Of a DNA stretch of 64,000 nucleotides, positions 1 to 64,000 are shown one piece after another. A model generated the notes under the pieces. The model did no database searches. It saw only the letters and a list, made by a program, of their open reading frames with translations, and was not told the origin of the DNA. The first letter of the stretch is position 1, and each line of letters begins with the position of its first letter. The position numbers were made by a program, and so were the translations under genes. Source of the stretch: Rosa chinensis (Eukaryota; Streptophyta; Magnoliopsida; Rosales; Rosaceae). Where the stretch lies: positions 55,774,397 to 55,838,396 of the forward strand of contig NC_037088.1 of assembly GCF_002994745.2 (NCBI RefSeq). Direction: 5' to 3'.

Positions 1-322
1 AACTTAAAGATACTCACACTTGCAGCGATTTCAGCCAAGAATTACAGAAAAATCACCAGCCAAGTCTCGTAAAAACTTCTTTACGAGAGAAATTTCGATC
101 TCAATCAGTCAATCTGCTCAGATTTCTGAGCAGCCAAAGCAGAAAAAGGAAAACGAAGAAAGGTTCTCGGAGATTCCTTTTTCTTTCTTTTTTTTTCCAA
201 ACGGTCAAGAAAAATAAACCAGCAGTGGAAGCAAATAAATTCAACAGGAAAAGGAATTCAAAATTCGAAAAATCAAAAATCAAAAATCTGTGCAATTATG
301 GAAGAATCTTGGAGTTACTTAC

Positions 323-570
323 TCGGATACACTGCTGCTGCTCGAAAATTCAAAATTCAAAAAGAAGAAGAAGAAGAAGAAAATAATAATGAGGAGGAGG
401 ATTTTTCCAACTGAGGAATCCGGATTCTAAGGGAAACGGAATTTTAAAAAAGATGCGAGAGGGAGAGAGAGATCGAGTCTTACCAAACGACGTCAGAGGC
501 CGGCGTTTCGACCGTTAGAGTCCAAGGCCAGTTGGATTCCGCGAGGCAGACGAAGCAGTGTGAGTGATAC

Positions 571-604
<34 letters not shown>
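323..604 (-). promoter_or_regulatory. Candidate 5' leader of a minus-strand gene lying left of the window
   Basis: Read on the minus strand, this stretch has two good splice donor sequences: GTAAGT at 322-317, and GTAAGA near 483-478. Upstream of them is a pure CT tract (GA on the plus strand, 575-604), a common feature of plant 5' untranslated leaders just downstream of a transcription start. No coding exon is visible, so the coding part would lie beyond position 1. This rests on splice motifs and composition only. The short open frames here look like chance. Confidence 0.3.
575..604. repeat. (GA)n microsatellite
   Basis: An uninterrupted run of about 15 GA units. It may belong to the leader of the minus-strand gene proposed here. 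Confidence 0.9.
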
Positions 605-607
<3 letters not shown>

Positions 608-989
608 ATTATGGTTTATCGGGGGCTTTTATTATTATTGTTATTGTGTTTATTAATTAAAAATGATTTTGTACGCGCGCTTGGTTTGAGTATTTCATGG
701 GGGCAAAGTGGTCCGAAAGAGAAACTTTTGAAAAAATTTGTCGCCTGCGGAAAAAGCGGGGGGGAGGAGCGGTCTGAAAAGGCGGCAATCGGGTGTAATT
801 GGTTCCACTGTGTAAAGAGAGAGGCTGGGCAATGGTGTGGTGACACGTTGCAAAATGAGGATGAGCTTCGTTTAAAGCTTAGTTAATGACATTAAAATCT
901 GATGTAACCTAACCACATAACCACATTATGTGTGACGACATAGCACGTCAGAGTCGGATTGTTTAATATGGTACAACAACATACAGTGG
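605..989. other. Intergenic, no gene seen
   Basis: Open frames here have no recognisable protein character. If the leader to the left is real, this would hold the promoter of that minus-strand gene, but I see no clear TATA box. Confidence 0.4.
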
Positions 990-1161
990 TGTTCACCTGG
1001 TTAGTTGCTGACCAAAGAATTTATGCTCAACAACCCTTAGATTTACATCAAAAGGTGGAAAATAAAACACCTCAACTTAATAATAATTCTCTCTGCCTTT
1101 GGATTTACATCTAAGGGTGGTTGAGCATTATTTTGTTGGTCAGCAACTGACCAGGTGAACA
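990..1161 (+). mobile_element. 172-bp MITE, copy 1
   Basis: The element begins TGTTCACCTGGTTAGTTGCT and ends with an imperfect reverse complement of that start, giving terminal inverted repeats of about 30 bp. A second copy of exactly the same length lies at 2193-2364 in the opposite orientation and aligns end to end. There is no coding capacity, so it is a non-autonomous DNA element. I could not identify a clean TSD, so the superfamily is left open. Confidence 0.85.
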
Positions 1162-2192
1162 TTTTCGCAACAACATAATGTGTCACGGTCGTAGTGGTTA
1201 ACATTTAACAAGGCAAGTTACTCTTACGGTAATTGAAATTTTGGTGAGAATCATACTTCAAGCAAGCATGGAAAACGTGTTACTTTAAAGAAAAAAAAAA
1301 TTAGATAATGGTGCAATAAATAAAATATGAGAGACTTTTTATCTTACACGCTAAAAATATTTTGTGATTCAGTGTCTTAAATGTAAGATATCTCAAAAAT
1401 ATTTTCTGGTTTGTAACGTTACTCAATGTTAATTAAAGAATGTCTATTCCAATATTAATTAAAGAATATCTATTCTAATGTGTTCCGACACCAAAACTAA
1501 AGTGGGATCGAAAGGGCCATAAGGATAAACTATATTTAGTACATATGTAACTGATGACTTCAAAATCAAGTCATGTTGTTGTACGAAAAGGAGCCTAAGC
1601 CAAAGGTGTGACATTAACAAAAGTAATTGTCTTTTAAATCAAGAGATAAGAAAGAAGAAGCCGTTGTGTCATTTTTCTTTTTGGCGGGACCTCATCATCC
1701 CCAAAATCTCTGGCGTGTAGGTACCTTCCTTTATTTAAGTCATCGTAGACACCATGATTCAATTGGATCATTCTAGCTTTCTTCGCATTACCACATGTGT
1801 CCATGATGATGATTGAGGGAAAAGATAGTTTAGACAAAGGATCATTTTTAGTTTTGGTGTGAAGTCGTCAAACGGATCTGACCTTATTAGCTTTTTTCAA
1901 TTCCCTCCAGTTTTTCTTTGCTTTTCAAACTATCAAGTTGATCCAGAAGTCCAACTTTAATGGATGCTCATTGGCAATCTCCGAGCCAGTAATCCCGAAG
2001 CATTGTGATTGTTACGAGCTAATTTTAATCGTTATTCAAAAAAATTTGTTATAACTACGATAAACATCATTTTCTTAGATCCACTGTATCACAATTAATT
2101 TTCAGACAAATGTAAGATAATTACTAAACCTTCTGTTTAATTTTTCTCTGCCAACTAGTATTTAGGCATTTAGCCTAGTAATACAACGAAAA
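1162..2192. other. Intergenic spacer between the two MITE copies
   Basis: AT-rich sequence with short A-runs and no recognisable gene. A 67-codon minus-strand frame near 1634-1837 has no family character. I see nothing else I can support. Confidence 0.5.
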
Positions 2193-2364
2193 TGTTCACC
2201 TAGTCAGTTATTGACCAAGAAAATAATGCTCAATCACTCTTGGATGTAATTCTAATGGCAGAGAGAATTATTATTAAGTTTCGGTGTTTTGTTTTCCACC
2301 ATTGGATGTAAATCTAAGGGTTATTGAGCATAAATTATTTAGTCAACAACTGACCAGATGAACA
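2193..2364 (-). mobile_element. 172-bp MITE, copy 2 (inverted)
   Basis: This has the same TGTTCACC termini and the same length as the copy at 990-1161, and its reverse complement aligns to that copy throughout with scattered differences. The divergence suggests two independent old insertions rather than one recent inverted duplication. Confidence 0.85.
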
Positions 2365-2500
2365 CTACTGAGTAACACAATATTTCTCTCCGCCAAGACA
2401 TTGATAGAAGTCCCAAGCTTAAAATTCATCCTGGTTAAAAGAAGAAAAGATGTTACCATTCGTTATGGACTACTGAGTTTTGTTTTTGTCGTTACTAGGC

Positions 2501-2728
2501 CCAATAGTGAGTTTTTTTTTTTTTTGGGTAGATGAGGGACAAGAGGCCCAAAAAAACAATTACAGATCAAGAATTACGGTCCTAGATTTAGGACTTGCAC
2601 ACAAATCATCAAGCAAAACATTTTTTTGAGGAAAATGTTGCTCCATGAAATGCACTCCAAGATCAGCACCAACACCATCTTTAAAAAGCAAATCATTTCC
2701 CGATAAACATGTCGACCAATAGTGAGTT
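2501..2728 (-). mobile_element. Small retroposed insert with poly(A) and 13-bp TSD
   Basis: The 13-bp direct repeat CCAATAGTGAGTT occurs at 2501-2513 and 2716-2728. Just inside the left copy is a T-run (to 2525), which is a poly(A) tail on the minus strand. Together these are the signature of target-primed reverse transcription: a 5'-truncated LINE, SINE or processed transcript of about 200 bp. The insert has an open minus-strand frame (2560 to the right end, containing DLLFKDGVGADLGVHFMEQH). I do not recognise its parent. Confidence 0.75.
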
Positions 2729-2956
2729 GGATACTTGGGCCGCTTTATTTCTTGATCCTTCAATATTTATGGGCCGGGTCTCATTTAAAATCCTTCTACC
2801 TCTTGGGCCTGTGATTTGTAAGCTTTGACTTTTCGAGAAAGTACATAAACGACGCCGGAACGAATTCTCAACAAAACTACTCTATCTTCTTCTCCGGTGT
2901 TCCTTTTGTCCTCTTCTTCTCAACTCCCACACTGCTCTCTCCTATCCCTTTCTCCG

Positions 2957-5900
2957 ATGGAGATGGACTCCCTCCCCAACGGCACCTCCGCCTCCCCGAG
3001 CCCAGGCCCAAGCCCAAGCCCGAGCCCAGCCACCGCACCCCCGCCGTCCTTGAAGCTCGGCCACCTCTCCGACTCCTTGAAGCTCGAGCACCAGTTCCTC
3101 CGAGTCCCCTTCGAGCACTACAAGAAGACGATCCGCGCCAACCACCGCGTCGCCGAGAAGGAGATGTCCGCCGTCATCAACGGCGTCAACGAAGCCGCCG
3201 ACCGCGACGACATGCTCTGCGACGACGCCGTCAGTCACCTCAATTCCCTCGTCTCCAGGCTCCAAGGCCTCAAACGAAAGGTAGGTAAACGAATCACAAT
3301 TCATAGAATTAGAGTGATCTGGAGTATTGAATCGTCGAAATTCGAGCTAATAATTTTGAATGTTTGGCATAACAAGTGGTTGTTCCTAATTGAATTGCGA
3401 AATTGTGATTCGGATTTTGTGTGATGATGGATATAATTGCTTGGTGAAGCTGGAAGAGGGGAGCAAGACTGAGCACTTACAGGCGCAGAGGTGCCGGGCG
3501 AGGCTGGATCATTTAGAATCAGCAGATGTGGAGAATTTGTCAGAATGGAACAATGTGCGCTTGAACCGGATCCTTGTGGACTATATGTTGAGAATGTCTT
3601 ATTATGATACCGCGGTGAAGCTGGCCGAAAGCCAAAATATTCAGGTAGTTTCGCTTTCTGGTCTCGGATTAGCTGGCATTGTATAATATTATGGTTCTTT
3701 ATGCTATGGTCTCGGTCTTGTTCGTTCCGGTATTTGTAACTCATGCCTAGCCTATTAGAAATGAAAAAGAGTAAAATTATAGCTTGGCCAAAAGGTTTTG
3801 TAATTCGCAATAAGTGAAGAAACCAGCATATAGATTGAAACAGGTTGAGTCTCATTCCTGAAGTATAAGAGTTAAAAGAGTGAAGACAAGTAGAAATAAG
3901 TAATGGATAATGGCCTCCAGTTTCTCTCCTTGGAAGACTGCCAGGGTTCATTGGCGTATTTGAATCTCTTTGCTTTTAAGCATAATGCTGATTCTTCTCT
4001 TATTTTGAAACTGCGACATGATTAGTGTTTCTTATGTTCCAGGATCTTGTTGATATCGATGTATTTCAAGAAGCCAGAAAGGTTATTGAAGCTCTCCAGA
4101 ATAAGGAGGTAGGCCCTGCCCTAGCCTGGTGTGCTGAGAATAAGTCAAGGTTAAAGAAATCCAAGGTATGCATTCTCTTTGTCTTCTGTGTACGTTGGTG
4201 GGGAGACCTTGCTATAATTGGGGTGGTTAGATGAGTTTTCTTTGTACAATTATTTGTTGTATTGCTTGTTTCTGAATTACAAAATGAATACTCTCTATAT
4301 AAGCTAATCTGGCTGTTCTTTCGTGGCATCTCTCCTGCTGCTTGGCTTATCTTACATTTGACTTGCTATTATTCTCACAATATGGGGTACATGTTCTAGT
4401 TATGCATATCTCTTGCACGTTTCCTACATAATAGGAGATCAAAGTGAATGGAAAAATGACTTTCATAAATGTTTAATCATTCTTGTCCTATATGGTTGTT
4501 AAAGGTCCACCATAGTGATGGCTCAACTGCTTTCCACAGTATCTTCACCCTACCTGATTTCTGATAATTGCTCGTGAAGTTATATTTGATATGATTGCAT
4601 GTCTAGATTGAGGCTTGCTGGCGCAAAGAAAGTAATGATGTCTTTCCTTTTCGGAGGGGGCAGTGGGTGGTTTACTTCTGCTAGTTAGATTATTGCAATT
4701 TTATATAATTAAGCCAGATGAAGTGGCATATCTATTCTCTTACTCTGTACTTGGACTCCATTTTGTGAGTAGTTGCTTTGAACTGCTTTTATCAAACAAG
4801 ACACATAGGGTTTAGTTACTACTTCGATACTTACCCTAATTTTATTGTGCTAAAATCTGGCTATTTGTCTAATACTGCATCTTTTATTGATGGCAGAGCA
4901 AATTGGAGTTTCAGCTAAGACTTCAAGAGTTTATAGAGTTGGTACGAGCTGAAAATAACTTACGAGCTATCACATATGCCCAGAAATACCTTGCACCATG
5001 GGGTACTACCTATATGAAAGAATTGCAGCGGGTCTTTGTAACAGTAGCTTATAAGAGTACTACCGAATGTGGTACATACAAGGTGATTCTTTTCTCTAGT
5101 TCAGGAAGCTCCTTTTCTTTTTGGATTACTTTGATGCATTTTTCTTCTTCTTTTCTGATATGGTGGAAAGCATTATCAGTTTTTACTAGTCTGGAATTAG
5201 TTGTGTTGCTTTGTTTTATTGGAATGGACTTGCAGATGTAAAGATAAAGATATAACTCGAATGCGAAAGTAGTAAACTAAGTACTTTTGGGACTATGGTC
5301 TCTCTAATCGTTTTAGTCGTTTATCTTCTAAGATATGTGATTGATTTTCTCTTTGGTTGGTTATGCTATCCAGGTTTTATTTGAACCAAAACAATGGGAT
5401 TACCTGGTTGACCAATTCAAACAGGAATTCTGCAAGTTATATGGCATGACACTTGAGCCTCTGCTGAATATTTATCTGCAAGCAGGACTCTCTGCTCTGA
5501 AAACTCCGTATCCATTTACTGATATTTATCTGATTTCTATATTATTGTCCTCATATACATTTAATCAGTGGGATAGAATGCCTGCAGCCCTGCAGGATTA
5601 TCCAATTAGAATGGTGAAACAGCAAATGCATTGGGCGCATTATGTGATTGAAATGGAGAACAATTTTAGGATTACTGACAACAATTTATTGTGGCTGTCA
5701 AGTACATGTATTGAGTTTACTCAATGCATGATGTAAACCGTTTTCATGTCATTATAGTTTTATTTCCCATTAGGGGTTGTAAGTTATAATCCTTACTGTC
5801 ATAAAAGTGGCTTCTTCCTTTGGCTTTTGGTCACTTCTGATTCACCTTTATGCACATGTGGTTATTGCATTAGAGCTGCATCTTGTATCCAGATCTGTTG

Positions 5901-6290
5901 TTTTGCCTTGATTTATTCCAGATATTGTTATGAAGATGATTGCACCAAGGAGGATCCACTGTCACAGGAAGGTTTCCGTAAGCTAGCCCTGCCATTACCT
6001 TATTCTAAGCAGCATCACTCAAAGCTTGTTTGCTACATAACTAAGGAACTGATGGACACGGAAAATCCACCACAAGTTCTGCCAAACGGCCGTGTCTACA
6101 GCACTAAGGTTCCCACATTTGTGCCAGTAATAATTAGATGATTGGTCATTGAGTGTTCGAATCTTAACTTAAGTTTATGTTTGGGCAGGCCCTGGAAGAA
6201 ATGGCCAAGAAGAATGATGGGAAAATTACTTGTCCGAGGACAGGTGAGATCTACAACTACACAGATCTGGTGAAGGCATATATATCATGA
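2957..6290 (+). CDS. MAEA: MAEA-like subunit of the GID/CTLH ubiquitin ligase, seven exons
   Basis: MAEA (Fyv10/Gid9) is one of the RING-type subunits of the GID/CTLH E3 ubiquitin ligase. Exons read by eye: 2957-3280, 3450-3644, 4043-4165, 4897-5082, 5374-5507, 5922-6108, 6189-6290. They join in frame to 416 residues with no stop. Order of domains: a Pro/Ser-rich N-terminus (repeated PSPSP), LisH at about 140-170 (NNVRLNRILVDYMLRMSYYD), CTLH at about 174-247, CRA to about 320, then a degenerate C-terminal RING with CYEDDC and CPRTGEIY. I chose the ATG at 2957 because MEMDSLPNG reads as a natural N-terminus; an in-frame ATG at 2897 would add 20 residues. Intron 6 begins GTTCCC, a weak donor. 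Intron 5 is partly open in frame but is not needed. The last two exons are duplicated at 54821-55184. Confidence 0.93.
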
Positions 6291-6964
6291 GTCTACATAT
6301 TTGTTCAAGTTCTGCTGGCTATGTATCAGCCTGTGCTCTATGTACATAAATCCTTTCTTTTCGATTAAAGTGCCACAAATTCTGGTATAAGAAATTTCCC
6401 TGTGCTGTTATTCTCATGATGCCTCAACTTGGTGTTACTCTTGGGAACTTGAAACATGTATATAAGCAAGTTACTCTTTACAATTTTATCAAGTTACTCT
6501 TTACAATTTTATTTCCAATTAGTTTCATAATTTGTACCAAAATATATTCTACATATATTAAATTTATTTGATAGAACTCCAAGCAGCGTTTCTACTTTCT
6601 ACCAGTAGTCTGGGATCAATCAGTGCAATTACTATGGGGAAAAAAGATTCGAAAATAATCCTATGATTGCATGAACTTTCCCATCTCTCTCTTTTGTAAA
6701 GAGAATCAAAGAAATAAAATATTCAGGAATTGATTGATTCAACAACATTGAGAGGCATCCAACGACGGTACCCGAAAATTATGTAGCAAATTAGGAGCCA
6801 CTTGAAATTTAACATATACAATCATTTGCATGAAACCACCTTCATTCCAGAATTCATGGGCAGCAAGGTGCAAACTTCTTCGTCTTCTTTGTGTTTTCGT
6901 CGAAAGGTGTAAACTCCTTGACTAGATCATTGACTTCGTTGGTGGTTATGAAAACAAATGCTGG
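6291..6964. other. MAEA 3' UTR and intergenic spacer
   Basis: This holds the MAEA 3' untranslated region and AT-rich spacer up to the LINE insertion point. It aligns with 55185-55855 in copy B. No gene is supported. Weak open frames on both strands near 6880-6960 continue into the spacer after the LINE, but I cannot name them. Confidence 0.6.
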
Positions 6965-7226
6965 TAATGATATGAAGGACACTTTGTTCGAAATAAAGAA
7001 CAGAGGAAGAAAAAGAACCAGGGGGAACAAAGGAGGAAAAGGAAAAGGGAGAGGAAGTCTACCGGTGTCGGCTGAGTTTATCTCTGGTTTACTCGATGAG
7101 TCCTACCCAGCACCCACAGCTGAAAATACTCATGTGGCAGTAGCTATTGTGGAAGAAGGTATGGAGGACGTAACCCACCTCCAGGGCTGTGGCGGCTGGC
7201 CGAATTCAGCTGCAAGGAACCAATGA
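6965..7226 (+). pseudogene. LINE ORF1 tail (truncated)
   Basis: A basic, glycine- and lysine-rich stretch (GRKRTRGNKGGKGKGRG) runs in frame to a stop at 7224-7226, overlapping the start of ORF2. Basic C-termini of this kind are typical of the RNA-binding ORF1 of plant L1 elements. The N-terminal part is missing because the element is 5'-truncated; the frame reads into it from flanking DNA, so it has no start of its own. Confidence 0.65.
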
Positions 7227-10200
7227 ATTACATTTCCTGGAACTGTCAAGGCTTGGGGAAGCCATTGACAGTACAAACCTTAAGGGAGGTTACCCGCTCC
7301 CACAGCCCAGCTTTTGTTTTTCTCTCTGAAACACATCAGAGTTATCATTTTGTAGATAAAGTTAGAAGGCAGTTTGGTTACAGTAAAGGATTTAATGTCG
7401 AACCCATTGAAACAGCTGGCGGTCTAAGTCTTTGGTGGAAACCTGAATTTTCCGTGAGTATCTTGGATTACTCAATGCATTTCGTTGATACTGTGGTAAC
7501 CAAGACTGGCTCATCACGCTTCAGGATCACTTGGCTTTATGGTCCACCCTATTTTGCTGATAAGGAAAAGTTTTGGGATTCCTGGAATAGTAAAAATTGG
7601 AATGATGGGACGCCCTGGTTGGTAATTGGTGATTTGAATGAATTGATAAGCCAACATGAGAAAGAAGGAAGAGCTACTTGGGGTCTCAATAGAAAGCATT
7701 TTTTGAGATGCTTCCAGAACACAAATAAGTTGATCGATATTCCAAGGGCAGAATTTCACTTGGGCAAGGAAGGTGGATGGTGTAATTGTGCTGCAAGAAA
7801 GATTGGATAGATGTCTTGTTGGCGAGAATTGGCTTCTAGCTTGGCCAGACACCACCTTGTCGCATCTGACTAGGATTGGTTCTGATCACAATCATATTCT
7901 CTTGGAAACAAACCCAGTTTTGATCAAGCCCAAACCCTCCTTTAAGTTTGAGGCATATTGGGCCGAGGATTCTGATTGTTATGAGATAATTAGGGATAAT
8001 TGGAGGAGTACTGGAACTGCTTCACATAGTTCCACTTGGTCTTCTAACTTATCCAGATGCAAGCACAAATTAAGGAAGTGGAGCAAGACACGCTTTCCCA
8101 AGAGCACTAATTCTGAAATAAAAAAATGCCTCTTGGAACTTGAAGATCTACAAATCTCGGCTCCTTTCACTATTAATGTTCAGCAATTGGAAATCACAAA
8201 CAAGTTGAGCTCTCTTTGGAGATTGAATGAGCAGTATTGGCACCAAAGGTCCAGGATTAATTGGCTAAAAGCTGGAGACTCTAATTCACGGTTCTTCCAT
8301 CTCACCACGATTCACCGAAGGCAAAGGAATCGCATCCTAAGGATACAAACTGCTAATGAAGTTTGGGATTGGAGAAAGGTATATCAGGAGGGAGTTTGAA
8401 TTACAGTTCAAGGCTATTTTAAGAAGCCAAGGTCCTCGTCAGTGGGGTGAGGCACTCTCGGGTGTTAATCACCTGGTCACCATGGAGATGAATGACAACT
8501 TAACTGCTCCCTTTACCGTGGAGGAAGTGAAAGAGGCCGTTTTTCAGTTGGGAGCACTAAAGGCCCCGGGCCCTGATGGCTTCCCGGGATTATTCTATCA
8601 CAAATACTGGACTATTGTCAATGAGGTGATTCTTGCTACATCTACTGAGTTTGAAGCAAGCAGAGTCAGACTTGAAGCTCTAAACTTGACTCATATTGCT
8701 CTAATTCCTAAAGTCTCAAATCCTGAGAAGACCACACAATTCAGGCCTATTAGTCTTTGCAACAACTCGTACAAGATTCTTTCTAAGCTGCTAGCCAACA
8801 GATTAAAGGTAATCCTCCCTCAGATTATCTCTTCAAACCAAAACGCTTTCGTCCCAGAGAGGCAGATACAGGACAATATCATGCTAGCCCATGAGACCTA
8901 TCATTACCTTCGTTTGAAAAGGGAAGGGGGGAATCATGCATTTGGTCTAAAGCTAGACATGAACAAAGCATATGACAGAGTTGAATGAGACTTTTTGGAG
9001 GCTGCTCTCCTAAGTTTTGGGTTCTCTAGATCTTGGGTTACATTGGTAATGAGTTGTGTTACTACCGTATCATTTTCAATTGTTTTGAATGGTAAAGCAG
9101 GCCCTTTTTTCAAGCCCAGTATAGGGCTTAGACAAGGCGATCCACTCTCGCCTTATCTCTTCCTCATTGTCAGCGAGGTCCTATCTCTTCGACTCACCAA
9201 GGCAGTTTCTATCGGAGTAATAAAGGGTGTTAAACTTAGTAGGAGTTGCCCGGTAATCTCACATCTTTTCTTTGCGGACGACTCCCTCTTCTTTCTGAAT
9301 GCTACACTACAAAACTGCTCGCAACTTAATGCCATACTTATTGAGTACTGTGAAGCTTCGGGACAAAGGATAAACTTTGATAAGTCAAGTTTATACTTCT
9401 CTCCTAATACACCAAGTGAGATGAGCAGGTTAATGTGTGAACTACTAAGTATCAAAGTGGTGGATAATCCAGGTATCTACTTAGGACTCCCAACAATCTG
9501 GGGGAGGTCCAAAAAGGAGGCTCTTGGCTACATCAAAGATAGAATTAGCAGGAAGATCGATGGCTGGAAACAGAGTTCCTTGTCTATGGCTGGAAGAGAG
9601 ATATTGATCAAGTGTGTTGCCACTGCTATACCATCTTATCCGATGGCCTGCTTTAAATTCCCTGCCAATATTTGTAATGATATAAACTCTCTACTCGGGA
9701 ATTTTTGGTGGGGATCAAATGACAGTAGCAACAAGATTCATTGGAAAAATTGGGAGTCTCTTGGTCTTGCAAAAGATGCCGGGGGCATGGGATTCAGGGA
9801 TTTACAGGATTTTAATATGGCTCTACTAGCAAAACAATGCTGGAGATTAATGCAGGGCCCTCACTCTTTATGGGCAAGAGTTCTCAAAGCCCGGTACTTC
9901 CCCAATTGCGAATTTAAATATGCTACTAAGGGGTACAGAGCCTCATGGGGCTGGTCTAGCTTGATTGAAGCTAAGGATACCATTATGAAAGGTTCTACTT
10001 GGCAGGTTATAAATGGGTTGTCGATCAACATTTGGAAGGGCAACTGGCTCCCTCCCCCCTATGTTAGCCTTATCTCATCTGGTCAAAATGGTCCCATAAA
10101 CTACCCTGATCGAGTCTACTCTTTGATTGATTGGGATATCCGGGCTTGGTCTCTTGGCCACATTCTGCACATACTTCAACCAAGGGAGATAAGTCTGATT

Positions 10201-11361
10201 CTGTCTTTACCTATTGGTGACGGTGAAGGTTCCGATCACCTCATATGGCCATGGAACAAGAATGGTGCCTATACAGTTAGATCTGGTTATCATTGGATGC
10301 ACTCCAATAGACACAGAGCCATCCCTAGCTCTAGTCACTCTTCATACATAGTGGACAGAAATGTATGGAAAGTGATTTGGAAAATTGATACGCTTCCAAA
10401 AGTCAGAAATTTTCTCTGGAGAGCTATATCGGGGGCCATTCCTACCCTTCTAAATTTGTATAGAAGGAAAATCTCCTCATCACCTCTCTACCCGATTTGT
10501 GGTGATTATGAAGAATCTATTGAACATATCCTACTTCTATGTTCTTGGGTTGATCTAATATGGTTTGGGTCACCACTTGGTATCAAAATTGAGAAAAGAA
10601 GTATCACAACAATAGATAAATGGCTACTGAGTTCTTACAATTTAGTATCTACACCAACAGAAAAAAAGAATTTTCTTACCTTGATAAGCTTCTTTTGCTG
10701 GAAGATTTGGACTGCGAGGTGTGAATTTATTTACCAAAAAAAGCCACTGACTCCTCAATTGATCATTAGAAGTGGATCAAATTTGGCTTATGAATATTGG
10801 GGAACAAGAAGTTTGATCTCAGCCCCTCCGCTTCAACCCCCTGCTCAATCTATCAGATGGATTCCCCCCCTCTTGGGTTCGTAAAGATCAATTGCGATGC
10901 TGCGTGGTCTGGCTCCTCCTCTGCTTGTGGTTTAGGAGTAATGATCCGAAATCATCAGTGTGCTGCGATGGGTGGCTCTGCTAGATCGGTCTGCTGCAGC
11001 TCCGTCCCTATTGCAGAGGCAATGGCTGTGTTGGACGACATCAATTCTGCTTTGGAGCACAATTTCACAAAGGTTATTGTGGAATCAGACTCACTAGGAG
11101 TGATCACAGACATCAAATCAAAGAAAAAGAGTAGAGTTTGGGAGACTTACCCTTTAATTGAAGAGATTAGAAGAAGAAGCCTCCAGTTCTCTGAAATATG
11201 CTGGGATTAGATCCCCCGAGAAGTGAATTCAGTCGCTCACACTGCGGCTTCGCTGGCCAAAGGGATGGTGGGTCTAAACAAATGGGCAAACACGCCACCA
11301 CCATCCTTACTTCGAGTACTGAAGACTGATGGCTTTCCATGCCCTCCGCTAGAAAGCAATT
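7223..11361 (+). pseudogene. LINE ORF2: endonuclease, reverse transcriptase, RNase H (broken)
   Basis: Domains in order: APE-type endonuclease from 7223 (NYISWNCQGLG, FLSETH, GDLNE); reverse transcriptase from about 8500 (PGPDGFPGLFY, FRPISLCN, GLRQGDPLSPYLF, FADD at about 9275); a zf-RVT zinc knuckle near 10490-10560 (CGDYEESIEHILLLC); and a C-terminal RNase H from about 10863 (INCDAAWSGSS, VESDSLGVI). RNase H after the RT is a feature of many plant L1 elements. The reading frame is broken by frameshifts near 7790, 8370 and 10870, a TGA at 8986-8988 within the RT, and a stop at 11208-11210. It cannot make a full protein. Confidence 0.93.
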
Positions 11362-12436
11362 AATCAGCTAGTTTCATTCTTGCTTTTGTCCAGTTAACTC
11401 TCTGGTACTTGGTTTAGTTTGAATTAGGTGGAGACGTTTAACTCTTTTCTAATTTGTTTGTAGAACTGTTTTGGGCATTTTCTTGGCTCTCCGGGCTAGT
11501 CCCCTAATGGAACTATCTGTTCAACCAAAAAAAAAAAAAAAAAAATGCTGGGATTGCCTACATGGCCTTCCTTTGGTTCAGAATTGGACCACAGAACTCT
11601 TTCATTGTACTCTATCTACTTTGTCTTTCCAGTTGCGTTATCCTACTGTAAAGATTGATCTTTTGTATATAGAAATTTGAGATCTCAAATTTGGGTTCAA
11701 ACATTTTATGTTACATTATTTGCAAATTTCCAGAATTTCACTTGGTAACCAAGTCTTAGTTAGATAATTCCCAAGTAGATGTAGTTGTGCAGAACGGGAA
11801 AGAGAAAGCTGCAAGGTTAGTTTCTTTTAGCTTGCACAGTAGAGATGATGATGATCTGCAGTATCTGTATGTTGGTAGAAATAGTGGTGGCTGATTTTGT
11901 TTCAGTGAGAAATCTTTTGTGCATGCTAGGTGTTCGAAACAATGCCAATTGGAGCAATCTTCGAACTCCATTAATGTTTTAACTGTTGAATTCTGTGATC
12001 ATCAGTTGATAGGCTCAATGGTATGTTTGTTTGTTGTGTTGTCCAGAAATACAGATTAGAGTAAGAGATGGCTGATGATGAAGGAGATTACAGATCCTAA
12101 GGGGCCTTTCTTTCCCAAGTGGAGAATGATATTTATAGTGTCCTGTCTGTTTGCTGTACTATTGGATCCTTTGTTCCTCTACATTCCTATGATCAATGAT
12201 GATGCCAAGTGCATGAGCTTGGATAGAAACTTGAAGATAGCAGCTCCTGTCTTCCGAATGGTCACAGATGTCTTTTACATACTGAATAGTATTCTTCAAG
12301 TTTATAAATCCAAGAAATGGTTAGCTTTCATCAATGCATTTCGGTCAGGAAGTTGCTCATCCGTGTTATCGAAGTTGAGGAGTATCTCACCAAGCATAGC
12401 TAAGACGATGTGGAAGTCATACATACTAATCGATGT

Positions 12437-12943
12437 TGTTGATGCCTAGGTCCGGCGGTAGCCGATTCCTAGTTTAATGCAGGTCCGGTGGGCGGACCGC
12501 TACTCCGAATATTGGATGATTCCTGTTTACTGCAACACGATAGACAGGGCGTCAGAGGGAGACTGCGTTGGGCGGTCTTCACTGCTCCGATGCCTAAGTC
12601 AGTCACTGTATATGGCAGCATAACAATAAATGAGTAGTAATTGCGAAATTAATGAGGAGAGAGGAGAGAACCTTCTATAGTCGAGGAAGAGGTTGACCTT
12701 CCTCTTGTTTCCGATGTGGGATTGATGTGCTTCGATTCCCAGCGTCTGGAGCTTCTGATGCTATCTTGACGCGACGGGTGGCGGCGCGTCAGCGGTGATC
12801 TGGGGGCGGCCCGGGGCTTTAGCGGTAGCCTGCCTGGCCGTGCCTTCGCAGGTCATCCCTTTGGTGGGAGTCGGTACATCTGGCCGTACAATGAGCATGA
12901 CCCATTATAGCTAATTATGCTCGTTCTGGCACATGTAGGTACA
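12437..12943 (-). repeat. Tat element 3' LTR
   Basis: On the plus strand it begins TGTTGATGCC and ends GTAGGTACA. It pairs with 32492-32999, with about 15 differences by eye. It sits directly inside the CNGC first exon. Confidence 0.95.
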
Positions 12944-12963
12944 AGTCCCCCAAGTCCCCAGTC
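12944..12963 (-). other. Tat polypurine tract
   Basis: On the minus strand this reads GGGGACTTGGGGGACT directly before the 3' LTR, the expected place for plus-strand priming. The same motif follows the Tat-like LTR fragment at 53441. Confidence 0.85.
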
Positions 12964-13549
12964 AAGGAGGGCAATCTTGGTTGGGGAGTTGATCGGTGGT
13001 GTGAAGCGTTACTTCCGCTAGACTTGCAACAGCATAATTAGTGTCAGTACGTTGTCAACCATGGATTTTCTGAGCAAACGCTTTATACCCTCTCGGGTGG
13101 CCCCCTGCCAGGCTCGCCAGGGAGTCCCCCACTCCCTAGCCAAGACGGACCTCCGGACGGTCGGAAAATTGTTTGTTGAGGGGAAGCTGCGCGGAGCAAA
13201 GGGTGTTGGGTAGCGAGCCCAATCTTAGTACCCAGGTGACGGGAGTCAACGTACCTGATCAGGGTCGTCCTAGACTGTTAACAAGTCCCTGTGTCCCGTA
13301 GGGACGAGCTGACCGTAACGCCGCGTGGAGGGCATTGTCAGAGTGAGGCGTAGCCTCGGGATTCGCCGCTGGCGGATACCCCCAGCTGGATGTAGCAGGA
13401 AACAGCGTCGGGTAGACGTGTTCAGCGGTGGTTACTGAGCGGGGTTGCGCTCAGCAACGTACGGGGTTTGCAAGATGGAGGGGGTTATGCCGGCAGTGCC
13501 ATAACGTGACTTGGAAAGTGGAAGTCTTTAGCGGACTTCGATATTTGGA
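12964..13549. other. Tat 3' untranslated region
   Basis: GC-richer, repeat-prone sequence between the PPT and the minisatellite. No coding frame is supported. Confidence 0.6.
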
Positions 13550-13910
13550 AAGTGACAAGTGAGAAGTTCCGCTGGCTGGGTTTCGTTCAGCGGTGACTTC
13601 CTCACCTGGCAAGTGACAAGTGAGAAGCTCCGCTGGCGGGGTTTCGCTCAGCGGTGACTTCATCACCTAGCAAGTGACAAGTGAGAAGTTCCGCTAGCGG
13701 GGATTCGCTCAGCGGTGACTTCGTCCCCTGGAAAGTGACACGTGAGAAGTTCCGCTAGCGGGGATTCGCTCAGCGGTGACTTTGTCACCTGGCAAGTGAC
13801 ACGTGAGAAGTTCCGCTAGCGGGGTTTCGCTCAGTGGTGACTTCAACACCTGGCAAGTGACAAATGAGAAGTTCCGCTAGCGGTGATTCGCTCATCGGTG
13901 ACTTCGCCGA
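13550..13910. repeat. 61-bp minisatellite, about six copies
   Basis: Units start at about 13561, 13622, 13683, 13744, 13805 and 13866 (GAGAAG phase), a constant period of 61 bp. Each unit holds the near-palindrome CCGCTAGCGG followed by CGCTCAGCGGTGACTT. It lies between the 3' LTR and the start of the antisense gene, so it is in the promoter region of that gene. Confidence 0.95.
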
Positions 13911-14691
13911 CGATTGGTGCCCTCCCTCGACAAGTAGTGGCTTCTACCAGACGCTTCGTCTGATGGTGGTGGACACGTGGCGAACCCCTAAAGGGTTAGC
14001 GTGCGGAGGTGTGTCTCCTCCGCCTACCCATCTCCTCGCCATAAATGTTAGTAATGATGGATTTTGTAACCGAGGCTACGCCTCGGTTAATCCGGAGAGT
14101 AACTGTAGTTGTGGGACACGTGTACGGCTGTCGTCCGATGTCTTTTTTCAACGGACGACGTAGGATTGTTTGACGTTGACATAAAAAGGGGGGAAGGTAG
14201 CATATTTGGCACTGCTCTAAACTTTGAACTGTGCCTTCGTCGTCTTCAAGCGTTCTGTGTCTGAGATCGGAGAAGGAAGGTGAGGTGATATTGGCGAGTT
14301 TCCGTGAGTGGAAGAACCGACGATCTCAGGCTTCGAAGACTAGCGTACACACTGCTATCAGAGGCTCCACTGTTAAGGTTGGTCTTCTGGCCTATTTCCC
14401 TGTTTCATTGGGTGTCTATCGGTGAATTTCTGGGTTGTGGGTGTTTCTGTGATATGTTATTTGTCGACGTACTGTGAGGGTGTAAGAGTGGGTTTGGGGA
14501 AGGGTGGTTGTGATTAACAGAATTGGGGTTGTTAGGGCTTTTCTAGATGGTCGAATCTGGGTTTGAGTGTGTTTGTTCTTGTTTTGGCATTTTTTGGGTT
14601 CGAGTGTTCTTGATGATCTTGGGCACTGACTGATATAGGGGTAGTTTAGATCTTTGGGTGAGCTAACTGATTTGGGTTTTAGGGTTTTGGG
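13911..14691 (+). promoter_or_regulatory. Upstream region and leader of the antisense Tat gene
   Basis: An A/T-rich TATA-like stretch (CATAAAAAGG, about 14179-14188) lies some 500 bp before the start codon at 14692, with room for a 5' UTR and a leader intron. Which intron is used cannot be decided from the sequence. Confidence 0.4.
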
Positions 14692-17399
14692 ATGGCCGAC
14701 GTCGTAGAGATTTCGAGCAGTGAGGATTCCAGATCTGAAGTGTCGTTCAGCGCGGCGGATAGAAATTTTATTGACTCGTTGCGTCCGTCTGCCAGTGCAG
14801 GAACCTCACTGCCAGAACCGCTAGAGGTCGAGCCGCTACAGACCATTCCGTGGGACGTAGATATGGATCATTCATCGCGTCCGGAGAGTTCTAGGGCGGG
14901 GGAGGCTGCCGCTGTACGCACTCTGCATGAAGAGCGGCTAGAAAGTAATAGTGCCACCAGCGGTTCTGCTGGTGGAGGGGGTGTAGCGGGAGAGGATACT
15001 GAGTCGGCGTGGGTGTTCGAGGATGGCACCCCCGTTGATGAGGCGGGAGGTATGATGACCGTGGCTGCCGTCAACCGGCTGAAGCGGGTGTTCCGGTTGC
15101 CCGGTGTGGTAAAGCTGCGTCAGCCGACGGTAGAGGAAAAGGCCTCGATTCTGCCAGTGGGCCACGCCGCTGTGCACGAGGCTATATTCCGCGAGGGAGT
15201 GACCCTGCCGCTGGTGCCCAACCTTCAGATCCTGGTGTGTGAGTTCGGCATCGCCTTTGGGCAAGTGTGCCCTAACATGTGGCGGTTGTTGCTGGCGTTG
15301 AACTCGCTGTGGTGGTTGTCTGGTTGCGAGGGACCGACCGTGGCGGAGGTATTACACTTCTACGAACTGGTGTACGTGAAGTGCCAGGGTTGTAGAGGGC
15401 AGGTAAACCTCAGTCGTCGCCAAGGAGCGCCCAAGCTGATCGAGAACCTGCGGGACTCGATGTCGTACTGGCGGGGTTCGTTTTGCATTGCCACAGCGGG
15501 GTGGGAGTACCAAGCGGGGTCTAACGAGGGGGAGCCGTCGTTTAGAATTAAGTCAGAGTTTCAGCCCATCCGAGGTTGTTTGTCGTTTCCGCTGAACACG
15601 ACTGGCGGGGTTCCTTTTTTTATTTTTATTTTTATTTTTACTGATAATGACCTTCTTTTTTTTTTTTTTGTAGCGGGGTTGCGGTACAACCTGACTCGTG
15701 AGGAAGAGTGCCGCGTAGCACGCATCAGGGGTTGTTGGCGGAATCGCAACCTATTGGACTTCCGTCTCCTCACCGGGTGAGAGCTACTGGTAGCGCAACA
15801 ACTGACGCATGCTGTTGGTAAGTACTCTCCGCTGTACTGCATGTTTTGTGATGTTGCCTCATATTGACCGGCTTGCCACTATATACTTTTGTAGAGACTC
15901 CTCCGGGAAACAAGGCCAGCCGTGACGCTTTCAAGAAAGCGAAAGACCGCACTGAAATAGACAACTTCCTGGCAGCGCAGAAAACGGCGGTGGATCCTGA
16001 TACGCTGGCGCTGAGCCCATTAGAGGTTCCGGTGGCGCTGCCCATACCGCACCACTCTCATCTTGGTGGTGATGGGCTGCCCCCTGTTTAGGCGGGACCG
16101 GCACGGTGAGCGAGGCGGCGCAGTGGAAGGAAAAAGTGCCGGCGATACGGCGTGGGGTGCCAAAGAAAATGGTGGGCCCAACGGAGGGAGTAACCATAGC
16201 GGGGTTGGAGCCGTCGAGGGAGGGTGCGAGGGCTGTCGCTGCAGGAGGTACGCGGACCCTTCAGCGAAAACGCCGTCAACCCCACTCCGGCGGGGAAGAG
16301 GAGGTAAAGGTTACAGGGGCCCGCGAGCAGCCCGAGGCTCCCGCTGACGTGGCTACAGCTGTTGGTACGAGCGGCCTGGATTCCTTTGCCGCTTACGCCG
16401 AGTTCCTCAACGACGGTGAGCGGGACTTCCTGTATCACCTTTGCGAGCGGCTGGGGTTCGGCTGCTTGGAAGGGATTGTTCTGTCGACCACCGTCAGCGA
16501 GTCGCCCTTCAGCACAGCCTTTGGGCACGTCGCCGTTGGGCTCCAGGAGATGTTCCAGGCGGCGTCCAAGCAGCCCTTGGTTGAGCGAGAGCTGAGGGAG
16601 GAAGTGGCGGGCCTCCAGAGGGACTTGGGAAAGGCCCAGGAAAAGCTGGCTGACGTCGAGCGACGTTTGACAAAGGCCGACGGCGATGCGGCAGATGCCA
16701 GGGGCAAGCTGAACGTGGCCATTGAGCGGCACCTGGAGCAGAATGAGCGGTTTGCCAAGCTGGAGCAGGACATGTCCCTACTGCGGGACAGGGTGTTCGC
16801 GAAGTAGAAGAAAGTTGAGATCCTTCAGCGGGAGTCCGCCGCCAAACAAGCGGAGATCAAACAGCTAGAGGGTGAAGTTTCTCGCTTGGAGGCTGAGGGG
16901 GGGGGGGGGGGGGGGGCGTGCTGCGGCTGCCGCTGTTGAATCGTACAAGCAGTCGGCGGAGTACAAGAAGGCGCTGAACGAAGCAGTGAAGGTCGGTGCC
17001 TTGGCTAATGTGGAAATGCTACAGCAAAAGGGCGCCATTGATTGGACGAAGGCCTCGAAGCAGGCCATGCAGCCATCCAAGGAAGCTCCGCCGACAACCA
17101 GTACCGCTCCCACTGCTACCGCCACTGCTTCCCATAGTCAAGTTGGAGCCCGCTCGATTAGCGGGGAGAGTGGCGGATTCCCAGAGGGCGACTCCCAGCG
17201 GACGCCTACACAGTCTGAGATGTCTCGCGCTGGGTTCTTGGTGGCCCACACCAGCGCGGATGGCATAATAGAGACCCCCAGTCCCACAGCCCGAGGGTCC
17301 GACCAGACGAGCCGCTCCCATCCGTCACAGGCCACTAGTGGAAATTCCGAAGGTATCGGGGCCGACCTCGCCAACCCTGTCAACCCCGCCAACCCCTGA
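14692..17399 (+). pseudogene. Antisense 'gypsy-type transposase' (PF04195-like) gene of the Tat element
   Basis: The start at 14692 gives an acidic, Ser-rich N-terminus (MADVVEISSSEDSRSEV). A conserved block from about residue 150 (EAIFREGVTLPLVPNLQIL, PNMWRLLLALNSLW) resembles the 'putative gypsy type transposon' domain, PF04195. A long coiled coil follows from about 16560 (ERELREEVAGLQRDLGKAQE), then a Ser/Pro-rich tail ending at 17399. Introns read by eye: possibly 15608-15674, and 15818-15894 (GTAAGT..TTTGTAG). It is broken by TGA at 15778-15780, a frame change near 16090, TAG at 16805-16807, and frame loss at a G20 tract. Sense gag-pol lies on the other strand and the two units converge near 17400-17773. 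Antisense ORFs of this kind are known in Tat elements; what they do is not. Confidence 0.75.
16897..16916 (+). repeat. G20 homopolymer inside the antisense gene
   Basis: Twenty consecutive G residues within a Glu/Gly-coding stretch. The reading frame differs before and after it. It could form a G-quadruplex, and its length is prone to sequencing error. Confidence 0.9.
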
Positions 17400-17773
17400 A
17401 TAGCAGTAGGAAAGTTTTTTGTAGCCGCTGAGGCATAACTACTTTATGTAATTTAATTTGGATATGAATAAAATTTTGGAATCCCAAGCCTCTACTTGTT
17501 TTTCTTTTTGTTTGTGATAATGTGTGTGCCGCTAGAGGTCTTGACACTGCTTTTGGTTATGAATGAAACATTAAAGGAATTAAAATTGGTCCAAGTGCAC
17601 AATGTGGCAGACGTAGTCCGCTGACTGGCGTTGCCAGTTGCCCTCAGTGCTAGACTTGGGAACGATGGTTTGAATAATTCCTAGTTTCATTGATAGCTCT
17701 GGACAGCGTTTTCAAAAGAGGGGTCGTACCCGTTGGGTAGCTTCCCTTAGCTAAATATTGAACAAAAATTTAG
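17400..17773. other. Convergent 3' ends of the antisense gene and pol
   Basis: A plus-strand AATAAA (about 17467) follows the antisense gene stop and would serve its polyadenylation. The minus-strand integrase frame ends at 17774. No other gene is seen. Confidence 0.5.
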
Positions 17774-18493
17774 CTAAGTCAAGATGCTCTTGGGTAGCGG
17801 TATGACTATTTGTAGTAATACCGAAGGTGTTTGGTATTCCAAGGGTGGGTTGTTATGACGCCATCCTTGTCCATTAAGTAGAAGGTGCCTGGGCCAACGA
17901 CCTCTACAATTTTGTATGGACCTTCCCAAAGTTGGGCGGAGTTTTGTTGGCGGTGGTATGACTTCCTTCATTACCCAATCCCCCAGTTGGAGGTTGCGGG
18001 CCTTGACCCTAGCGTTGTAGAAACGTGATACCCGCCGCTTATTCTGGAGATTGCGCAAATGGGCTGCGTCTCGCTTTTCCTCTAGTAAATCCTTGTCGAG
18101 GTTAACGCCGTCGCTGTTGGTTTCAGGGCAGTAGCCTTCGACCCTAGCCGTAGGCTGGGTCACCTCGATAGGCAGGACAGCTTCAGTCCCGAACATCATA
18201 CAAAAGGGGGTTTCACCTGTAGCGGAAGTTGGGGTTGTTCTGATGGCCCATAGAACTTCCGGGAGCTTCTCCGCACAAAAACCCTTGGCCTTGTCGAGCT
18301 TCTTCTGTAACAGTTTCTTGATTATCTTGTTTGCCACTTCGACCTGGCCGTTTGTTTGGGGGTGAGCGACGGACGCGAAACGCATCTTGGTGCCTAGGTT
18401 GGCGGTGAAAGAGATGAGTTCCTTATTGTTGAACTGTGTGCCGTTGTCTGTGATGATTGCGTGCGGGACACCGTAGAGGCAGTAGATGTTCTT
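17774..18493 (-). pseudogene. Tat integrase, C-terminal part
   Basis: This carries the second catalytic Asp (AIITDNGTQFNN, just after the stop near 18494) and the third acidic residue in HPQTNGQVEVANK. It then has the GETPFCMMFGTEAVLPIEV block and a C-terminal stretch that runs out of register after GDWV, probably through a frameshift. The frame follows the upstream integrase part but is separated from it by an in-frame stop near 18494. Confidence 0.9.
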
Positions 18494-19375
18494 CTAGAGG
18501 AAGTGAATTACCTTGGCGGTAGTTATTGCCGTCAAAGGTTCCGCCTCTATCCATTTGCTGTTGTAGTCGATGGCGACAATGATGTATTTGAACTGCCCTT
18601 TGGCGGTTTGGAATTTTCCCATCAGGTCCAGGCCCCATGTTGAGTTAATCCAGGGACCGACGATAACCGACATAGGTTCCGCAGGGGCATGTGGTAGATC
18701 AGCATATTGTTGGCATTTGTGACAAGATTTTGCTACCCGCCTGGCGTCATCACCGAGCGTAGGCCAAAAGTAGCCTTGTTGCATTGTGCGATTGGCCAAG
18801 GATCTGGCGCCTGAATGATTTCCGCATTCCCCGCCATGTATTGTTGCCAGCACGACCTTTCCCTCCTCTGGGGTTAGACAGCGGAGGTTGGGGTGAGTTG
18901 ACCCTTGGCGGTAAAGTTTGCCGCTATGCATATTGTAACTGGTTGCTCTCCGCTGGAGCTGTCGCGCCTTGATTTTGTCCTCTGGCAGTGTCCCGTTGCG
19001 CTTGTATTTAATAATTTCGTCCATCCAGCTAGGATTGGCCTCAATGTTGAAGATCTCCTCCAAGGTTTTTGTGATACTTGGCCTATCCAGAGATTCCACC
19101 CTTGTGTCCGCTGGAATCTGGTGTGGTTGGGCGGTTGCCAGTCTTGCCAGCGAATCAGCCTTGGCATTCTTTTCCCTGGGGATTTGTGTAATGGTGTGGA
19201 ACTTGAATTTTTTGAGCAGCGTCTTGGTGTATCCTAAGTATGCCGCTAACTGCTGGTCCTTAGCCTGAAAGCTGTCGTTGACCTGGTTAACAACTAACTG
19301 AGAGTCGCTGAAGATGTTGACACTATCGGCCCCTGAATCAATGGCGAAGAGTAGGCCGGCAATGAGTGCCTCATA
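18494..19375 (-). pseudogene. Tat second RNase H and integrase, N-terminal part
   Basis: It starts with the rest of the second RNase H-like domain (YEALIAGLLFAIDSGAD, FSDSQLVVNQV), as in Tat elements with a dual RNase H. Then come the HHCC zinc domain of integrase (HGGECGNHSG, CHKCQQYA) and the first catalytic Asp in WGLDLMG. A stop separates it from the domain upstream at about 19376. All residues expected in the zinc finger are visible. Confidence 0.9.
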
Positions 19376-20258
19376 TTACGCCATGTTGTTAGAAGCTTTA
19401 AAGTTGAATTTCAACGCGTATTCGACGCTAAGCCCCCCTGGTCCTGTTAAGATGATTCCGGCACCGCTGGCCTTGGCGGAAGCGGAACCGTCCATGTGTA
19501 GGTTCCAGTCTGATTGTTGCGGAGCCGGCTCCACAACCGTAACCATTTCCGTTCCAGGCGGTGCATCGATCTTGGTTTCGGGCTGACGCTCGGTGAGCTC
19601 AGCAATGAAGTCTACCACCGCCTGACCCTTCATGGCGGTCCGCGGTTTGTAGTCTATGTCAAACTCGATGAGCTCAATGACCCACTTGCTGAGGCGCCCC
19701 GAATGTTCATGGTTCTGCATCACTTGTCTCAGTGGTTGATTGGTTAACACATGGATTGTATGAGCTTGGAAGTACTGGCGGAGGCGCCTGGCGGCAATGA
19801 TGAGTGTAAGAGCGAGCTGCTCCAATAGAGGATACCGTGTTTCTGCTCCATTCATGCCCCTTCCGGCATAGAAAACTGGGAGCTCGTCCTGGCCCTCCCG
19901 CCGGACGATGGCGCAGCTCACCGCTGATTGAGATACCGCTAGGTAAATGTATAACGTCTCTCCCTGGATAGGAATGAAGAGGAGTGGAACTGCCTCCAGG
20001 TATTCCTTCAGGCCCTGGAACGCCGCCTGGCACTCTGGTTTTAAGGACTTTGAAAAATGGGGCGCACCTGTCGGTCAGTCTGGAGATGAATCGAGACAGG
20101 GCGGTTAGCTTTCCCTGGAGGCATTGGACGTGCACCTTCCATTCCGAGTCCTCCAGGTTGAGGATGGCTTGTACCTTGTCAGGGTTGGCCTCGATGCCCC
20201 GCTCACTGACAATATACCCCAGAAATTTGCTGGCGGTGACACCAAAGAAACATTTTTC
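19376..20258 (-). pseudogene. Tat RT thumb and RNase H domains
   Basis: This covers the RT connection after the stop at 20259 (KFLGYIVSERGIEANPDK), then the first RNase H (PVFYAGRGMNGAETRYPLLEQ, ALTLIIAARRLRQYF), a linker, and the start of the archaeal-like second RNase H (MDGSASAKASGAGIIL). There is a frame change near 19920-20000, and the domain ends in a TAA stop where the family reads on into YEAL. It is not functional as it stands. Confidence 0.88.
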
Positions 20259-20960
20259 CTAGTTAAGGCACATGCTGTAGGCCAAGAGGATGTTTATTAT
20301 GCTTTTCAGGTTTGCCACATGTCCGCTGGCCTTTATGCTCTTGACCAACATGTCGTCTACGTAGACCTCAATTATCTTACCCAGATGTTTCGCGAACATG
20401 GCGTCCATCAGCCGCTGATAAGTTGCCCCTGCGTTCTTCAAACCGAAAGGCATCACATTGTAGCAATAGAGGTCTTTGTCAGTGGTGAAGGTGGTGCACT
20501 CCTGGTCGTCGGGATGCACCCTGATCTGGTTATAGCCGGAGAATGCATCCATCATACTAAGGAGCTCATGTCCAGCGGTTGCGTCGACGAGTTGGTCGAT
20601 GCGGGGTAGTGGGAAGCTGTCCTTCGGGCATGCTTTATTAAGGTTTTTGAAGTCGACGCACATCCTCCACCTGCCGCTAGCCTTTTTGACCATAACCAGG
20701 TTAGAAATCCACTGGGGATAGATGACCTGGCGGATGAACCCAATGCCCTGGAGTTTGGTAACCTCTTCTCTTATAGCACGGTACTTCTCTTTGTCGAAGG
20801 TTCTGCGTTTTTGTTTGATAGGATAGAAGGATGGTTTGATGCTTAACTTGTGTGTGATGATCTCAGGGGAGATACCTGGCATGTTTGCATACGACCAGGC
20901 AAAGACCGTAGCGTTGTCACGTAGGAACTGAGTGAGCTCCGCCGCCAGCTCTGGGTCCAA
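20259..20960 (-). pseudogene. Tat reverse transcriptase core
   Basis: A 233-codon block with the expected RT order: IKQKRRTFDKEK, GFIRQVIYPQWISNLV, WRMCVDFKNLNKACPKDSFP, MMDAFSGYNQI, MPFGLKNAGATYQRLMD, and the catalytic YVDD at residues 200-203 (about 20352-20363). The catalytic core reads intact, but the frame stops at 20259 inside the thumb, so no full polymerase is made. Confidence 0.93.
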
Positions 20961-21299
20961 TTGAGCGCCTATGAGGATTGTCCGCTCAGGGTGCTCATCC
21001 GAGATGCTGACAACCCTTAGTAATGTTTCTGGGTTGACCGGCTTCTTCCTTACGTACCTCTTTTCGTCTTTCCTGGGGTCCTAAAAAATGTTTGGTGGCG
21101 GTGCCCGACTGCCTACCGCTAATATCTCATGGCGGCGGGTTGATTTTGCGATAGTAGTAGAATAACATTCACGCGCCAACTGTTGACTTCTCCTGACACA
21201 GCCTGTGTCATTGGGTGTGGGGAACTTCATGAGCAACATATACCCGGCGATGATGCACTTCAGTTTGTTGAGCGCTGGCCGACCAATGATGGCGTTGTA

Positions 21300-21716
21300 C
21301 TAGCTGAAGCAATCGACAACTATGAACTCCGTATGTATTTCGGCCATACATGGACTAGTACCAATAACTAGTTGGATATAGTCAGAGCCCAGCGGTTGTG
21401 TGACGTCACCGGAGAAGCTGAGCAGTGGTTCATGATCTTGGAGCAATTTTCTGTTCCGCTTAAGGTCGTTGTAACAACTACTGAATACAACGTTGACAGC
21501 GGAGCCGCTATCAACCAGGATTCTTCCCACCGACATTTTGCCGATAATAGCGTCGATCAAGAAAGGATCGTCGTGGGGCAGATGTACTCCGCGTTCCTCC
21601 TCCTCTGAGAAGGTAATAGGTTCCCAACCAGACCTTGGGAGTTTAGCGGATCTTTCGTAGCGGATTTTGCAGACTTCTTTTGGGTGATTGGCTCGCGCAT
21701 AACGCTTTCTAGCTCT
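21300..21716 (-). pseudogene. Tat aspartic protease region
   Basis: The retroviral-type protease motif VDSGSAVNVVF is present, followed by the flap-like block and ending in a stop at 21300. The start is in another frame from gag, and the piece between protease and RT (20961-21299) has several stops. Confidence 0.8.
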
Positions 21717-23039
21717 CTAAGACATGTTGGTGATTCGAGCACTACCGTCGATTGTGTTAATGCGGCCCATGGGCTCAATGTTGGCGATCACAAGTGGCGG
21801 TTGACGCACCTTGAACTGCTCAAGCTTGCCGTCACGGTACAAGGTCTCAATGGCTGTTTTGAGGGCGTTACAGCTGTTAGTATTGTGACCGCTGTCTTCG
21901 TGGTATTTGCACCACCTGCCGGTGTTTCTTGGCTTTTCTATTTTTGGGTATTTTCCCGGGGGTGGTGGTGGGATCTGATCCTTGCATTGATTGTATATTT
22001 CTTCATACGAAGCCGTAAGGACTGGAAATACTACATACCGCTGGAAAGACTCCGTATGTTTGTTGCGGTTGTCCCCATGGGATGGGAGGTTTCCCTTGTA
22101 GTGTTGGTCCTTTTGCCGCTTGTTTTGGTACTGACCCTGCTGCCACTCCCTCTTCTTATCAGTTGGCGGTGTGGAGGTTTTATTAGCGGTCCCCTGCTGA
22201 TCGGAGGAGGGTTGTGTCGACTTTGGTGGCGCTGCTGGTGGCGGTGGGGTCTCTCCATATGTGATGAATTCTGCTTGGGCATGAATGACTGCCTCACTCA
22301 TGAGGTGGTCGTATACCGCATTTGGGTGATTGTAGTTAAGGTGATAGAGAAATGGCCCTTTGAGGAGTCCATGCTTAAAAGCCGCCGAAGCCATTGTTTT
22401 ATCAAGATCACGGCACTGAGATGCTGCCGCTCGCCACCTTGTGACGAATGCCTTCAGTGTCTCCTCCGTACCCTGGTTGACGTTGAACATTTGGCTTGTG
22501 TTGTGGTGCCCAGCGGACAGTAGGATGAACCGGGAAAGGAAAGCGTGCGACAATGCTTGGAATGAGTCAATGGACCCCGGCGGGCATTCGAAAAACCAAT
22601 TCATTGCTTCATTGTCCAGCGTTTCGCTGAACAAGTGGCAGAGGGTGGCGTCATCGAATCCCTTGTTGTTGGTGACCTTCTTGAAGGTGTCTATATGGAC
22701 GAAGGGGTCAGTCTTACCGCTGTAATGCGACATTTTTGGAGTCTTCGCATACGCCGGTCTGACGGCCAGCAAAATTGTAGGGTAAATGGTCCTGGTCTGG
22801 ACGCGAAAAGTGGATTTGAAGCTGGTGCTGGGGTGCCTGATTCCATCCGGATTAACCTTTGTTCCAACTGCTGCATCCTTTCCAGTATTTGAGCGGTTGC
22901 ATTGCCGGCAGGGTCTAGCCGGGTACTCCGCTGAACTGATCCTCGCCTGGGAGCGGGTGGGTTTCCCTCTGTTCTCGCCCGAGGTCTCGAGCGGTGGGTG
23001 TGCAGTGATGACTCCGCTTCCTGTTCCAACATTAACTGG
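21717..23039 (-). pseudogene. Tat gag, C-terminal part
   Basis: It contains the Retrotrans_gag core (MSHYSGKTDPFVHIDTFKK, WFFECPPGSIDSFQALSHAF, FVTRWRAAASQCRDLDKTM), a Gln/Lys/Pro-rich linker, and the single zinc knuckle CKYHEDSGHNTNSC typical of Tat gag. The main frame is 22772-21717. The stretch 22773-23039 is in another frame and is cut by the nested element at 23040-23044. Confidence 0.9.
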
Positions 23040-23044
23040 GGTAC

Positions 23045-25028
23045 TGATAGGAGCATTTTAATGTGATATTTTAATAGTTAATTCCTCACATTTTGCTTAG
23101 TTAATTCCTTAACTGAATCGATTTTTAATTCAATTTCTATTTTTAGGTACATTGGAGTAAATGAAGGTGAAATGAGCGTTAGGTCCATAATTACCTGGAA
23201 ATGATGGAGAAAAATGGAAATGTACTAAAAGATCAATTTTACACATATTCCTACTCCGGCTAGGAGAAACCAAGCCAAGCAAAGAAGAAGGAGCGGCCGC
23301 CTGACCAAATGAACTTCAAATGAGCTGAAACCTTCCAGATCCATTCTAGACACCCAAAGGATCATTTCTTATGAAGAGTGCCAGAGAAAAATATGAGTGG
23401 AAGGCCTTCAAACAATCAGCCCAATTTTCTACAGAAGCAAAACCGGAAAACTGGACCTGTAAGAGGTCCAGCAGCATTTCCGGCCCAACCACATGACAAT
23501 AAATTCTGAAATTTTACCACAGTAATCTACACTCATGAAGAAGTCAAAGGCTAAATCTGAGTTCTTAGTGGAGATAAAAATTAAAGGAATAAAGGAAGAG
23601 AAAGTGCTCTCACCTAACAAATCCACTAAGTGTTTAAGTGCTCTCACCTAACAAATCCACTAAGTGTTTAAGTGCTCTCACCTAACAAATCCACCAAGTG
23701 TTTAAGTGCTCTCACCTAACAAATCCACTAAGTGTTTAAGTGCTCAAACCTAACCCATTATGATTTGTTTAAAGGCCAAATAGTGTTGCTTGGAAGCCTA
23801 TAAATAGAGGCAAAAACAAAGACACACAAATTCCTTCATCCATTTCATCTTCTTTGTCTCTCCATTTCCTTTCCATTTTCCTTCTCCATTCTCTAGTTGC
23901 AAAGTTCTGCATTTTCAAGCAAGGAGAGGAAGAAGAAGAAGGAGCCGTGAAGATCATATCCTCCATCATCCACCTTGAAGGCTTGCTTCCAAGATTCAAG
24001 ATCCAACCATCTAGCTCTCCATCTCCATCTCCACTCACGGTGTAATTCGTTCCTTTTCCTTGTAACCTTTTTGGTTTCCTTGTTTGATTTCGTATGAACT
24101 TGTTTCTAGTTAACAATAATGTTTAGGGCAAAGTTTAAGCCCAATTTCTATGTTTAAATAAAGTTTTCGAATTCTATAATTGTGATTCTAAGTCGCTTAT
24201 GTGAGTTTGTTTGATTAAATTTGCTTTACAGAAAACTTTTATATGTTTATCTTATTTGGGTCGACACTTATAGGATTTGCATGTAATTGGTGCTAGGTTT
24301 AAGAACATGAAATCGACTTTTCGTTTTGTGTAACTTGAATCAAAAGTAGTAAAGGTTCTGGACAAGAATCGAATTTAATTGAAGAGGATTGCAATTAGGT
24401 GGACTTTTCCATAACTAAGTTGTACACTTGAGTTGATAGCCTTTCTCTATGTCTAATGCGTTGAACATGTCATGATTGACTAGCTTTCTAGGGCTTGATT
24501 GCATGTTTGATAGGATTAATCTAGGTGCTTTCGCTTAGGTTAATTAGCATTGAAAAGTAAAATATGGGAAATCATTTGCTTTTGAATGTTTCACATGATC
24601 AACTCCTCTCTCATGACTTGGAAGAACAATTATAGGGTTTGAATCGAATTTGATTACATGGAATTGATTTTGATCTTTGTTCCTTGCGTTCCACCCTTGT
24701 ATATATGTTTTTACATTTTCTTTATTTTATTTATCTTAATTTTCAATTCTATAATTCTTAAACCCCCCTCCCTTTTTATTTTGTTACTTGTATATATTTC
24801 TATTCTTTATTTTATTTTTGTAAATAATACTTTATTATTTTAATTCTTTATTTGTTTATACAATTGTATATATTTATATTCTTTATTTTATTTTTGTAAA
24901 TAATACTTTTCTTTATTTGTTTCACAATTACAAGTGTACCCTCAATTCCCGGATAGAACGATCCCTATTTGCTTATACTACTAACGATATTTCAGGGTTA
25001 AATTATGCGCTTGCTAAAAGCGACATCA
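23045..25028 (+). repeat. 5' LTR of the WUS-carrying element
   Basis: 1984 bp, beginning TGATAGGAGC and ending GCGACATCA. It contains a 34-bp tandem repeat and a TATA-like CTATAAATAGAGG at about 23800. Confidence 0.95.
23604..23739 (+). repeat. 34-bp tandem repeat in the LTR, four copies
   Basis: Units start at 23604, 23638, 23672 and 23706 (GTGCTCTCACCTAAC). The matching place in the 3' LTR (30602-30703) has three units, which accounts for most of the length difference between the LTRs. Confidence 0.95.
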
Positions 25029-25853
25029 ATTTTTGGCGCCGTTGCCGGGGATTGAAAAATCACTTGCTAAATTGTATCATTTATTGTATATATATTTGAT
25101 GTATATAAATTGTTTAAAACTTAGTTTAAATATTATTTATATTATTGAACACGAATTTTAATTGTAGGTTGTAAATTGAGAGGAATAGGTGAAGTCTCTT
25201 TTGTTAATATTGGCCTAAACCCCTTATTGGTACCTAGCTCAGGTCCCTTAAGGTTGAGGGCGGCCTTTATTAACACTTGTTGAACTGTCTTCACACTTAT
25301 GAACTTTTTCATCTTAGTAAGTATAGCCTATGTGGAATGGTGTCTAGGAAGGGGACAACGTTCATGACGAGTTTTTGAATCCAGAAGTGCTTGCAAATGG
25401 GCATAAACCACAATGTGGGAGTAGCTCATGCCAAAATGGATTTTTCCTCTCGTGTTCGCCCTCCCCCACCTGGCCATTTCACTAAGGTTGCCCAGACGAT
25501 TTGAAAGGGAGTTTGTGTCTAGGCGACTATACTTGGGCCGCACGTCCACTTGATTTACCGCTTGGAATTTGATTCGATATCAATAATGTTTATAATATAA
25601 GAAATACTTGTGAATACTCTATACGTGTAAATTATTTTGTTGTTTCACACTTTAAACTTGTAAAAATACTTTTCACATTTTTTTTTTTACTCACTTGTGT
25701 ACTTAACTTGTGTCTTATGTACAATATACTTGTTAATTATACTTGTAGTTTGTAATTAATAGTTATACTTGTTTTTATTTTGTATTTCTTTGTTAATTAT
25801 AGTTACTAACTTTATTTAATGTAGGTACTGTCTGGCTGCAAGACGTAAAATAC
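25029..25853 (+). other. PBS and untranslated 5' internal region
   Basis: The primer binding site TGGCGCCGTTGCCGGGGA at 25034-25051 is a form common in plant Ty3/gypsy elements and often assigned to tRNA-Asp. The rest is AT-rich with no coding frame I can support. Confidence 0.85.
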
Positions 25854-26062
25854 AAGCGCTACTTGGGAGGCAACCCAATTCAGAATATAATCAGATTTGC
25901 TTTCTCTTTCCCTATTTCTTTTTATTTTTCATTTTTTCTCTATTGTTTTTATTTTAGGATTTGTTTTCGTAAATGTCTTCTATCTATGCTTACTTATTTC
26001 ATTGCATGCTTTTAATTGATTACATTGAAGATAATGCAATATTTAAGTGTGGGGGAAGAGAT
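25854..26062 (+). repeat. Internal direct repeat module, left copy
   Basis: AAGCGCTACTTGGGAGGCAA, then CAGATTTGCTTTCT, a T-rich stretch, and finally a purine tract AAGTGTGGGGGAAG. The same order occurs at 28066-28288. The pair brackets the WUS gene and the sense ORF. Confidence 0.85.
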
Positions 26063-26125
26063 TTATATTTTTGTCTTTCATTTTGAGTCCAATATATATT
26101 TATATTTGTCTTTTATTTTTGAGTC

Positions 26126-26160
<35 letters not shown>

Positions 26161-26224
26161 TGCATTCATTCAGTCTTATTCAGCTATTTACAAAAAAAAA
26201 AAAAAAAAAAATTTATACACTATA
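26063..26224. other. Spacer with (TA)n and A20, 3' flank of the WUS gene
   Basis: It holds a (TA)n run at about 26130-26156 and A20 at 26191-26210. On the WUS transcript strand the A20 is a T-run, so it is not a poly(A) tail of that gene. Confidence 0.7.
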
Positions 26225-26896
26225 CTAAGCCATGTCTGCATCTCCGTAGGAGTTGAGGCTGAGCTCAAGGGAAATGTGAGAGCCACCGCCATAGCCGCTA
26301 CCTCCCTCGGAAGTAGTCTTCATGTTGCCAAAGATGTCCTCACCATGCATGGGGAATAGTGGAAGGGTTTCAATCTCCTGGTGATATTCTCCTCGTTGTT
26401 CCATGATCGATCCATCAACCCCATAGCCGACACGTGACCCAAAATTTAGATCAATGGATCTGTCAGTACTAGTAGAACCAGTGGAATCAGTGGAACCAAA
26501 GTTCAGATCAATGGACCTACCATCATCAGTAGAACTAGTGGATCCAAAATTGAGATCGAGAGATCCACCAACCCGAACGTTCCGAAATTCCCTCAACTTC
26601 TGCCTCTCACGAGCCTTGAGGTTCTGGAACCAAAAGAAGACGTTCTTGTTCTCGATCTGCCCATACGGTTTCAGATGGAGACAGATCCCTTGAATCTGCT
26701 CTGGAGTTGGGTTCTTAAGCGCCCTGTCGTAGTAAAGCTCCTGGAGGATTCTTAGTTGATCTGGTGTGGGAGTCCACCGGTTATTGGTCGGCCTGATAGG
26801 CGTGTTGGCACTACTCCCGGCTGCTTGGATGCTTCCTCCCTCCTCGGTTGGTTGCTGGGTTTGTAACTCCATTAGTTGCAGAGTTCGTGGTTCCAT
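26225..26896 (-). CDS. WUS: WUSCHEL-type homeobox protein, intronless, captured in an LTR element
   Basis: 223 residues from the first ATG of the frame (26896); the frame is open further upstream but has no other ATG. WOX homeodomain at about 37-102 (NRWTPTPDQLRILQELYYD, NVFFWFQNLKARERQ), WUS box TLPLFPMH at 177-184 and a C-terminal EAR motif LELSL at 210-214. These three together define the WUS clade of transcriptional regulators that maintain shoot stem cells. Residues 112-154 hold three copies of DLNFGS. In the recognition helix the residue after WFQN is Leu (position 93), where WUS has His and most homeodomains have Arg. There are no introns, unlike typical WUS genes, and no stop. A TATA-like box lies 111 bp upstream. 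It is antisense to its host element. Product identity is firm; function here is unknown. Confidence 0.93.
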   Translation of the reverse strand: MEPRTLQLMELQTQQPTEEGGSIQAAGSSANTPIRPTNNRWTPTPDQLRILQELYYDRALKNPTPEQIQGICLHLKPYGQIENKNVFFWFQNLKARERQKLREFRNVRVGGSLDLNFGSTSSTDDGRSIDLNFGSTDSTGSTSTDRSIDLNFGSRVGYGVDGSIMEQRGEYHQEIETLPLFPMHGEDIFGNMKTTSEGGSGYGGGSHISLELSLNSYGDADMA

Positions 26897-27006
26897 GTTG
26901 ATGAAGAAAGGATTGGAGTTTCGAAAGAAAGGTTTAAGGGTTGAGAGAGAAAGGCTGGAACTCGGAAGAATTTTCTTTTGGAGTGAACAGTCGCTCAGAA
27001 TGCACC

Positions 27007-27014
27007 TACTTATA
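27007..27014 (-). promoter_or_regulatory. TATA-like box of the captured WUS gene
   Basis: On the minus strand this reads TATAAGTA within CTATAAGTAGG, 111 bp before the ATG at 26896. A transcription start about 30 bp downstream would leave a leader of about 80 bp. The LTRs do not supply this promoter. Confidence 0.6.
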
Positions 27015-27114
27015 GAACGAGTGAGCAGATCTCCACCGTTGGATGGACGATCTCTGAGATTAAATCTACGCGTTGGATTAAAGTCACCCGCAAACACGGA
27101 AAAGCTGTTGGCGC

Positions 27115-27316
27115 GTGGAAGACACGTGGGGGAACCAAATGAATCACGAGGAGCTGTGATAGACAAGCTACAGCAGAAAGCAGGTTTAATTGCCGTGAAT
27201 CAAGGAAAAGGAAGGACGCGTGGGGAATCAAACGAATCTCGAGGAGCCGTGACAGACAAGCTATAGCCGAAAGCATGCCATAAATCCAGGTAAAGAAAGG
27301 AATATTTACACGTGGG
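27115..27316 (-). repeat. Tandem repeat of about 94 bp with G-box motifs upstream of WUS
   Basis: Two diverged units (from about 27119 and 27212) share CGAGGAGC, GACAAGCTA and GAAAGCA. A partial third unit follows at about 27301. CACGTG occurs at 27123-27128 and 27309-27314, and the second unit has ACGCGTGG in the same place. This is candidate upstream regulatory DNA of the captured gene. Confidence 0.75.
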
Positions 27317-27496
27317 GGAGTTTCTTGGGCCGTGAACTATCATAACTCTTCTCCTTCCCGGAGAAGCTTTGTTAAAACCGTGTGCCTGTTGAGATTTCTA
27401 CCCTATTTGTGCTTTACATATACATCCTTTTTTGTCTCCTCCAGATTTTACTAAGGTTTGTCTAAGCGTGCAGTTTCAAATTCCTTCTACTTCCTC
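27317..27496 (+). other. Leader of the sense ORF
   Basis: A pyrimidine-rich stretch ending TCTCCTCCAG (to about 27445) looks like a 3' splice site shortly before the ATG at 27497. The donor would lie upstream, but I cannot place it. Confidence 0.4.
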
Positions 27497-28027
27497 ATGG
27501 CTCGAACCAGGGTTACCCCTCGTAGGGGCGTCAATCAACGCCGTGTTCTCTCTTTGGAAGAAGAAGGTCGTCAAGCGGCCACTAGAGCTGGGCTTACTCG
27601 TCCATGGGACCATCGTCCTATCCGTGAGCGTACCCACAGTCCCCCTCCTCTGCCTCGTCGCTCTCCCAGACTGCATCCCGGAGAGTCTTCTTCCTCACCA
27701 GCTGCTCGTGCTCCTCGGCCTATGGCCACCCTGGAAAGCTTGTTGGATTCGATTGATGATTTGCGTTCCTCTCTCCGCGATGGTATTATGGTGACAGATT
27801 GGAGAGTCAATTGCATGATCGATTACATCTCTGAGATGAACTGCTCTTTGATCACCTATCACACTGCAATAAACAAGCTTGCTCAGGAAGTCAATAACTT
27901 GCAGAGTTATCCTCCTGGGTTTCCTCGCAAGAACGCTACTGCATCACAACATGAGGACCCGCCTCCGAAGGCTGAAACCAGCAAGAGGGCTGCCACTCGC
28001 CCGCATACCGCTCCTCCAAAGGAGTAA
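27497..28027 (+). CDS. Sense ORF of unknown function in the WUS-carrying element
   Basis: 176 residues from the ATG of MARTRVTPRRGV; a start 13 codons upstream is possible. The N-terminal third is very basic and Arg/Pro-rich (RSPRLHPGESSSS), the middle (from about residue 77) is predicted by eye to be helical (MATLESLLDSIDDLRSSL, YISEMNCSLITYHTAINKLA), and the tail is Pro/Lys-rich. I do not recognise it: there is no zinc knuckle, protease or RT motif. It sits where gag would be in an autonomous element, just downstream of a possible splice acceptor and just before the right internal repeat module. It could be a degenerate gag relic or an element-specific protein that binds nucleic acid through its basic end. 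It is uninterrupted in a young element. Confidence 0.6.
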   Translation: MARTRVTPRRGVNQRRVLSLEEEGRQAATRAGLTRPWDHRPIRERTHSPPPLPRRSPRLHPGESSSSPAARAPRPMATLESLLDSIDDLRSSLRDGIMVTDWRVNCMIDYISEMNCSLITYHTAINKLAQEVNNLQSYPPGFPRKNATASQHEDPPPKAETSKRAATRPHTAPPKE

Positions 28028-28065
28028 ATGGAGGTACAAGTCTAGGCTGAAAGACTTTAAACATT

Positions 28066-28288
28066 AAGCGCTGCATGGGAGGCAACCCATTTCAACCGTA
28101 TCTGTGGAGGAGCCATCAAACGCAGATTTGCTTTCTTGAACTCTTCCTTCTATTTTATTTTCATGAATTTTAAGTTGTTTTAGGTTTCGTTGTGTTAACT
28201 TTCTCTTCTATGCTTGATTTATGCTTTGCATGCTTTATATTTGTTATACATTGAGGACAATGCATGAATTAAGTATGGGGGACGGATT
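28066..28288 (+). repeat. Internal direct repeat module, right copy
   Basis: AAGCGCTGCATGGGAGGCAA, then CGCAGATTTGCTTTCT, a T-rich stretch, GAGGACAATGCATGAATTAA and a purine tract AAGTATGGGGGACGG. It pairs with 25854-26062. The purine end resembles the true PPT at 30008-30025. Confidence 0.85.
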
Positions 28289-30007
28289 ATTGCTTTATTG
28301 TGTTTTTAGTAGTTAGTAAAAAAAAAAAAAATGTTTATAACAAAAGAAAATGTTGTGATACACTAAGGTATATTGGATTAAACATAGTCTTGAAAAAGGG
28401 TAGCTGTTTCAGTCCCATTGCACATCGAGACTCTCTGTTCCCGTACCTAAGTGTTGAAATTAAATTAAATTGTAAAAAAAAAAAAAATGTTGGTTTTAGA
28501 GTGTTTTTGTGTGTTTGAGTCTTAGGATGCTCCTAACGTCTAGGATGAACATGTCTCCGAATTCATGGCTGAAGGTTTTCACAATCAAAATAGGACTTAA
28601 TTGAATTCTGTGGTTAATCGACATTGTGATGCTTGTATGATGATTTGAGATAGGATTGTAACTTGGTTCATTAAGCATGCTAGGATTAAGTCTGATTCAT
28701 TTGACCCAAGTGAGCTGTTGAGCTAAAATACTTTCTTTTTGAGTGCTTATTGATAATTTCAGAATTTCATGGCTGTATTTGCAAAACCTCACCTTTCTTT
28801 GAAAATCCAATGATCATGTGCCATTGATTTTAATGGACTAGAGAGTACTAGAACTCGGCTGTTGTGACTGTCAAAACTTGTATGCCATAATATGCACTGA
28901 TCCTGGATAGGATAGAAGGCATTAGGGTAACCACCAAAGCCAAACAAGCATGTGTCCCCAATTGTGCCCGTCGTGGGACTCCTTAGAATGAACCCCTTTG
29001 AGCCTACGTTGAAAACCTTTGTTTCATCACCCTCACTACCCTACCATGAGCTTAGTACAGGATATTTCTACCCTTGTCTTAAGGACTTAGTAGAGCATGA
29101 CATAGTATGTAGGGGTGACGATGAAAGACAAGTGTGGGGTGGGAAAAATCCAAGAAAAAAAAAAAAATTTTGCCTTGAAAAAAAAAAAAAAAAAAAAAAG
29201 AAGAAAGAAAACCGGCAAAAGAGAAGAAAAATTGAAAAGAAAACTCTTGGGAAAATGTTGAAGTGTGGTTTTGGACTTGCAAATTTGTAGAAGGCTCAAA
29301 GTTGAAAATTATGTCTTTGTCCATTCCCATGTTGGTTAGAGTGAAGGTTTGGCCCAAACCAATGATATTTGGTCTACAAAAATGATGACATAAGGTGGTC
29401 CTTATATGCTCTGCTAGGTCCTTAGGATTTTTTTTTGTATCCTTAATCTTCATTTCGAAAACCCTAGCTTAGCCCCATTACAACCTGTTTTAAGTGCTGA
29501 CTTGATCCTTGAGATGGGCAGTCTTTGGTTAGTGGAGTCAGTTACGCAGTCGAGCTTATGGTAGGTCCATTTGTGCACTTAGTCATTTCATGAGGTCTTT
29601 AAAAATTCTTCACAAAATGTGTTTATTGATGAAATATGCAAGCGGTTTGTTGCCTTACAATTTGTTCTCTTGCATATACTTGAGTGTGAAGCTTTTAAGC
29701 ATAGCCATTTATGAGAGAAAAATCGAGAGTATGCCCTGTGAGTTTGGATTGGACTTGTTCGAAACATGCTATCATTCACTGTATAACTTAAGTTCTCTAT
29801 ATCTTGCTTAGTCATATGAATGTCACAGGTTTATTAACCATGGAATTATCTTTGTGATTTTGATTAAGTGTTTAACGTGAAAGCCATGAGTTTGGAGTCT
29901 CTGAGACAACAGTTAGGAGCAATAGAATCATTTACTTGCTTTTTGTCAAGTCTTTGTTCTGTTTTGGATTTTTTTTTTTGTTTTGTTTTGCTAAGGGACT
30001 AGCAAAA
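28289..30007 (+). other. Untranslated 3' internal region of the WUS-carrying element
   Basis: AT-rich with several A-runs (for example 29155-29167 and 29178-29199). Open frames here are low-complexity and not convincing. The true PPT (AAGCTAAGTGTGGGGGAATT) closes it at 30008-30025. Confidence 0.7.
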
Positions 30008-30025
30008 GCTAAGTGTGGGGGAATT

Positions 30026-31993
30026 TGATAGGAGCATTTTAATGTGATATTTTAATAGTTAATTCCTCACATTTTGCTTAGTTAATTCCTTAACTGAATC
30101 GATTTTTAATTCAATTTCTATTTTTAGGTACATTGGAGTAAATGAAGGTGAAATGAGCGTTAAGTCCATAATTACCTGGAAATGATGGAGAAAAATGGAA
30201 ATGTACTAAAAGATCAATTTTACACATATTCCTACTCCGGCTAGGAGAAACCAAGCCAAGCAAAGAAGAAGGAGCGGCCGCCTGACCAAATGAACTTCAA
30301 ATGAGCTGAAACCTTCCAGATCCATTCTAGACACCCAAAGGATCATTTCTTATGAAGAGTGCCAGAGAAAAATATGAGTGGAAGGCCTTCAAACAATCAG
30401 CCCAATTTTCTACAGAAGCAAAACCGGAAAACTGGACCTGTAAGAGGTCCAGCAGCATTTCCGGCCCAACCACATGGCAATAAATTCTGAAATTTTACCA
30501 CAGTAATCTACACTCATGGTGGATAATTTCATATGAAGAAGTCAAAGGCTAAATCTGAGTTCTTAGTGGAGATAAAAATTAAAGGAATAAAGGAAGAGAA
30601 AGTGCTCTCACCTAACAAATCCACTAAGTGTTTAAGTGCTCTCACCTAACAAATCCACCAAGTGTTTAAGTGCTCTCACCTAACAAATCCACTAAGTGTT
30701 TAAGTGCTCAAACCTAACCCATTATGATTTGTTTAAAGGCCAAATAGTGTTGCTTGGAAGCCTATAAATAGAGGCAAAAACAAAGACACACAAATTCCTT
30801 CATCCATTTCATCTTCTTTGTCTCTCCATTTCCTTTCCATTTTCCTTCTCCATTCTCTAGTTGCAAAGTTCTGCATTTTCAAGCAAGGAGAGGAAGAAGA
30901 AGAAGGAGCCGTGAAGATCATATCCTCCATCATCCACCTTGAAGGCTTGCTTCCAAGATTCAAGATCCAACCATCTAGCTCTCCATCTCCATCTCCACTC
31001 ACGGTGTAATTCGTTCCTTTTCCTTGTAACCTTTTTGGTTTCCTTGTTTGATTTCGTATGAACTTGTTTCTAGTTAACAATAATGTTTAGGGCAAAGTTT
31101 AAGCCCAATTTCTATGTTTAAATAAAGTTTTCGAATTCTATAATTGTGATTCTAAGTCGCTTATGTGAGTTTGTTTGATTAAATTTGCTTTACAGAAAAC
31201 TTTTATATGTTTATCTTATTTGGGTCGACACTTATAGGATTTGCATGTAATTGGTGCTAGGTTTAAGAACATGAAATCGACTTTTCGTTTTGTGTAACTT
31301 GAATCAAAAGTAGTAAAGGTTCTGGACAAGAATCGAATTTAATTGAAGAGGATTGCAATTAGGTGGACTTTTCCATAACTAAGTTGTACACTTGAGTTGA
31401 TAGCCTTTCTCTATGTCTAATGCGTTGAACATGTCATGATTGACTAGCTTTCTAGGGCTTGATTGCATGTTTGATAGGATTAATCTAGGTGCTTTCGCTT
31501 AGGTTAATTAGCATTGAAAAGTAAAATATGGGAAATCATTTGCTTTTGAATGTTTCACATGATCAACTCCTCTCTCATGACTTGGAAGAACAATTATAGG
31601 GTTTGAATCGAATTTGATTACATGGAATTGATTTTGATCTTTGTTCCTTGCGTTCCACCCTTGTATATATGTTTTTACATTTTCTTTATTTTATTTATCT
31701 TAATTTTCAATTCTATAATTCTTAAACCCCCCCTCCCTTTTTATTTTGTTACTTGTATATATTTCTATTCTTTATTTTATTTTTGTAAATAATACTTTAT
31801 TATTTTAATTCTTTATTTGTTTATACAATTGTATATATTTATATTCTTTATTTTATTTTTGTAAATAATACTTTTCTTTATTTGTTTCACAATTACAAGT
31901 GTACCCTCAATCCCCGGATAGAACGATCCCTATTTGCTTATACTACTAACGATATTTCAGGGTTAAATTATGCGCTTGCTAAAAGCGACATCA
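30026..31993 (+). repeat. 3' LTR of the WUS-carrying element
   Basis: 1968 bp, nearly identical to 23045-25028. Relative to the 5' LTR it has three rather than four 34-bp units and an extra GTGGATAATTTCATAT-type insertion near 30520. Confidence 0.95.
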
Positions 31994-31998
31994 GGTAC

Positions 31999-32438
31999 AG
32001 GGGGTGGTCCCATTCCCGCTAGCTCTGGTGGGTGCAGCGGGACCTGAAGATGCACGACCGGTACTGGTATCAATGCTCCGGTACCAGGTCGGCTGTGCCT
32101 GGTGCTTCGTGACTGCTCGCTTCGCTCTGGGTTGGCGTAGGCTTCCAGTGTTTTCTTTAACTCATCAAAGCGGGACACAAGCGTGGCCACCTGCCTTTGG
32201 GCCTCGGCCTTTTCCTTGCGTTCTTGTTCACGTTCCCTGTTCGCTTTGTGAAGATCTGCCAATGCCAGCTCATATAGAGAGGCGAGCTCTTGGCCTGGCG
32301 GGCGGCTGCTACTTGGGTTTGTCTCACCGCCGGGGTGGTGAATAGCGCGCGGTTGATGCCTACCGCTGGGTTGGTGGGTTGGGGGATGGCAGATTGATCT
32401 GCCTGCTCTTCAGCGTTCCCTTCGCTGTCGTTAGTCAT
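31999..32438 (-). pseudogene. Tat gag, N-terminal part
   Basis: The start codon at 32438 opens an acidic N-terminus (MTNDSEGNAEEQADQS). This is followed, after a frame change near 32260, by a charged coiled-coil segment (REREQERKEKAEAQRQV). The frame is then interrupted by the nested element, whose right TSD GGTAC is at 31994-31998. The continuation is at 23039 and below. Confidence 0.85.
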
Positions 32439-32472
32439 GGTGATTGTGGCGGGATGACCTTTTGTTCAAGGG

Positions 32473-32491
32473 TTCCCACAGACGGCGCCAA
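32473..32491 (-). other. Tat primer binding site
   Basis: Read on the minus strand just inside the 5' LTR: TTGGCGCCGTCTGTGGGAA. Its place fixes the element as minus-oriented. Confidence 0.85.
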
Positions 32492-32999
32492 TGTTGATGC
32501 CTAGGTCCGGCGGTAGCCGATTCCTAGTTTAACGCGGGTCCGGTGGGCGGACCGCTACTCCGAAGATTGGATGATTCCTGTTTACTGCAACACGATAGAC
32601 AGGGCGTCAGAGGGAGACCGCGTTGGGCGGTCTTCACTGCTCCGATGCCTAAGTCAGTCACTGTATATGGACAGCATAACAATAAATGAGTAGTAATTGC
32701 GTAATTAATGAGGAGAGATGAGAGAACCTTCTATAGTCGAGGAAGAGGTTGACCTTCCTCTTGTTTCCGATGTGGGATTGATGTGCTTCGATTCCCAGCG
32801 TCTGGAGCTTCTGATGCTATCTTGACGCGGAGCGTGGCGGCACGTCAGCGGTGATCTGGGGGCTGCCCGGGGCTTTAGCGGTAGCCTGCCTGGCCGTGCC
32901 TTCGCAGGTCATCCCTTTGGTGGGAGTCGGTACCTCTGGCGGTACAATGAGCATGGCCCATTATAGCTAATTATACTCGTTCTGGCACATGTAGGTACA
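32492..32999 (-). repeat. Tat element 5' LTR
   Basis: 508 bp, the partner of 12437-12943. It ends GTAGGTACA on the plus strand, followed by the TSD GATGT and then the resumed CNGC exon. Confidence 0.95.
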
Positions 33000-33450
33000 G
33001 ATGTTTTTGCTGTTCTTCCCCTTCCACAGGTAAGAGAAGGCCCTTTCTGCAGTTGATTGTTTTCTCCGATCTCTCTATTTGTCAACATGTAATGCAATAG
33101 GATTTAAATTCCTGCTGACGATAGGAGTTTTACTATAACATTAAGAGATTTCTATCCATATGTAATTATGTAGTGACAGCAAATTATCACTAGGTTGTCT
33201 AAAGAAGTAAAAAGAAATGTGATATAATAATATAATATTCTAATTTGGACGGGTTAATTCTTAACTAATTTCTTAGATGATATGTAATTAGCCTTATAAT
33301 CACTGTTGCTATAAACACTGTAAAATGTATGCAGGTAGTAATTCTCATCTTCTTTTCAAAAATGAGGGGCGTGAGATCTTTGAATACAAGGAAGCTTCTG
33401 AGCTTTCTTGTTCTTGTGCAATATGTTCCATGGGTCCTTCGCATCTACCT

Positions 33451-34219
33451 TGTGGAAGTAAAGCCACTTGTGCATCTTACTTCATGCTTAAGTTCTTGAT
33501 AAGCATAATCTTCTTGATTAGTCAAAAATGGAGGCTTGCTTCATGCTTAAGTTCTTGATAAGCTTGGTATTTTTGATAAGCCAAAGATTGTGACTTACTT
33601 CATGCTTAAGTTCTTGATAAGCATAATCTTCTTGATTAGTCAAAAATGGAGGCTTGCTTCATGCTTAAGTTCTTGATAAGCATGGTATTTTTGATAAGTC
33701 AAAGATTGTGACTTACTTCATGCTTAAGTTGTTGATAGGTCAAAGATTGTGACTTACTTCATACTTAAGTTGTTGATAGGTAAAAAATTGTGGCTTACTT
33801 TCCAACATATGATAGTTGTAAAGATTGCATTTACAACTCATCTATAGCTAAGTTTCTTAAGCTTTAAGAAGCTAGTTGTAACCTCCTCTATCTAGTATAA
33901 ATAGAGGTCTTGAGTTATAGAGTTGTAATCCCATGTTGTGGTGAGTGAAAACAAAGAGAGAGGGGGAGTGGAGTTTAGAGAGAAAATGGAGATTTCTCCT
34001 AAAACTCAAGTGTCTTTCTTTTGTTAGTGTGTATTTTCTCCTGTTATAAGAGAGAGGGTATTGTCAACTGTTGCTCTCCTTATTGCAGAAAAGAAATTGT
34101 TGTATCCATTTGCTATAGTGAAATCCTTCTACAAGTTGCCTATGATCTTCTGCTTCACTCATTTTCATAGTTTCTACTTCAGTTGTAATTGGGTGCCCCG
34201 TTTCACAACGTTCCTAACA
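33451..34219 (+). repeat. copia 5' LTR
   Basis: 769 bp beginning TGTGGAAGTA and ending CCTAACA. It contains tandem repeats built on TTCATGCTTAAGTTCTTGAT. The 5' LTR has one more long unit than the 3' LTR, which explains the 116-bp difference in length. Confidence 0.95.
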
Positions 34220-34299
34220 GTGGTATCATAGCTCCGGGTTTATAGCCGGTTTTCGTGCTAAAGTGAGATCCAGTTAGTGGAAATGAGGCATTTTCAACA

Positions 34300-37200
34300 A
34301 TGGCGACGAAGTACGAAATAGAGAAGTTCAATGGGAACAATTTCTCATTGTGGAAAATGAGGATAAAAGCAGTCTTGAGAAAAGATAACTGCTTGGCGGC
34401 AATTAGAGATAGGCCTGAGGAGATCACTGATGATGGCAAGTGGAACGAGATGGATGGCAATGCGATTGCTAATCTGCATCTAACACTAGCCGATGAAGTA
34501 TTGTCAAGTGTGGCGGAGAAGAAGACGGCAAAAGAGATATGGGATACACTCACAAAATTGTACGAGGCCAAATCACTACACAACAAAATCTTCTTGAAGA
34601 GAAAGCTTTACACCTTTCGGATGATGGAGTCGACGACAATGACCGACCACATCAACACACTCAACACCTTGTTCTCACAGCTCACAGCAATGGGGCATAA
34701 CATAGAGACAGGTGAACGTGCTGAAATTCTACTTCAAAGTCTATCTGATTCGTATGATCAACTCATCATCAACTTAACCAACAATCTAGAAATACTAGTC
34801 TTCGATGATATTGCAGCTGTGGTTCTTGAAGAAGAAAGTCGGCGCAAGAGCAAAGAAGATAGATTGGGTGGCTCACAGCAGGGCGAAGCTTTGATGATAA
34901 CGAGAGGGAGATCAACGAAACGTGGCCCCAGTGGGAGTCAAAGTCAGAGTAGATCAAAATCCAGAATTAAGAAGAATGTCAAGTGTCATCACTGTGGCAA
35001 GAAAGGGCACTACAAAAGGGAGTGTTGGCATCTCAAGAAGAATGAAGAAACCAAAGGAAAAGGTCCTGAGTCATCAAGAGCACAGGGTTGTGTAGTAAGT
35101 ACCTCAGATGATGGTGAAGTCTTATACAGCCAGGCAACAACAGTTACTGAAGGGAGGAGAAAGTTTGTTGATATCTGGCTTATAGACATAGGAGCAACAT
35201 GGCATATGACTCCCCGGAGAGAATGGTTCCACCAATATGAACCTATCTCAAGAGGAACTGTGTTCGTGAGAGATGATTATCCCTATGAGATCGCTGGTAT
35301 TGGTACCATCAAAGTGAAGATGTATGATGGTACAGTTCGCACCATTCAGGAGGTACGACACGTGAAAGGCCTGAAGAAAAATCTATTGTCTTGGGGACAA
35401 TTAGATAGTAGCGGATACCAAATCCATGGTCAACATGGGATCATGAAAATAGTTAAAGGCGCGCTTGTGGTGATGAAAGCGGAAAAGATAGCTGCAAATT
35501 TGTACATGCTTAAAGGAGAAATACAACAAGAAGGAGAAGCATCTATAGCATCAGTAAGATCTTTTGAAAAATCAACAATGATGTGGCACCGTAAGCTTGG
35601 CCACATGTCGGAACGAGGTTTAAAGATTCTTGCTGAACAAAAGCTTCTTCTAGGGCTCAAAAAGGTTTCATTACCCTTTTGTGAGCATTGTGTCACTAGT
35701 AAGCAGCACAGATTAAAGTTCAGCCGTTCTAATGCTAGAAGCAAAGCTATCTTAGAACTGATCCATTCCAATGTTTGGCAAGCACCAGTTCTATCCCTAG
35801 GAGGTGCAAGATACTTTGTGTCTTTTATTGATGATTACACTAGGAGATGTTAGGTGTATCCAATCAAAGTGAAGGCGGAGGTGTTTCCAGTTTTCAAAGT
35901 ATTCAAAGCGCGTGTGAAGCTTGAATCTGAAAAGAAGATCAAGTGTTTGAGGAAGGACAATGGAGGAGAATATACCAGTAATGAATTTGATAACTTCTGT
36001 AAACAAGAAGGTATCAACAGGCAGTTCACAGTGGCATAGACTCCACAACAAAATGGAGTAGCAGAGCGGATGAACAGAACCTTGTTAGAACGGACAAGAG
36101 GGATGTTGAGGACTGCGGAGATGGCCAAGTCATTTTGGGCAGAAGCAGTGAAGACCGCCTGTTATGTGATCAATCGGTCACCATCAACTGCAATTGATCT
36201 GAAGACGCCAATGGAGATGTGGATTGGTAAGCCAGTTGATTATTCTCGCTTACATACATTTGGAAGTCCTGTGTATGTTATGTACAACGCCCAAGAAACA
36301 TCAAAACTGGATCCAAAATCCAGAAAATGCATTTTCTTAGGGTATGCTGGAGTTAAGGGCTACCGCCTATGGGATCCCACTGCCCACAAGGTGATAATCA
36401 GCAGAGATGTAATATTTATAGAAGACAAGGTACAAGGTACAAGGAAAAGAAAATGATATCACTTCAAAAGAGAAACCAGAGACTATTACACTTCAAGTTG
36501 AAGATAAATGAGAACAAGAAGTTCCAGATTCTTCTGAAGCGACACTAGAGCACGAAGAACAAGAACAAGTTGAGTTTACAACTCCACGAGTTCGACGGTC
36601 AACTCGGGAAAGAAGATAACCAGCTTGGCACTCAGAATACATTATGGAAAGGAATGTTGCATACTGTCTACTAACAGATGATGGAGAGCCATCAACTTTC
36701 CATGAGGCTACAAAAGGTCAAGAAGCTTCTTTGTGGATGACATCAATTCAAGAAGAGATTGAAGCCCTCCATAAAAATAAGACATGGGATCTTGTCCCGC
36801 TACCACAAGGAAGGAAGGCCATTGGCAACAAATGGGTCTACAAGATCAAACGAGATGGCAATGACCAAGTGGAGCGGTATCGTGCCAGATTGGTGGTGAA
36901 AGGGTTCGCTTAGAAAGAAGGTATTGACTTCAACGAAATATTCTCTCCTGTTGTTCGACTCACAACAGTTCGAGTAGTCCTGGCGATGTGTGCTACATTT
37001 GACTTGTGCTTAGAGCAGTTAGATGTGAACACTGCGTTTCTTCATGGAGAACTAGAAGAAGAGATTTACATGCTCCAACCAGATGGATTTGAGGAAAAAG
37101 AAAAAGAGAACTTGGTTTGCAGGTTGAACAAATCTCTACACGGTCTCAAACAAGCGCCGAGATGTTGGTATAAGAGATTTGATTCCTTCATCATGAGCCT

Positions 37201-38244
37201 TGGATACAACAGACTCAGTCCAGATCCTTGTGCTTACTACAAGAGATTTGGAGATGGTGATTTCATTATTCTGCTGTTGTATGTTGACGACATGTTGGTA
37301 GCGGGCCCCAACAAAGATCGTATTAAAGAATTGAAGGCACAGTTGGCTAGGGAGTTTGAAATGAAGGACTTGGGACTAGCAAACAAGATTCTAGGGATGC
37401 AAATTTACCGAGACAGAAATAGTAGGAAGATTTGGCTTTCTCAGAAAAACTACTTAAAGAAAATCTTGAGTCGCTTCAACATGCAAGATTGTGAGTCAAT
37501 CTCTACCCCTCTTCCTATTAGTTTCAAGTTATCCTTAAGTATGATCCCTAGCAACGAAGCAGAGAGGATGGAAATGTCTAGAGTACCGTATGCATCAGCA
37601 GTGGGTAGCTTAATGTTCGCTATGGTATGCACAAGACCAGACATTGCACAAGCAGTAGGAGCGGTTAGTCGATACATGGCGAATCCTGGTAGAGAGCATT
37701 GGAATGCTGTGAAGAAGATCCTGAGATATGTCAAGGGTACCTCAAATGCTGCATTATGTTATGGAGGATCAGATTTTATTGTTAGAGGCTATGTTGATTC
37801 AGATTTTGCAGGTGATCTTGATAAGAGTAAGTCCACCACAGGTTATGTGTTTACTCTTGCTGGAGGAGCTGTAAGCTGGGTTTCGAAACTGCAGTCTATT
37901 GTGACTACATCTACGACAGAGGCAGAATACGTCGTAGCTACATAAGCTAGCAAAGAGGCAATATGGTTGCAAATGCTATTGGAGGAGCTCGGACACAAAC
38001 AAGAGAAGATTACTCTATTTTGTGATAGTCAGAGCGCTTTGCACTTGACAAAGAATCCAACATTTCACTCAAGGACAAAGCACATAAGAGTTTAATATCA
38101 CTTCGTTCGTGAGAAGGTGGAAGAAGGAAGTGTGGATATACAGAAAATCCATACAAATGACAACCTAGCAGATGTTCTAACAAAGCTGATCAACAATGAC
38201 AAGTTTATTTGGTGTCGATCCTCCATTGGCCTAGTAGAAACATA
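34300..38244 (+). pseudogene. copia gag-pol polyprotein (broken)
   Basis: Order as in copia: gag (YEIEKFNGNNFSLWKMRI), zinc knuckle C229-C232-H237-C242, protease where the active site reads DIGA instead of the usual DSGA, a pre-integrase block (MMWHRKLGHMS), integrase, RT (LDVNTAFLHGELEEEIYM, YVDDMLVAG) and RNase H (DSDFAGDLDKSKSTTGY, TEAEYV). The first integrase Asp reads Asn (IHSNVW); the second (KDNGGEY) and the Glu (GVAERMNR) are present. In-frame stops lie at 35851-35853, 36037-36039, 36911-36913 and 37943-37945, and a frameshift follows 36456. The protein is dead in both catalysis and frame. Confidence 0.96.
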
Positions 38245-38310
38245 AGCAGTGTGGACATGGTAAAGTAGAAAGGATAGAAGAATTGCAAAAGTGACTTTAA
38301 GTGGGAGATA

Positions 38311-38963
38311 TGTGGAAGTAAAGCCACTTGTGCATCTTACTTCATGCTTAAGTTCTTGATAAGCATAATCTTCTTGATTAGTCAAAAATGGAGGCTTGCT
38401 TCATGCTTAAGTTCTTGATAAGCATGGTATTTTTGATAAGTCAAAGATTGTGACTTACTTCATGCTTAAGTTGTTGATAGGTCAAAGATTGTGACTTACT
38501 TCATGCTAAAGTTGTTGATAGGTCAAAGATTGCGGCTTACTTTCCAACATATGATAGTTGTAAAGATTGCATTTACAACTCATCTATAGCTAAGTTTCTT
38601 AAGCTTTAAGAAGATAGTTGTAACCTCCTCTATCTAGTATAAATAGAGGTCTTGAGTTATAGAGTTGTAATCCCATGTTGTGGTGAGTGAAAACAAAGAG
38701 AGAGAGAGGGAGTGGAGTTTAGAGAGAAAATGGAGATTTCTCCTAAAACTCAAGTGTCTTTCCTTTGTTAGTGTGTATTTCCTCCTGTTATAAGAGAGAG
38801 GGTATTGTCAATTGTTGCTCTCCTTATTGCAGAAGAGAAATTGTTGTATCTTTTTGCTATAGTGAAATCCTTCTACAAGTTGCCTATCATCTTGTGCTTC
38901 ACTCATTTTCATAGTTTCTACTTCAGTTGTAATTGGGTGCCCTGTTTCACAACATTCCTAACA
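38311..38963 (+). repeat. copia 3' LTR
   Basis: 653 bp, same termini as the 5' LTR. It is followed by TACCTAT and then a second, unrelated LTR insertion. Confidence 0.95.
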
Positions 38964-38970
38964 TACCTAT

Positions 38971-41084
38971 TGATAGGAGCATTTTAATGCGACGTTTTAC
39001 TTGCTTTTCCCTACATTTCTTGCGTTATTTCCTTATTAAAACCCTGTTTAGGAAAGTTTTCATTCTTTGATTGGGAAAGTTCCTATTTGTAAAAAGTTTC
39101 TATTTTTATAGTTTCTATTTATCATTTTTAGTAAGTTTCCATTTTCAGTTTAGGAAAGTTTCTATTTTTCTTATTAGTTTCTATTTTCAGGACCTCCGAG
39201 CTAAAAAGTGGAAATGAACTCATAAATGGAAAGAGGAGCTTGCGAACACCAAGGGGAGCAAAGATGAAGGTACATTGGAGTAGATGAAGGTGAAATGTAC
39301 TAAAAGATCAATTTTACACATATTCCTACTCCGAGGAGAAACCAAGCCAAGCAAAGAAGAAGGAGCGGCTGCCTGATCAAATGAACTTCAAATGAGCTGA
39401 AACATTCCAGATCCATTCTAGACACCCAAAGGATCATTTCTTATGAAGAGTGCCAGAGTAAAATATGAGTGGAAGGCCTTCAAACAATCATCCCAATTTT
39501 CTACAGAAGCAAAACCGGAAAACTGGACCTGTAAGAGGTCCAGCAGCATTTTCGGCCCAACCACATGGAATAAAGCTCTGAAAATTTGTCAGGATGATCT
39601 GCACTCATAGTGGAACATTTTTTATGAAGAAGTCCAAGGCTCATTCTGAAGTCTTGTTGGAGAAATAATTGAAGGAATAAAGGGCCAAAAACTGACCTAA
39701 AAACAGCTCAATATCCACATGTTCATGTTTCCTACCCACATGAAGAAAGCTAGATGCTTTTCTCTTTTTCCTTGGATATATTTTTCTTCTACAATCTCTT
39801 TAATAGATCATCATCACTTCCATGTTGCTGCACCTTCATGCTTTGCTTCCATTTCATCATTTCTCTTTCTTTTCCATATTCTACAAATCACTTTCATACT
39901 CCACTTTCATTATTTTTCTTCCACTCATCATTTCACTCTTCTTTTTCTTCCCTATATAAACACCTTCTCCTCTCATTCTAAAATATCTTCCTTCATCCAT
40001 CTCATCTTCTTTGTCTCTCCATTTCCTTTCCATTTTTCTTTTCCATTCTCTAGTTCTTAGTTTTGCATTTTCAAGTAAAGAGAAGAAGAAGAAGCCGTGA
40101 GGACATAGCCTCCATCGTCCACCTTGAAGACTTGCTTCCAAGATTCAAGATTCCAACGTTCAAGCTCTCCATCTCCATCTCCCCTCACGGTGTAATTCAT
40201 TCTTTTTCCTTGTAATGATCTTTTGTTTTCCTTGTTTGAATTCATATGAACTTGTTTCTAGTTAACAATAATGTTTAGGGTAAAGTTTAAACCCAACTTC
40301 TATGTTTAAATAAAGAATTTCGATTCTTATGTTGTGATTCCAAAGTTGCTTATGTGTGATTGTTCGATTGAATTTGCTTTATAGATATCTTTTGTATTTT
40401 ACTCTTATGTGGTTCGAAACACTTAGGGTTTTGATATGAATGGTGCTAGATTTAAGAACATGATTCAACTTTTTGTGTTATGAACTTAAATCAAAAGTAG
40501 TAAAGGTTTTGGACAAAAATCGAATTCAATTGAAGAGGATTGCAATTAGGTGAACTTATTCATACTAAGTTGTACACTTGAGTTGATAGCCTTTCTATGT
40601 GTTTCATGCGTTGAACATGTCATGATTGACTAGCTTTCTAGGGCTTGATTACATGTTTGATAGGATTAGTCTATGTGCTTTCACTTAGATTAATTAGCAT
40701 TGAAAAGTAAAATATGGGAAATCGTTTGCTTTCGAATGTTTCACATGATCAACTCCTTTCACATGACTTGGAAGAACAATGTAGGGTTAATTAGAATTCA
40801 ATGATAAACTAGGATTTAATCTTTGTTTCTTATGTTTCATTCTTGTACATGTGTTTTTATATTTTCTTTATTTTAATTTTCAATTCTATAATTCTTAAAC
40901 CCCCCCCTTATTTTTGTTCACTTGTATATATTTATTCTTTATTTTATTTCTATAAATAATACTTTTCTTTATTTGTTACACAATTACAGGTGTACCCTCA
41001 ATCCCCGGATAGAACGATCCCTACTTACTTATACTACTAACGATATTTTCAGGGTTAAATTATGCGCTTGCTTTGAGCGCATCA
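38971..41084 (+). mobile_element. Solo LTR of the WUS-element family
   Basis: 2114 bp, TGATAGGAGC to GAGCGCATCA, TSD CCTAT (38966-38970 and 41085-41089). It is clearly related to the LTRs at 23045-25028 but more diverged. It has no PBS, internal region or second LTR, so it arose by LTR-LTR recombination. It sits two bases from the copia insertion. Confidence 0.94.
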
Positions 41085-41882
41085 CCTATCGTGCAAGGAA
41101 CCTAAAAAGTCTTCCAAAGAAGAGATTGCAACATGGGTCAAAGGTGTACTCAACTTCGTTATGTACATCCTTCCCAGTCATGTAAGTGTCAATCTCTCGT
41201 GCTTTATTTGAACTTCGTTTGCCGTTATTATATGTTGATGAACCACTGACTTGGTTGGATTTCTTGGTAAAGGTTTGGGGTCTTAAATAACCGAATCTCT
41301 TAATGAATGGAAAATAGAGACATGTTGCAAAATGATCATCATGACAACAATGAAAATAGTAGTATAACTCATCCCAGACCTGCCAAAATTTAACGCCAGT
41401 CAATTAGTAGTACATGTTGAAGCTTTGATTGCATGAGAATCTATTGACATTATTTGATTTCCAGGACCCTTAAGTGAAGTTACATTTTTTCTGTATTGTT
41501 CAGAAGTCTGATCCAACCAACTTGTTGGTCTTTTAGGTACTTGGAGCCTGTTGGTACTTTTTTGCTGTTGAAAGACTCACAAATTGTTGGCAACATGCCT
41601 GTCAAAATGAAAATGGATGTGTTCCTAGTACTTTTGACTGTCACGATCACAATTCATTGAGAAATACAACATTACTGAATGACTTATGCCCAGTAGATCC
41701 ACCAAATGCAAAGCTGTTTGATTTTGGTATCTTTCTTGATGTCCTTCAGTCTGGTATACTGGGTTCAACAGATTATCCAAAAACGTTTACGAACTGTTTC
41801 TGGTGGGGCATGCGAAATCTTAGGTCTGTTCTAATGATCAAATTCGTTCTTATTAAATTTAGTTTACTCTAAATTTGTATCT

Positions 41883-42356
41883 TGTTAACGTGAGGGTCCG
41901 CGGGGGTCTCTAGTTAGCTTTAGAGAGAGAGAGAGAGAGAGAGTGTGACACGAGATGTATAGTGGTTTGTCTCCCGCCTTAGCGGGAAACTACATCCACT
42001 TGAATGTTACACTAGTGTGTTGAGCCTTGCGGCCCAAGGGGATTACAAAAAATGTAATGGGATGTGTTGAGTTGTGGGAGGAGGCATTCATTTTATAAGT
42101 GAAGGAAGCCATCTCCTTTACATGGTTTTCGATGTGGGACAAGCAAAGATAACTATTCTAGTGTAGAAAGCCTAGTTGTGAGGGCATGTTGTTAAGGCCG
42201 GGAAGGTGGCTTCCCAGCGACGGATTTGCCACTTCCGGATACCGTGGCGTAGCTTGCACATAGGGCTACAAGATGCATGTAGCGGTTGGATCCCATAAGG
42301 GTGTTGTTTATGCTTGGTGAGGTAGCAAACTAGCCTTGCTAGTAGAGGTACCTACA
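41883..42356. mobile_element. 474-bp solo LTR in a CNGC intron
   Basis: TGTTAACG to GGTACCTACA with TSD TATCT (41878-41882 and 42357-42361). Copy B has the empty site at about 62740. A (GA)n run lies near 41924-41943. The ACCTACA end and the TCGATGTGGGA motif resemble the Tat LTRs of this window, so a Tat relative is likely, probably in minus orientation. Confidence 0.88.
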
Positions 42357-42424
42357 TATCTGAAATAAAATATTTATCCATTTCATTTTGCAGTTCTCTT
42401 GGTTCAAATCTCCAGACCAGTACC

Positions 42425-42794
42425 TATATATATATAGCCGATCACAGGCTGACGTCCGCACCATCGCAAAAGTGCGGACGTTGACACTGCAATAGCTTTC
42501 AAGCGGCAATGGTGGCGCAGGGCTTGCTGGACAGAGGAGATTGAGGTTGAAGGTTTCTGGGCAGCGACCTCACCTGCAACTGCATGTTCTGGGTAGCACT
42601 GCAACCTCGTCGCCAGCAACTCCACCCAACTGCAGACTGGCTTCTCAGACCCCTAGGCTCCTTCCAACAAGCGGCGCAGCACCGTTGATTCTTGATCGAG
42701 GCAGAGGAGCGACGTCCGTTCTTTTTCTGGGTTACGGAAGTCCGCTCTCGAATGACTTTATATATATATATATATATTTATATATTTATATATA
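42425..42794. other. GC-rich block bounded by (TA)n, at the duplication breakpoint
   Basis: Copy A breaks off here. The block begins and ends in TA runs (about 42424-42435 and 42759-42794). It contains an inverted repeat ACGTCCGCAC (42452-42461) with GTGCGGACGT (42472-42481). An 84-codon frame on the plus strand has no family character. Origin unknown. Confidence 0.6.
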
Positions 42795-43206
42795 AGCCTT
42801 TTCTGCTAAGGATATCCTTACCTTAGCTTATGGAATGGATTTCCATATTTTGATCACTTTTTTATCACATATTCACATCTTAACCGTTCAGTTTTTAGGT
42901 CCTAATGTACAGATCACTTATGCAAATTTTCAGCAAAATTAATTATCGTTATGGCATTCAAAACTGTAATTTACAATTATGAACACAAATGGTTCCGGTT
43001 GGACAGATTCGGTTCGTTCATTGATTTAATCAAGTTCGATACCTTAACGATCATCAATTTAGCTGAAAATTTGCAGAAGTGATCTATACATTAGGATCTA
43101 AAGACTAAACAGTTAAGATGTGAATATGTGATAAAAAAAATTGGCCAAAATATGAAAATCTGTTCCTTAGCTAAGGTAAGGATATTCTTACCTGAGAAGG
43201 ACTGTG
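42795..43206. mobile_element. Foldback MITE with terminal repeats of about 150-200 bp
   Basis: The left arm (AAGGATATCCTTACCTTAGC.. AAATTTTCAGC) is mirrored by the right arm (GCTGAAAATTTGCAG.. GCTAAGGTAAGGATATTCTT) with scattered mismatches, leaving a short unique centre. It is inserted in TA-rich DNA, so the TSD is ambiguous. No coding capacity. Confidence 0.85.
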
Positions 43207-43282
43207 TATGTATATATATCTACAATTCAATTATTCCTAGCTGCCCTACGAAGAAAATGAAATCACCACCTTCATTATCAAG

Positions 43283-45561
43283 TGTCACACCCCAAATCCG
43301 AGACCAATATTATATTGAAATATGGTACCCGAATTCGTGATGTGGGTTGTTTCAAATAAAACTTCCTCAAAGAATTAAAGTAAGAGAATTTGTAAATAAG
43401 TCTGAATAGTACTTTTATTAGGAATTGAAATTATTATTTTTACAATACTGAAGTTGAACAAAAATATATTACATTATTTTTCTTGAAATAGTAGTAGAAA
43501 ACAAAACATTCATTTATTTAGAGAATCACCCCACTTTCCCCAAGCGTCTACTCGTTACCTGAAAACAAGAAGGTGTAGCATCATGAGCAACACAAGCCCA
43601 GTAAGTACACAACTTACATTCTTATATTAATGTGTCTTATAAGAAATCAAAACTAAACAACCAAGTAAAATGTACCAAGAACCATTTATATGTTCATACA
43701 AATTCTTAGATATGTATATATATACACACAATACATACACACACATATAGACAAATATATTCATTCGTGTGAATGGTTTGGTAATAAATCACATAGTCAC
43801 ATCTTCTTATCAAACCAACAAATATTGTAGTATTAATATGTGAAATAACATTAAAGCAACATATGCTTGATTTTCTTTTCACCAACACCTTCACATATTC
43901 AAAATATATCATAGATAGATATTTGATCAATATAACATAAGTCTTTTTAGTGAATTTTCAGATTAACTGGTAACATATCACAAATCCACGTGTTAGGGAC
44001 CGACGTACTATTCCCAAAACACGGGAAACCAGGTTGACTGGTATCAAATCACAAATCCACGTACTAGGGACCGACGTACTATTCCCAAAGTACGGGTAAG
44101 CCGCAGCATACCAAGGACACCCTCCAAAGTATGTATACTCAAAGTACCACCCTTCCTAAGAGTATAATAGTGCACTATCTGAAGGGACTAGAGCCCACAG
44201 CTTAACTTCCACATAACACCAAAACACATTTACCAGTAATTCACTTAAGCACGGGGTAGTAGATAACACTCGGCTTCACAATTGTACTTCTCAGACATAA
44301 TCAAATTCACAACATACAATCTTTATGAATTATAGATCGTAATATATGTATATGTACACACACATATAGATACATATACTTAGGAATAATCTCATATGAA
44401 AACATGTGTAACATAATTGTATAACACAAATAAGTAAATTCATTAGCAAACAACATAATTAAAAAGAAGCTTATACATAATTGAAATCAAGTAAAATAGG
44501 TAATAATAAAGCACAAGCATTAAATAAGTAACTATAAACAATTTAACAAAATTAAATTATAGTTAGTATTTCAGTCCTTATGTCCAAATCCATTGAAGTT
44601 CATCAACCATGTTCATGGTTCTCCGATTAGAGTCACCAAACTTCAAAATGTGTTATGTTGTCCATCACAAGTCCGAATTAGTCAAATGAGTACACCGTTT
44701 CAAAGGGTTTTTCACAAGGAATGCAATGGAATAAGTCATGTAATCCAGTTCGAAGTTACATAATCCAGAATTGGTGAAGAACCATAACAGTGCAGAAACC
44801 GATATTTTTGATACTGTCCTTTGATGTCTAAGTAATTACGTACTGTGTATTTTACAATTACTTCTCAAACTCTCCAGATCAGAAGTAGAGGTCCTAAGCT
44901 TCAAATTGATATAAAGTTTGTAGAAAATGGATAAGAAATGAGGGAGATATGAATTTTTGAAGTTGTGATGGCTGTATGAGATTTCCAGCGAGTTTAAAAG
45001 TTGAAAACTTTGATTAGCCATAACTTCTTCATTTCTTAACCTTTTTTAGTGATTCAAAAGCCTAAATTGAAGAACTTTTGATGAGGAATTTAATACTGTA
45101 ATTAGTTTTGACAAAACATTTTTTTTTATATACGAAAATACTGGTTTGCAGAAAAGCAGATCCTTTTCCATCTTATCATTGATTATGTAGTTTGATAAAT
45201 CTTAAAGACAAAAGAACATAGGAATGTAATCATGTACTTACTTAAGGAACTCAGAAGATCTTGTGATCAAACTTTGGACTTCTTTCACAAAAGGGAACTT
45301 CTTAAGAGAGAAAGGGTGAAGGATTTGTGTGAGGAATTTCTAGTTGGGTTTTTCTTCAACTAAGGGAGTTTTGATCAATTTTGCATTTGATCTTCAAGCT
45401 TGTGGGAAGTATGATCAGATCATATGCTTAAATAGGCTAGAATTAAGCATAAAATAAGTAAGTGACAAATTATTATAAGGTGAGTGACAAATTACTATTT
45501 AGGTTAAATGATTAAAAGGATAAAATAAAAATAAAAAGAAAGAAAGCATAAATCCACTTGC

Positions 45562-45636
<75 letters not shown>

Positions 45637-45891
45637 GTACACATACACATCCATATGCACATTTACTCAAGTAATAAATAAAGAACTTTAGTGCTTTCTT
45701 AAGGTAAAAAAAAAATTACCTATATAACTTGTAAGTATAGCATGTGGTAACATCGGTTTCTAAACGGAAAAGAAGAAAAAACAATGCTTAGAAGATACTT
45801 GGATTATTTCTAAGTTTAAGGTATCTTAGAGTACTCATCGGGTTATTACATCGGGTTTAAGAACAGTGATACTAAGTTTCGGGTTATTACA
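43283..45891 (-). mobile_element. 2.6-kb solo LTR (Ty3/gypsy, Tekay-like ends)
   Basis: TSD TCAAG at 43278-43282 and 45892-45896. On the minus strand it begins TGTAATAACCCGAAAC and ends GGGGTGTGACA, end sequences I associate with Del/Tekay-type plant LTRs. There is no pol sequence inside. It contains a ~65-bp tandem duplication near 43975-44090 (CACAAATCCACGT, GGGACCGACGTACTATTCCC) and a long (TA)n tract. A 2.6-kb length suits a single LTR; a short non-coding element is the alternative. Confidence 0.8.
45560..45625. repeat. (TA)n microsatellite
   Basis: Two long TA runs split by GCA, inside the 2.6-kb LTR. Confidence 0.9.
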
Positions 45892-46131
45892 TCAAGTACG
45901 TCATCGGGTTCTTGACTTGATCATTGACTTTGTTAGCAAATGTGAAACACATGTTAGGACGGACCCATCGGTGGCCGGGGTAGATGTCCTTGCTTTGCAA
46001 CTGAGTCGAAATTAGACCACAGACCCAATAGCATGAAGGGAGAGTAAGGGAGAGTAATTACTCTTGTCTTCCTAGCTAGTTAGGTATATCGATCCTACTA
46101 GAAGATTATAATTGATTTGTCTATTTTGATT

Positions 46132-46934
46132 GAGAAAAATTCAGTCACCGTCCCCAAACTATGCTGCCAAGGCCAATTTGATACTAGGGATGGCAATGGA
46201 GCGGGTTGGGGATGGGGATCACAATACCATCCCCATCCCCGGAGTCATTTTCTACCCCCATCCCCGCCCAAATCCCCAATAAAAATATATTGGGGATTCC
46301 CCGTCCCCATCCCCATTGGGGGCTAAACCTCCAAACCCGCCCCATATCCCCAATAAGAATTTAATAAATAAAATAATTTTTTCTCATATTGCCTTTTTTA
46401 AAATCAAAATCTACAACAAATAAATTTAAAATATGATTAAATTCATAAATCATAATTCAGTGAGTGCAAAAGTCAAAACACCATTAAAGTAATTGTGTAG
46501 CCACTAAAGTAAAGTAGTAAATGTATATATTTGTGATTTATATTATAAAAAATAAATTTAAAATATATATATAAGTTAAATATATGTATATATTATTGGG
46601 GCGGGTTTGGGGATGGGGATCACAATACCATCCCCGTCCCATCCCCAATCTTAGATAGCGGGGATTGGGGATCCCTATCCCCATTCCCCATTTGTCCCCG
46701 AATTCTCCCCCCATTAGGGGCGGGTATCCAATGGAGCTCCGCCCCGCTGGGGATTTTTGCCATCCCTATTTGATACCCTAACTCTCAAAAGTATCAATGT
46801 GATACCCAAAGACATATTTTGACATCAATGTGATACTTCCGTCCAAAATTTTTGACGGTTCTGTTAAAAATATCACGCGTCATATATGTGACTAGATTTT
46901 TAAGGACAAAGTCGTACTTTTACACCAATTTTGT

Positions 46935-46971
<37 letters not shown>

Positions 46972-48398
46972 TTTAAACAAAAAAGAGTATGCTTTTCATC
47001 TTCAACTTAGACCAGACAACGTGCCTGTCCCTTTCTTCTTTTCTTCTGTCAGCTGAAGCTAAAGTAGAAGTGCAGATCGGAGAACTGCAGTGTGACGGGT
47101 ATCCGTGGAGCTGCTGCGGTTGATCAGCTCTGTTCGCCAAATCTGATGGCACCAGCGATGATTCTCCTCGGCGACAGGTCTTCCGGCGTCTGGATGGATG
47201 CAGGTCGGGCTTGCCCAAGCAACGGAGCCAGCTGCTGTTCAGTTCACGGCAATGGAAACAGTTGCAGGCGGAGGATCCAAGAGGCAGAGAAGGTCGGGGT
47301 TCAACAGGTCTGAGTCAGCCATCGAAATCTGGGTTTGGGTCGAAGGACGCTGGAGATTGACATTAGCTTCTGTTCTGTCACGATCCGATTCGGATGTCTT
47401 GGTATTGAAGTTGGAATCGATCATTGTCGAATGGTGAGAAAGGAATCAAGGTACTTTGATTTTCTTCCTAAGTATAGTATGGGTACTGGGTATATGGAAG
47501 AACAGAATTTGGGATTAGTAAGTTGGGTATTTTCTGGTATGGATTGGTATTTTCTGAGAGATATATTTTCTGGTATGGATTGGTATTTTCTGGGTAAAAA
47601 TGAAGAAACACAGTTCTTCTTTGTCTGGTACTAGTATGGTTTAGAGTTTCTGGTGCTGGATATAGTGAAGAACAGAATTGGTTCTTGGTATTTTATGTTA
47701 TGAGCTTCTGCTCAATCTTTGAGCAAAAAGCTTGGTTATGGGTAATGGGTAAGATGAAGAAACAAGGTTCTTCTCTTGATATTTCTAGCAGCGGAATATG
47801 GGTATGGGAGATTGAAATTTTGGATTAGAAATTGAATTGTTTGTTCTTATTTTCAGACCTTGTTTGTTCTTGTTTTCTCAATTTGAATTGGATTAGAAGT
47901 TGTCAAATTGCTGCATCTGCATGTAATGTGAGATTTTGATGTTGGGGACGGTAACTGTCGTCGGGGCCGAGCTCGCGTTCAATGCCAAATTGGAATTCAT
48001 TTTGGGCTGGGTGGTTGGTGGCTGGTGGCCTTGTCAGGTAAGTGAGGAAATGTGGCGGCGAAGGTTGCTTCGGAGGTTGCGGCGGTTTAGCTAGTACAAA
48101 ACCCAGAAGAAGAAGAAGAAGAAGAAGAAGAAAATGAGGAAGAAGAAGAAGAAATGAAAAGATAAAAGAAAAAAAAAATGAATTAACAAAAACAAAAGGG
48201 TAAGTTGGTCATTTAACTTTTTTTTTGTCTTCACGTGCTTGCCACGTCAGCATTTTAACGGAACCGTCATAAATTTTGGACGGAAGTATCACGTTGATGT
48301 CAACATATGTCTTTGGGTATCACATTGATACTTTTGAGAGTTCGGGTATTAAATTGGTTTTAGCAGCATAGTTTGGGGACGGTGACTGAATTTTTCTC
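46132..48398. mobile_element. Mutator-like element with long TIRs
   Basis: Starts GAGAAAAATTCAGTCACCGT and ends with its reverse complement. After removing the nested hAT element the arms are inverted repeats of roughly 190 bp. The 9-bp flanks ATTTTGATT (46123-46131) and ATTTTAATT (48399-48407) are a TSD with one change, the length expected for Mutator. The interior has no recognisable transposase. It includes GC-richer DNA at about 47000-47450 that could be captured host sequence, and a (GAA)n run at about 48106-48132. Confidence 0.88.
46185..46768. mobile_element. hAT MITE nested in the MULE terminal repeat
   Basis: 584 bp with TIRs TAGGGATGGCAA / TTGCCATCCCTA and the 8-bp TSD TTTGATAC (46177-46184 and 46769-46776), as expected for hAT. 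The ends are rich in GGGGATGGGGAT and its complement. No transposase. Confidence 0.95.
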
Positions 48399-48407
48399 AT
48401 TTTAATT

Positions 48408-50299
48408 TGTCTTTTCTAGGTGATTTTTTTTATGGTCTTAATTAACATGTTTACATCCATTGCATGTGGAATGAAGTTTCTGTAAGATGAGAAAAGACTA
48501 GGGTTGAGGAAAGAAAAACGGAGTGACTCAATTCATGCAATTAATGTTTTACCTTGAGTCAATTCTTGAAATGCCGGTGGACGGACTGCTGGTTTCTATA
48601 AATATGATCGAACAATGTTACTTTGATACGAAAACTTTCAGTTTCACAAATCCATGCCAGTTCTGTGTTGAAAAGGATTCAATCCTATCAACACAGTTCA
48701 GAGCTAGCTAGCCTCAAAGGTCGACGACACTGTACTGATCGAGTCCGAGATAAGTACTTCGAGTCATGGCCGATTCCCAGTTTACTTTGGAAATACTTCT
48801 GACTTTTGAGTTCTGACTAGGATCTAGATCCTCTGTTATCTCTTCTCTCTGTCCAATAGCCCTTCTCCATTCTCATACTTCCATTTCTTTTGTTTTACTG
48901 TTCTACGATCTGAAACACTTCCAGATCTATTTCATCTCTATTCAACTCATATCCTTTCAATATCCAGGTAATGACAGCCTCCTTATCTTCTTCATTCATT
49001 TTCTCTCATCAGACTTTTTTTTTAGTTTCTGTGTTCCACCATCAATTATGGCTTTTCAGACCTGATATGCATAAGTGTTCTCAGACCTGATTTCATTTTT
49101 TTTTCTTTTCCTTACTTTATATTAACGCGTACAACACAAAATTTTAGTTACCATTTGATTTTGAATTACTTTATATATGTGCTATATGACGATCTGTATG
49201 CACAAGTAGGCCAATGGCAACCATTTGGTTATTCATTTGAAGGTCTTTACTTGATTTTTACTTTAAGGTCCTCACCAAATGAGCTCCTTGGTTTTGATTA
49301 TACTTGAAACTACTCACATCCTATGGGGGTGGGAAAGTGGGCACTAAATGTCTGAAAATAATAAATTTCTTATTAATTGTTTGTCTAAATTTTGAATTTT
49401 TTTATTCCTTGACAATTAAAAAGATGTATATAATTTTCATGTTTTAGGGATAAAAAAGTAAAAAGAAACAAAAAGTTATGATTGACAACACCACTACTTC
49501 TTTTAAATATAGTACAGAAAAATCATAATCTATACTGTTATTGAGAGACGGGATATTGTTAGCGAAAAAAAATTGGATAGAAATGAGTCAAATGACCCTA
49601 AAAGATTAAAAAACCTTGATGACTAAGTAAATTACAATGTTAATTATGATAATTACAAAATATACTTTTATTAACATAAACTAGTTTTCTGCTCACATGC
49701 TCTGCATATGTAAAAATTTTATAATTATTATATTAAGAAAAAAATAGAAATTATTTGAGAAAAAAGAAAGTGAGAAGTTATCTGAATTATGGGTGGTTAT
49801 TGAGGACATGGGTAGTTAATTATCTGAAATTTTTTTTATATGATTTTTAATTTTTCTATTTACCATACTACCACTCAATTTTTGGAAATTATTTAAAATT
49901 AATATAAGGTCTAAGGGTTTTATTATCTTTTGTCATCTATTTATAGATAAATAAATAAAATCTAACAATCCACTTTTCTCTCTCATAATTTTCTCTCTGC
50001 AATAAGTGTTTTCTTTCATCACCTTTTCTTTTTTATTTAATAATAAAAAATACTTTGATATATGCAGAGGCAGCAGAGCAAATAAAAACTATTTTGACAC
50101 ATGCAGAACATGTGTGGAGGAAGACTAGTTTTAATTTTAGATAATTCTAATTAAGTGGTACACCAAATGTGATTCATCTAACTTTATATTTTAGAATATA
50201 ACAGTTAGATAAAATTACTGCCCAAATTAATGTGTATATATTATAGTCGGAACATGAACTGAACTTAGTACTTGCATGCATGTTGTGCAATAGATATAT
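48408..50299. other. AT-rich intergenic stretch, no gene supported
   Basis: Only short low-complexity open frames occur. A pyrimidine-rich segment near 48830-48967 ending in a possible donor (CCAG/GTAATG) could be an untranslated exon of the gene starting at 50300, but nothing proves it. Confidence 0.5.
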
Positions 50300-52612
50300 A
50301 TGGGAACGGAAACATCACTCAAAGTGGAAGAAAGATGCAAGAAAGAAGTTGAAGTGAAGAGGAAAATTAAACTAAGGATTAAATTTGAACCGAAGATAGA
50401 ATCATGGTTGGATAAAATGAATTGGATCACAGCCTTTTCAAGTCAAAGGTCGAGAAAGACGTGGTAGATAAAGCAGTGCTAAGCAAGAAGGATGATGTTG
50501 ATGAGAATGAAATCCTTCGCAATCTTTCTCCTGATCTTCGAGTTCAGATAAAAAATGAAAAGGATGCGAAAGAGATAGATAAGTGGCTAAGAAAAAACCA
50601 CCTCGACCCAGACGGCCCTGATCTTCATTTTAAGTCCAATATCGAGAAAGCAGTAGAAGAAAAACGTAAACAAAATCCAGAATTTGACTTGGATCCGAAT
50701 AATATCCTCTCAATTGTTCCCGATGGTATTCGAACTGAAATCACGGACAGGATATATATATAAGTCGATGGCTAGGCTGAAGCAGGTAAGTTACTTGGAA
50801 CATATGTGCCATGGCCATGTTCGTTTTCTTTTTCTTTTTTTTGTTTCGTAAAGTTTTAGAAGATAAAGCGATTTGTGGGACTCGAACCCACCGACTTTGG
50901 CCATGTATGATAATTAAGAGGATTGATATTTGCTCTCTACTAATTTTGAACATAGCTCAACACCCGTATTGTATTTTTAGGCAAGTAGCTTAAAGTATGA
51001 AAGTAGAGTGACAAGAGTGTTAAAAATTACTCCTCATAAATAATTAAAACTTCAATGATATATTCACAACTGGATTCTTATCCTTTATATTATTATGTGG
51101 TCATTTATAATATATACATTGTTTTCTACAAATTCCACAGGTACCACTTCTTCAAGATATGAATGAACGAGGATTGAAAAGAATCTCTGAGAAACTTAAA
51201 CTCCAGAAGTATACAAAGTCAAAGCAGGGCCAATCAAAGCCTATAATTAAAGAGCAGGAATCGCTTAAAATGATATTCATCGTTGACGGAGTTGCAAGTA
51301 TTGAAAAGAGATATTGTCTTACTCGTTGGGAGCTAAAAGCAGGAGAATTCTATGGGGAAGAGCTCCTACATCGGCCATCAGCCCGAGCAACCGAGTCCGT
51401 TATGCCCGAAACTGATGTTCAAGCCCTGATTCTTGAGGTCGAAGCTTGGCAGAGTGTGGTGTCTGAGAACAAGTTGCATATTAGCAAAGAGATCACCGTT
51501 TCGTCAAAATATGAGATCAACCTTTTGTCCATGCTAAAGAATGTAAGTTAATTTCTCCTTCTGTCACTCTAGTTGGAATCTTTGATCTTTTAGATTTTTC
51601 TGTGCTAGTAACTCCGCAAAATTTCATTTATATTGAAAACTGTTTGGTCATTTAAAATGGTGTAACATTATAAAAAAAAAAACTTAAATGATAAAAATAG
51701 GTAATCAAATGATGACTAAAGGTGTCTAATTTGACCAAATTTATCAGGGATCATATTTATTATTTAAAGTGAGATCTATAAGATGAGTGGTCTTAAACTC
51801 TTAATTGTCAAGCCTTGTTGCAGAACCCCTTCACAGAAAAGCCATAAACTCATTCAATGTGTGGCAGTGTGTGCGTGTTGTGGGGGTGGGTGGTCGGTCC
51901 TTGAACCTTAAGTAATAGATTCTTTCGTTTTTATTTGTTTATTTCAAGGCATGCAATGTGAGACGTAGACTATGCAATATATTATCCTAAATTCTAAATT
52001 ATAGATTTTAGATCCTGGTTTTGCATCTGGACATATTAATGACATTATGTTGGTCTATTTACTTGATTCAAGATAGATAATATCCGAAAGACTTCCGATT
52101 CTGCTCTTTTTTTTCTTTTTCTTTTTTTTGCAAAAATGGTCTATTAGATGATACCCTAATACCCTATGATAATCATACATAATACTTGATTTAGAATTAA
52201 TAATTGGTCTTTTTCATAGGTGCCAGAACTAGAAAAGTATGATGAAAATTTTCTGAAGGCAATCAGTGAGGTCCTTCGGCGAGAGAGCTATAACGTCATC
52301 GGGTCGCAAATTATTAAAGAGAACGACGAACTGATGAACAAGATGTTTTTGGTCACGCGTGGGGAAGTAGGCTTAACAAGGCCTGGTAAAAGGAACAGAA
52401 GATTGTACAAGGTTGGAGCGCTCTACGGAGAAGAACTTCTGGATTGGGCGTTGGATGTGTTGCATACGGGAACAGCGTCTTCTCTCCCCTTATCGGCCGG
52501 TACTGCTTCGTCGACGAAAGCCGAAGTTGACGTCCTCGTTCTCTACGCCACGGATTTGGAGGAGAAGATGAAGGATTTAGCTGCTACTATTCTGAGTCAG
52601 AGGATTAAATGA
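50300..52612 (+). pseudogene. CNGC-derived C-linker/CNBD-only gene, frameshifted
   Basis: Exons by eye: 50300-50785, 51141-51542, 52220-52612, all with GT-AG borders at the same places as the CNGC C-terminal exons at 63450 onward. Exon 1 opens MGTETSLKVEERCKKE and carries two repeats of the post-S6 linker motif (KIESWLDKMN and KEIDKWLRKNHLD, ILRNLSPDL and ILSIVPDGI). It changes frame near 50422, and a TA slip creates a stop at 50761-50763. Exons 2 and 3 each look like a CNBD (VPLLQDMNERGLKRISEKL, GEFYGEELL; VPELEKYDENFLKAISEVL, GALYGEELLDWAL). No membrane segments are present. It may be a tandemly duplicated tail of a CNGC gene. It is much more diverged than copies A and B. Confidence 0.75.
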
Positions 52613-52745
52613 CCAATGAAATATCGCACTCAAATACTCAACTATATATGATGCTCTATTCATATGCAATAAGTTGTTTTCTCTTGATGCCTGGAATGAA
52701 GTTGAGTGACATATTTCTTCACTTTTTATTCTTCATAGTTATATT

Positions 52746-53104
52746 TGTTAGGGTTTGTTTGCTTGTCATTTAAGTTAGTTGTATTAAATACTGTTAATAA
52801 GGCCCTATTTATTAGGGTTGATTAGTTAGGGTTTGAAACAATCCTGCTTAGTCCTCCACGTTTTAGGATTGTGCAAACGTGATTCCATTACTTTGGTTTT
52901 TAGTCTCATTGTAAAGGCTATTTATGCCTATGTTTATCAATAAGGAATATGAAGTGAGGTATTCACCCAAACTATGTTTTTCTTGAGAGTCTTCATATCC
53001 AACAAAACTGGTATCAGAGCTCCTATCGGGGCCTGATTGTGTGTGTAAGAGAGATATTGTTTCAGTGGTAGAAACGGGGTGGTGGTGAGAGCTTTCATCT
53101 CCGA
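52746..53104 (+). mobile_element. copia fragment: one LTR plus PBS
   Basis: LTR 52746-53004 (TGTTAGGGTTTG to TATCCAACA) is followed by the perfect initiator-Met primer site TGGTATCAGAGC at 53009-53020. About 80 bp of leader follow, then the sequence changes to a Tat-like LTR. The rest of the element is missing. Confidence 0.85.
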
Positions 53105-53440
53105 GATCTGATACCTGTCAACCATGAACAGAGGTCGGAGGGAAGAACGGGCTAGCAGGCCTTCGACCCTCCGATGCCTAAGTCAGATACATATAAGAAT
53201 GTACACTAGGTAGGAGTAAATGGAGAGGGGTGACTTAGCTTGAATGAGTGGAGATACATGTATTTATAGTGTGGGGATGAGCTTGTTACCCCTTTATTTC
53301 CAATGTGGGACTAGCTATGGTCCACCGATACCAAAGTGTATGGTATCGGCATCATGTCTGGGCTTTATTGGCGTTACTTTAAGTGGCTAATAAGCCTTGT
53401 GCTTTCCGATACTTGTGCCTGAGAGGTATCTATACCAACA
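53105..53440 (-). mobile_element. Tat-like LTR fragment
   Basis: It shares CTCCGATGCCTAAGTCAG and AATGTGGGACTAGC-type blocks with the LTRs at 12437 and 32492. It ends ATACCAACA, followed by the same PPT (AGTCCCCCAAGTCCCCAGTC) as the big Tat element. The left part of the LTR is missing. It is a diverged relative, not a copy. Confidence 0.8.
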
Positions 53441-54666
53441 AGTCCCCCAAGTCCCCAGTCAAGAGTTCTCTTGGGTGGGGAGTTTGTCTTTGGTAGATGT
53501 ATTAGAAGTGCAAGAAGAGTATCCTTACCACGTGGCTTCCGTACAACCATTACCCCCAGTCCTCCAAGTCCCCAGCTAAGAGGAGTCTTGACTGGGGTGG
53601 TGATTTCATTTTTCTAGTAAAATCATGCAAGCATTCATTGGACATTTAACGAGAGTGTCTTCCTTGGGGTAACTAGTCCCCTAGTCCCCCGAGCCCTAAG
53701 TAAGAGGGTCTGGATTAGGGTTTGCTATCATATGATATCAGGTGTGCTCGATACAAGGTGTTCTTATGGAGAGAACATGTGGAGATATCGTGTCGTGTAA
53801 TAGAGAGATGAGACATGATGATATCATGTAATGGAGATAAAACATGGTGATGTATAATAGAGAGAAAAAACATGGCGATACCACATGTTGGAGAGAGATA
53901 ACCCATGCCAATATCATATAATGGAGAGAACACATGGTGATATTGTATAATGGAGAGAAGATTTGGCGATGTCGTATCGTATAATAAAGATAAAACATGG
54001 GGATATCGTGCAATGGCGATAGAACATGGCAGTGTCGTATAATAGAGATAAAACTTGGCAATACCATGTATTGGAGAAAGATAACCCATGCTGATATCAT
54101 ATAAGGGAGAGAACACATGTCGATATCAAATAGAGGAGAGTGTGTCGTAATTATGCCTATGGTGATATTGGATGTTTTCTAGGATAGTGCTAGGCTATGT
54201 TACCACAACCATGCTTGTAGTTATCTCATCTTGATCATGTGTTTAGCCATTTCAACTTGATCGTATTTCGACATTTCACCTTGATCGTATTTCATTTAGC
54301 CATTTGATTTTGGTAGCATTTAGGCATTTCACCTTGATCGCATTTCATTTAGATATTTTGCCTTGATCGCCTTTCATTTAGTCATTTCGCCTTGGTTGCC
54401 TTTCATTTAGGCATTGAGCCTTGATCGCATTTAGCCACTTCACTTTGATGGCATTTAGCCATTTCGGCTTGGTCGCATTTAGCCATTCATTAAGGCATTT
54501 CGCCTTGATCGCCTTTCATTTAGGCATTTCATCTTGATTGCCTTTCATTTAGGCATTTCATTTTGATCGCCTTTCATTTAGGCATTTTGTTTAGGCATTT
54601 CACCTTGATCGCCTTTCATTTACGCATTTTGTTTAGACATTTCACCTTGATCGCCTTTCATTTAGG
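53441..54666 (-). mobile_element. Tat-like 3' internal region with two kinds of tandem repeat
   Basis: It begins with the PPT. At about 53740-54130 there are repeated units of roughly 40-60 bp (AACATGG.GATATC.TATAATGGAGAGA). At about 54230-54666 there are units of roughly 30 bp (CACCTTGATCGCCTTTCATT, TAGGCATTT). No protein is coded. The right end joins copy B of the segmental duplication at 54667 with the shared bases CATTAGGGG. Confidence 0.75.
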
Positions 54667-54820
54667 CATTAGGGGTTGTAAGTTATAATCCTTACTGTCA
54701 TAAAAGTGGCTTCTTCCTTTGGCATTTGGTCACTTCTGATTCACCTTTATGCACATGTGGTTATTGCATTGGAGCTGCATCTTGTATCCAGATCTGTTGT
54801 TTTGCCTTGATCTATTCCAG

Positions 54821-55184
54821 ATATTGTTATGAAGATGATTGCACCAAGGAGGATCCACTGTCACAGGAAGGTTTCCGTAAGCTAGCCCTGCCATTACCTT
54901 ATTCTAAGCAGTATCACTCAAAGCTTGTTTGCTACATAACTAAGGAACTGATGGACACGGAAAATCCACCACAAGTTCTGCCAAACGGCCGTGTCTACAG
55001 CACTAAGGTTCCCACATTTGCGCCAGTAATAATTAGATGATTGGTCATTGAGTGTTCGAATCTTAAGTTTATGTTTGGGCAGGCCCTGGAAGAAATGGCC
55101 AAGAAGAATGATGGGAAAATTACTTGTCCGAGGACAGGTGAGGTCTACAACTACAAAGATCTGGTGAAGGCATATATATCATGA
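54821..55184 (+). pseudogene. MAEA 3' fragment: exons 6 and 7 duplicated
   Basis: Exons 54821-55007 and 55083-55184 match MAEA exons 6 and 7 with very few changes (YSKQHH to YSKQYH, GEIYNYTDL to GEVYNYKDL). Splice borders are kept and there is no stop. Exons 1-5 (LisH, CTLH, CRA) are absent: upstream is Tat-like repeat DNA. It therefore encodes at most the degenerate RING end and has no visible promoter. It is a truncated gene copy. Confidence 0.93.
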
Positions 55185-56082
55185 GTCTACATATTTATTC
55201 AAGTTCTGTGATTCTGGCTATGTATCAGCCTGTGCTCTATGTACATAAATCCTTTCCTTTCGATTAAAGTGCCACAAATTCTGGTATAAGAAATTATTTC
55301 CCTGTGCTGTTATTCTCATGAGTCAAGATGCCTCAACTTGGTGTTACTCTTGGGAACTTGAAACATGTATATAAGCAAGTTACTCTTTACAATTTTATTT
55401 CCAATTAATTTCATAATTTGTACCAAAATATATTCTACATATATTAAATTTATTTGATAGAACTCCAAGTAGCGTTTCTACTTTCTACCAGTAGTCTGGG
55501 ATGATAGTGCAATTACTATGGGGAAAAAAGAATCGAAAATAATCCTATGATTGCATGAACTCTCCCATCTCTCTTTTTTGTACAGAGAATCAAAGAAACA
55601 AAATATTAAGGAATTGATTGATTCAACAAAATGGAGAGGCATCCAACGACAGTACCCGAAATTTATGTTGCAAATTAGGAGCCACTTGAAATTTAACGTA
55701 TACAATCATTTGCTGAAGAAAATGAAACCACCTTCATTCCAGAATTCATGGGCAGCAAGGTGCAAACTTCTTCGTCTACTTTGTGTTTTGGTCGAAAGGT
55801 GTAAACTCCTTGACTAGATCATTGACTTCGTTGGTGGTTGTGGAAACAAATGCTGGGATGGCCTACATGGCCTTCCTTTGGTTCAGAATTGGACCACAGA
55901 ACTCTTTCATTGTACTCTATCTACTTTGTCTTTCCAGTTGGGTTATCCTACTGTAAAGATTGATCTTTTGTACATAGAAATTTGAGATCTCAAATTTGGG
56001 TTCAAACATTTTATGTTACATTATTTGCAAATTTCCAGAATTTCACTTGGTAACCAAGTCTTAGTTAGATAATTCCCAAGTA
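55185..56082. other. Spacer of copy B, containing the LINE empty site
   Basis: Aligns with 6291-6964 plus 11552-11777 of copy A. The uninterrupted LINE target AAATGCTGGGATGGCC lies at about 55848-55863. No gene is supported. Confidence 0.7.
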
Positions 56083-57096
56083 GATGTAGTTGTGCAGAAC
56101 GGGAAAGAGAAAGCTGCAAGGTTAGTTTCTTTTAGCTTGTACGGTACAGATGATGATGATCTGCAGTATCTGTATGTTGGTAGAAATAGTGGTGGCTGAT
56201 TTTGTTTCAGTGAGAAATCTTTTCCGCATACTAGGTGTTCGAAACAATGCCAATTGGAGCAATCTTCGAACTCCATTAATGTTTTAACTGTTGAATTCTG
56301 TGATCATCAGTTGATAGGCTCAATGGTATGTTTGTTTATTGTGTTGTCCAGAAATACAGATTCGAGTAAGAGATGGCCGACGATGAAGGAGATTACAAAT
56401 CCTAAGGGGCCGCTCTTTCCCAAGTGGAGAATGATATTTTTAGTGTCATGTCTGTTTGCTGTACTATTGGATCCTTTGTTCCTCTACATACCTAATTACC
56501 TATGATCAATGATGATGCCAAGTGCCTGAGTTTGGATAGAAACTTGAAGATAGCAGCTCCTGTCTTCCGAATGGTCACATATGTCTTTTACATACTGAAT
56601 ATTATTCTTCAAGTTTATAAATCCAAGAAATGGTTAGCTTTCATCAATGCATTTCGGTCAGGAAGTTGCTCATCCGTGTTATCTAACTTGAGGAGTATCT
56701 CACCAAGCATAGCTAAGACAATGTGGAAGTCATACATATTAATCGATGTTTTCGCTGTTCTTCCCCTTCCACAGGTAAGAGAAGGCCCTTTCTGCAGTTG
56801 ATTGTTTTCTCTGATCTCTCTATTTGTCAACATGTAATGCAATAGGATTTAAAATTCCTGCCGACGATAGGAGTTTTACTATAACATTAGGAGATTTCTA
56901 TCCATATGTAATTATGTAGTGACAGCAAATTATCACTAGGTTGTCTAAAGAAGTAAAAAGAAATGTGATATAATAATATAATATTCTAATTTGGACGGGT
57001 TAATTCTTAACTAATTTCTTACATGATATGTAATTAGACTTATAATCACTGTTGCTATAAACACTGTAAAATGTATGCAGGTAGTAATTCTCATCT

Positions 57097-59156
57097 TGAT
57101 GCGCTAAAAAGCAAGCGCGCAATTTAACCCTGAAAATATCGTTAGTAGTATAAGTAAATAGGGATCGTTCTATTCCGGGGATTGAGGGTACACCTGTCAT
57201 TGTCAAACAATTAAACAATTAAAATTAAAACAAAGTATAATATTCACAAAGATATTCAAAAGTATAAACATTATTTACGAAAAAGGGGGGATTTTGTTTT
57301 TGGTTTTTTTGAAAATAAAACTAAGTTAACAAAATAATTAAAATGCAAAAACATAAAAATACAAATGGAGTGAGAGAACAAAGATAAAAAACCGAAACAT
57401 ATGATTAAAATTGATTCAAACCCTAATATTGTTCATCTAAGTCATGAGAGAGGAGTTGATCATGTGAAACGTTAAAAGCAAACAATTTCCCATATTTTAC
57501 TTTTCAATGCTAATTAATCTAAGTGAAAGCACCTAGATTAATCCTATTAAACATGCAATCAAACCCTAGAAAGCTAGTCAATCATGTCATGTTTAACGCA
57601 TTACACATAGAGAAAGGCTATCAACTCAAGTGTACAACTTAGTATGGAAAAGTTCACCTAATTGCAATCCTCTTTAATTAAATTCGGTCTTTGCACAAAA
57701 CCTTTACTACTTTGATTCAAGTTTACACAAAACGAAAAGTCGATTTCATGTTCTCAAACCTAGCACCATTCATATCAAAACCCTACGTGTTTGCAACCAC
57801 ATAAAATTAAAATACAAAAGCTATCTATAACGCCAATTTAATTAAACAAACTCACATAAGCAACTCTCGAATCACAATATATGAATCTGAAAATTCTCAA
57901 TTAATCATAAAGCAACATAAAAATCAACATATAGAAATCACAACTTTATCTCAAAACATATAAACGGGCTTTAAACTTTGCCCTTAACATTATTTGTTAA
58001 CTAGAATTCATAGTTCTACAAATCTAAACAAAGAGAACCAAAAGAAATTACAAGGAAAAAGATAGAATTACACCATGAAGGGAGTGGATGATGAAGAGCT
58101 TGAGACATTGATCTTGAATCTTTAAAGCAAGACTTCACTATCACGGCACAAGGTGGATGATGACGGCTAGGAGGCTTCATGGCTTCTTCTTCTCTTCTTC
58201 TCTTTGCTTAAAAATGCAGAAACTTAAAACTAGAGAATGGAGAGAAAAATGGAAAGGAAATGGAGAGACAAAGAAGATGAGATGGATGAAGGAATATGTT
58301 TTAGAGTGAGAGGAGAAGGTGTTTATATAGGGAAGAGAAAGAAGAGTGAAATTGGAAAAGATGGAGTAAATTAGTGTGAGTAATGATGGTGAAAACATGA
58401 TGATTACACCCCAAAACATGGAATGTTTTTGGGTGATGATGATGGTGGATTAGTGTGAGAAATGATGGAGAAAACATGATGATTACACCCTAAAACATGG
58501 AATGTTTTTGGGTGATGATGATGGTGGATTAGTGTGAGAAATGATGGAGAAATCATGATGATTACACCCTAAAACATGGAATGTTTTTGGGTGATGATGA
58601 TGGTGGATTTCCTACTCATTTACTTCAATTTTATCTCCACCGAAAGTTTAGATTCTGCCCAAGACTTCTTCATAACAAATATTCCCCCATGAATGTAGAT
58701 TACTGTGGTAAAATTTCAGAATGTATTGCCATGTGGTTGGGCCGGAAATGCTGCTGGACCTCTTACAGGTCCAGTTTTCCAGTTTTGCTTATGTAGAAAA
58801 TTGGGCTGATTGTTTGAAGGCCTTCCACTCATAGTTTGCTCTGGCACTCTTCATAAGAAATGATCCTTGGGCTTTCTAGAATGAATTTGGAAAGTTTCAA
58901 CTCATTTGAAGTTCGGATGGTTAGTCTGCCACTCCTCATTTCTTGTCTAGCTCGCTTTCTCATTGGCTCAATTTCTCCAAGACACGCTTTCTCAGGCCAA
59001 AATGCTCATTTTAGGGCCAAACAGCTCATTTCATCATCATCTACTCCAATGTACCTAAAAAATAGAAATTGAGTTAAAAATCGATTCGTTAAGGAATTAA
59101 CTAAGCAAAATGTGAGGAATTAACTATTAAAATACCGCATTAAAATGCTCCTATCA
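57097..59156 (-). mobile_element. Solo LTR of the WUS-element family, inverted, in a CNGC exon
   Basis: 2060 bp, TGATGCGCTA to GCTCCTATCA on the plus strand, TSD CATCT (57092-57096 and 59157-59161). It is the reverse complement of the family seen at 23045 and 38971. It interrupts the exon coding VVILIFFSKMRG; copy A has the uninterrupted site at 33335-33360. Confidence 0.94.
58372..58608. repeat. 79-bp tandem repeat in the solo LTR, three copies
   Basis: TGATTACACC recurs at 58401, 58480 and 58559, a constant 79-bp period. Units include AACATGGAATGTTTTTGGGT. Not present in the other two LTR locations. Confidence 0.93.
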
Positions 59157-60601
59157 CATCTTCTTTTCAAAAATGAGGGGCGTGAGATCTTTGAATACAA
59201 GGAAGCTTCTGAGCTTTCTTGTTCTGGTGCAATATGTTCCACGGGTCCTTCGCATCTACCTATCGTGCAAGGAACCTAAAAAGTCTTCCAAAGAAGAGAT
59301 TGCAACATGGGTCAAAGGTGTACTCAACTTCTTTATGTACATCCTTGCCAGTCATGTAAGTGTCAATCTCTCATGCTTTATTTGAACTTCGTTTGCTGTT
59401 ATTATATGTTGATGAACCACTGACTTGGTTGGATTTCTTGGTAAAGGTTTAGGGTCTTAAATAACCGAATCTCTTAATGAATGGAAAACAGAGACATGTT
59501 GCAAAATGATCATCATGACAACAATGGAAATAGTAGTATAACTCATCCCAGACCTGCCAAAATTTAACGCCAATCAATTAGTAGTACATGTTGAAGCTTT
59601 GATTTTATGAGAACCTATTGATATTATTTGATTTCCAGGACCCTTAAGTGAAGTTACATTTTTCTATATTGTTCAGAAGTCTGATCCAACCAACTTGTTG
59701 GTCCTTTAGGTACTTGGAGCTTGTTGGTACTTTTTTGCTATTGAAAGACTCACAAATTGTTGGCAACATGCCTGTCAAAATGAAAATGGATGTGTTCCTA
59801 GTACCTTTGACTGTCACGATCACAATTCACTGAGAAATACAACATCACTGAATGACTTATGCCCAGTAGATCCACCAAATGCAAAGTTGTTTGATTTTGT
59901 TAGAATTTGTGGCTTTGATACCACTTTTGGAATTTGGTGCGGAAGCTTTAGTAGTAGTGGGCTAGGATAATGTGTTTATGAAAAGATATTTAGGAGCTAG
60001 AAGTTGGGAGAAGATGTGATTAGAACAACTATATTAGGAGGATTTGATTTTGAGGAGAAGTAGAGGAGGGAATGGAACTTTCAATTGTATTGCCTAACTT
60101 GCTTCTTGTTCTTTCTTTTTCTCTCTTCCATTCTTGATTACAATGGTACATCACATATTTATAGACCTCGATGGATCATTCTAGACCTTCCTAGACTTGT
60201 TAGATATTCTAGACCTTGATTACACTAATTCCATGATTAATTTAGAACCTTGTCACAATTTCATGATAATTCTAGAGACTTCCTACACCTACTTACATGA
60301 TAACTCTAGAAACTTCTTGAACTAGCTAAAATGTTCATTCTAGATCATATTCTAGATTACTCTAGCAACTCTTGGACTTCTCTTGATTGATGGAGATTAT
60401 TTTAGATGATCAATGTGCATTAACTTTCAACACTCCTCCGTAATGCACATTGATGATGCTCCGAGCAATCTCGTAGCAATTCAAGTCTTGATCTTGGAAG
60501 TGCCTTGGCCAAGGTGTTCTCGCTCTTGCTTTCTTTTTCCATGGCCTTCCTTCTGCTTTCTTCTTCATCGCAACTTCAAAACTTTTTGGTTGTGGAGGAT
60601 T

Positions 60602-61225
60602 TCAACTCCCTACTTTATTTGCTTGACGTGGTAGAGTCCTCGACTGCTTTTTCTCTAGGAAAATATTTTTCTTCTTGACTTCTGCTCTCATGGCCATTTG
60701 TTGCCATTGGATGGGGAAATTTCTATTTTTCATCCTTATTTTGAATATCAACCTTCTTTTCTTGTCAAATATTTTGCAGAAGTCTCCATGAAATAATATA
60801 GCATAACCATTTTCCATCATTTGTCCGACACTTAGGAGATTATGCTTCAAGCTAGGAACTAATAGAACATCATTAATCTTTTTAGTTCCTAAATTAGTCG
60901 GGATGGAAATCGTACCTTTGCCTTTAGTTTTCACAATTTCTCCATTTCCTACTTTCACTTGAGACTTCTGTGAAGTATCAAGTTTGGAGAAAATGGTTTT
61001 GTCTCCAGACATATGATTGCTGCAGCTGCTATCCACGTACCACTTCGTGACATGCATAGAAGAGTTGCTCATCTTGCTCATTTTCTTCTGAAAAATCTGC
61101 TCAGTGATTTTTCTTGAGGAAACAATTTTCGTCAATATGACCAAATTTGTTGCAGTTTCTGCATTTTGGTTTTGCCCGAAACCAACAATATTTTTCTTGA
61201 TGATTATTTTTGTGGCAGATTCCAC
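60602..61225 (-). pseudogene. copia protease and pre-integrase remnant
   Basis: Carries WYVDSSCSNHMSG, where the usual protease triad DSG reads DSS, then VGNGEIVKTKGKGTI and LLVPSLKHNLLSVGQM. The zinc knuckle expected just upstream is lost to a frame change between gag and this piece. It ends in a stop at 60602 with no integrase behind it. Confidence 0.85.
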
Positions 61226-61249
61226 ATGGAGAATAATTTATTTTCTCGT

Positions 61250-62002
61250 TTATATCTTTTTTATTTGCCCAATATTTGGGTCTATCTCCTCCTCTAAAAA
61301 ATTCTTCAAACTTCTTTCATTTTTCTGAGATCGAATATTGAGTTTAGATCGGAATGCACTTTCTATAGGACTTTCATTCCGACTACTCAATCTTTTCTCA
61401 TAAGCTTCTAAAGAGCCTATTAATTCTGTCACCGAAATAGTTGTCATGTCTTTAGAATTTTCGATGGCAGTAACTATTGGGTCATATTTTTCAGTGAGGC
61501 TAATGAGTATTTTTTCAACTACTCTAGTCTCACTAATATTTTCACCATAGGCTCTTAATTGATTTACTATTTCCTTTAACCGGGAATAGTAATCTTTTAC
61601 GATCTCAGAATCTTTCATTTTCAAATTTTCTAACTCTCTCCTCATTGTTTGTAGTTTAACGGAACATACCTTTGCCGTCCCTTGAAACTCCTCCTTTAGT
61701 AGATCCCAAGCTTCTTTTGATGTGGTAGCTCCCATGATTCTTGAAAAATCTGTATCGTCCACTGCTTGTTGAATGGCGAAGAGAGCACTAGCATCTCTTA
61801 ATTTTTCTTTCTTTTCTTGCCTCAATTGCTCCACCGTCGGATTTTCTGGAGTCGAGAATCCTTTCTCTACTATGTCCCATAGATCTTGAGACATAAAGAA
61901 GGTTCCCATCTTGATACTCCAAAAATCATAGTTTTCTCCCTTGAAGATGGGAAGAGGAATTGATGTTTGGTTGGAGGTGGAGGTAGACATGGTGGAAGAC
62001 AC
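61250..62002 (-). CDS. copia gag (UBN2-type), open frame
   Basis: 250 residues starting MSSTMSTSTSNQTSIPLP at the expected distance after the PBS. It has the copia gag pattern: PIFKGENYDFWSIKM, SKEAWDLLKEEFQG, LQTMRRELENLKMKDSE, EKILISLTEKYDPIV. The frame is uninterrupted although the rest of pol is gone. Gag alone could package element RNA if supplied with enzymes in trans. The frame ends at 61250 before the usual zinc knuckle. Confidence 0.85.
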   Translation of the reverse strand: MSSTMSTSTSNQTSIPLPIFKGENYDFWSIKMGTFFMSQDLWDIVEKGFSTPENPTVEQLRQEKKEKLRDASALFAIQQAVDDTDFSRIMGATTSKEAWDLLKEEFQGTAKVCSVKLQTMRRELENLKMKDSEIVKDYYSRLKEIVNQLRAYGENISETRVVEKILISLTEKYDPIVTAIENSKDMTTISVTELIGSLEAYEKRLSSRNESPIESAFRSKLNIRSQKNERSLKNFLEEEIDPNIGQIKKI

Positions 62003-62887
62003 AAATCAACGCCCCAAATTTGATCGAAGAAAGCTCTAATACCACTGTTAGAATTTGTGGCTTTGATACCACTTTTGGAATTTGGTGTGGAAGCTTTAGT
62101 AGTAGTGGGCTAGGATAATGTGTTTAGGAAAAGATATTTAGGAGCTAGAAGTTGGGAGAAGATGTGATTAGAACAACTATATTAGGAGGATTTGATTTTG
62201 AGGAGAAGTAGAGGAGGGAATGGAACTTTCAATTGTATTGCTTAACTTGCTTCTTGTTCTTTCTTTTTCTCTCTTCCATTCTTGATTACAAGGGTACATC
62301 ACATATTTATAGACCTCGATGGATCATTCTAGACCTTCCTAGACTTGTTAGATATTCTAGACCTTGATTACACTAATTCCATGATTAATTTAGAACCTTG
62401 TCACCATTACATGATAATTCTAGAGACTTCCTACACCTACTTACATGATAACTCTAGAAACTTCTTGCACTAGCTAAAATGTTCATTCTAGATCATATTC
62501 TAGATTACTCTAGCAACCCTTGGACTTCTCTTGATTGATGGAGATTATTTTAGATGATCAATGTGCATTAACTGTCAACAGATTTTGGTATCTTTCTTGA
62601 TGTCCTTCAGTCTGGTATACTGGGATCAACAGATTATCCAAAGAAGTTGTCGAACTGTTTCTGGTGGGGCCTGCGAAATCTTAGGTCTGTACTAATGATC
62701 AAATTCGTTCTTATTAAATTTAGTTTACTCTAAATTTGTATCTGAAATAAGATATTTATCCATTTCATTTTGCAGTTCTCTTGGTTCAAATCTCCAGACC
62801 AGTACCAATACATGGGAAAACCTCTTTGAGACTCTAATTTCTATTATCGGCTTGCTACTTTTTCTATATCTTATTGGAAATTTGCAG

Positions 62888-63449
62888 GTTGGTACAAGTC
62901 TGTATGCATAAATTCTTCAAGCTTAATGTTGAGACTCTGTATATTTTGTTCTTCGCATTTGAGTAGCATTTATTTATGCTTAGGAAAGACCATCACTTGT
63001 TCACAGCTCAAATGATAAACTAGGAAGACTTTGATCTCTGTGAAAATTCATGATCTGTTGTGCAGCATATCATAGAGCCTGACCATTCATTCCTGCCCCC
63101 CTTGTATGTTTAGTATACTTGATGAAAATATATGACTGCAGATTCCATCTGTACGTGTTTCAATTACAATCAAATGTATGCTGAATTCTTGGTTATGATA
63201 TGCCTGATGGTCAAAATATGAAACCCCTGTTGATTTCGTAAGTATTTTTTTATGGGATTAGATTCATGCACGGTAACATCAATCTTAGTTTTTATAGTTG
63301 TTCGAAACATTAATTTTCACTCAACATATGATATGGGATGCAGACATTGCAAGCCCTGTGAATTCTTAAAAAATGTAATGATTGTAGATCCCATTTACAT
63401 TTTTTGTATTAATCGATCATCAACTGAATCTCTACTTCTTGTGGAATAG
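62888..63449 (+). other. CNGC intron
   Basis: AT-rich intron between the S6 exon and the C-linker exon. It holds no gene or element that I can identify. Confidence 0.7.
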
Positions 63450-64000
63450 ATGTATATGCAGACGGATGCTGCAGTATTAGAGTCGAACAGACACAAGAGG
63501 AAAATCAAAAGGGCTGTGGAAAAGAAAGGTCGAGAGTTAGACTTGTGGTTATTGAAAAATGGCATCCCTAGTAGAAGAAAAAATGAGATGATGGAAAGGG
63601 TACAGCAAGAGCTTGCCGAAAGGAGAAATGTTGATGTGGAAAACATTCTCTCTATTCTTCCTGAGGAACTTCAGAGCTATATCAAAAATTTGTTGCCATT
63701 GGCTAGGCTAAAGAAAGTAAAGTAACCGGAAGACAAATTCGTTTTAAAACCATGATCACTTTGATAACATGTCCATATTTCAGCATGTTCCATCCTAGTA
63801 GAACTTCATAGTTATATGTTTCATTAATATCAGTACCTGTTAATAACCAGTTTTCTCAAATTCACAGGTACCACTGCTTCAAACTATGGATGAAGAAGTA
63901 TTGAAAGAAATCAGTGAGTATCTTGAACCCAAAAAATTTGAGATTACTGGGCGGGAATATCTTTCTAGAGATGGGGAACCACTAGAAAAGATGATATTCA

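Follow-up and report, generated by a model that had tools for sequence, protein, structure and literature searches.

WUSCHEL (WUS) is a plant stem-cell gene, and an intact WUS-type gene inside a mobile element raises three questions: whether the gene travels with the element, where it came from and why it has stayed. Such a gene lies on chromosome contig NC_037088.1 of Rosa chinensis, within a 64,000-nucleotide stretch that we analysed as a whole (the window). An earlier note, made from the letters of this stretch, had proposed that the gene is mobile, and its claims are taken up below where the results bear on them.

Architecture of the element

Positions 23045–31993 of the window are confirmed as an LTR retrotransposon carrying a WUS-clade gene in antisense orientation (Table 1). 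Both LTRs run TGAT...ATCA, GGTAC stands at either side of the element, and a primer-binding site (PBS)-like TGGCGCCGTTGCCGGGGA, presumably complementary to tRNA-Asp, and a polypurine tract (PPT), AAGTGTGGGGGA, are in place. Two LTRs with TG...CA ends, a target-site duplication (TSD), PBS and PPT are thus all found, as the earlier note had described them. Its count of about three LTR substitutions also stands (3 over 1950 aligned bases) and had left out three indels of 17, 34 and 1 bases. Gag-pol (reverse transcriptase, RNase H and integrase) is absent from the window element, since its longest internal ORF besides WUS encodes only 189 aa, again in agreement with the note. When the flanks are joined without the element, no stop occurs over at least 402 codons spanning the junction, which is what would be expected had the element inserted cleanly into coding sequence of another one.

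Table 1. Features of the WUS-carrying element, in window positions
Feature	Position	Strand	Remark
Target-site duplication, left copy	23040–23044	.	GGTAC
5′ LTR	23045–25028	+	1984 bp
Tandem repeats within 5′ LTR	near 23600–23750	+	34 bp
PBS-like sequence	25034–25051	+	TGGCGCCGTTGCCGGGGA
Internal repeat, copy 1	25818–26056	+	68%; with GGGAGGCAACCCA and AAGTGTGGGGGA
WUS-clade gene	26225–26896	-	223 codons, intronless, antisense to element
EAR-like motif	26255–26272	-	SLELSL, residues 209–214
WUS-box	26345–26368	-	TLPLFPMH, residues 177–184
Homeodomain	26585–26785	-	residues 38–104
TATA-like box	27006–27015	-	CTATAAGTAG, about 118 bp upstream of WUS ATG
G-box upstream of WUS	27123–27128	.	CACGTG
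Second G-box upstream of WUS	27309–27314		CACGTG
ORF2	27497–28027	+	176 aa; matched in 21/21 family copies
Internal repeat, copy 2	28027–28282	+	68%
Polypurine tract	30011–30022	+	AAGTGTGGGGGA, adjoining 3′ LTR
3′ LTR	30026–31993	+	1968 bp
Target-site duplication, right copy	31994–31998	.	GGTAC

The WUS frame is uninterrupted over its full length and matches both the Pfam Homeodomain family (3.5e-10) and the solved WUSCHEL homeodomain (2e-23); its predicted fold matches the WUS–DNA complexes 6ryd and 6ryl (TM to target 0.91–0.95). Residues T177, L178, L180, P182 and H184 of the WUS-box and the whole EAR-like motif are invariant in 22/22 aligned proteins. A WUS-type homeodomain, these two motifs and the position in the tree (below) all place the gene in the WUS clade, where the earlier note had put it. 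The histidine of WFQNHKARER is replaced by leucine in the element-borne protein, which is predicted to bind DNA.

A TATAA box precedes WUS in 21/21 copies of the family. In 19 copies it lies 118–122 bp from the ATG; L017 and L028, both of which use a later ATG, have it at 142 and 171 bp. At least one CACGTG lies within 520 bp of the WUS ATG in 20/21 copies (none in L022). The TATA-like box, the multicopy state of WUS and the family-wide ORF2 had gone unnoticed in the earlier note. ORF2 is split in L010 and carries one stop in L016; it matches no Pfam family, and its five database relatives are all Rosa entries or short contigs.

WUS moves with the element

Antisense WUS occupies the same internal place in all 21 copies examined, and its frame is uninterrupted in 19 (L017 and L028 from the later ATG). 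Ends were set by script for 13 copies, eight being left undelimited. Eleven of these 13 have perfect 5-bp TSDs, all different; the TSD of L022 matches at four of five bases, and L010 has none. LTR pairs differ by K2P 0 to 0.012 in every delimited copy except L010 (12/13). Two scans gave at least 279 distinct near-full-length WUS loci, partial matches (15 in one scan, 6 in the other) being left out; among the loci listed, 256 are stop-free and 23 contain a stop. These results show that the WUS gene is built into the elements of a young multicopy family and moves with them, and the family has likely copied it to hundreds of sites. A passive late insertion, with WUS limited to the window copy, was the outcome that the earlier note had set against its own proposal; it is ruled out by the number of loci and by multicopy antisense WUS with different TSDs, the pattern that the note had suggested looking for.

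Two relatives differ: L044 lacks WUS at the expected place, and L045 keeps only the WUS 3′ tail. Because this tail is retained, L045 is a deletion product, and a WUS-less ancestral state is ruled out for it. Two pairs of WUS copies are inverted, about 1.6 kb apart.

Origin of the carried gene

Native rose WUS, at C2:11.71 Mb, has three exons. L030 and L031, the two best preserved older copies, match the joined exons with no intron between them, and the match ends at native base 3773 in both; capture at the DNA level, introns included, is ruled out for L030, L031 and L032, in which introns are absent. In the tree, 17 extra WUS proteins (five from loci read here and 12 from databases, three of the latter from R. 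rugosa) form a single clade (97/94), and native rose WUS is placed beside it (91/80). The comparison with the native locus, which the earlier note had advised, thus finds the older copies intronless. Because the introns are missing, the native end base is shared and the proteins group together next to the native rose protein, a single capture of spliced WUS mRNA is most likely.

These data also bear on ordinary duplication of WUS, whether whole-genome, segmental or tandem, with retrotransposons inserted nearby. A whole-genome duplication was proposed by Duan et al. (2024; PMC11405225), yet the available part of their paper reports no collinear genes, WUS sits at a constant internal position in copies flanked by LTRs and TSDs, and introns are missing from the older ones. 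We regard duplication in general as extremely improbable, and a whole-genome origin is ruled out by the same three observations.

An autonomous element sharing the LTRs of the window element was looked for and not found. Two loci with WUS carry retroelement domains. In L030, WUS is antisense to gag and protease pieces; in L035, an uninterrupted WUS lies downstream of RT_RNaseH, RVT_3 and Integrase_H2C2 pieces, which share the opposite strand. L035 has two RNase H-type domains, which we take to be the hallmark of Tat and to point to that lineage. TRP28 (PF04195), the mark of Retand, was found in none of four other antisense ORFs (one each in L031 and L035, two in L032). Window WUS matches L030 at 93% at the WUS-box end and 77% at the homeodomain end, and recombination of this kind complicates the selection tests that follow.

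Selection on the WUS frame

Among diverged sequences, spectrum-corrected omega is 0.35–0.73 and below 1 in 45/45 pairs, native WUS being one member in nine of them. Controls in the wrong frame for this set range from 0.71 to 2.05, with 11/12 at 0.90 or more, and the frames are open between lineages separated by an NG86 dS of about 0.2–0.9. Read from sequence comparison, these ratios show purifying selection on the predicted WUS protein between diverged lineages. Within the young burst, spectrum-corrected omega is 0.61 (interval 0.40–1.05), with five wrong-frame controls at 0.74 to 1.80; this value replaces a simple dN/dS of 0.34, which ignores mutation bias. The dN/dS comparison that the earlier note had called for is therefore clear between lineages and indistinct within the burst. 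Across 20 aligned copies, diversity is 0.014 in WUS, 0.038 in ORF2 and 0.038 and 0.087 in two non-coding stretches; a further non-coding stretch, 25501–25650, is nearly as uniform as WUS (0.019).

It is conceivable, if doubtful, that WUS is a neutral passenger, caught by accident, with frames open only through the youth of the copies and with the plant silencing them. The burst interval includes 1, copies without WUS exist, and 359 of the 364 rose-only WOX genes of Duan et al. were almost silent during rooting, a survey that did not cover meristems (PMC11405225, as far as the available part goes). Neutrality sits poorly, however, with open frames and omega below 1 at the divergence given above, with a homeodomain, WUS-box and EAR-like motif retained in all aligned lineages, and with a diversity that is lowest in WUS among the aligned stretches. 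Selection has likely preserved the carried gene in working form.

An effect through RNA seems to us an unlikely account. The sense transcript of the element would be antisense to WUS, and double-stranded or small RNAs, not a protein, would silence the elements and, in trans, perhaps also native WUS. The opposed strands and the inverted WUS pairs suit this idea, as do native-WUS 21-mers (73/880 in the 21 young copies, 362 in L030), but it does not predict constraint on the protein.

Proposed mechanism

As a whole, the data are best explained by a non-autonomous LTR retrotransposon that spreads an antisense, intronless WUS, probably retained for the benefit that its product, a predicted DNA-binding protein, brings to the element; we consider this reading highly probable. 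On this reading, a Ty3-type element in the rose lineage would have taken up a spliced WUS mRNA on a single occasion. The captured gene would have acquired an upstream stretch of foreign sequence, which holds the TATA box, and a C-terminal tail that is likewise foreign, passed between related LTR families and been amplified, with reverse transcriptase likely supplied by related elements. We favour a putative role for WUS as an accessory regulator, transcribed from an antisense promoter of its own, in those meristem cells from which the germ line arises. Self-activation through WUS-type binding sites is not used as support: eight motif scores across 12 LTRs gave no excess in seven cases, the exception being TTAATTAA (7 against 2.5; 2 of 100 shuffles).

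Comparison with known systems

Antisense additional ORFs (aORFs) conserved across a family, as in rose, are known from Grande (gene23), RIRE2 and Retand (TRP28), where they sit between pol and the 3′ LTR; gene23 reportedly has its own upstream promoter, and TRP28 is predicted to bind DNA (PMC7264820, PMC11963269, in the parts available). Pol pieces and WUS in L035 would suit this layout in strand and order; the window element has no pol. According to the same accessible text, it is unknown where most aORFs came from and what they do, whereas the rose ORF descends from WUS and encodes a homeodomain. An aORF with a known ancestor, fold and biochemistry makes the role of such ORFs directly testable.

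Host sequence was likewise copied with an LTR element in maize Bs1 and tomato Rider/SUN (excerpts of PMC13317346). Transduced ORFs of that sort exist in one or few copies (PMC7264820, in part), whereas in rose a whole regulator is present at hundreds of loci and in several lineages. In an orchid Ty3/Gypsy group, a captured host-type domain (2-ODD, an m6A demethylase) was similarly kept through subfamily divergence; it is an RNA demethylase, whereas the rose cargo is a developmental transcription factor (PMC9289625, as accessible).

Duan et al. (PMC11405225) placed the rose-only WOX genes in RcWOX clades I–V and, in the available portion, left the expansion unexplained. They treated RcWOX as ordinary genes, and 'transpos' is absent from their main text. 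For clades IV and V, the motifs shown in print match the proteins carried by the elements, and chromosome 2 is richest in both RcWOX and element WUS counts. Short 'ena' contigs among our protein matches may be transcripts or draft-genome pieces and were not counted as expression. The WUS-carrying family probably explains most of the 364 genes. It offers a mechanism for a genus-wide expansion. Hundreds of rose loci annotated as transcription factors are thus likely to be cargo of transposons, and a large dose of WUS-like sequence sits in an ornamental that breeders select for meristem and flower traits.

The earlier note knew of no described element of this kind, but one had been reported. In Vigna marina and V. 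riukiuensis there are many WOX copies, more than 1000 in the latter, mostly between identical LTRs with TSDs (Naito, 2023 meeting report, PMC10714607, in part). As in rose, many LTR-flanked copies with TSDs follow a burst; the host is a legume, and the accessible part of the report does not give orientation, WOX type, splicing or element lineage. Because the genes carried in rose cluster with the host's own WUS, the two captures were most likely independent, Vigna being known here by description only. Rose looks like a second, separate case of LTR-flanked WOX amplification, and like one of the rare antisense additional ORFs whose origin is known. More speculatively, and with considerable reserve, LTR retrotransposons in Rosa and Vigna may have seized the shoot stem-cell regulator at least twice and kept it as an accessory gene, acting in or enlarging the cells that found the germ line, which would make them a plant counterpart of retroviruses with growth-control genes. 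Together, rose and Vigna suggest that elements have converged on a single family of stem-cell genes, and a neutral cargo would hardly account for such convergence.

Results

In Rosa chinensis, the window element belongs to a real family of young, high-copy retrotransposons with WUSCHEL (WUS) as antisense cargo. The window copy has the complete LTRs, target-site duplication (TSD), PBS-like sequence and purine tract that the earlier note had described. That note counted about three LTR substitutions; three stand (1950 aligned bases), but indels of 17, 34 and 1 bases had gone uncounted. With the element excised in silico, the joined flanks run for at least 402 codons without a stop over the junction, on the minus strand and, judged by position, in the frame of the neighboring gag ORF.

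Coordinates of features (window positions unless a locus or contig is named)
Feature	Coordinates	Strand	Details
Window element	23045–31993		5′ and 3′ LTRs of 1984 and 1968 bp
TSD of window element			GGTAC at either end
PBS-like and purine-tract sequences	inside 23045–31993
Carried WUS	26225–26896	minus	223 codons
ORF2	27497–28027	sense	176 aa
Direct repeats	25818–26056; 28027–28282		68% identity
Retrotransposon gag ORF	21717–22772	minus	immediately left of element
Perfect TSDs, 11 copies			GGTAC, CCTGT, GTTCT, CCATG, GCCAA, CTTGT, CTTGC, GTAAG, TAATG, ATCAT, TACAC
ORF of L034	L034 5507–6775	minus	422 aa, sense
Native WUS	L029, C2:11.71 Mb		299 aa, three exons
Upstream insertion, native locus	L029 ~1900–2255	reverse	~340 bp
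Inverted WUS pairs	G000 C4:25343014–25345905; C1:6840583–6843610		~1.6 kb apart

Pfam, the solved WUSCHEL homeodomain, the predicted fold and the tree agree with the initial reading of the antisense frame as a WUS-clade homeobox gene. Homeodomain, WUS-box and EAR-like motif are all retained in the aligned carried proteins, and leucine replaces the histidine after WFQN in the homeodomain of the window-type lineage. Among 120 listed protein matches, the first 28 are R. chinensis entries save P0010, which is a short contig. Nineteen of the 21 copies have a TATAA 118–122 bp 5′ of the ATG, and the two with a later ATG have it at 142 or 171 bp; G-boxes lie 5′ of WUS in 20 of 21. No G-box occurs in the 12 LTRs scanned, where TTAATTAA alone among eight WUS-type motifs scores in excess and the other seven do not. 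ORF2 matches no Pfam family; its named database relatives are all Rosa, the rest being short contigs. The direct repeats, with GGGAGGCAACCCA and the purine-tract-like AAGTGTGGGGGA, bracket the WUS-ORF2 segment, most of which is gone at one locus, L045.

A DNA search with window 26000–27500 returned at least 51 matches (40 of 1436 candidates scored), and the family set comprises the window copy and 20 loci read of 39 chosen. All 21 carry WUS antisense at one fixed internal place, with an uninterrupted frame in 19; L017 and L028 begin at a later ATG, and L013 and L026 contain premature stops. Every one of the 21 also has a match to ORF2, which is split in L010 and interrupted by one stop in L016. 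Both ends were set by script in 13 copies, to which the TSD and LTR-divergence figures apply: 11 have perfect TSDs, no two alike, so that the check proposed earlier, the same WUS in several copies with different TSDs, came out as predicted. In L022, four of five TSD bases agree. L010 lacks a TSD, and its LTRs differ strongly from each other (K2P 0.33); internally it resembles the window element at 95%, and it is likely a product of inter-element recombination. The 12 copies other than L010 have LTR K2P of 0 to 0.0122, which a substitution rate of 1.3e-8 converts to 0–0.47 million years. In L023 and L025, one LTR is greatly shortened. Between copies (n = 12), median identity is 0.79 for LTRs vs 0.96 for internal regions and therefore suggests LTR exchange through recombination.

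Protein scans of the genome with P0028, a database match, and the window protein gave at least 165 and at least 156 matches after the scoring of 150 candidates each, out of 678 and 713 respectively; 150 matches were listed from each. Near-full-length entries, 135 and 144 without overlap, make at least 279 distinct WUS loci among the matches listed, a lower bound, with surroundings read at fetched loci only; 177 are on C2 and 23 carry a stop in the matched stretch. An independent, WUS-free 5′-internal probe found 40 matches including the window; in 23 of these a listed WUS lies where expected, confirmed on reading one (L042), and of four read among the other 17, L041 and L043 carry WUS, L044 lacks it and L045 retains only its tail. 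Two inverted WUS pairs are possible hairpin or small-RNA sources.

WUS appears to reside in pol-bearing Ty3-type and non-autonomous elements alike. In L035, one strand encodes RNase H-type domains (PF17917, PF13456) plus an integrase zinc domain, and an uninterrupted 249-aa WUS lies downstream on the opposite strand; in L030, WUS runs antisense to gag and protease pieces; and L034, at 91% over 3.1 kb, is a longer relative of the window element. The L034 ORF, with a zinc-knuckle match below threshold and exclusively Rosa named relatives, is perhaps a gag remnant.

The older copies L030 and L031 align exon to exon with native WUS at 89–98% identity, with introns absent. Alignment stops at native base 3773 in both and at 3771 in the window copy. 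Beyond this, L030 and L031 have in common a foreign tail closing with a stop and then TATAGTG, of which L033 retains 39 bp; the window copy has a shorter foreign tail, with TTAGTATAGTG in common. The window copy and L031 also have in common the stretch with the upstream TATA box (77% over 79 bp), which is absent from the native locus. In the tree, 17 extra WUS proteins (five from loci read, 12 from databases as protein sequences, three of these R. rugosa) form one clade (support 97/94) that native rose WUS adjoins (91/80), with Argentina and Fragaria outside. From these alignments and the tree, we infer a single capture of a spliced WUS transcript that postdates the strawberry split and predates the divergence of R. 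chinensis from R. rugosa. Simple template switching between packaged mRNAs would not be expected to yield the antisense direction. The carried gene's history reads as a mosaic, the WUS-box/EAR end of the window copy (26244–26406) being 93% like L030 and its homeodomain end 77%. The insertion upstream of native WUS is flanked by ACCTCTCTGTCAACTT and absent from the L031 retrocopy.

On codon comparisons and diversity, selection on the carried WUS protein is likely. For the young copies, omega by NG86 is 0.34, and correction for the mutation spectrum raises it to 0.61 (interval 0.40–1.05); ORF2 is similar (0.63, 0.40–1.06), and five wrong-frame controls give 0.74–1.80. Across lineages, corrected omega is 0.35–0.73 in 45 of 45 pairs of native WUS and nine copies, which have a common history and are not independent tests, and 12 wrong-frame controls from six pairs span 0.71 to 2.05. 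Within 25501–29100 (20 aligned copies, L009 dropped), diversity is lowest in WUS, 0.014, with non-coding 25501–25650 nearly as uniform at 0.019.

Discussion

Duan et al. 2024 (PMC11405225) report 381 RcWOX genes, of which 364 fall in rose-only clades; their WOX counts for R. multiflora and R. rugosa are 170 and 105. There, WGD is suggested, no collinear genes were found and more evidence is asked for; 359 of the 364 are almost unexpressed during rooting, and five exceed 10 counts. By printed motifs and chromosome bias rather than a gene list, these rose-only clades probably match the element-borne WUS genes.

Among the papers listed in literature searches, no title or abstract opening describes a WUS-carrying element in Rosa. 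Most antisense aORFs are stated in PMC7264820 to be of unknown origin and function. The earlier note knew of no element of this kind; this does not hold, since PMC10714607 already reports LTR-flanked WOX bursts in Vigna, and WOX-carrying LTR elements are thus known in outline. The rose WUS capture is likely a second, independent WOX capture.
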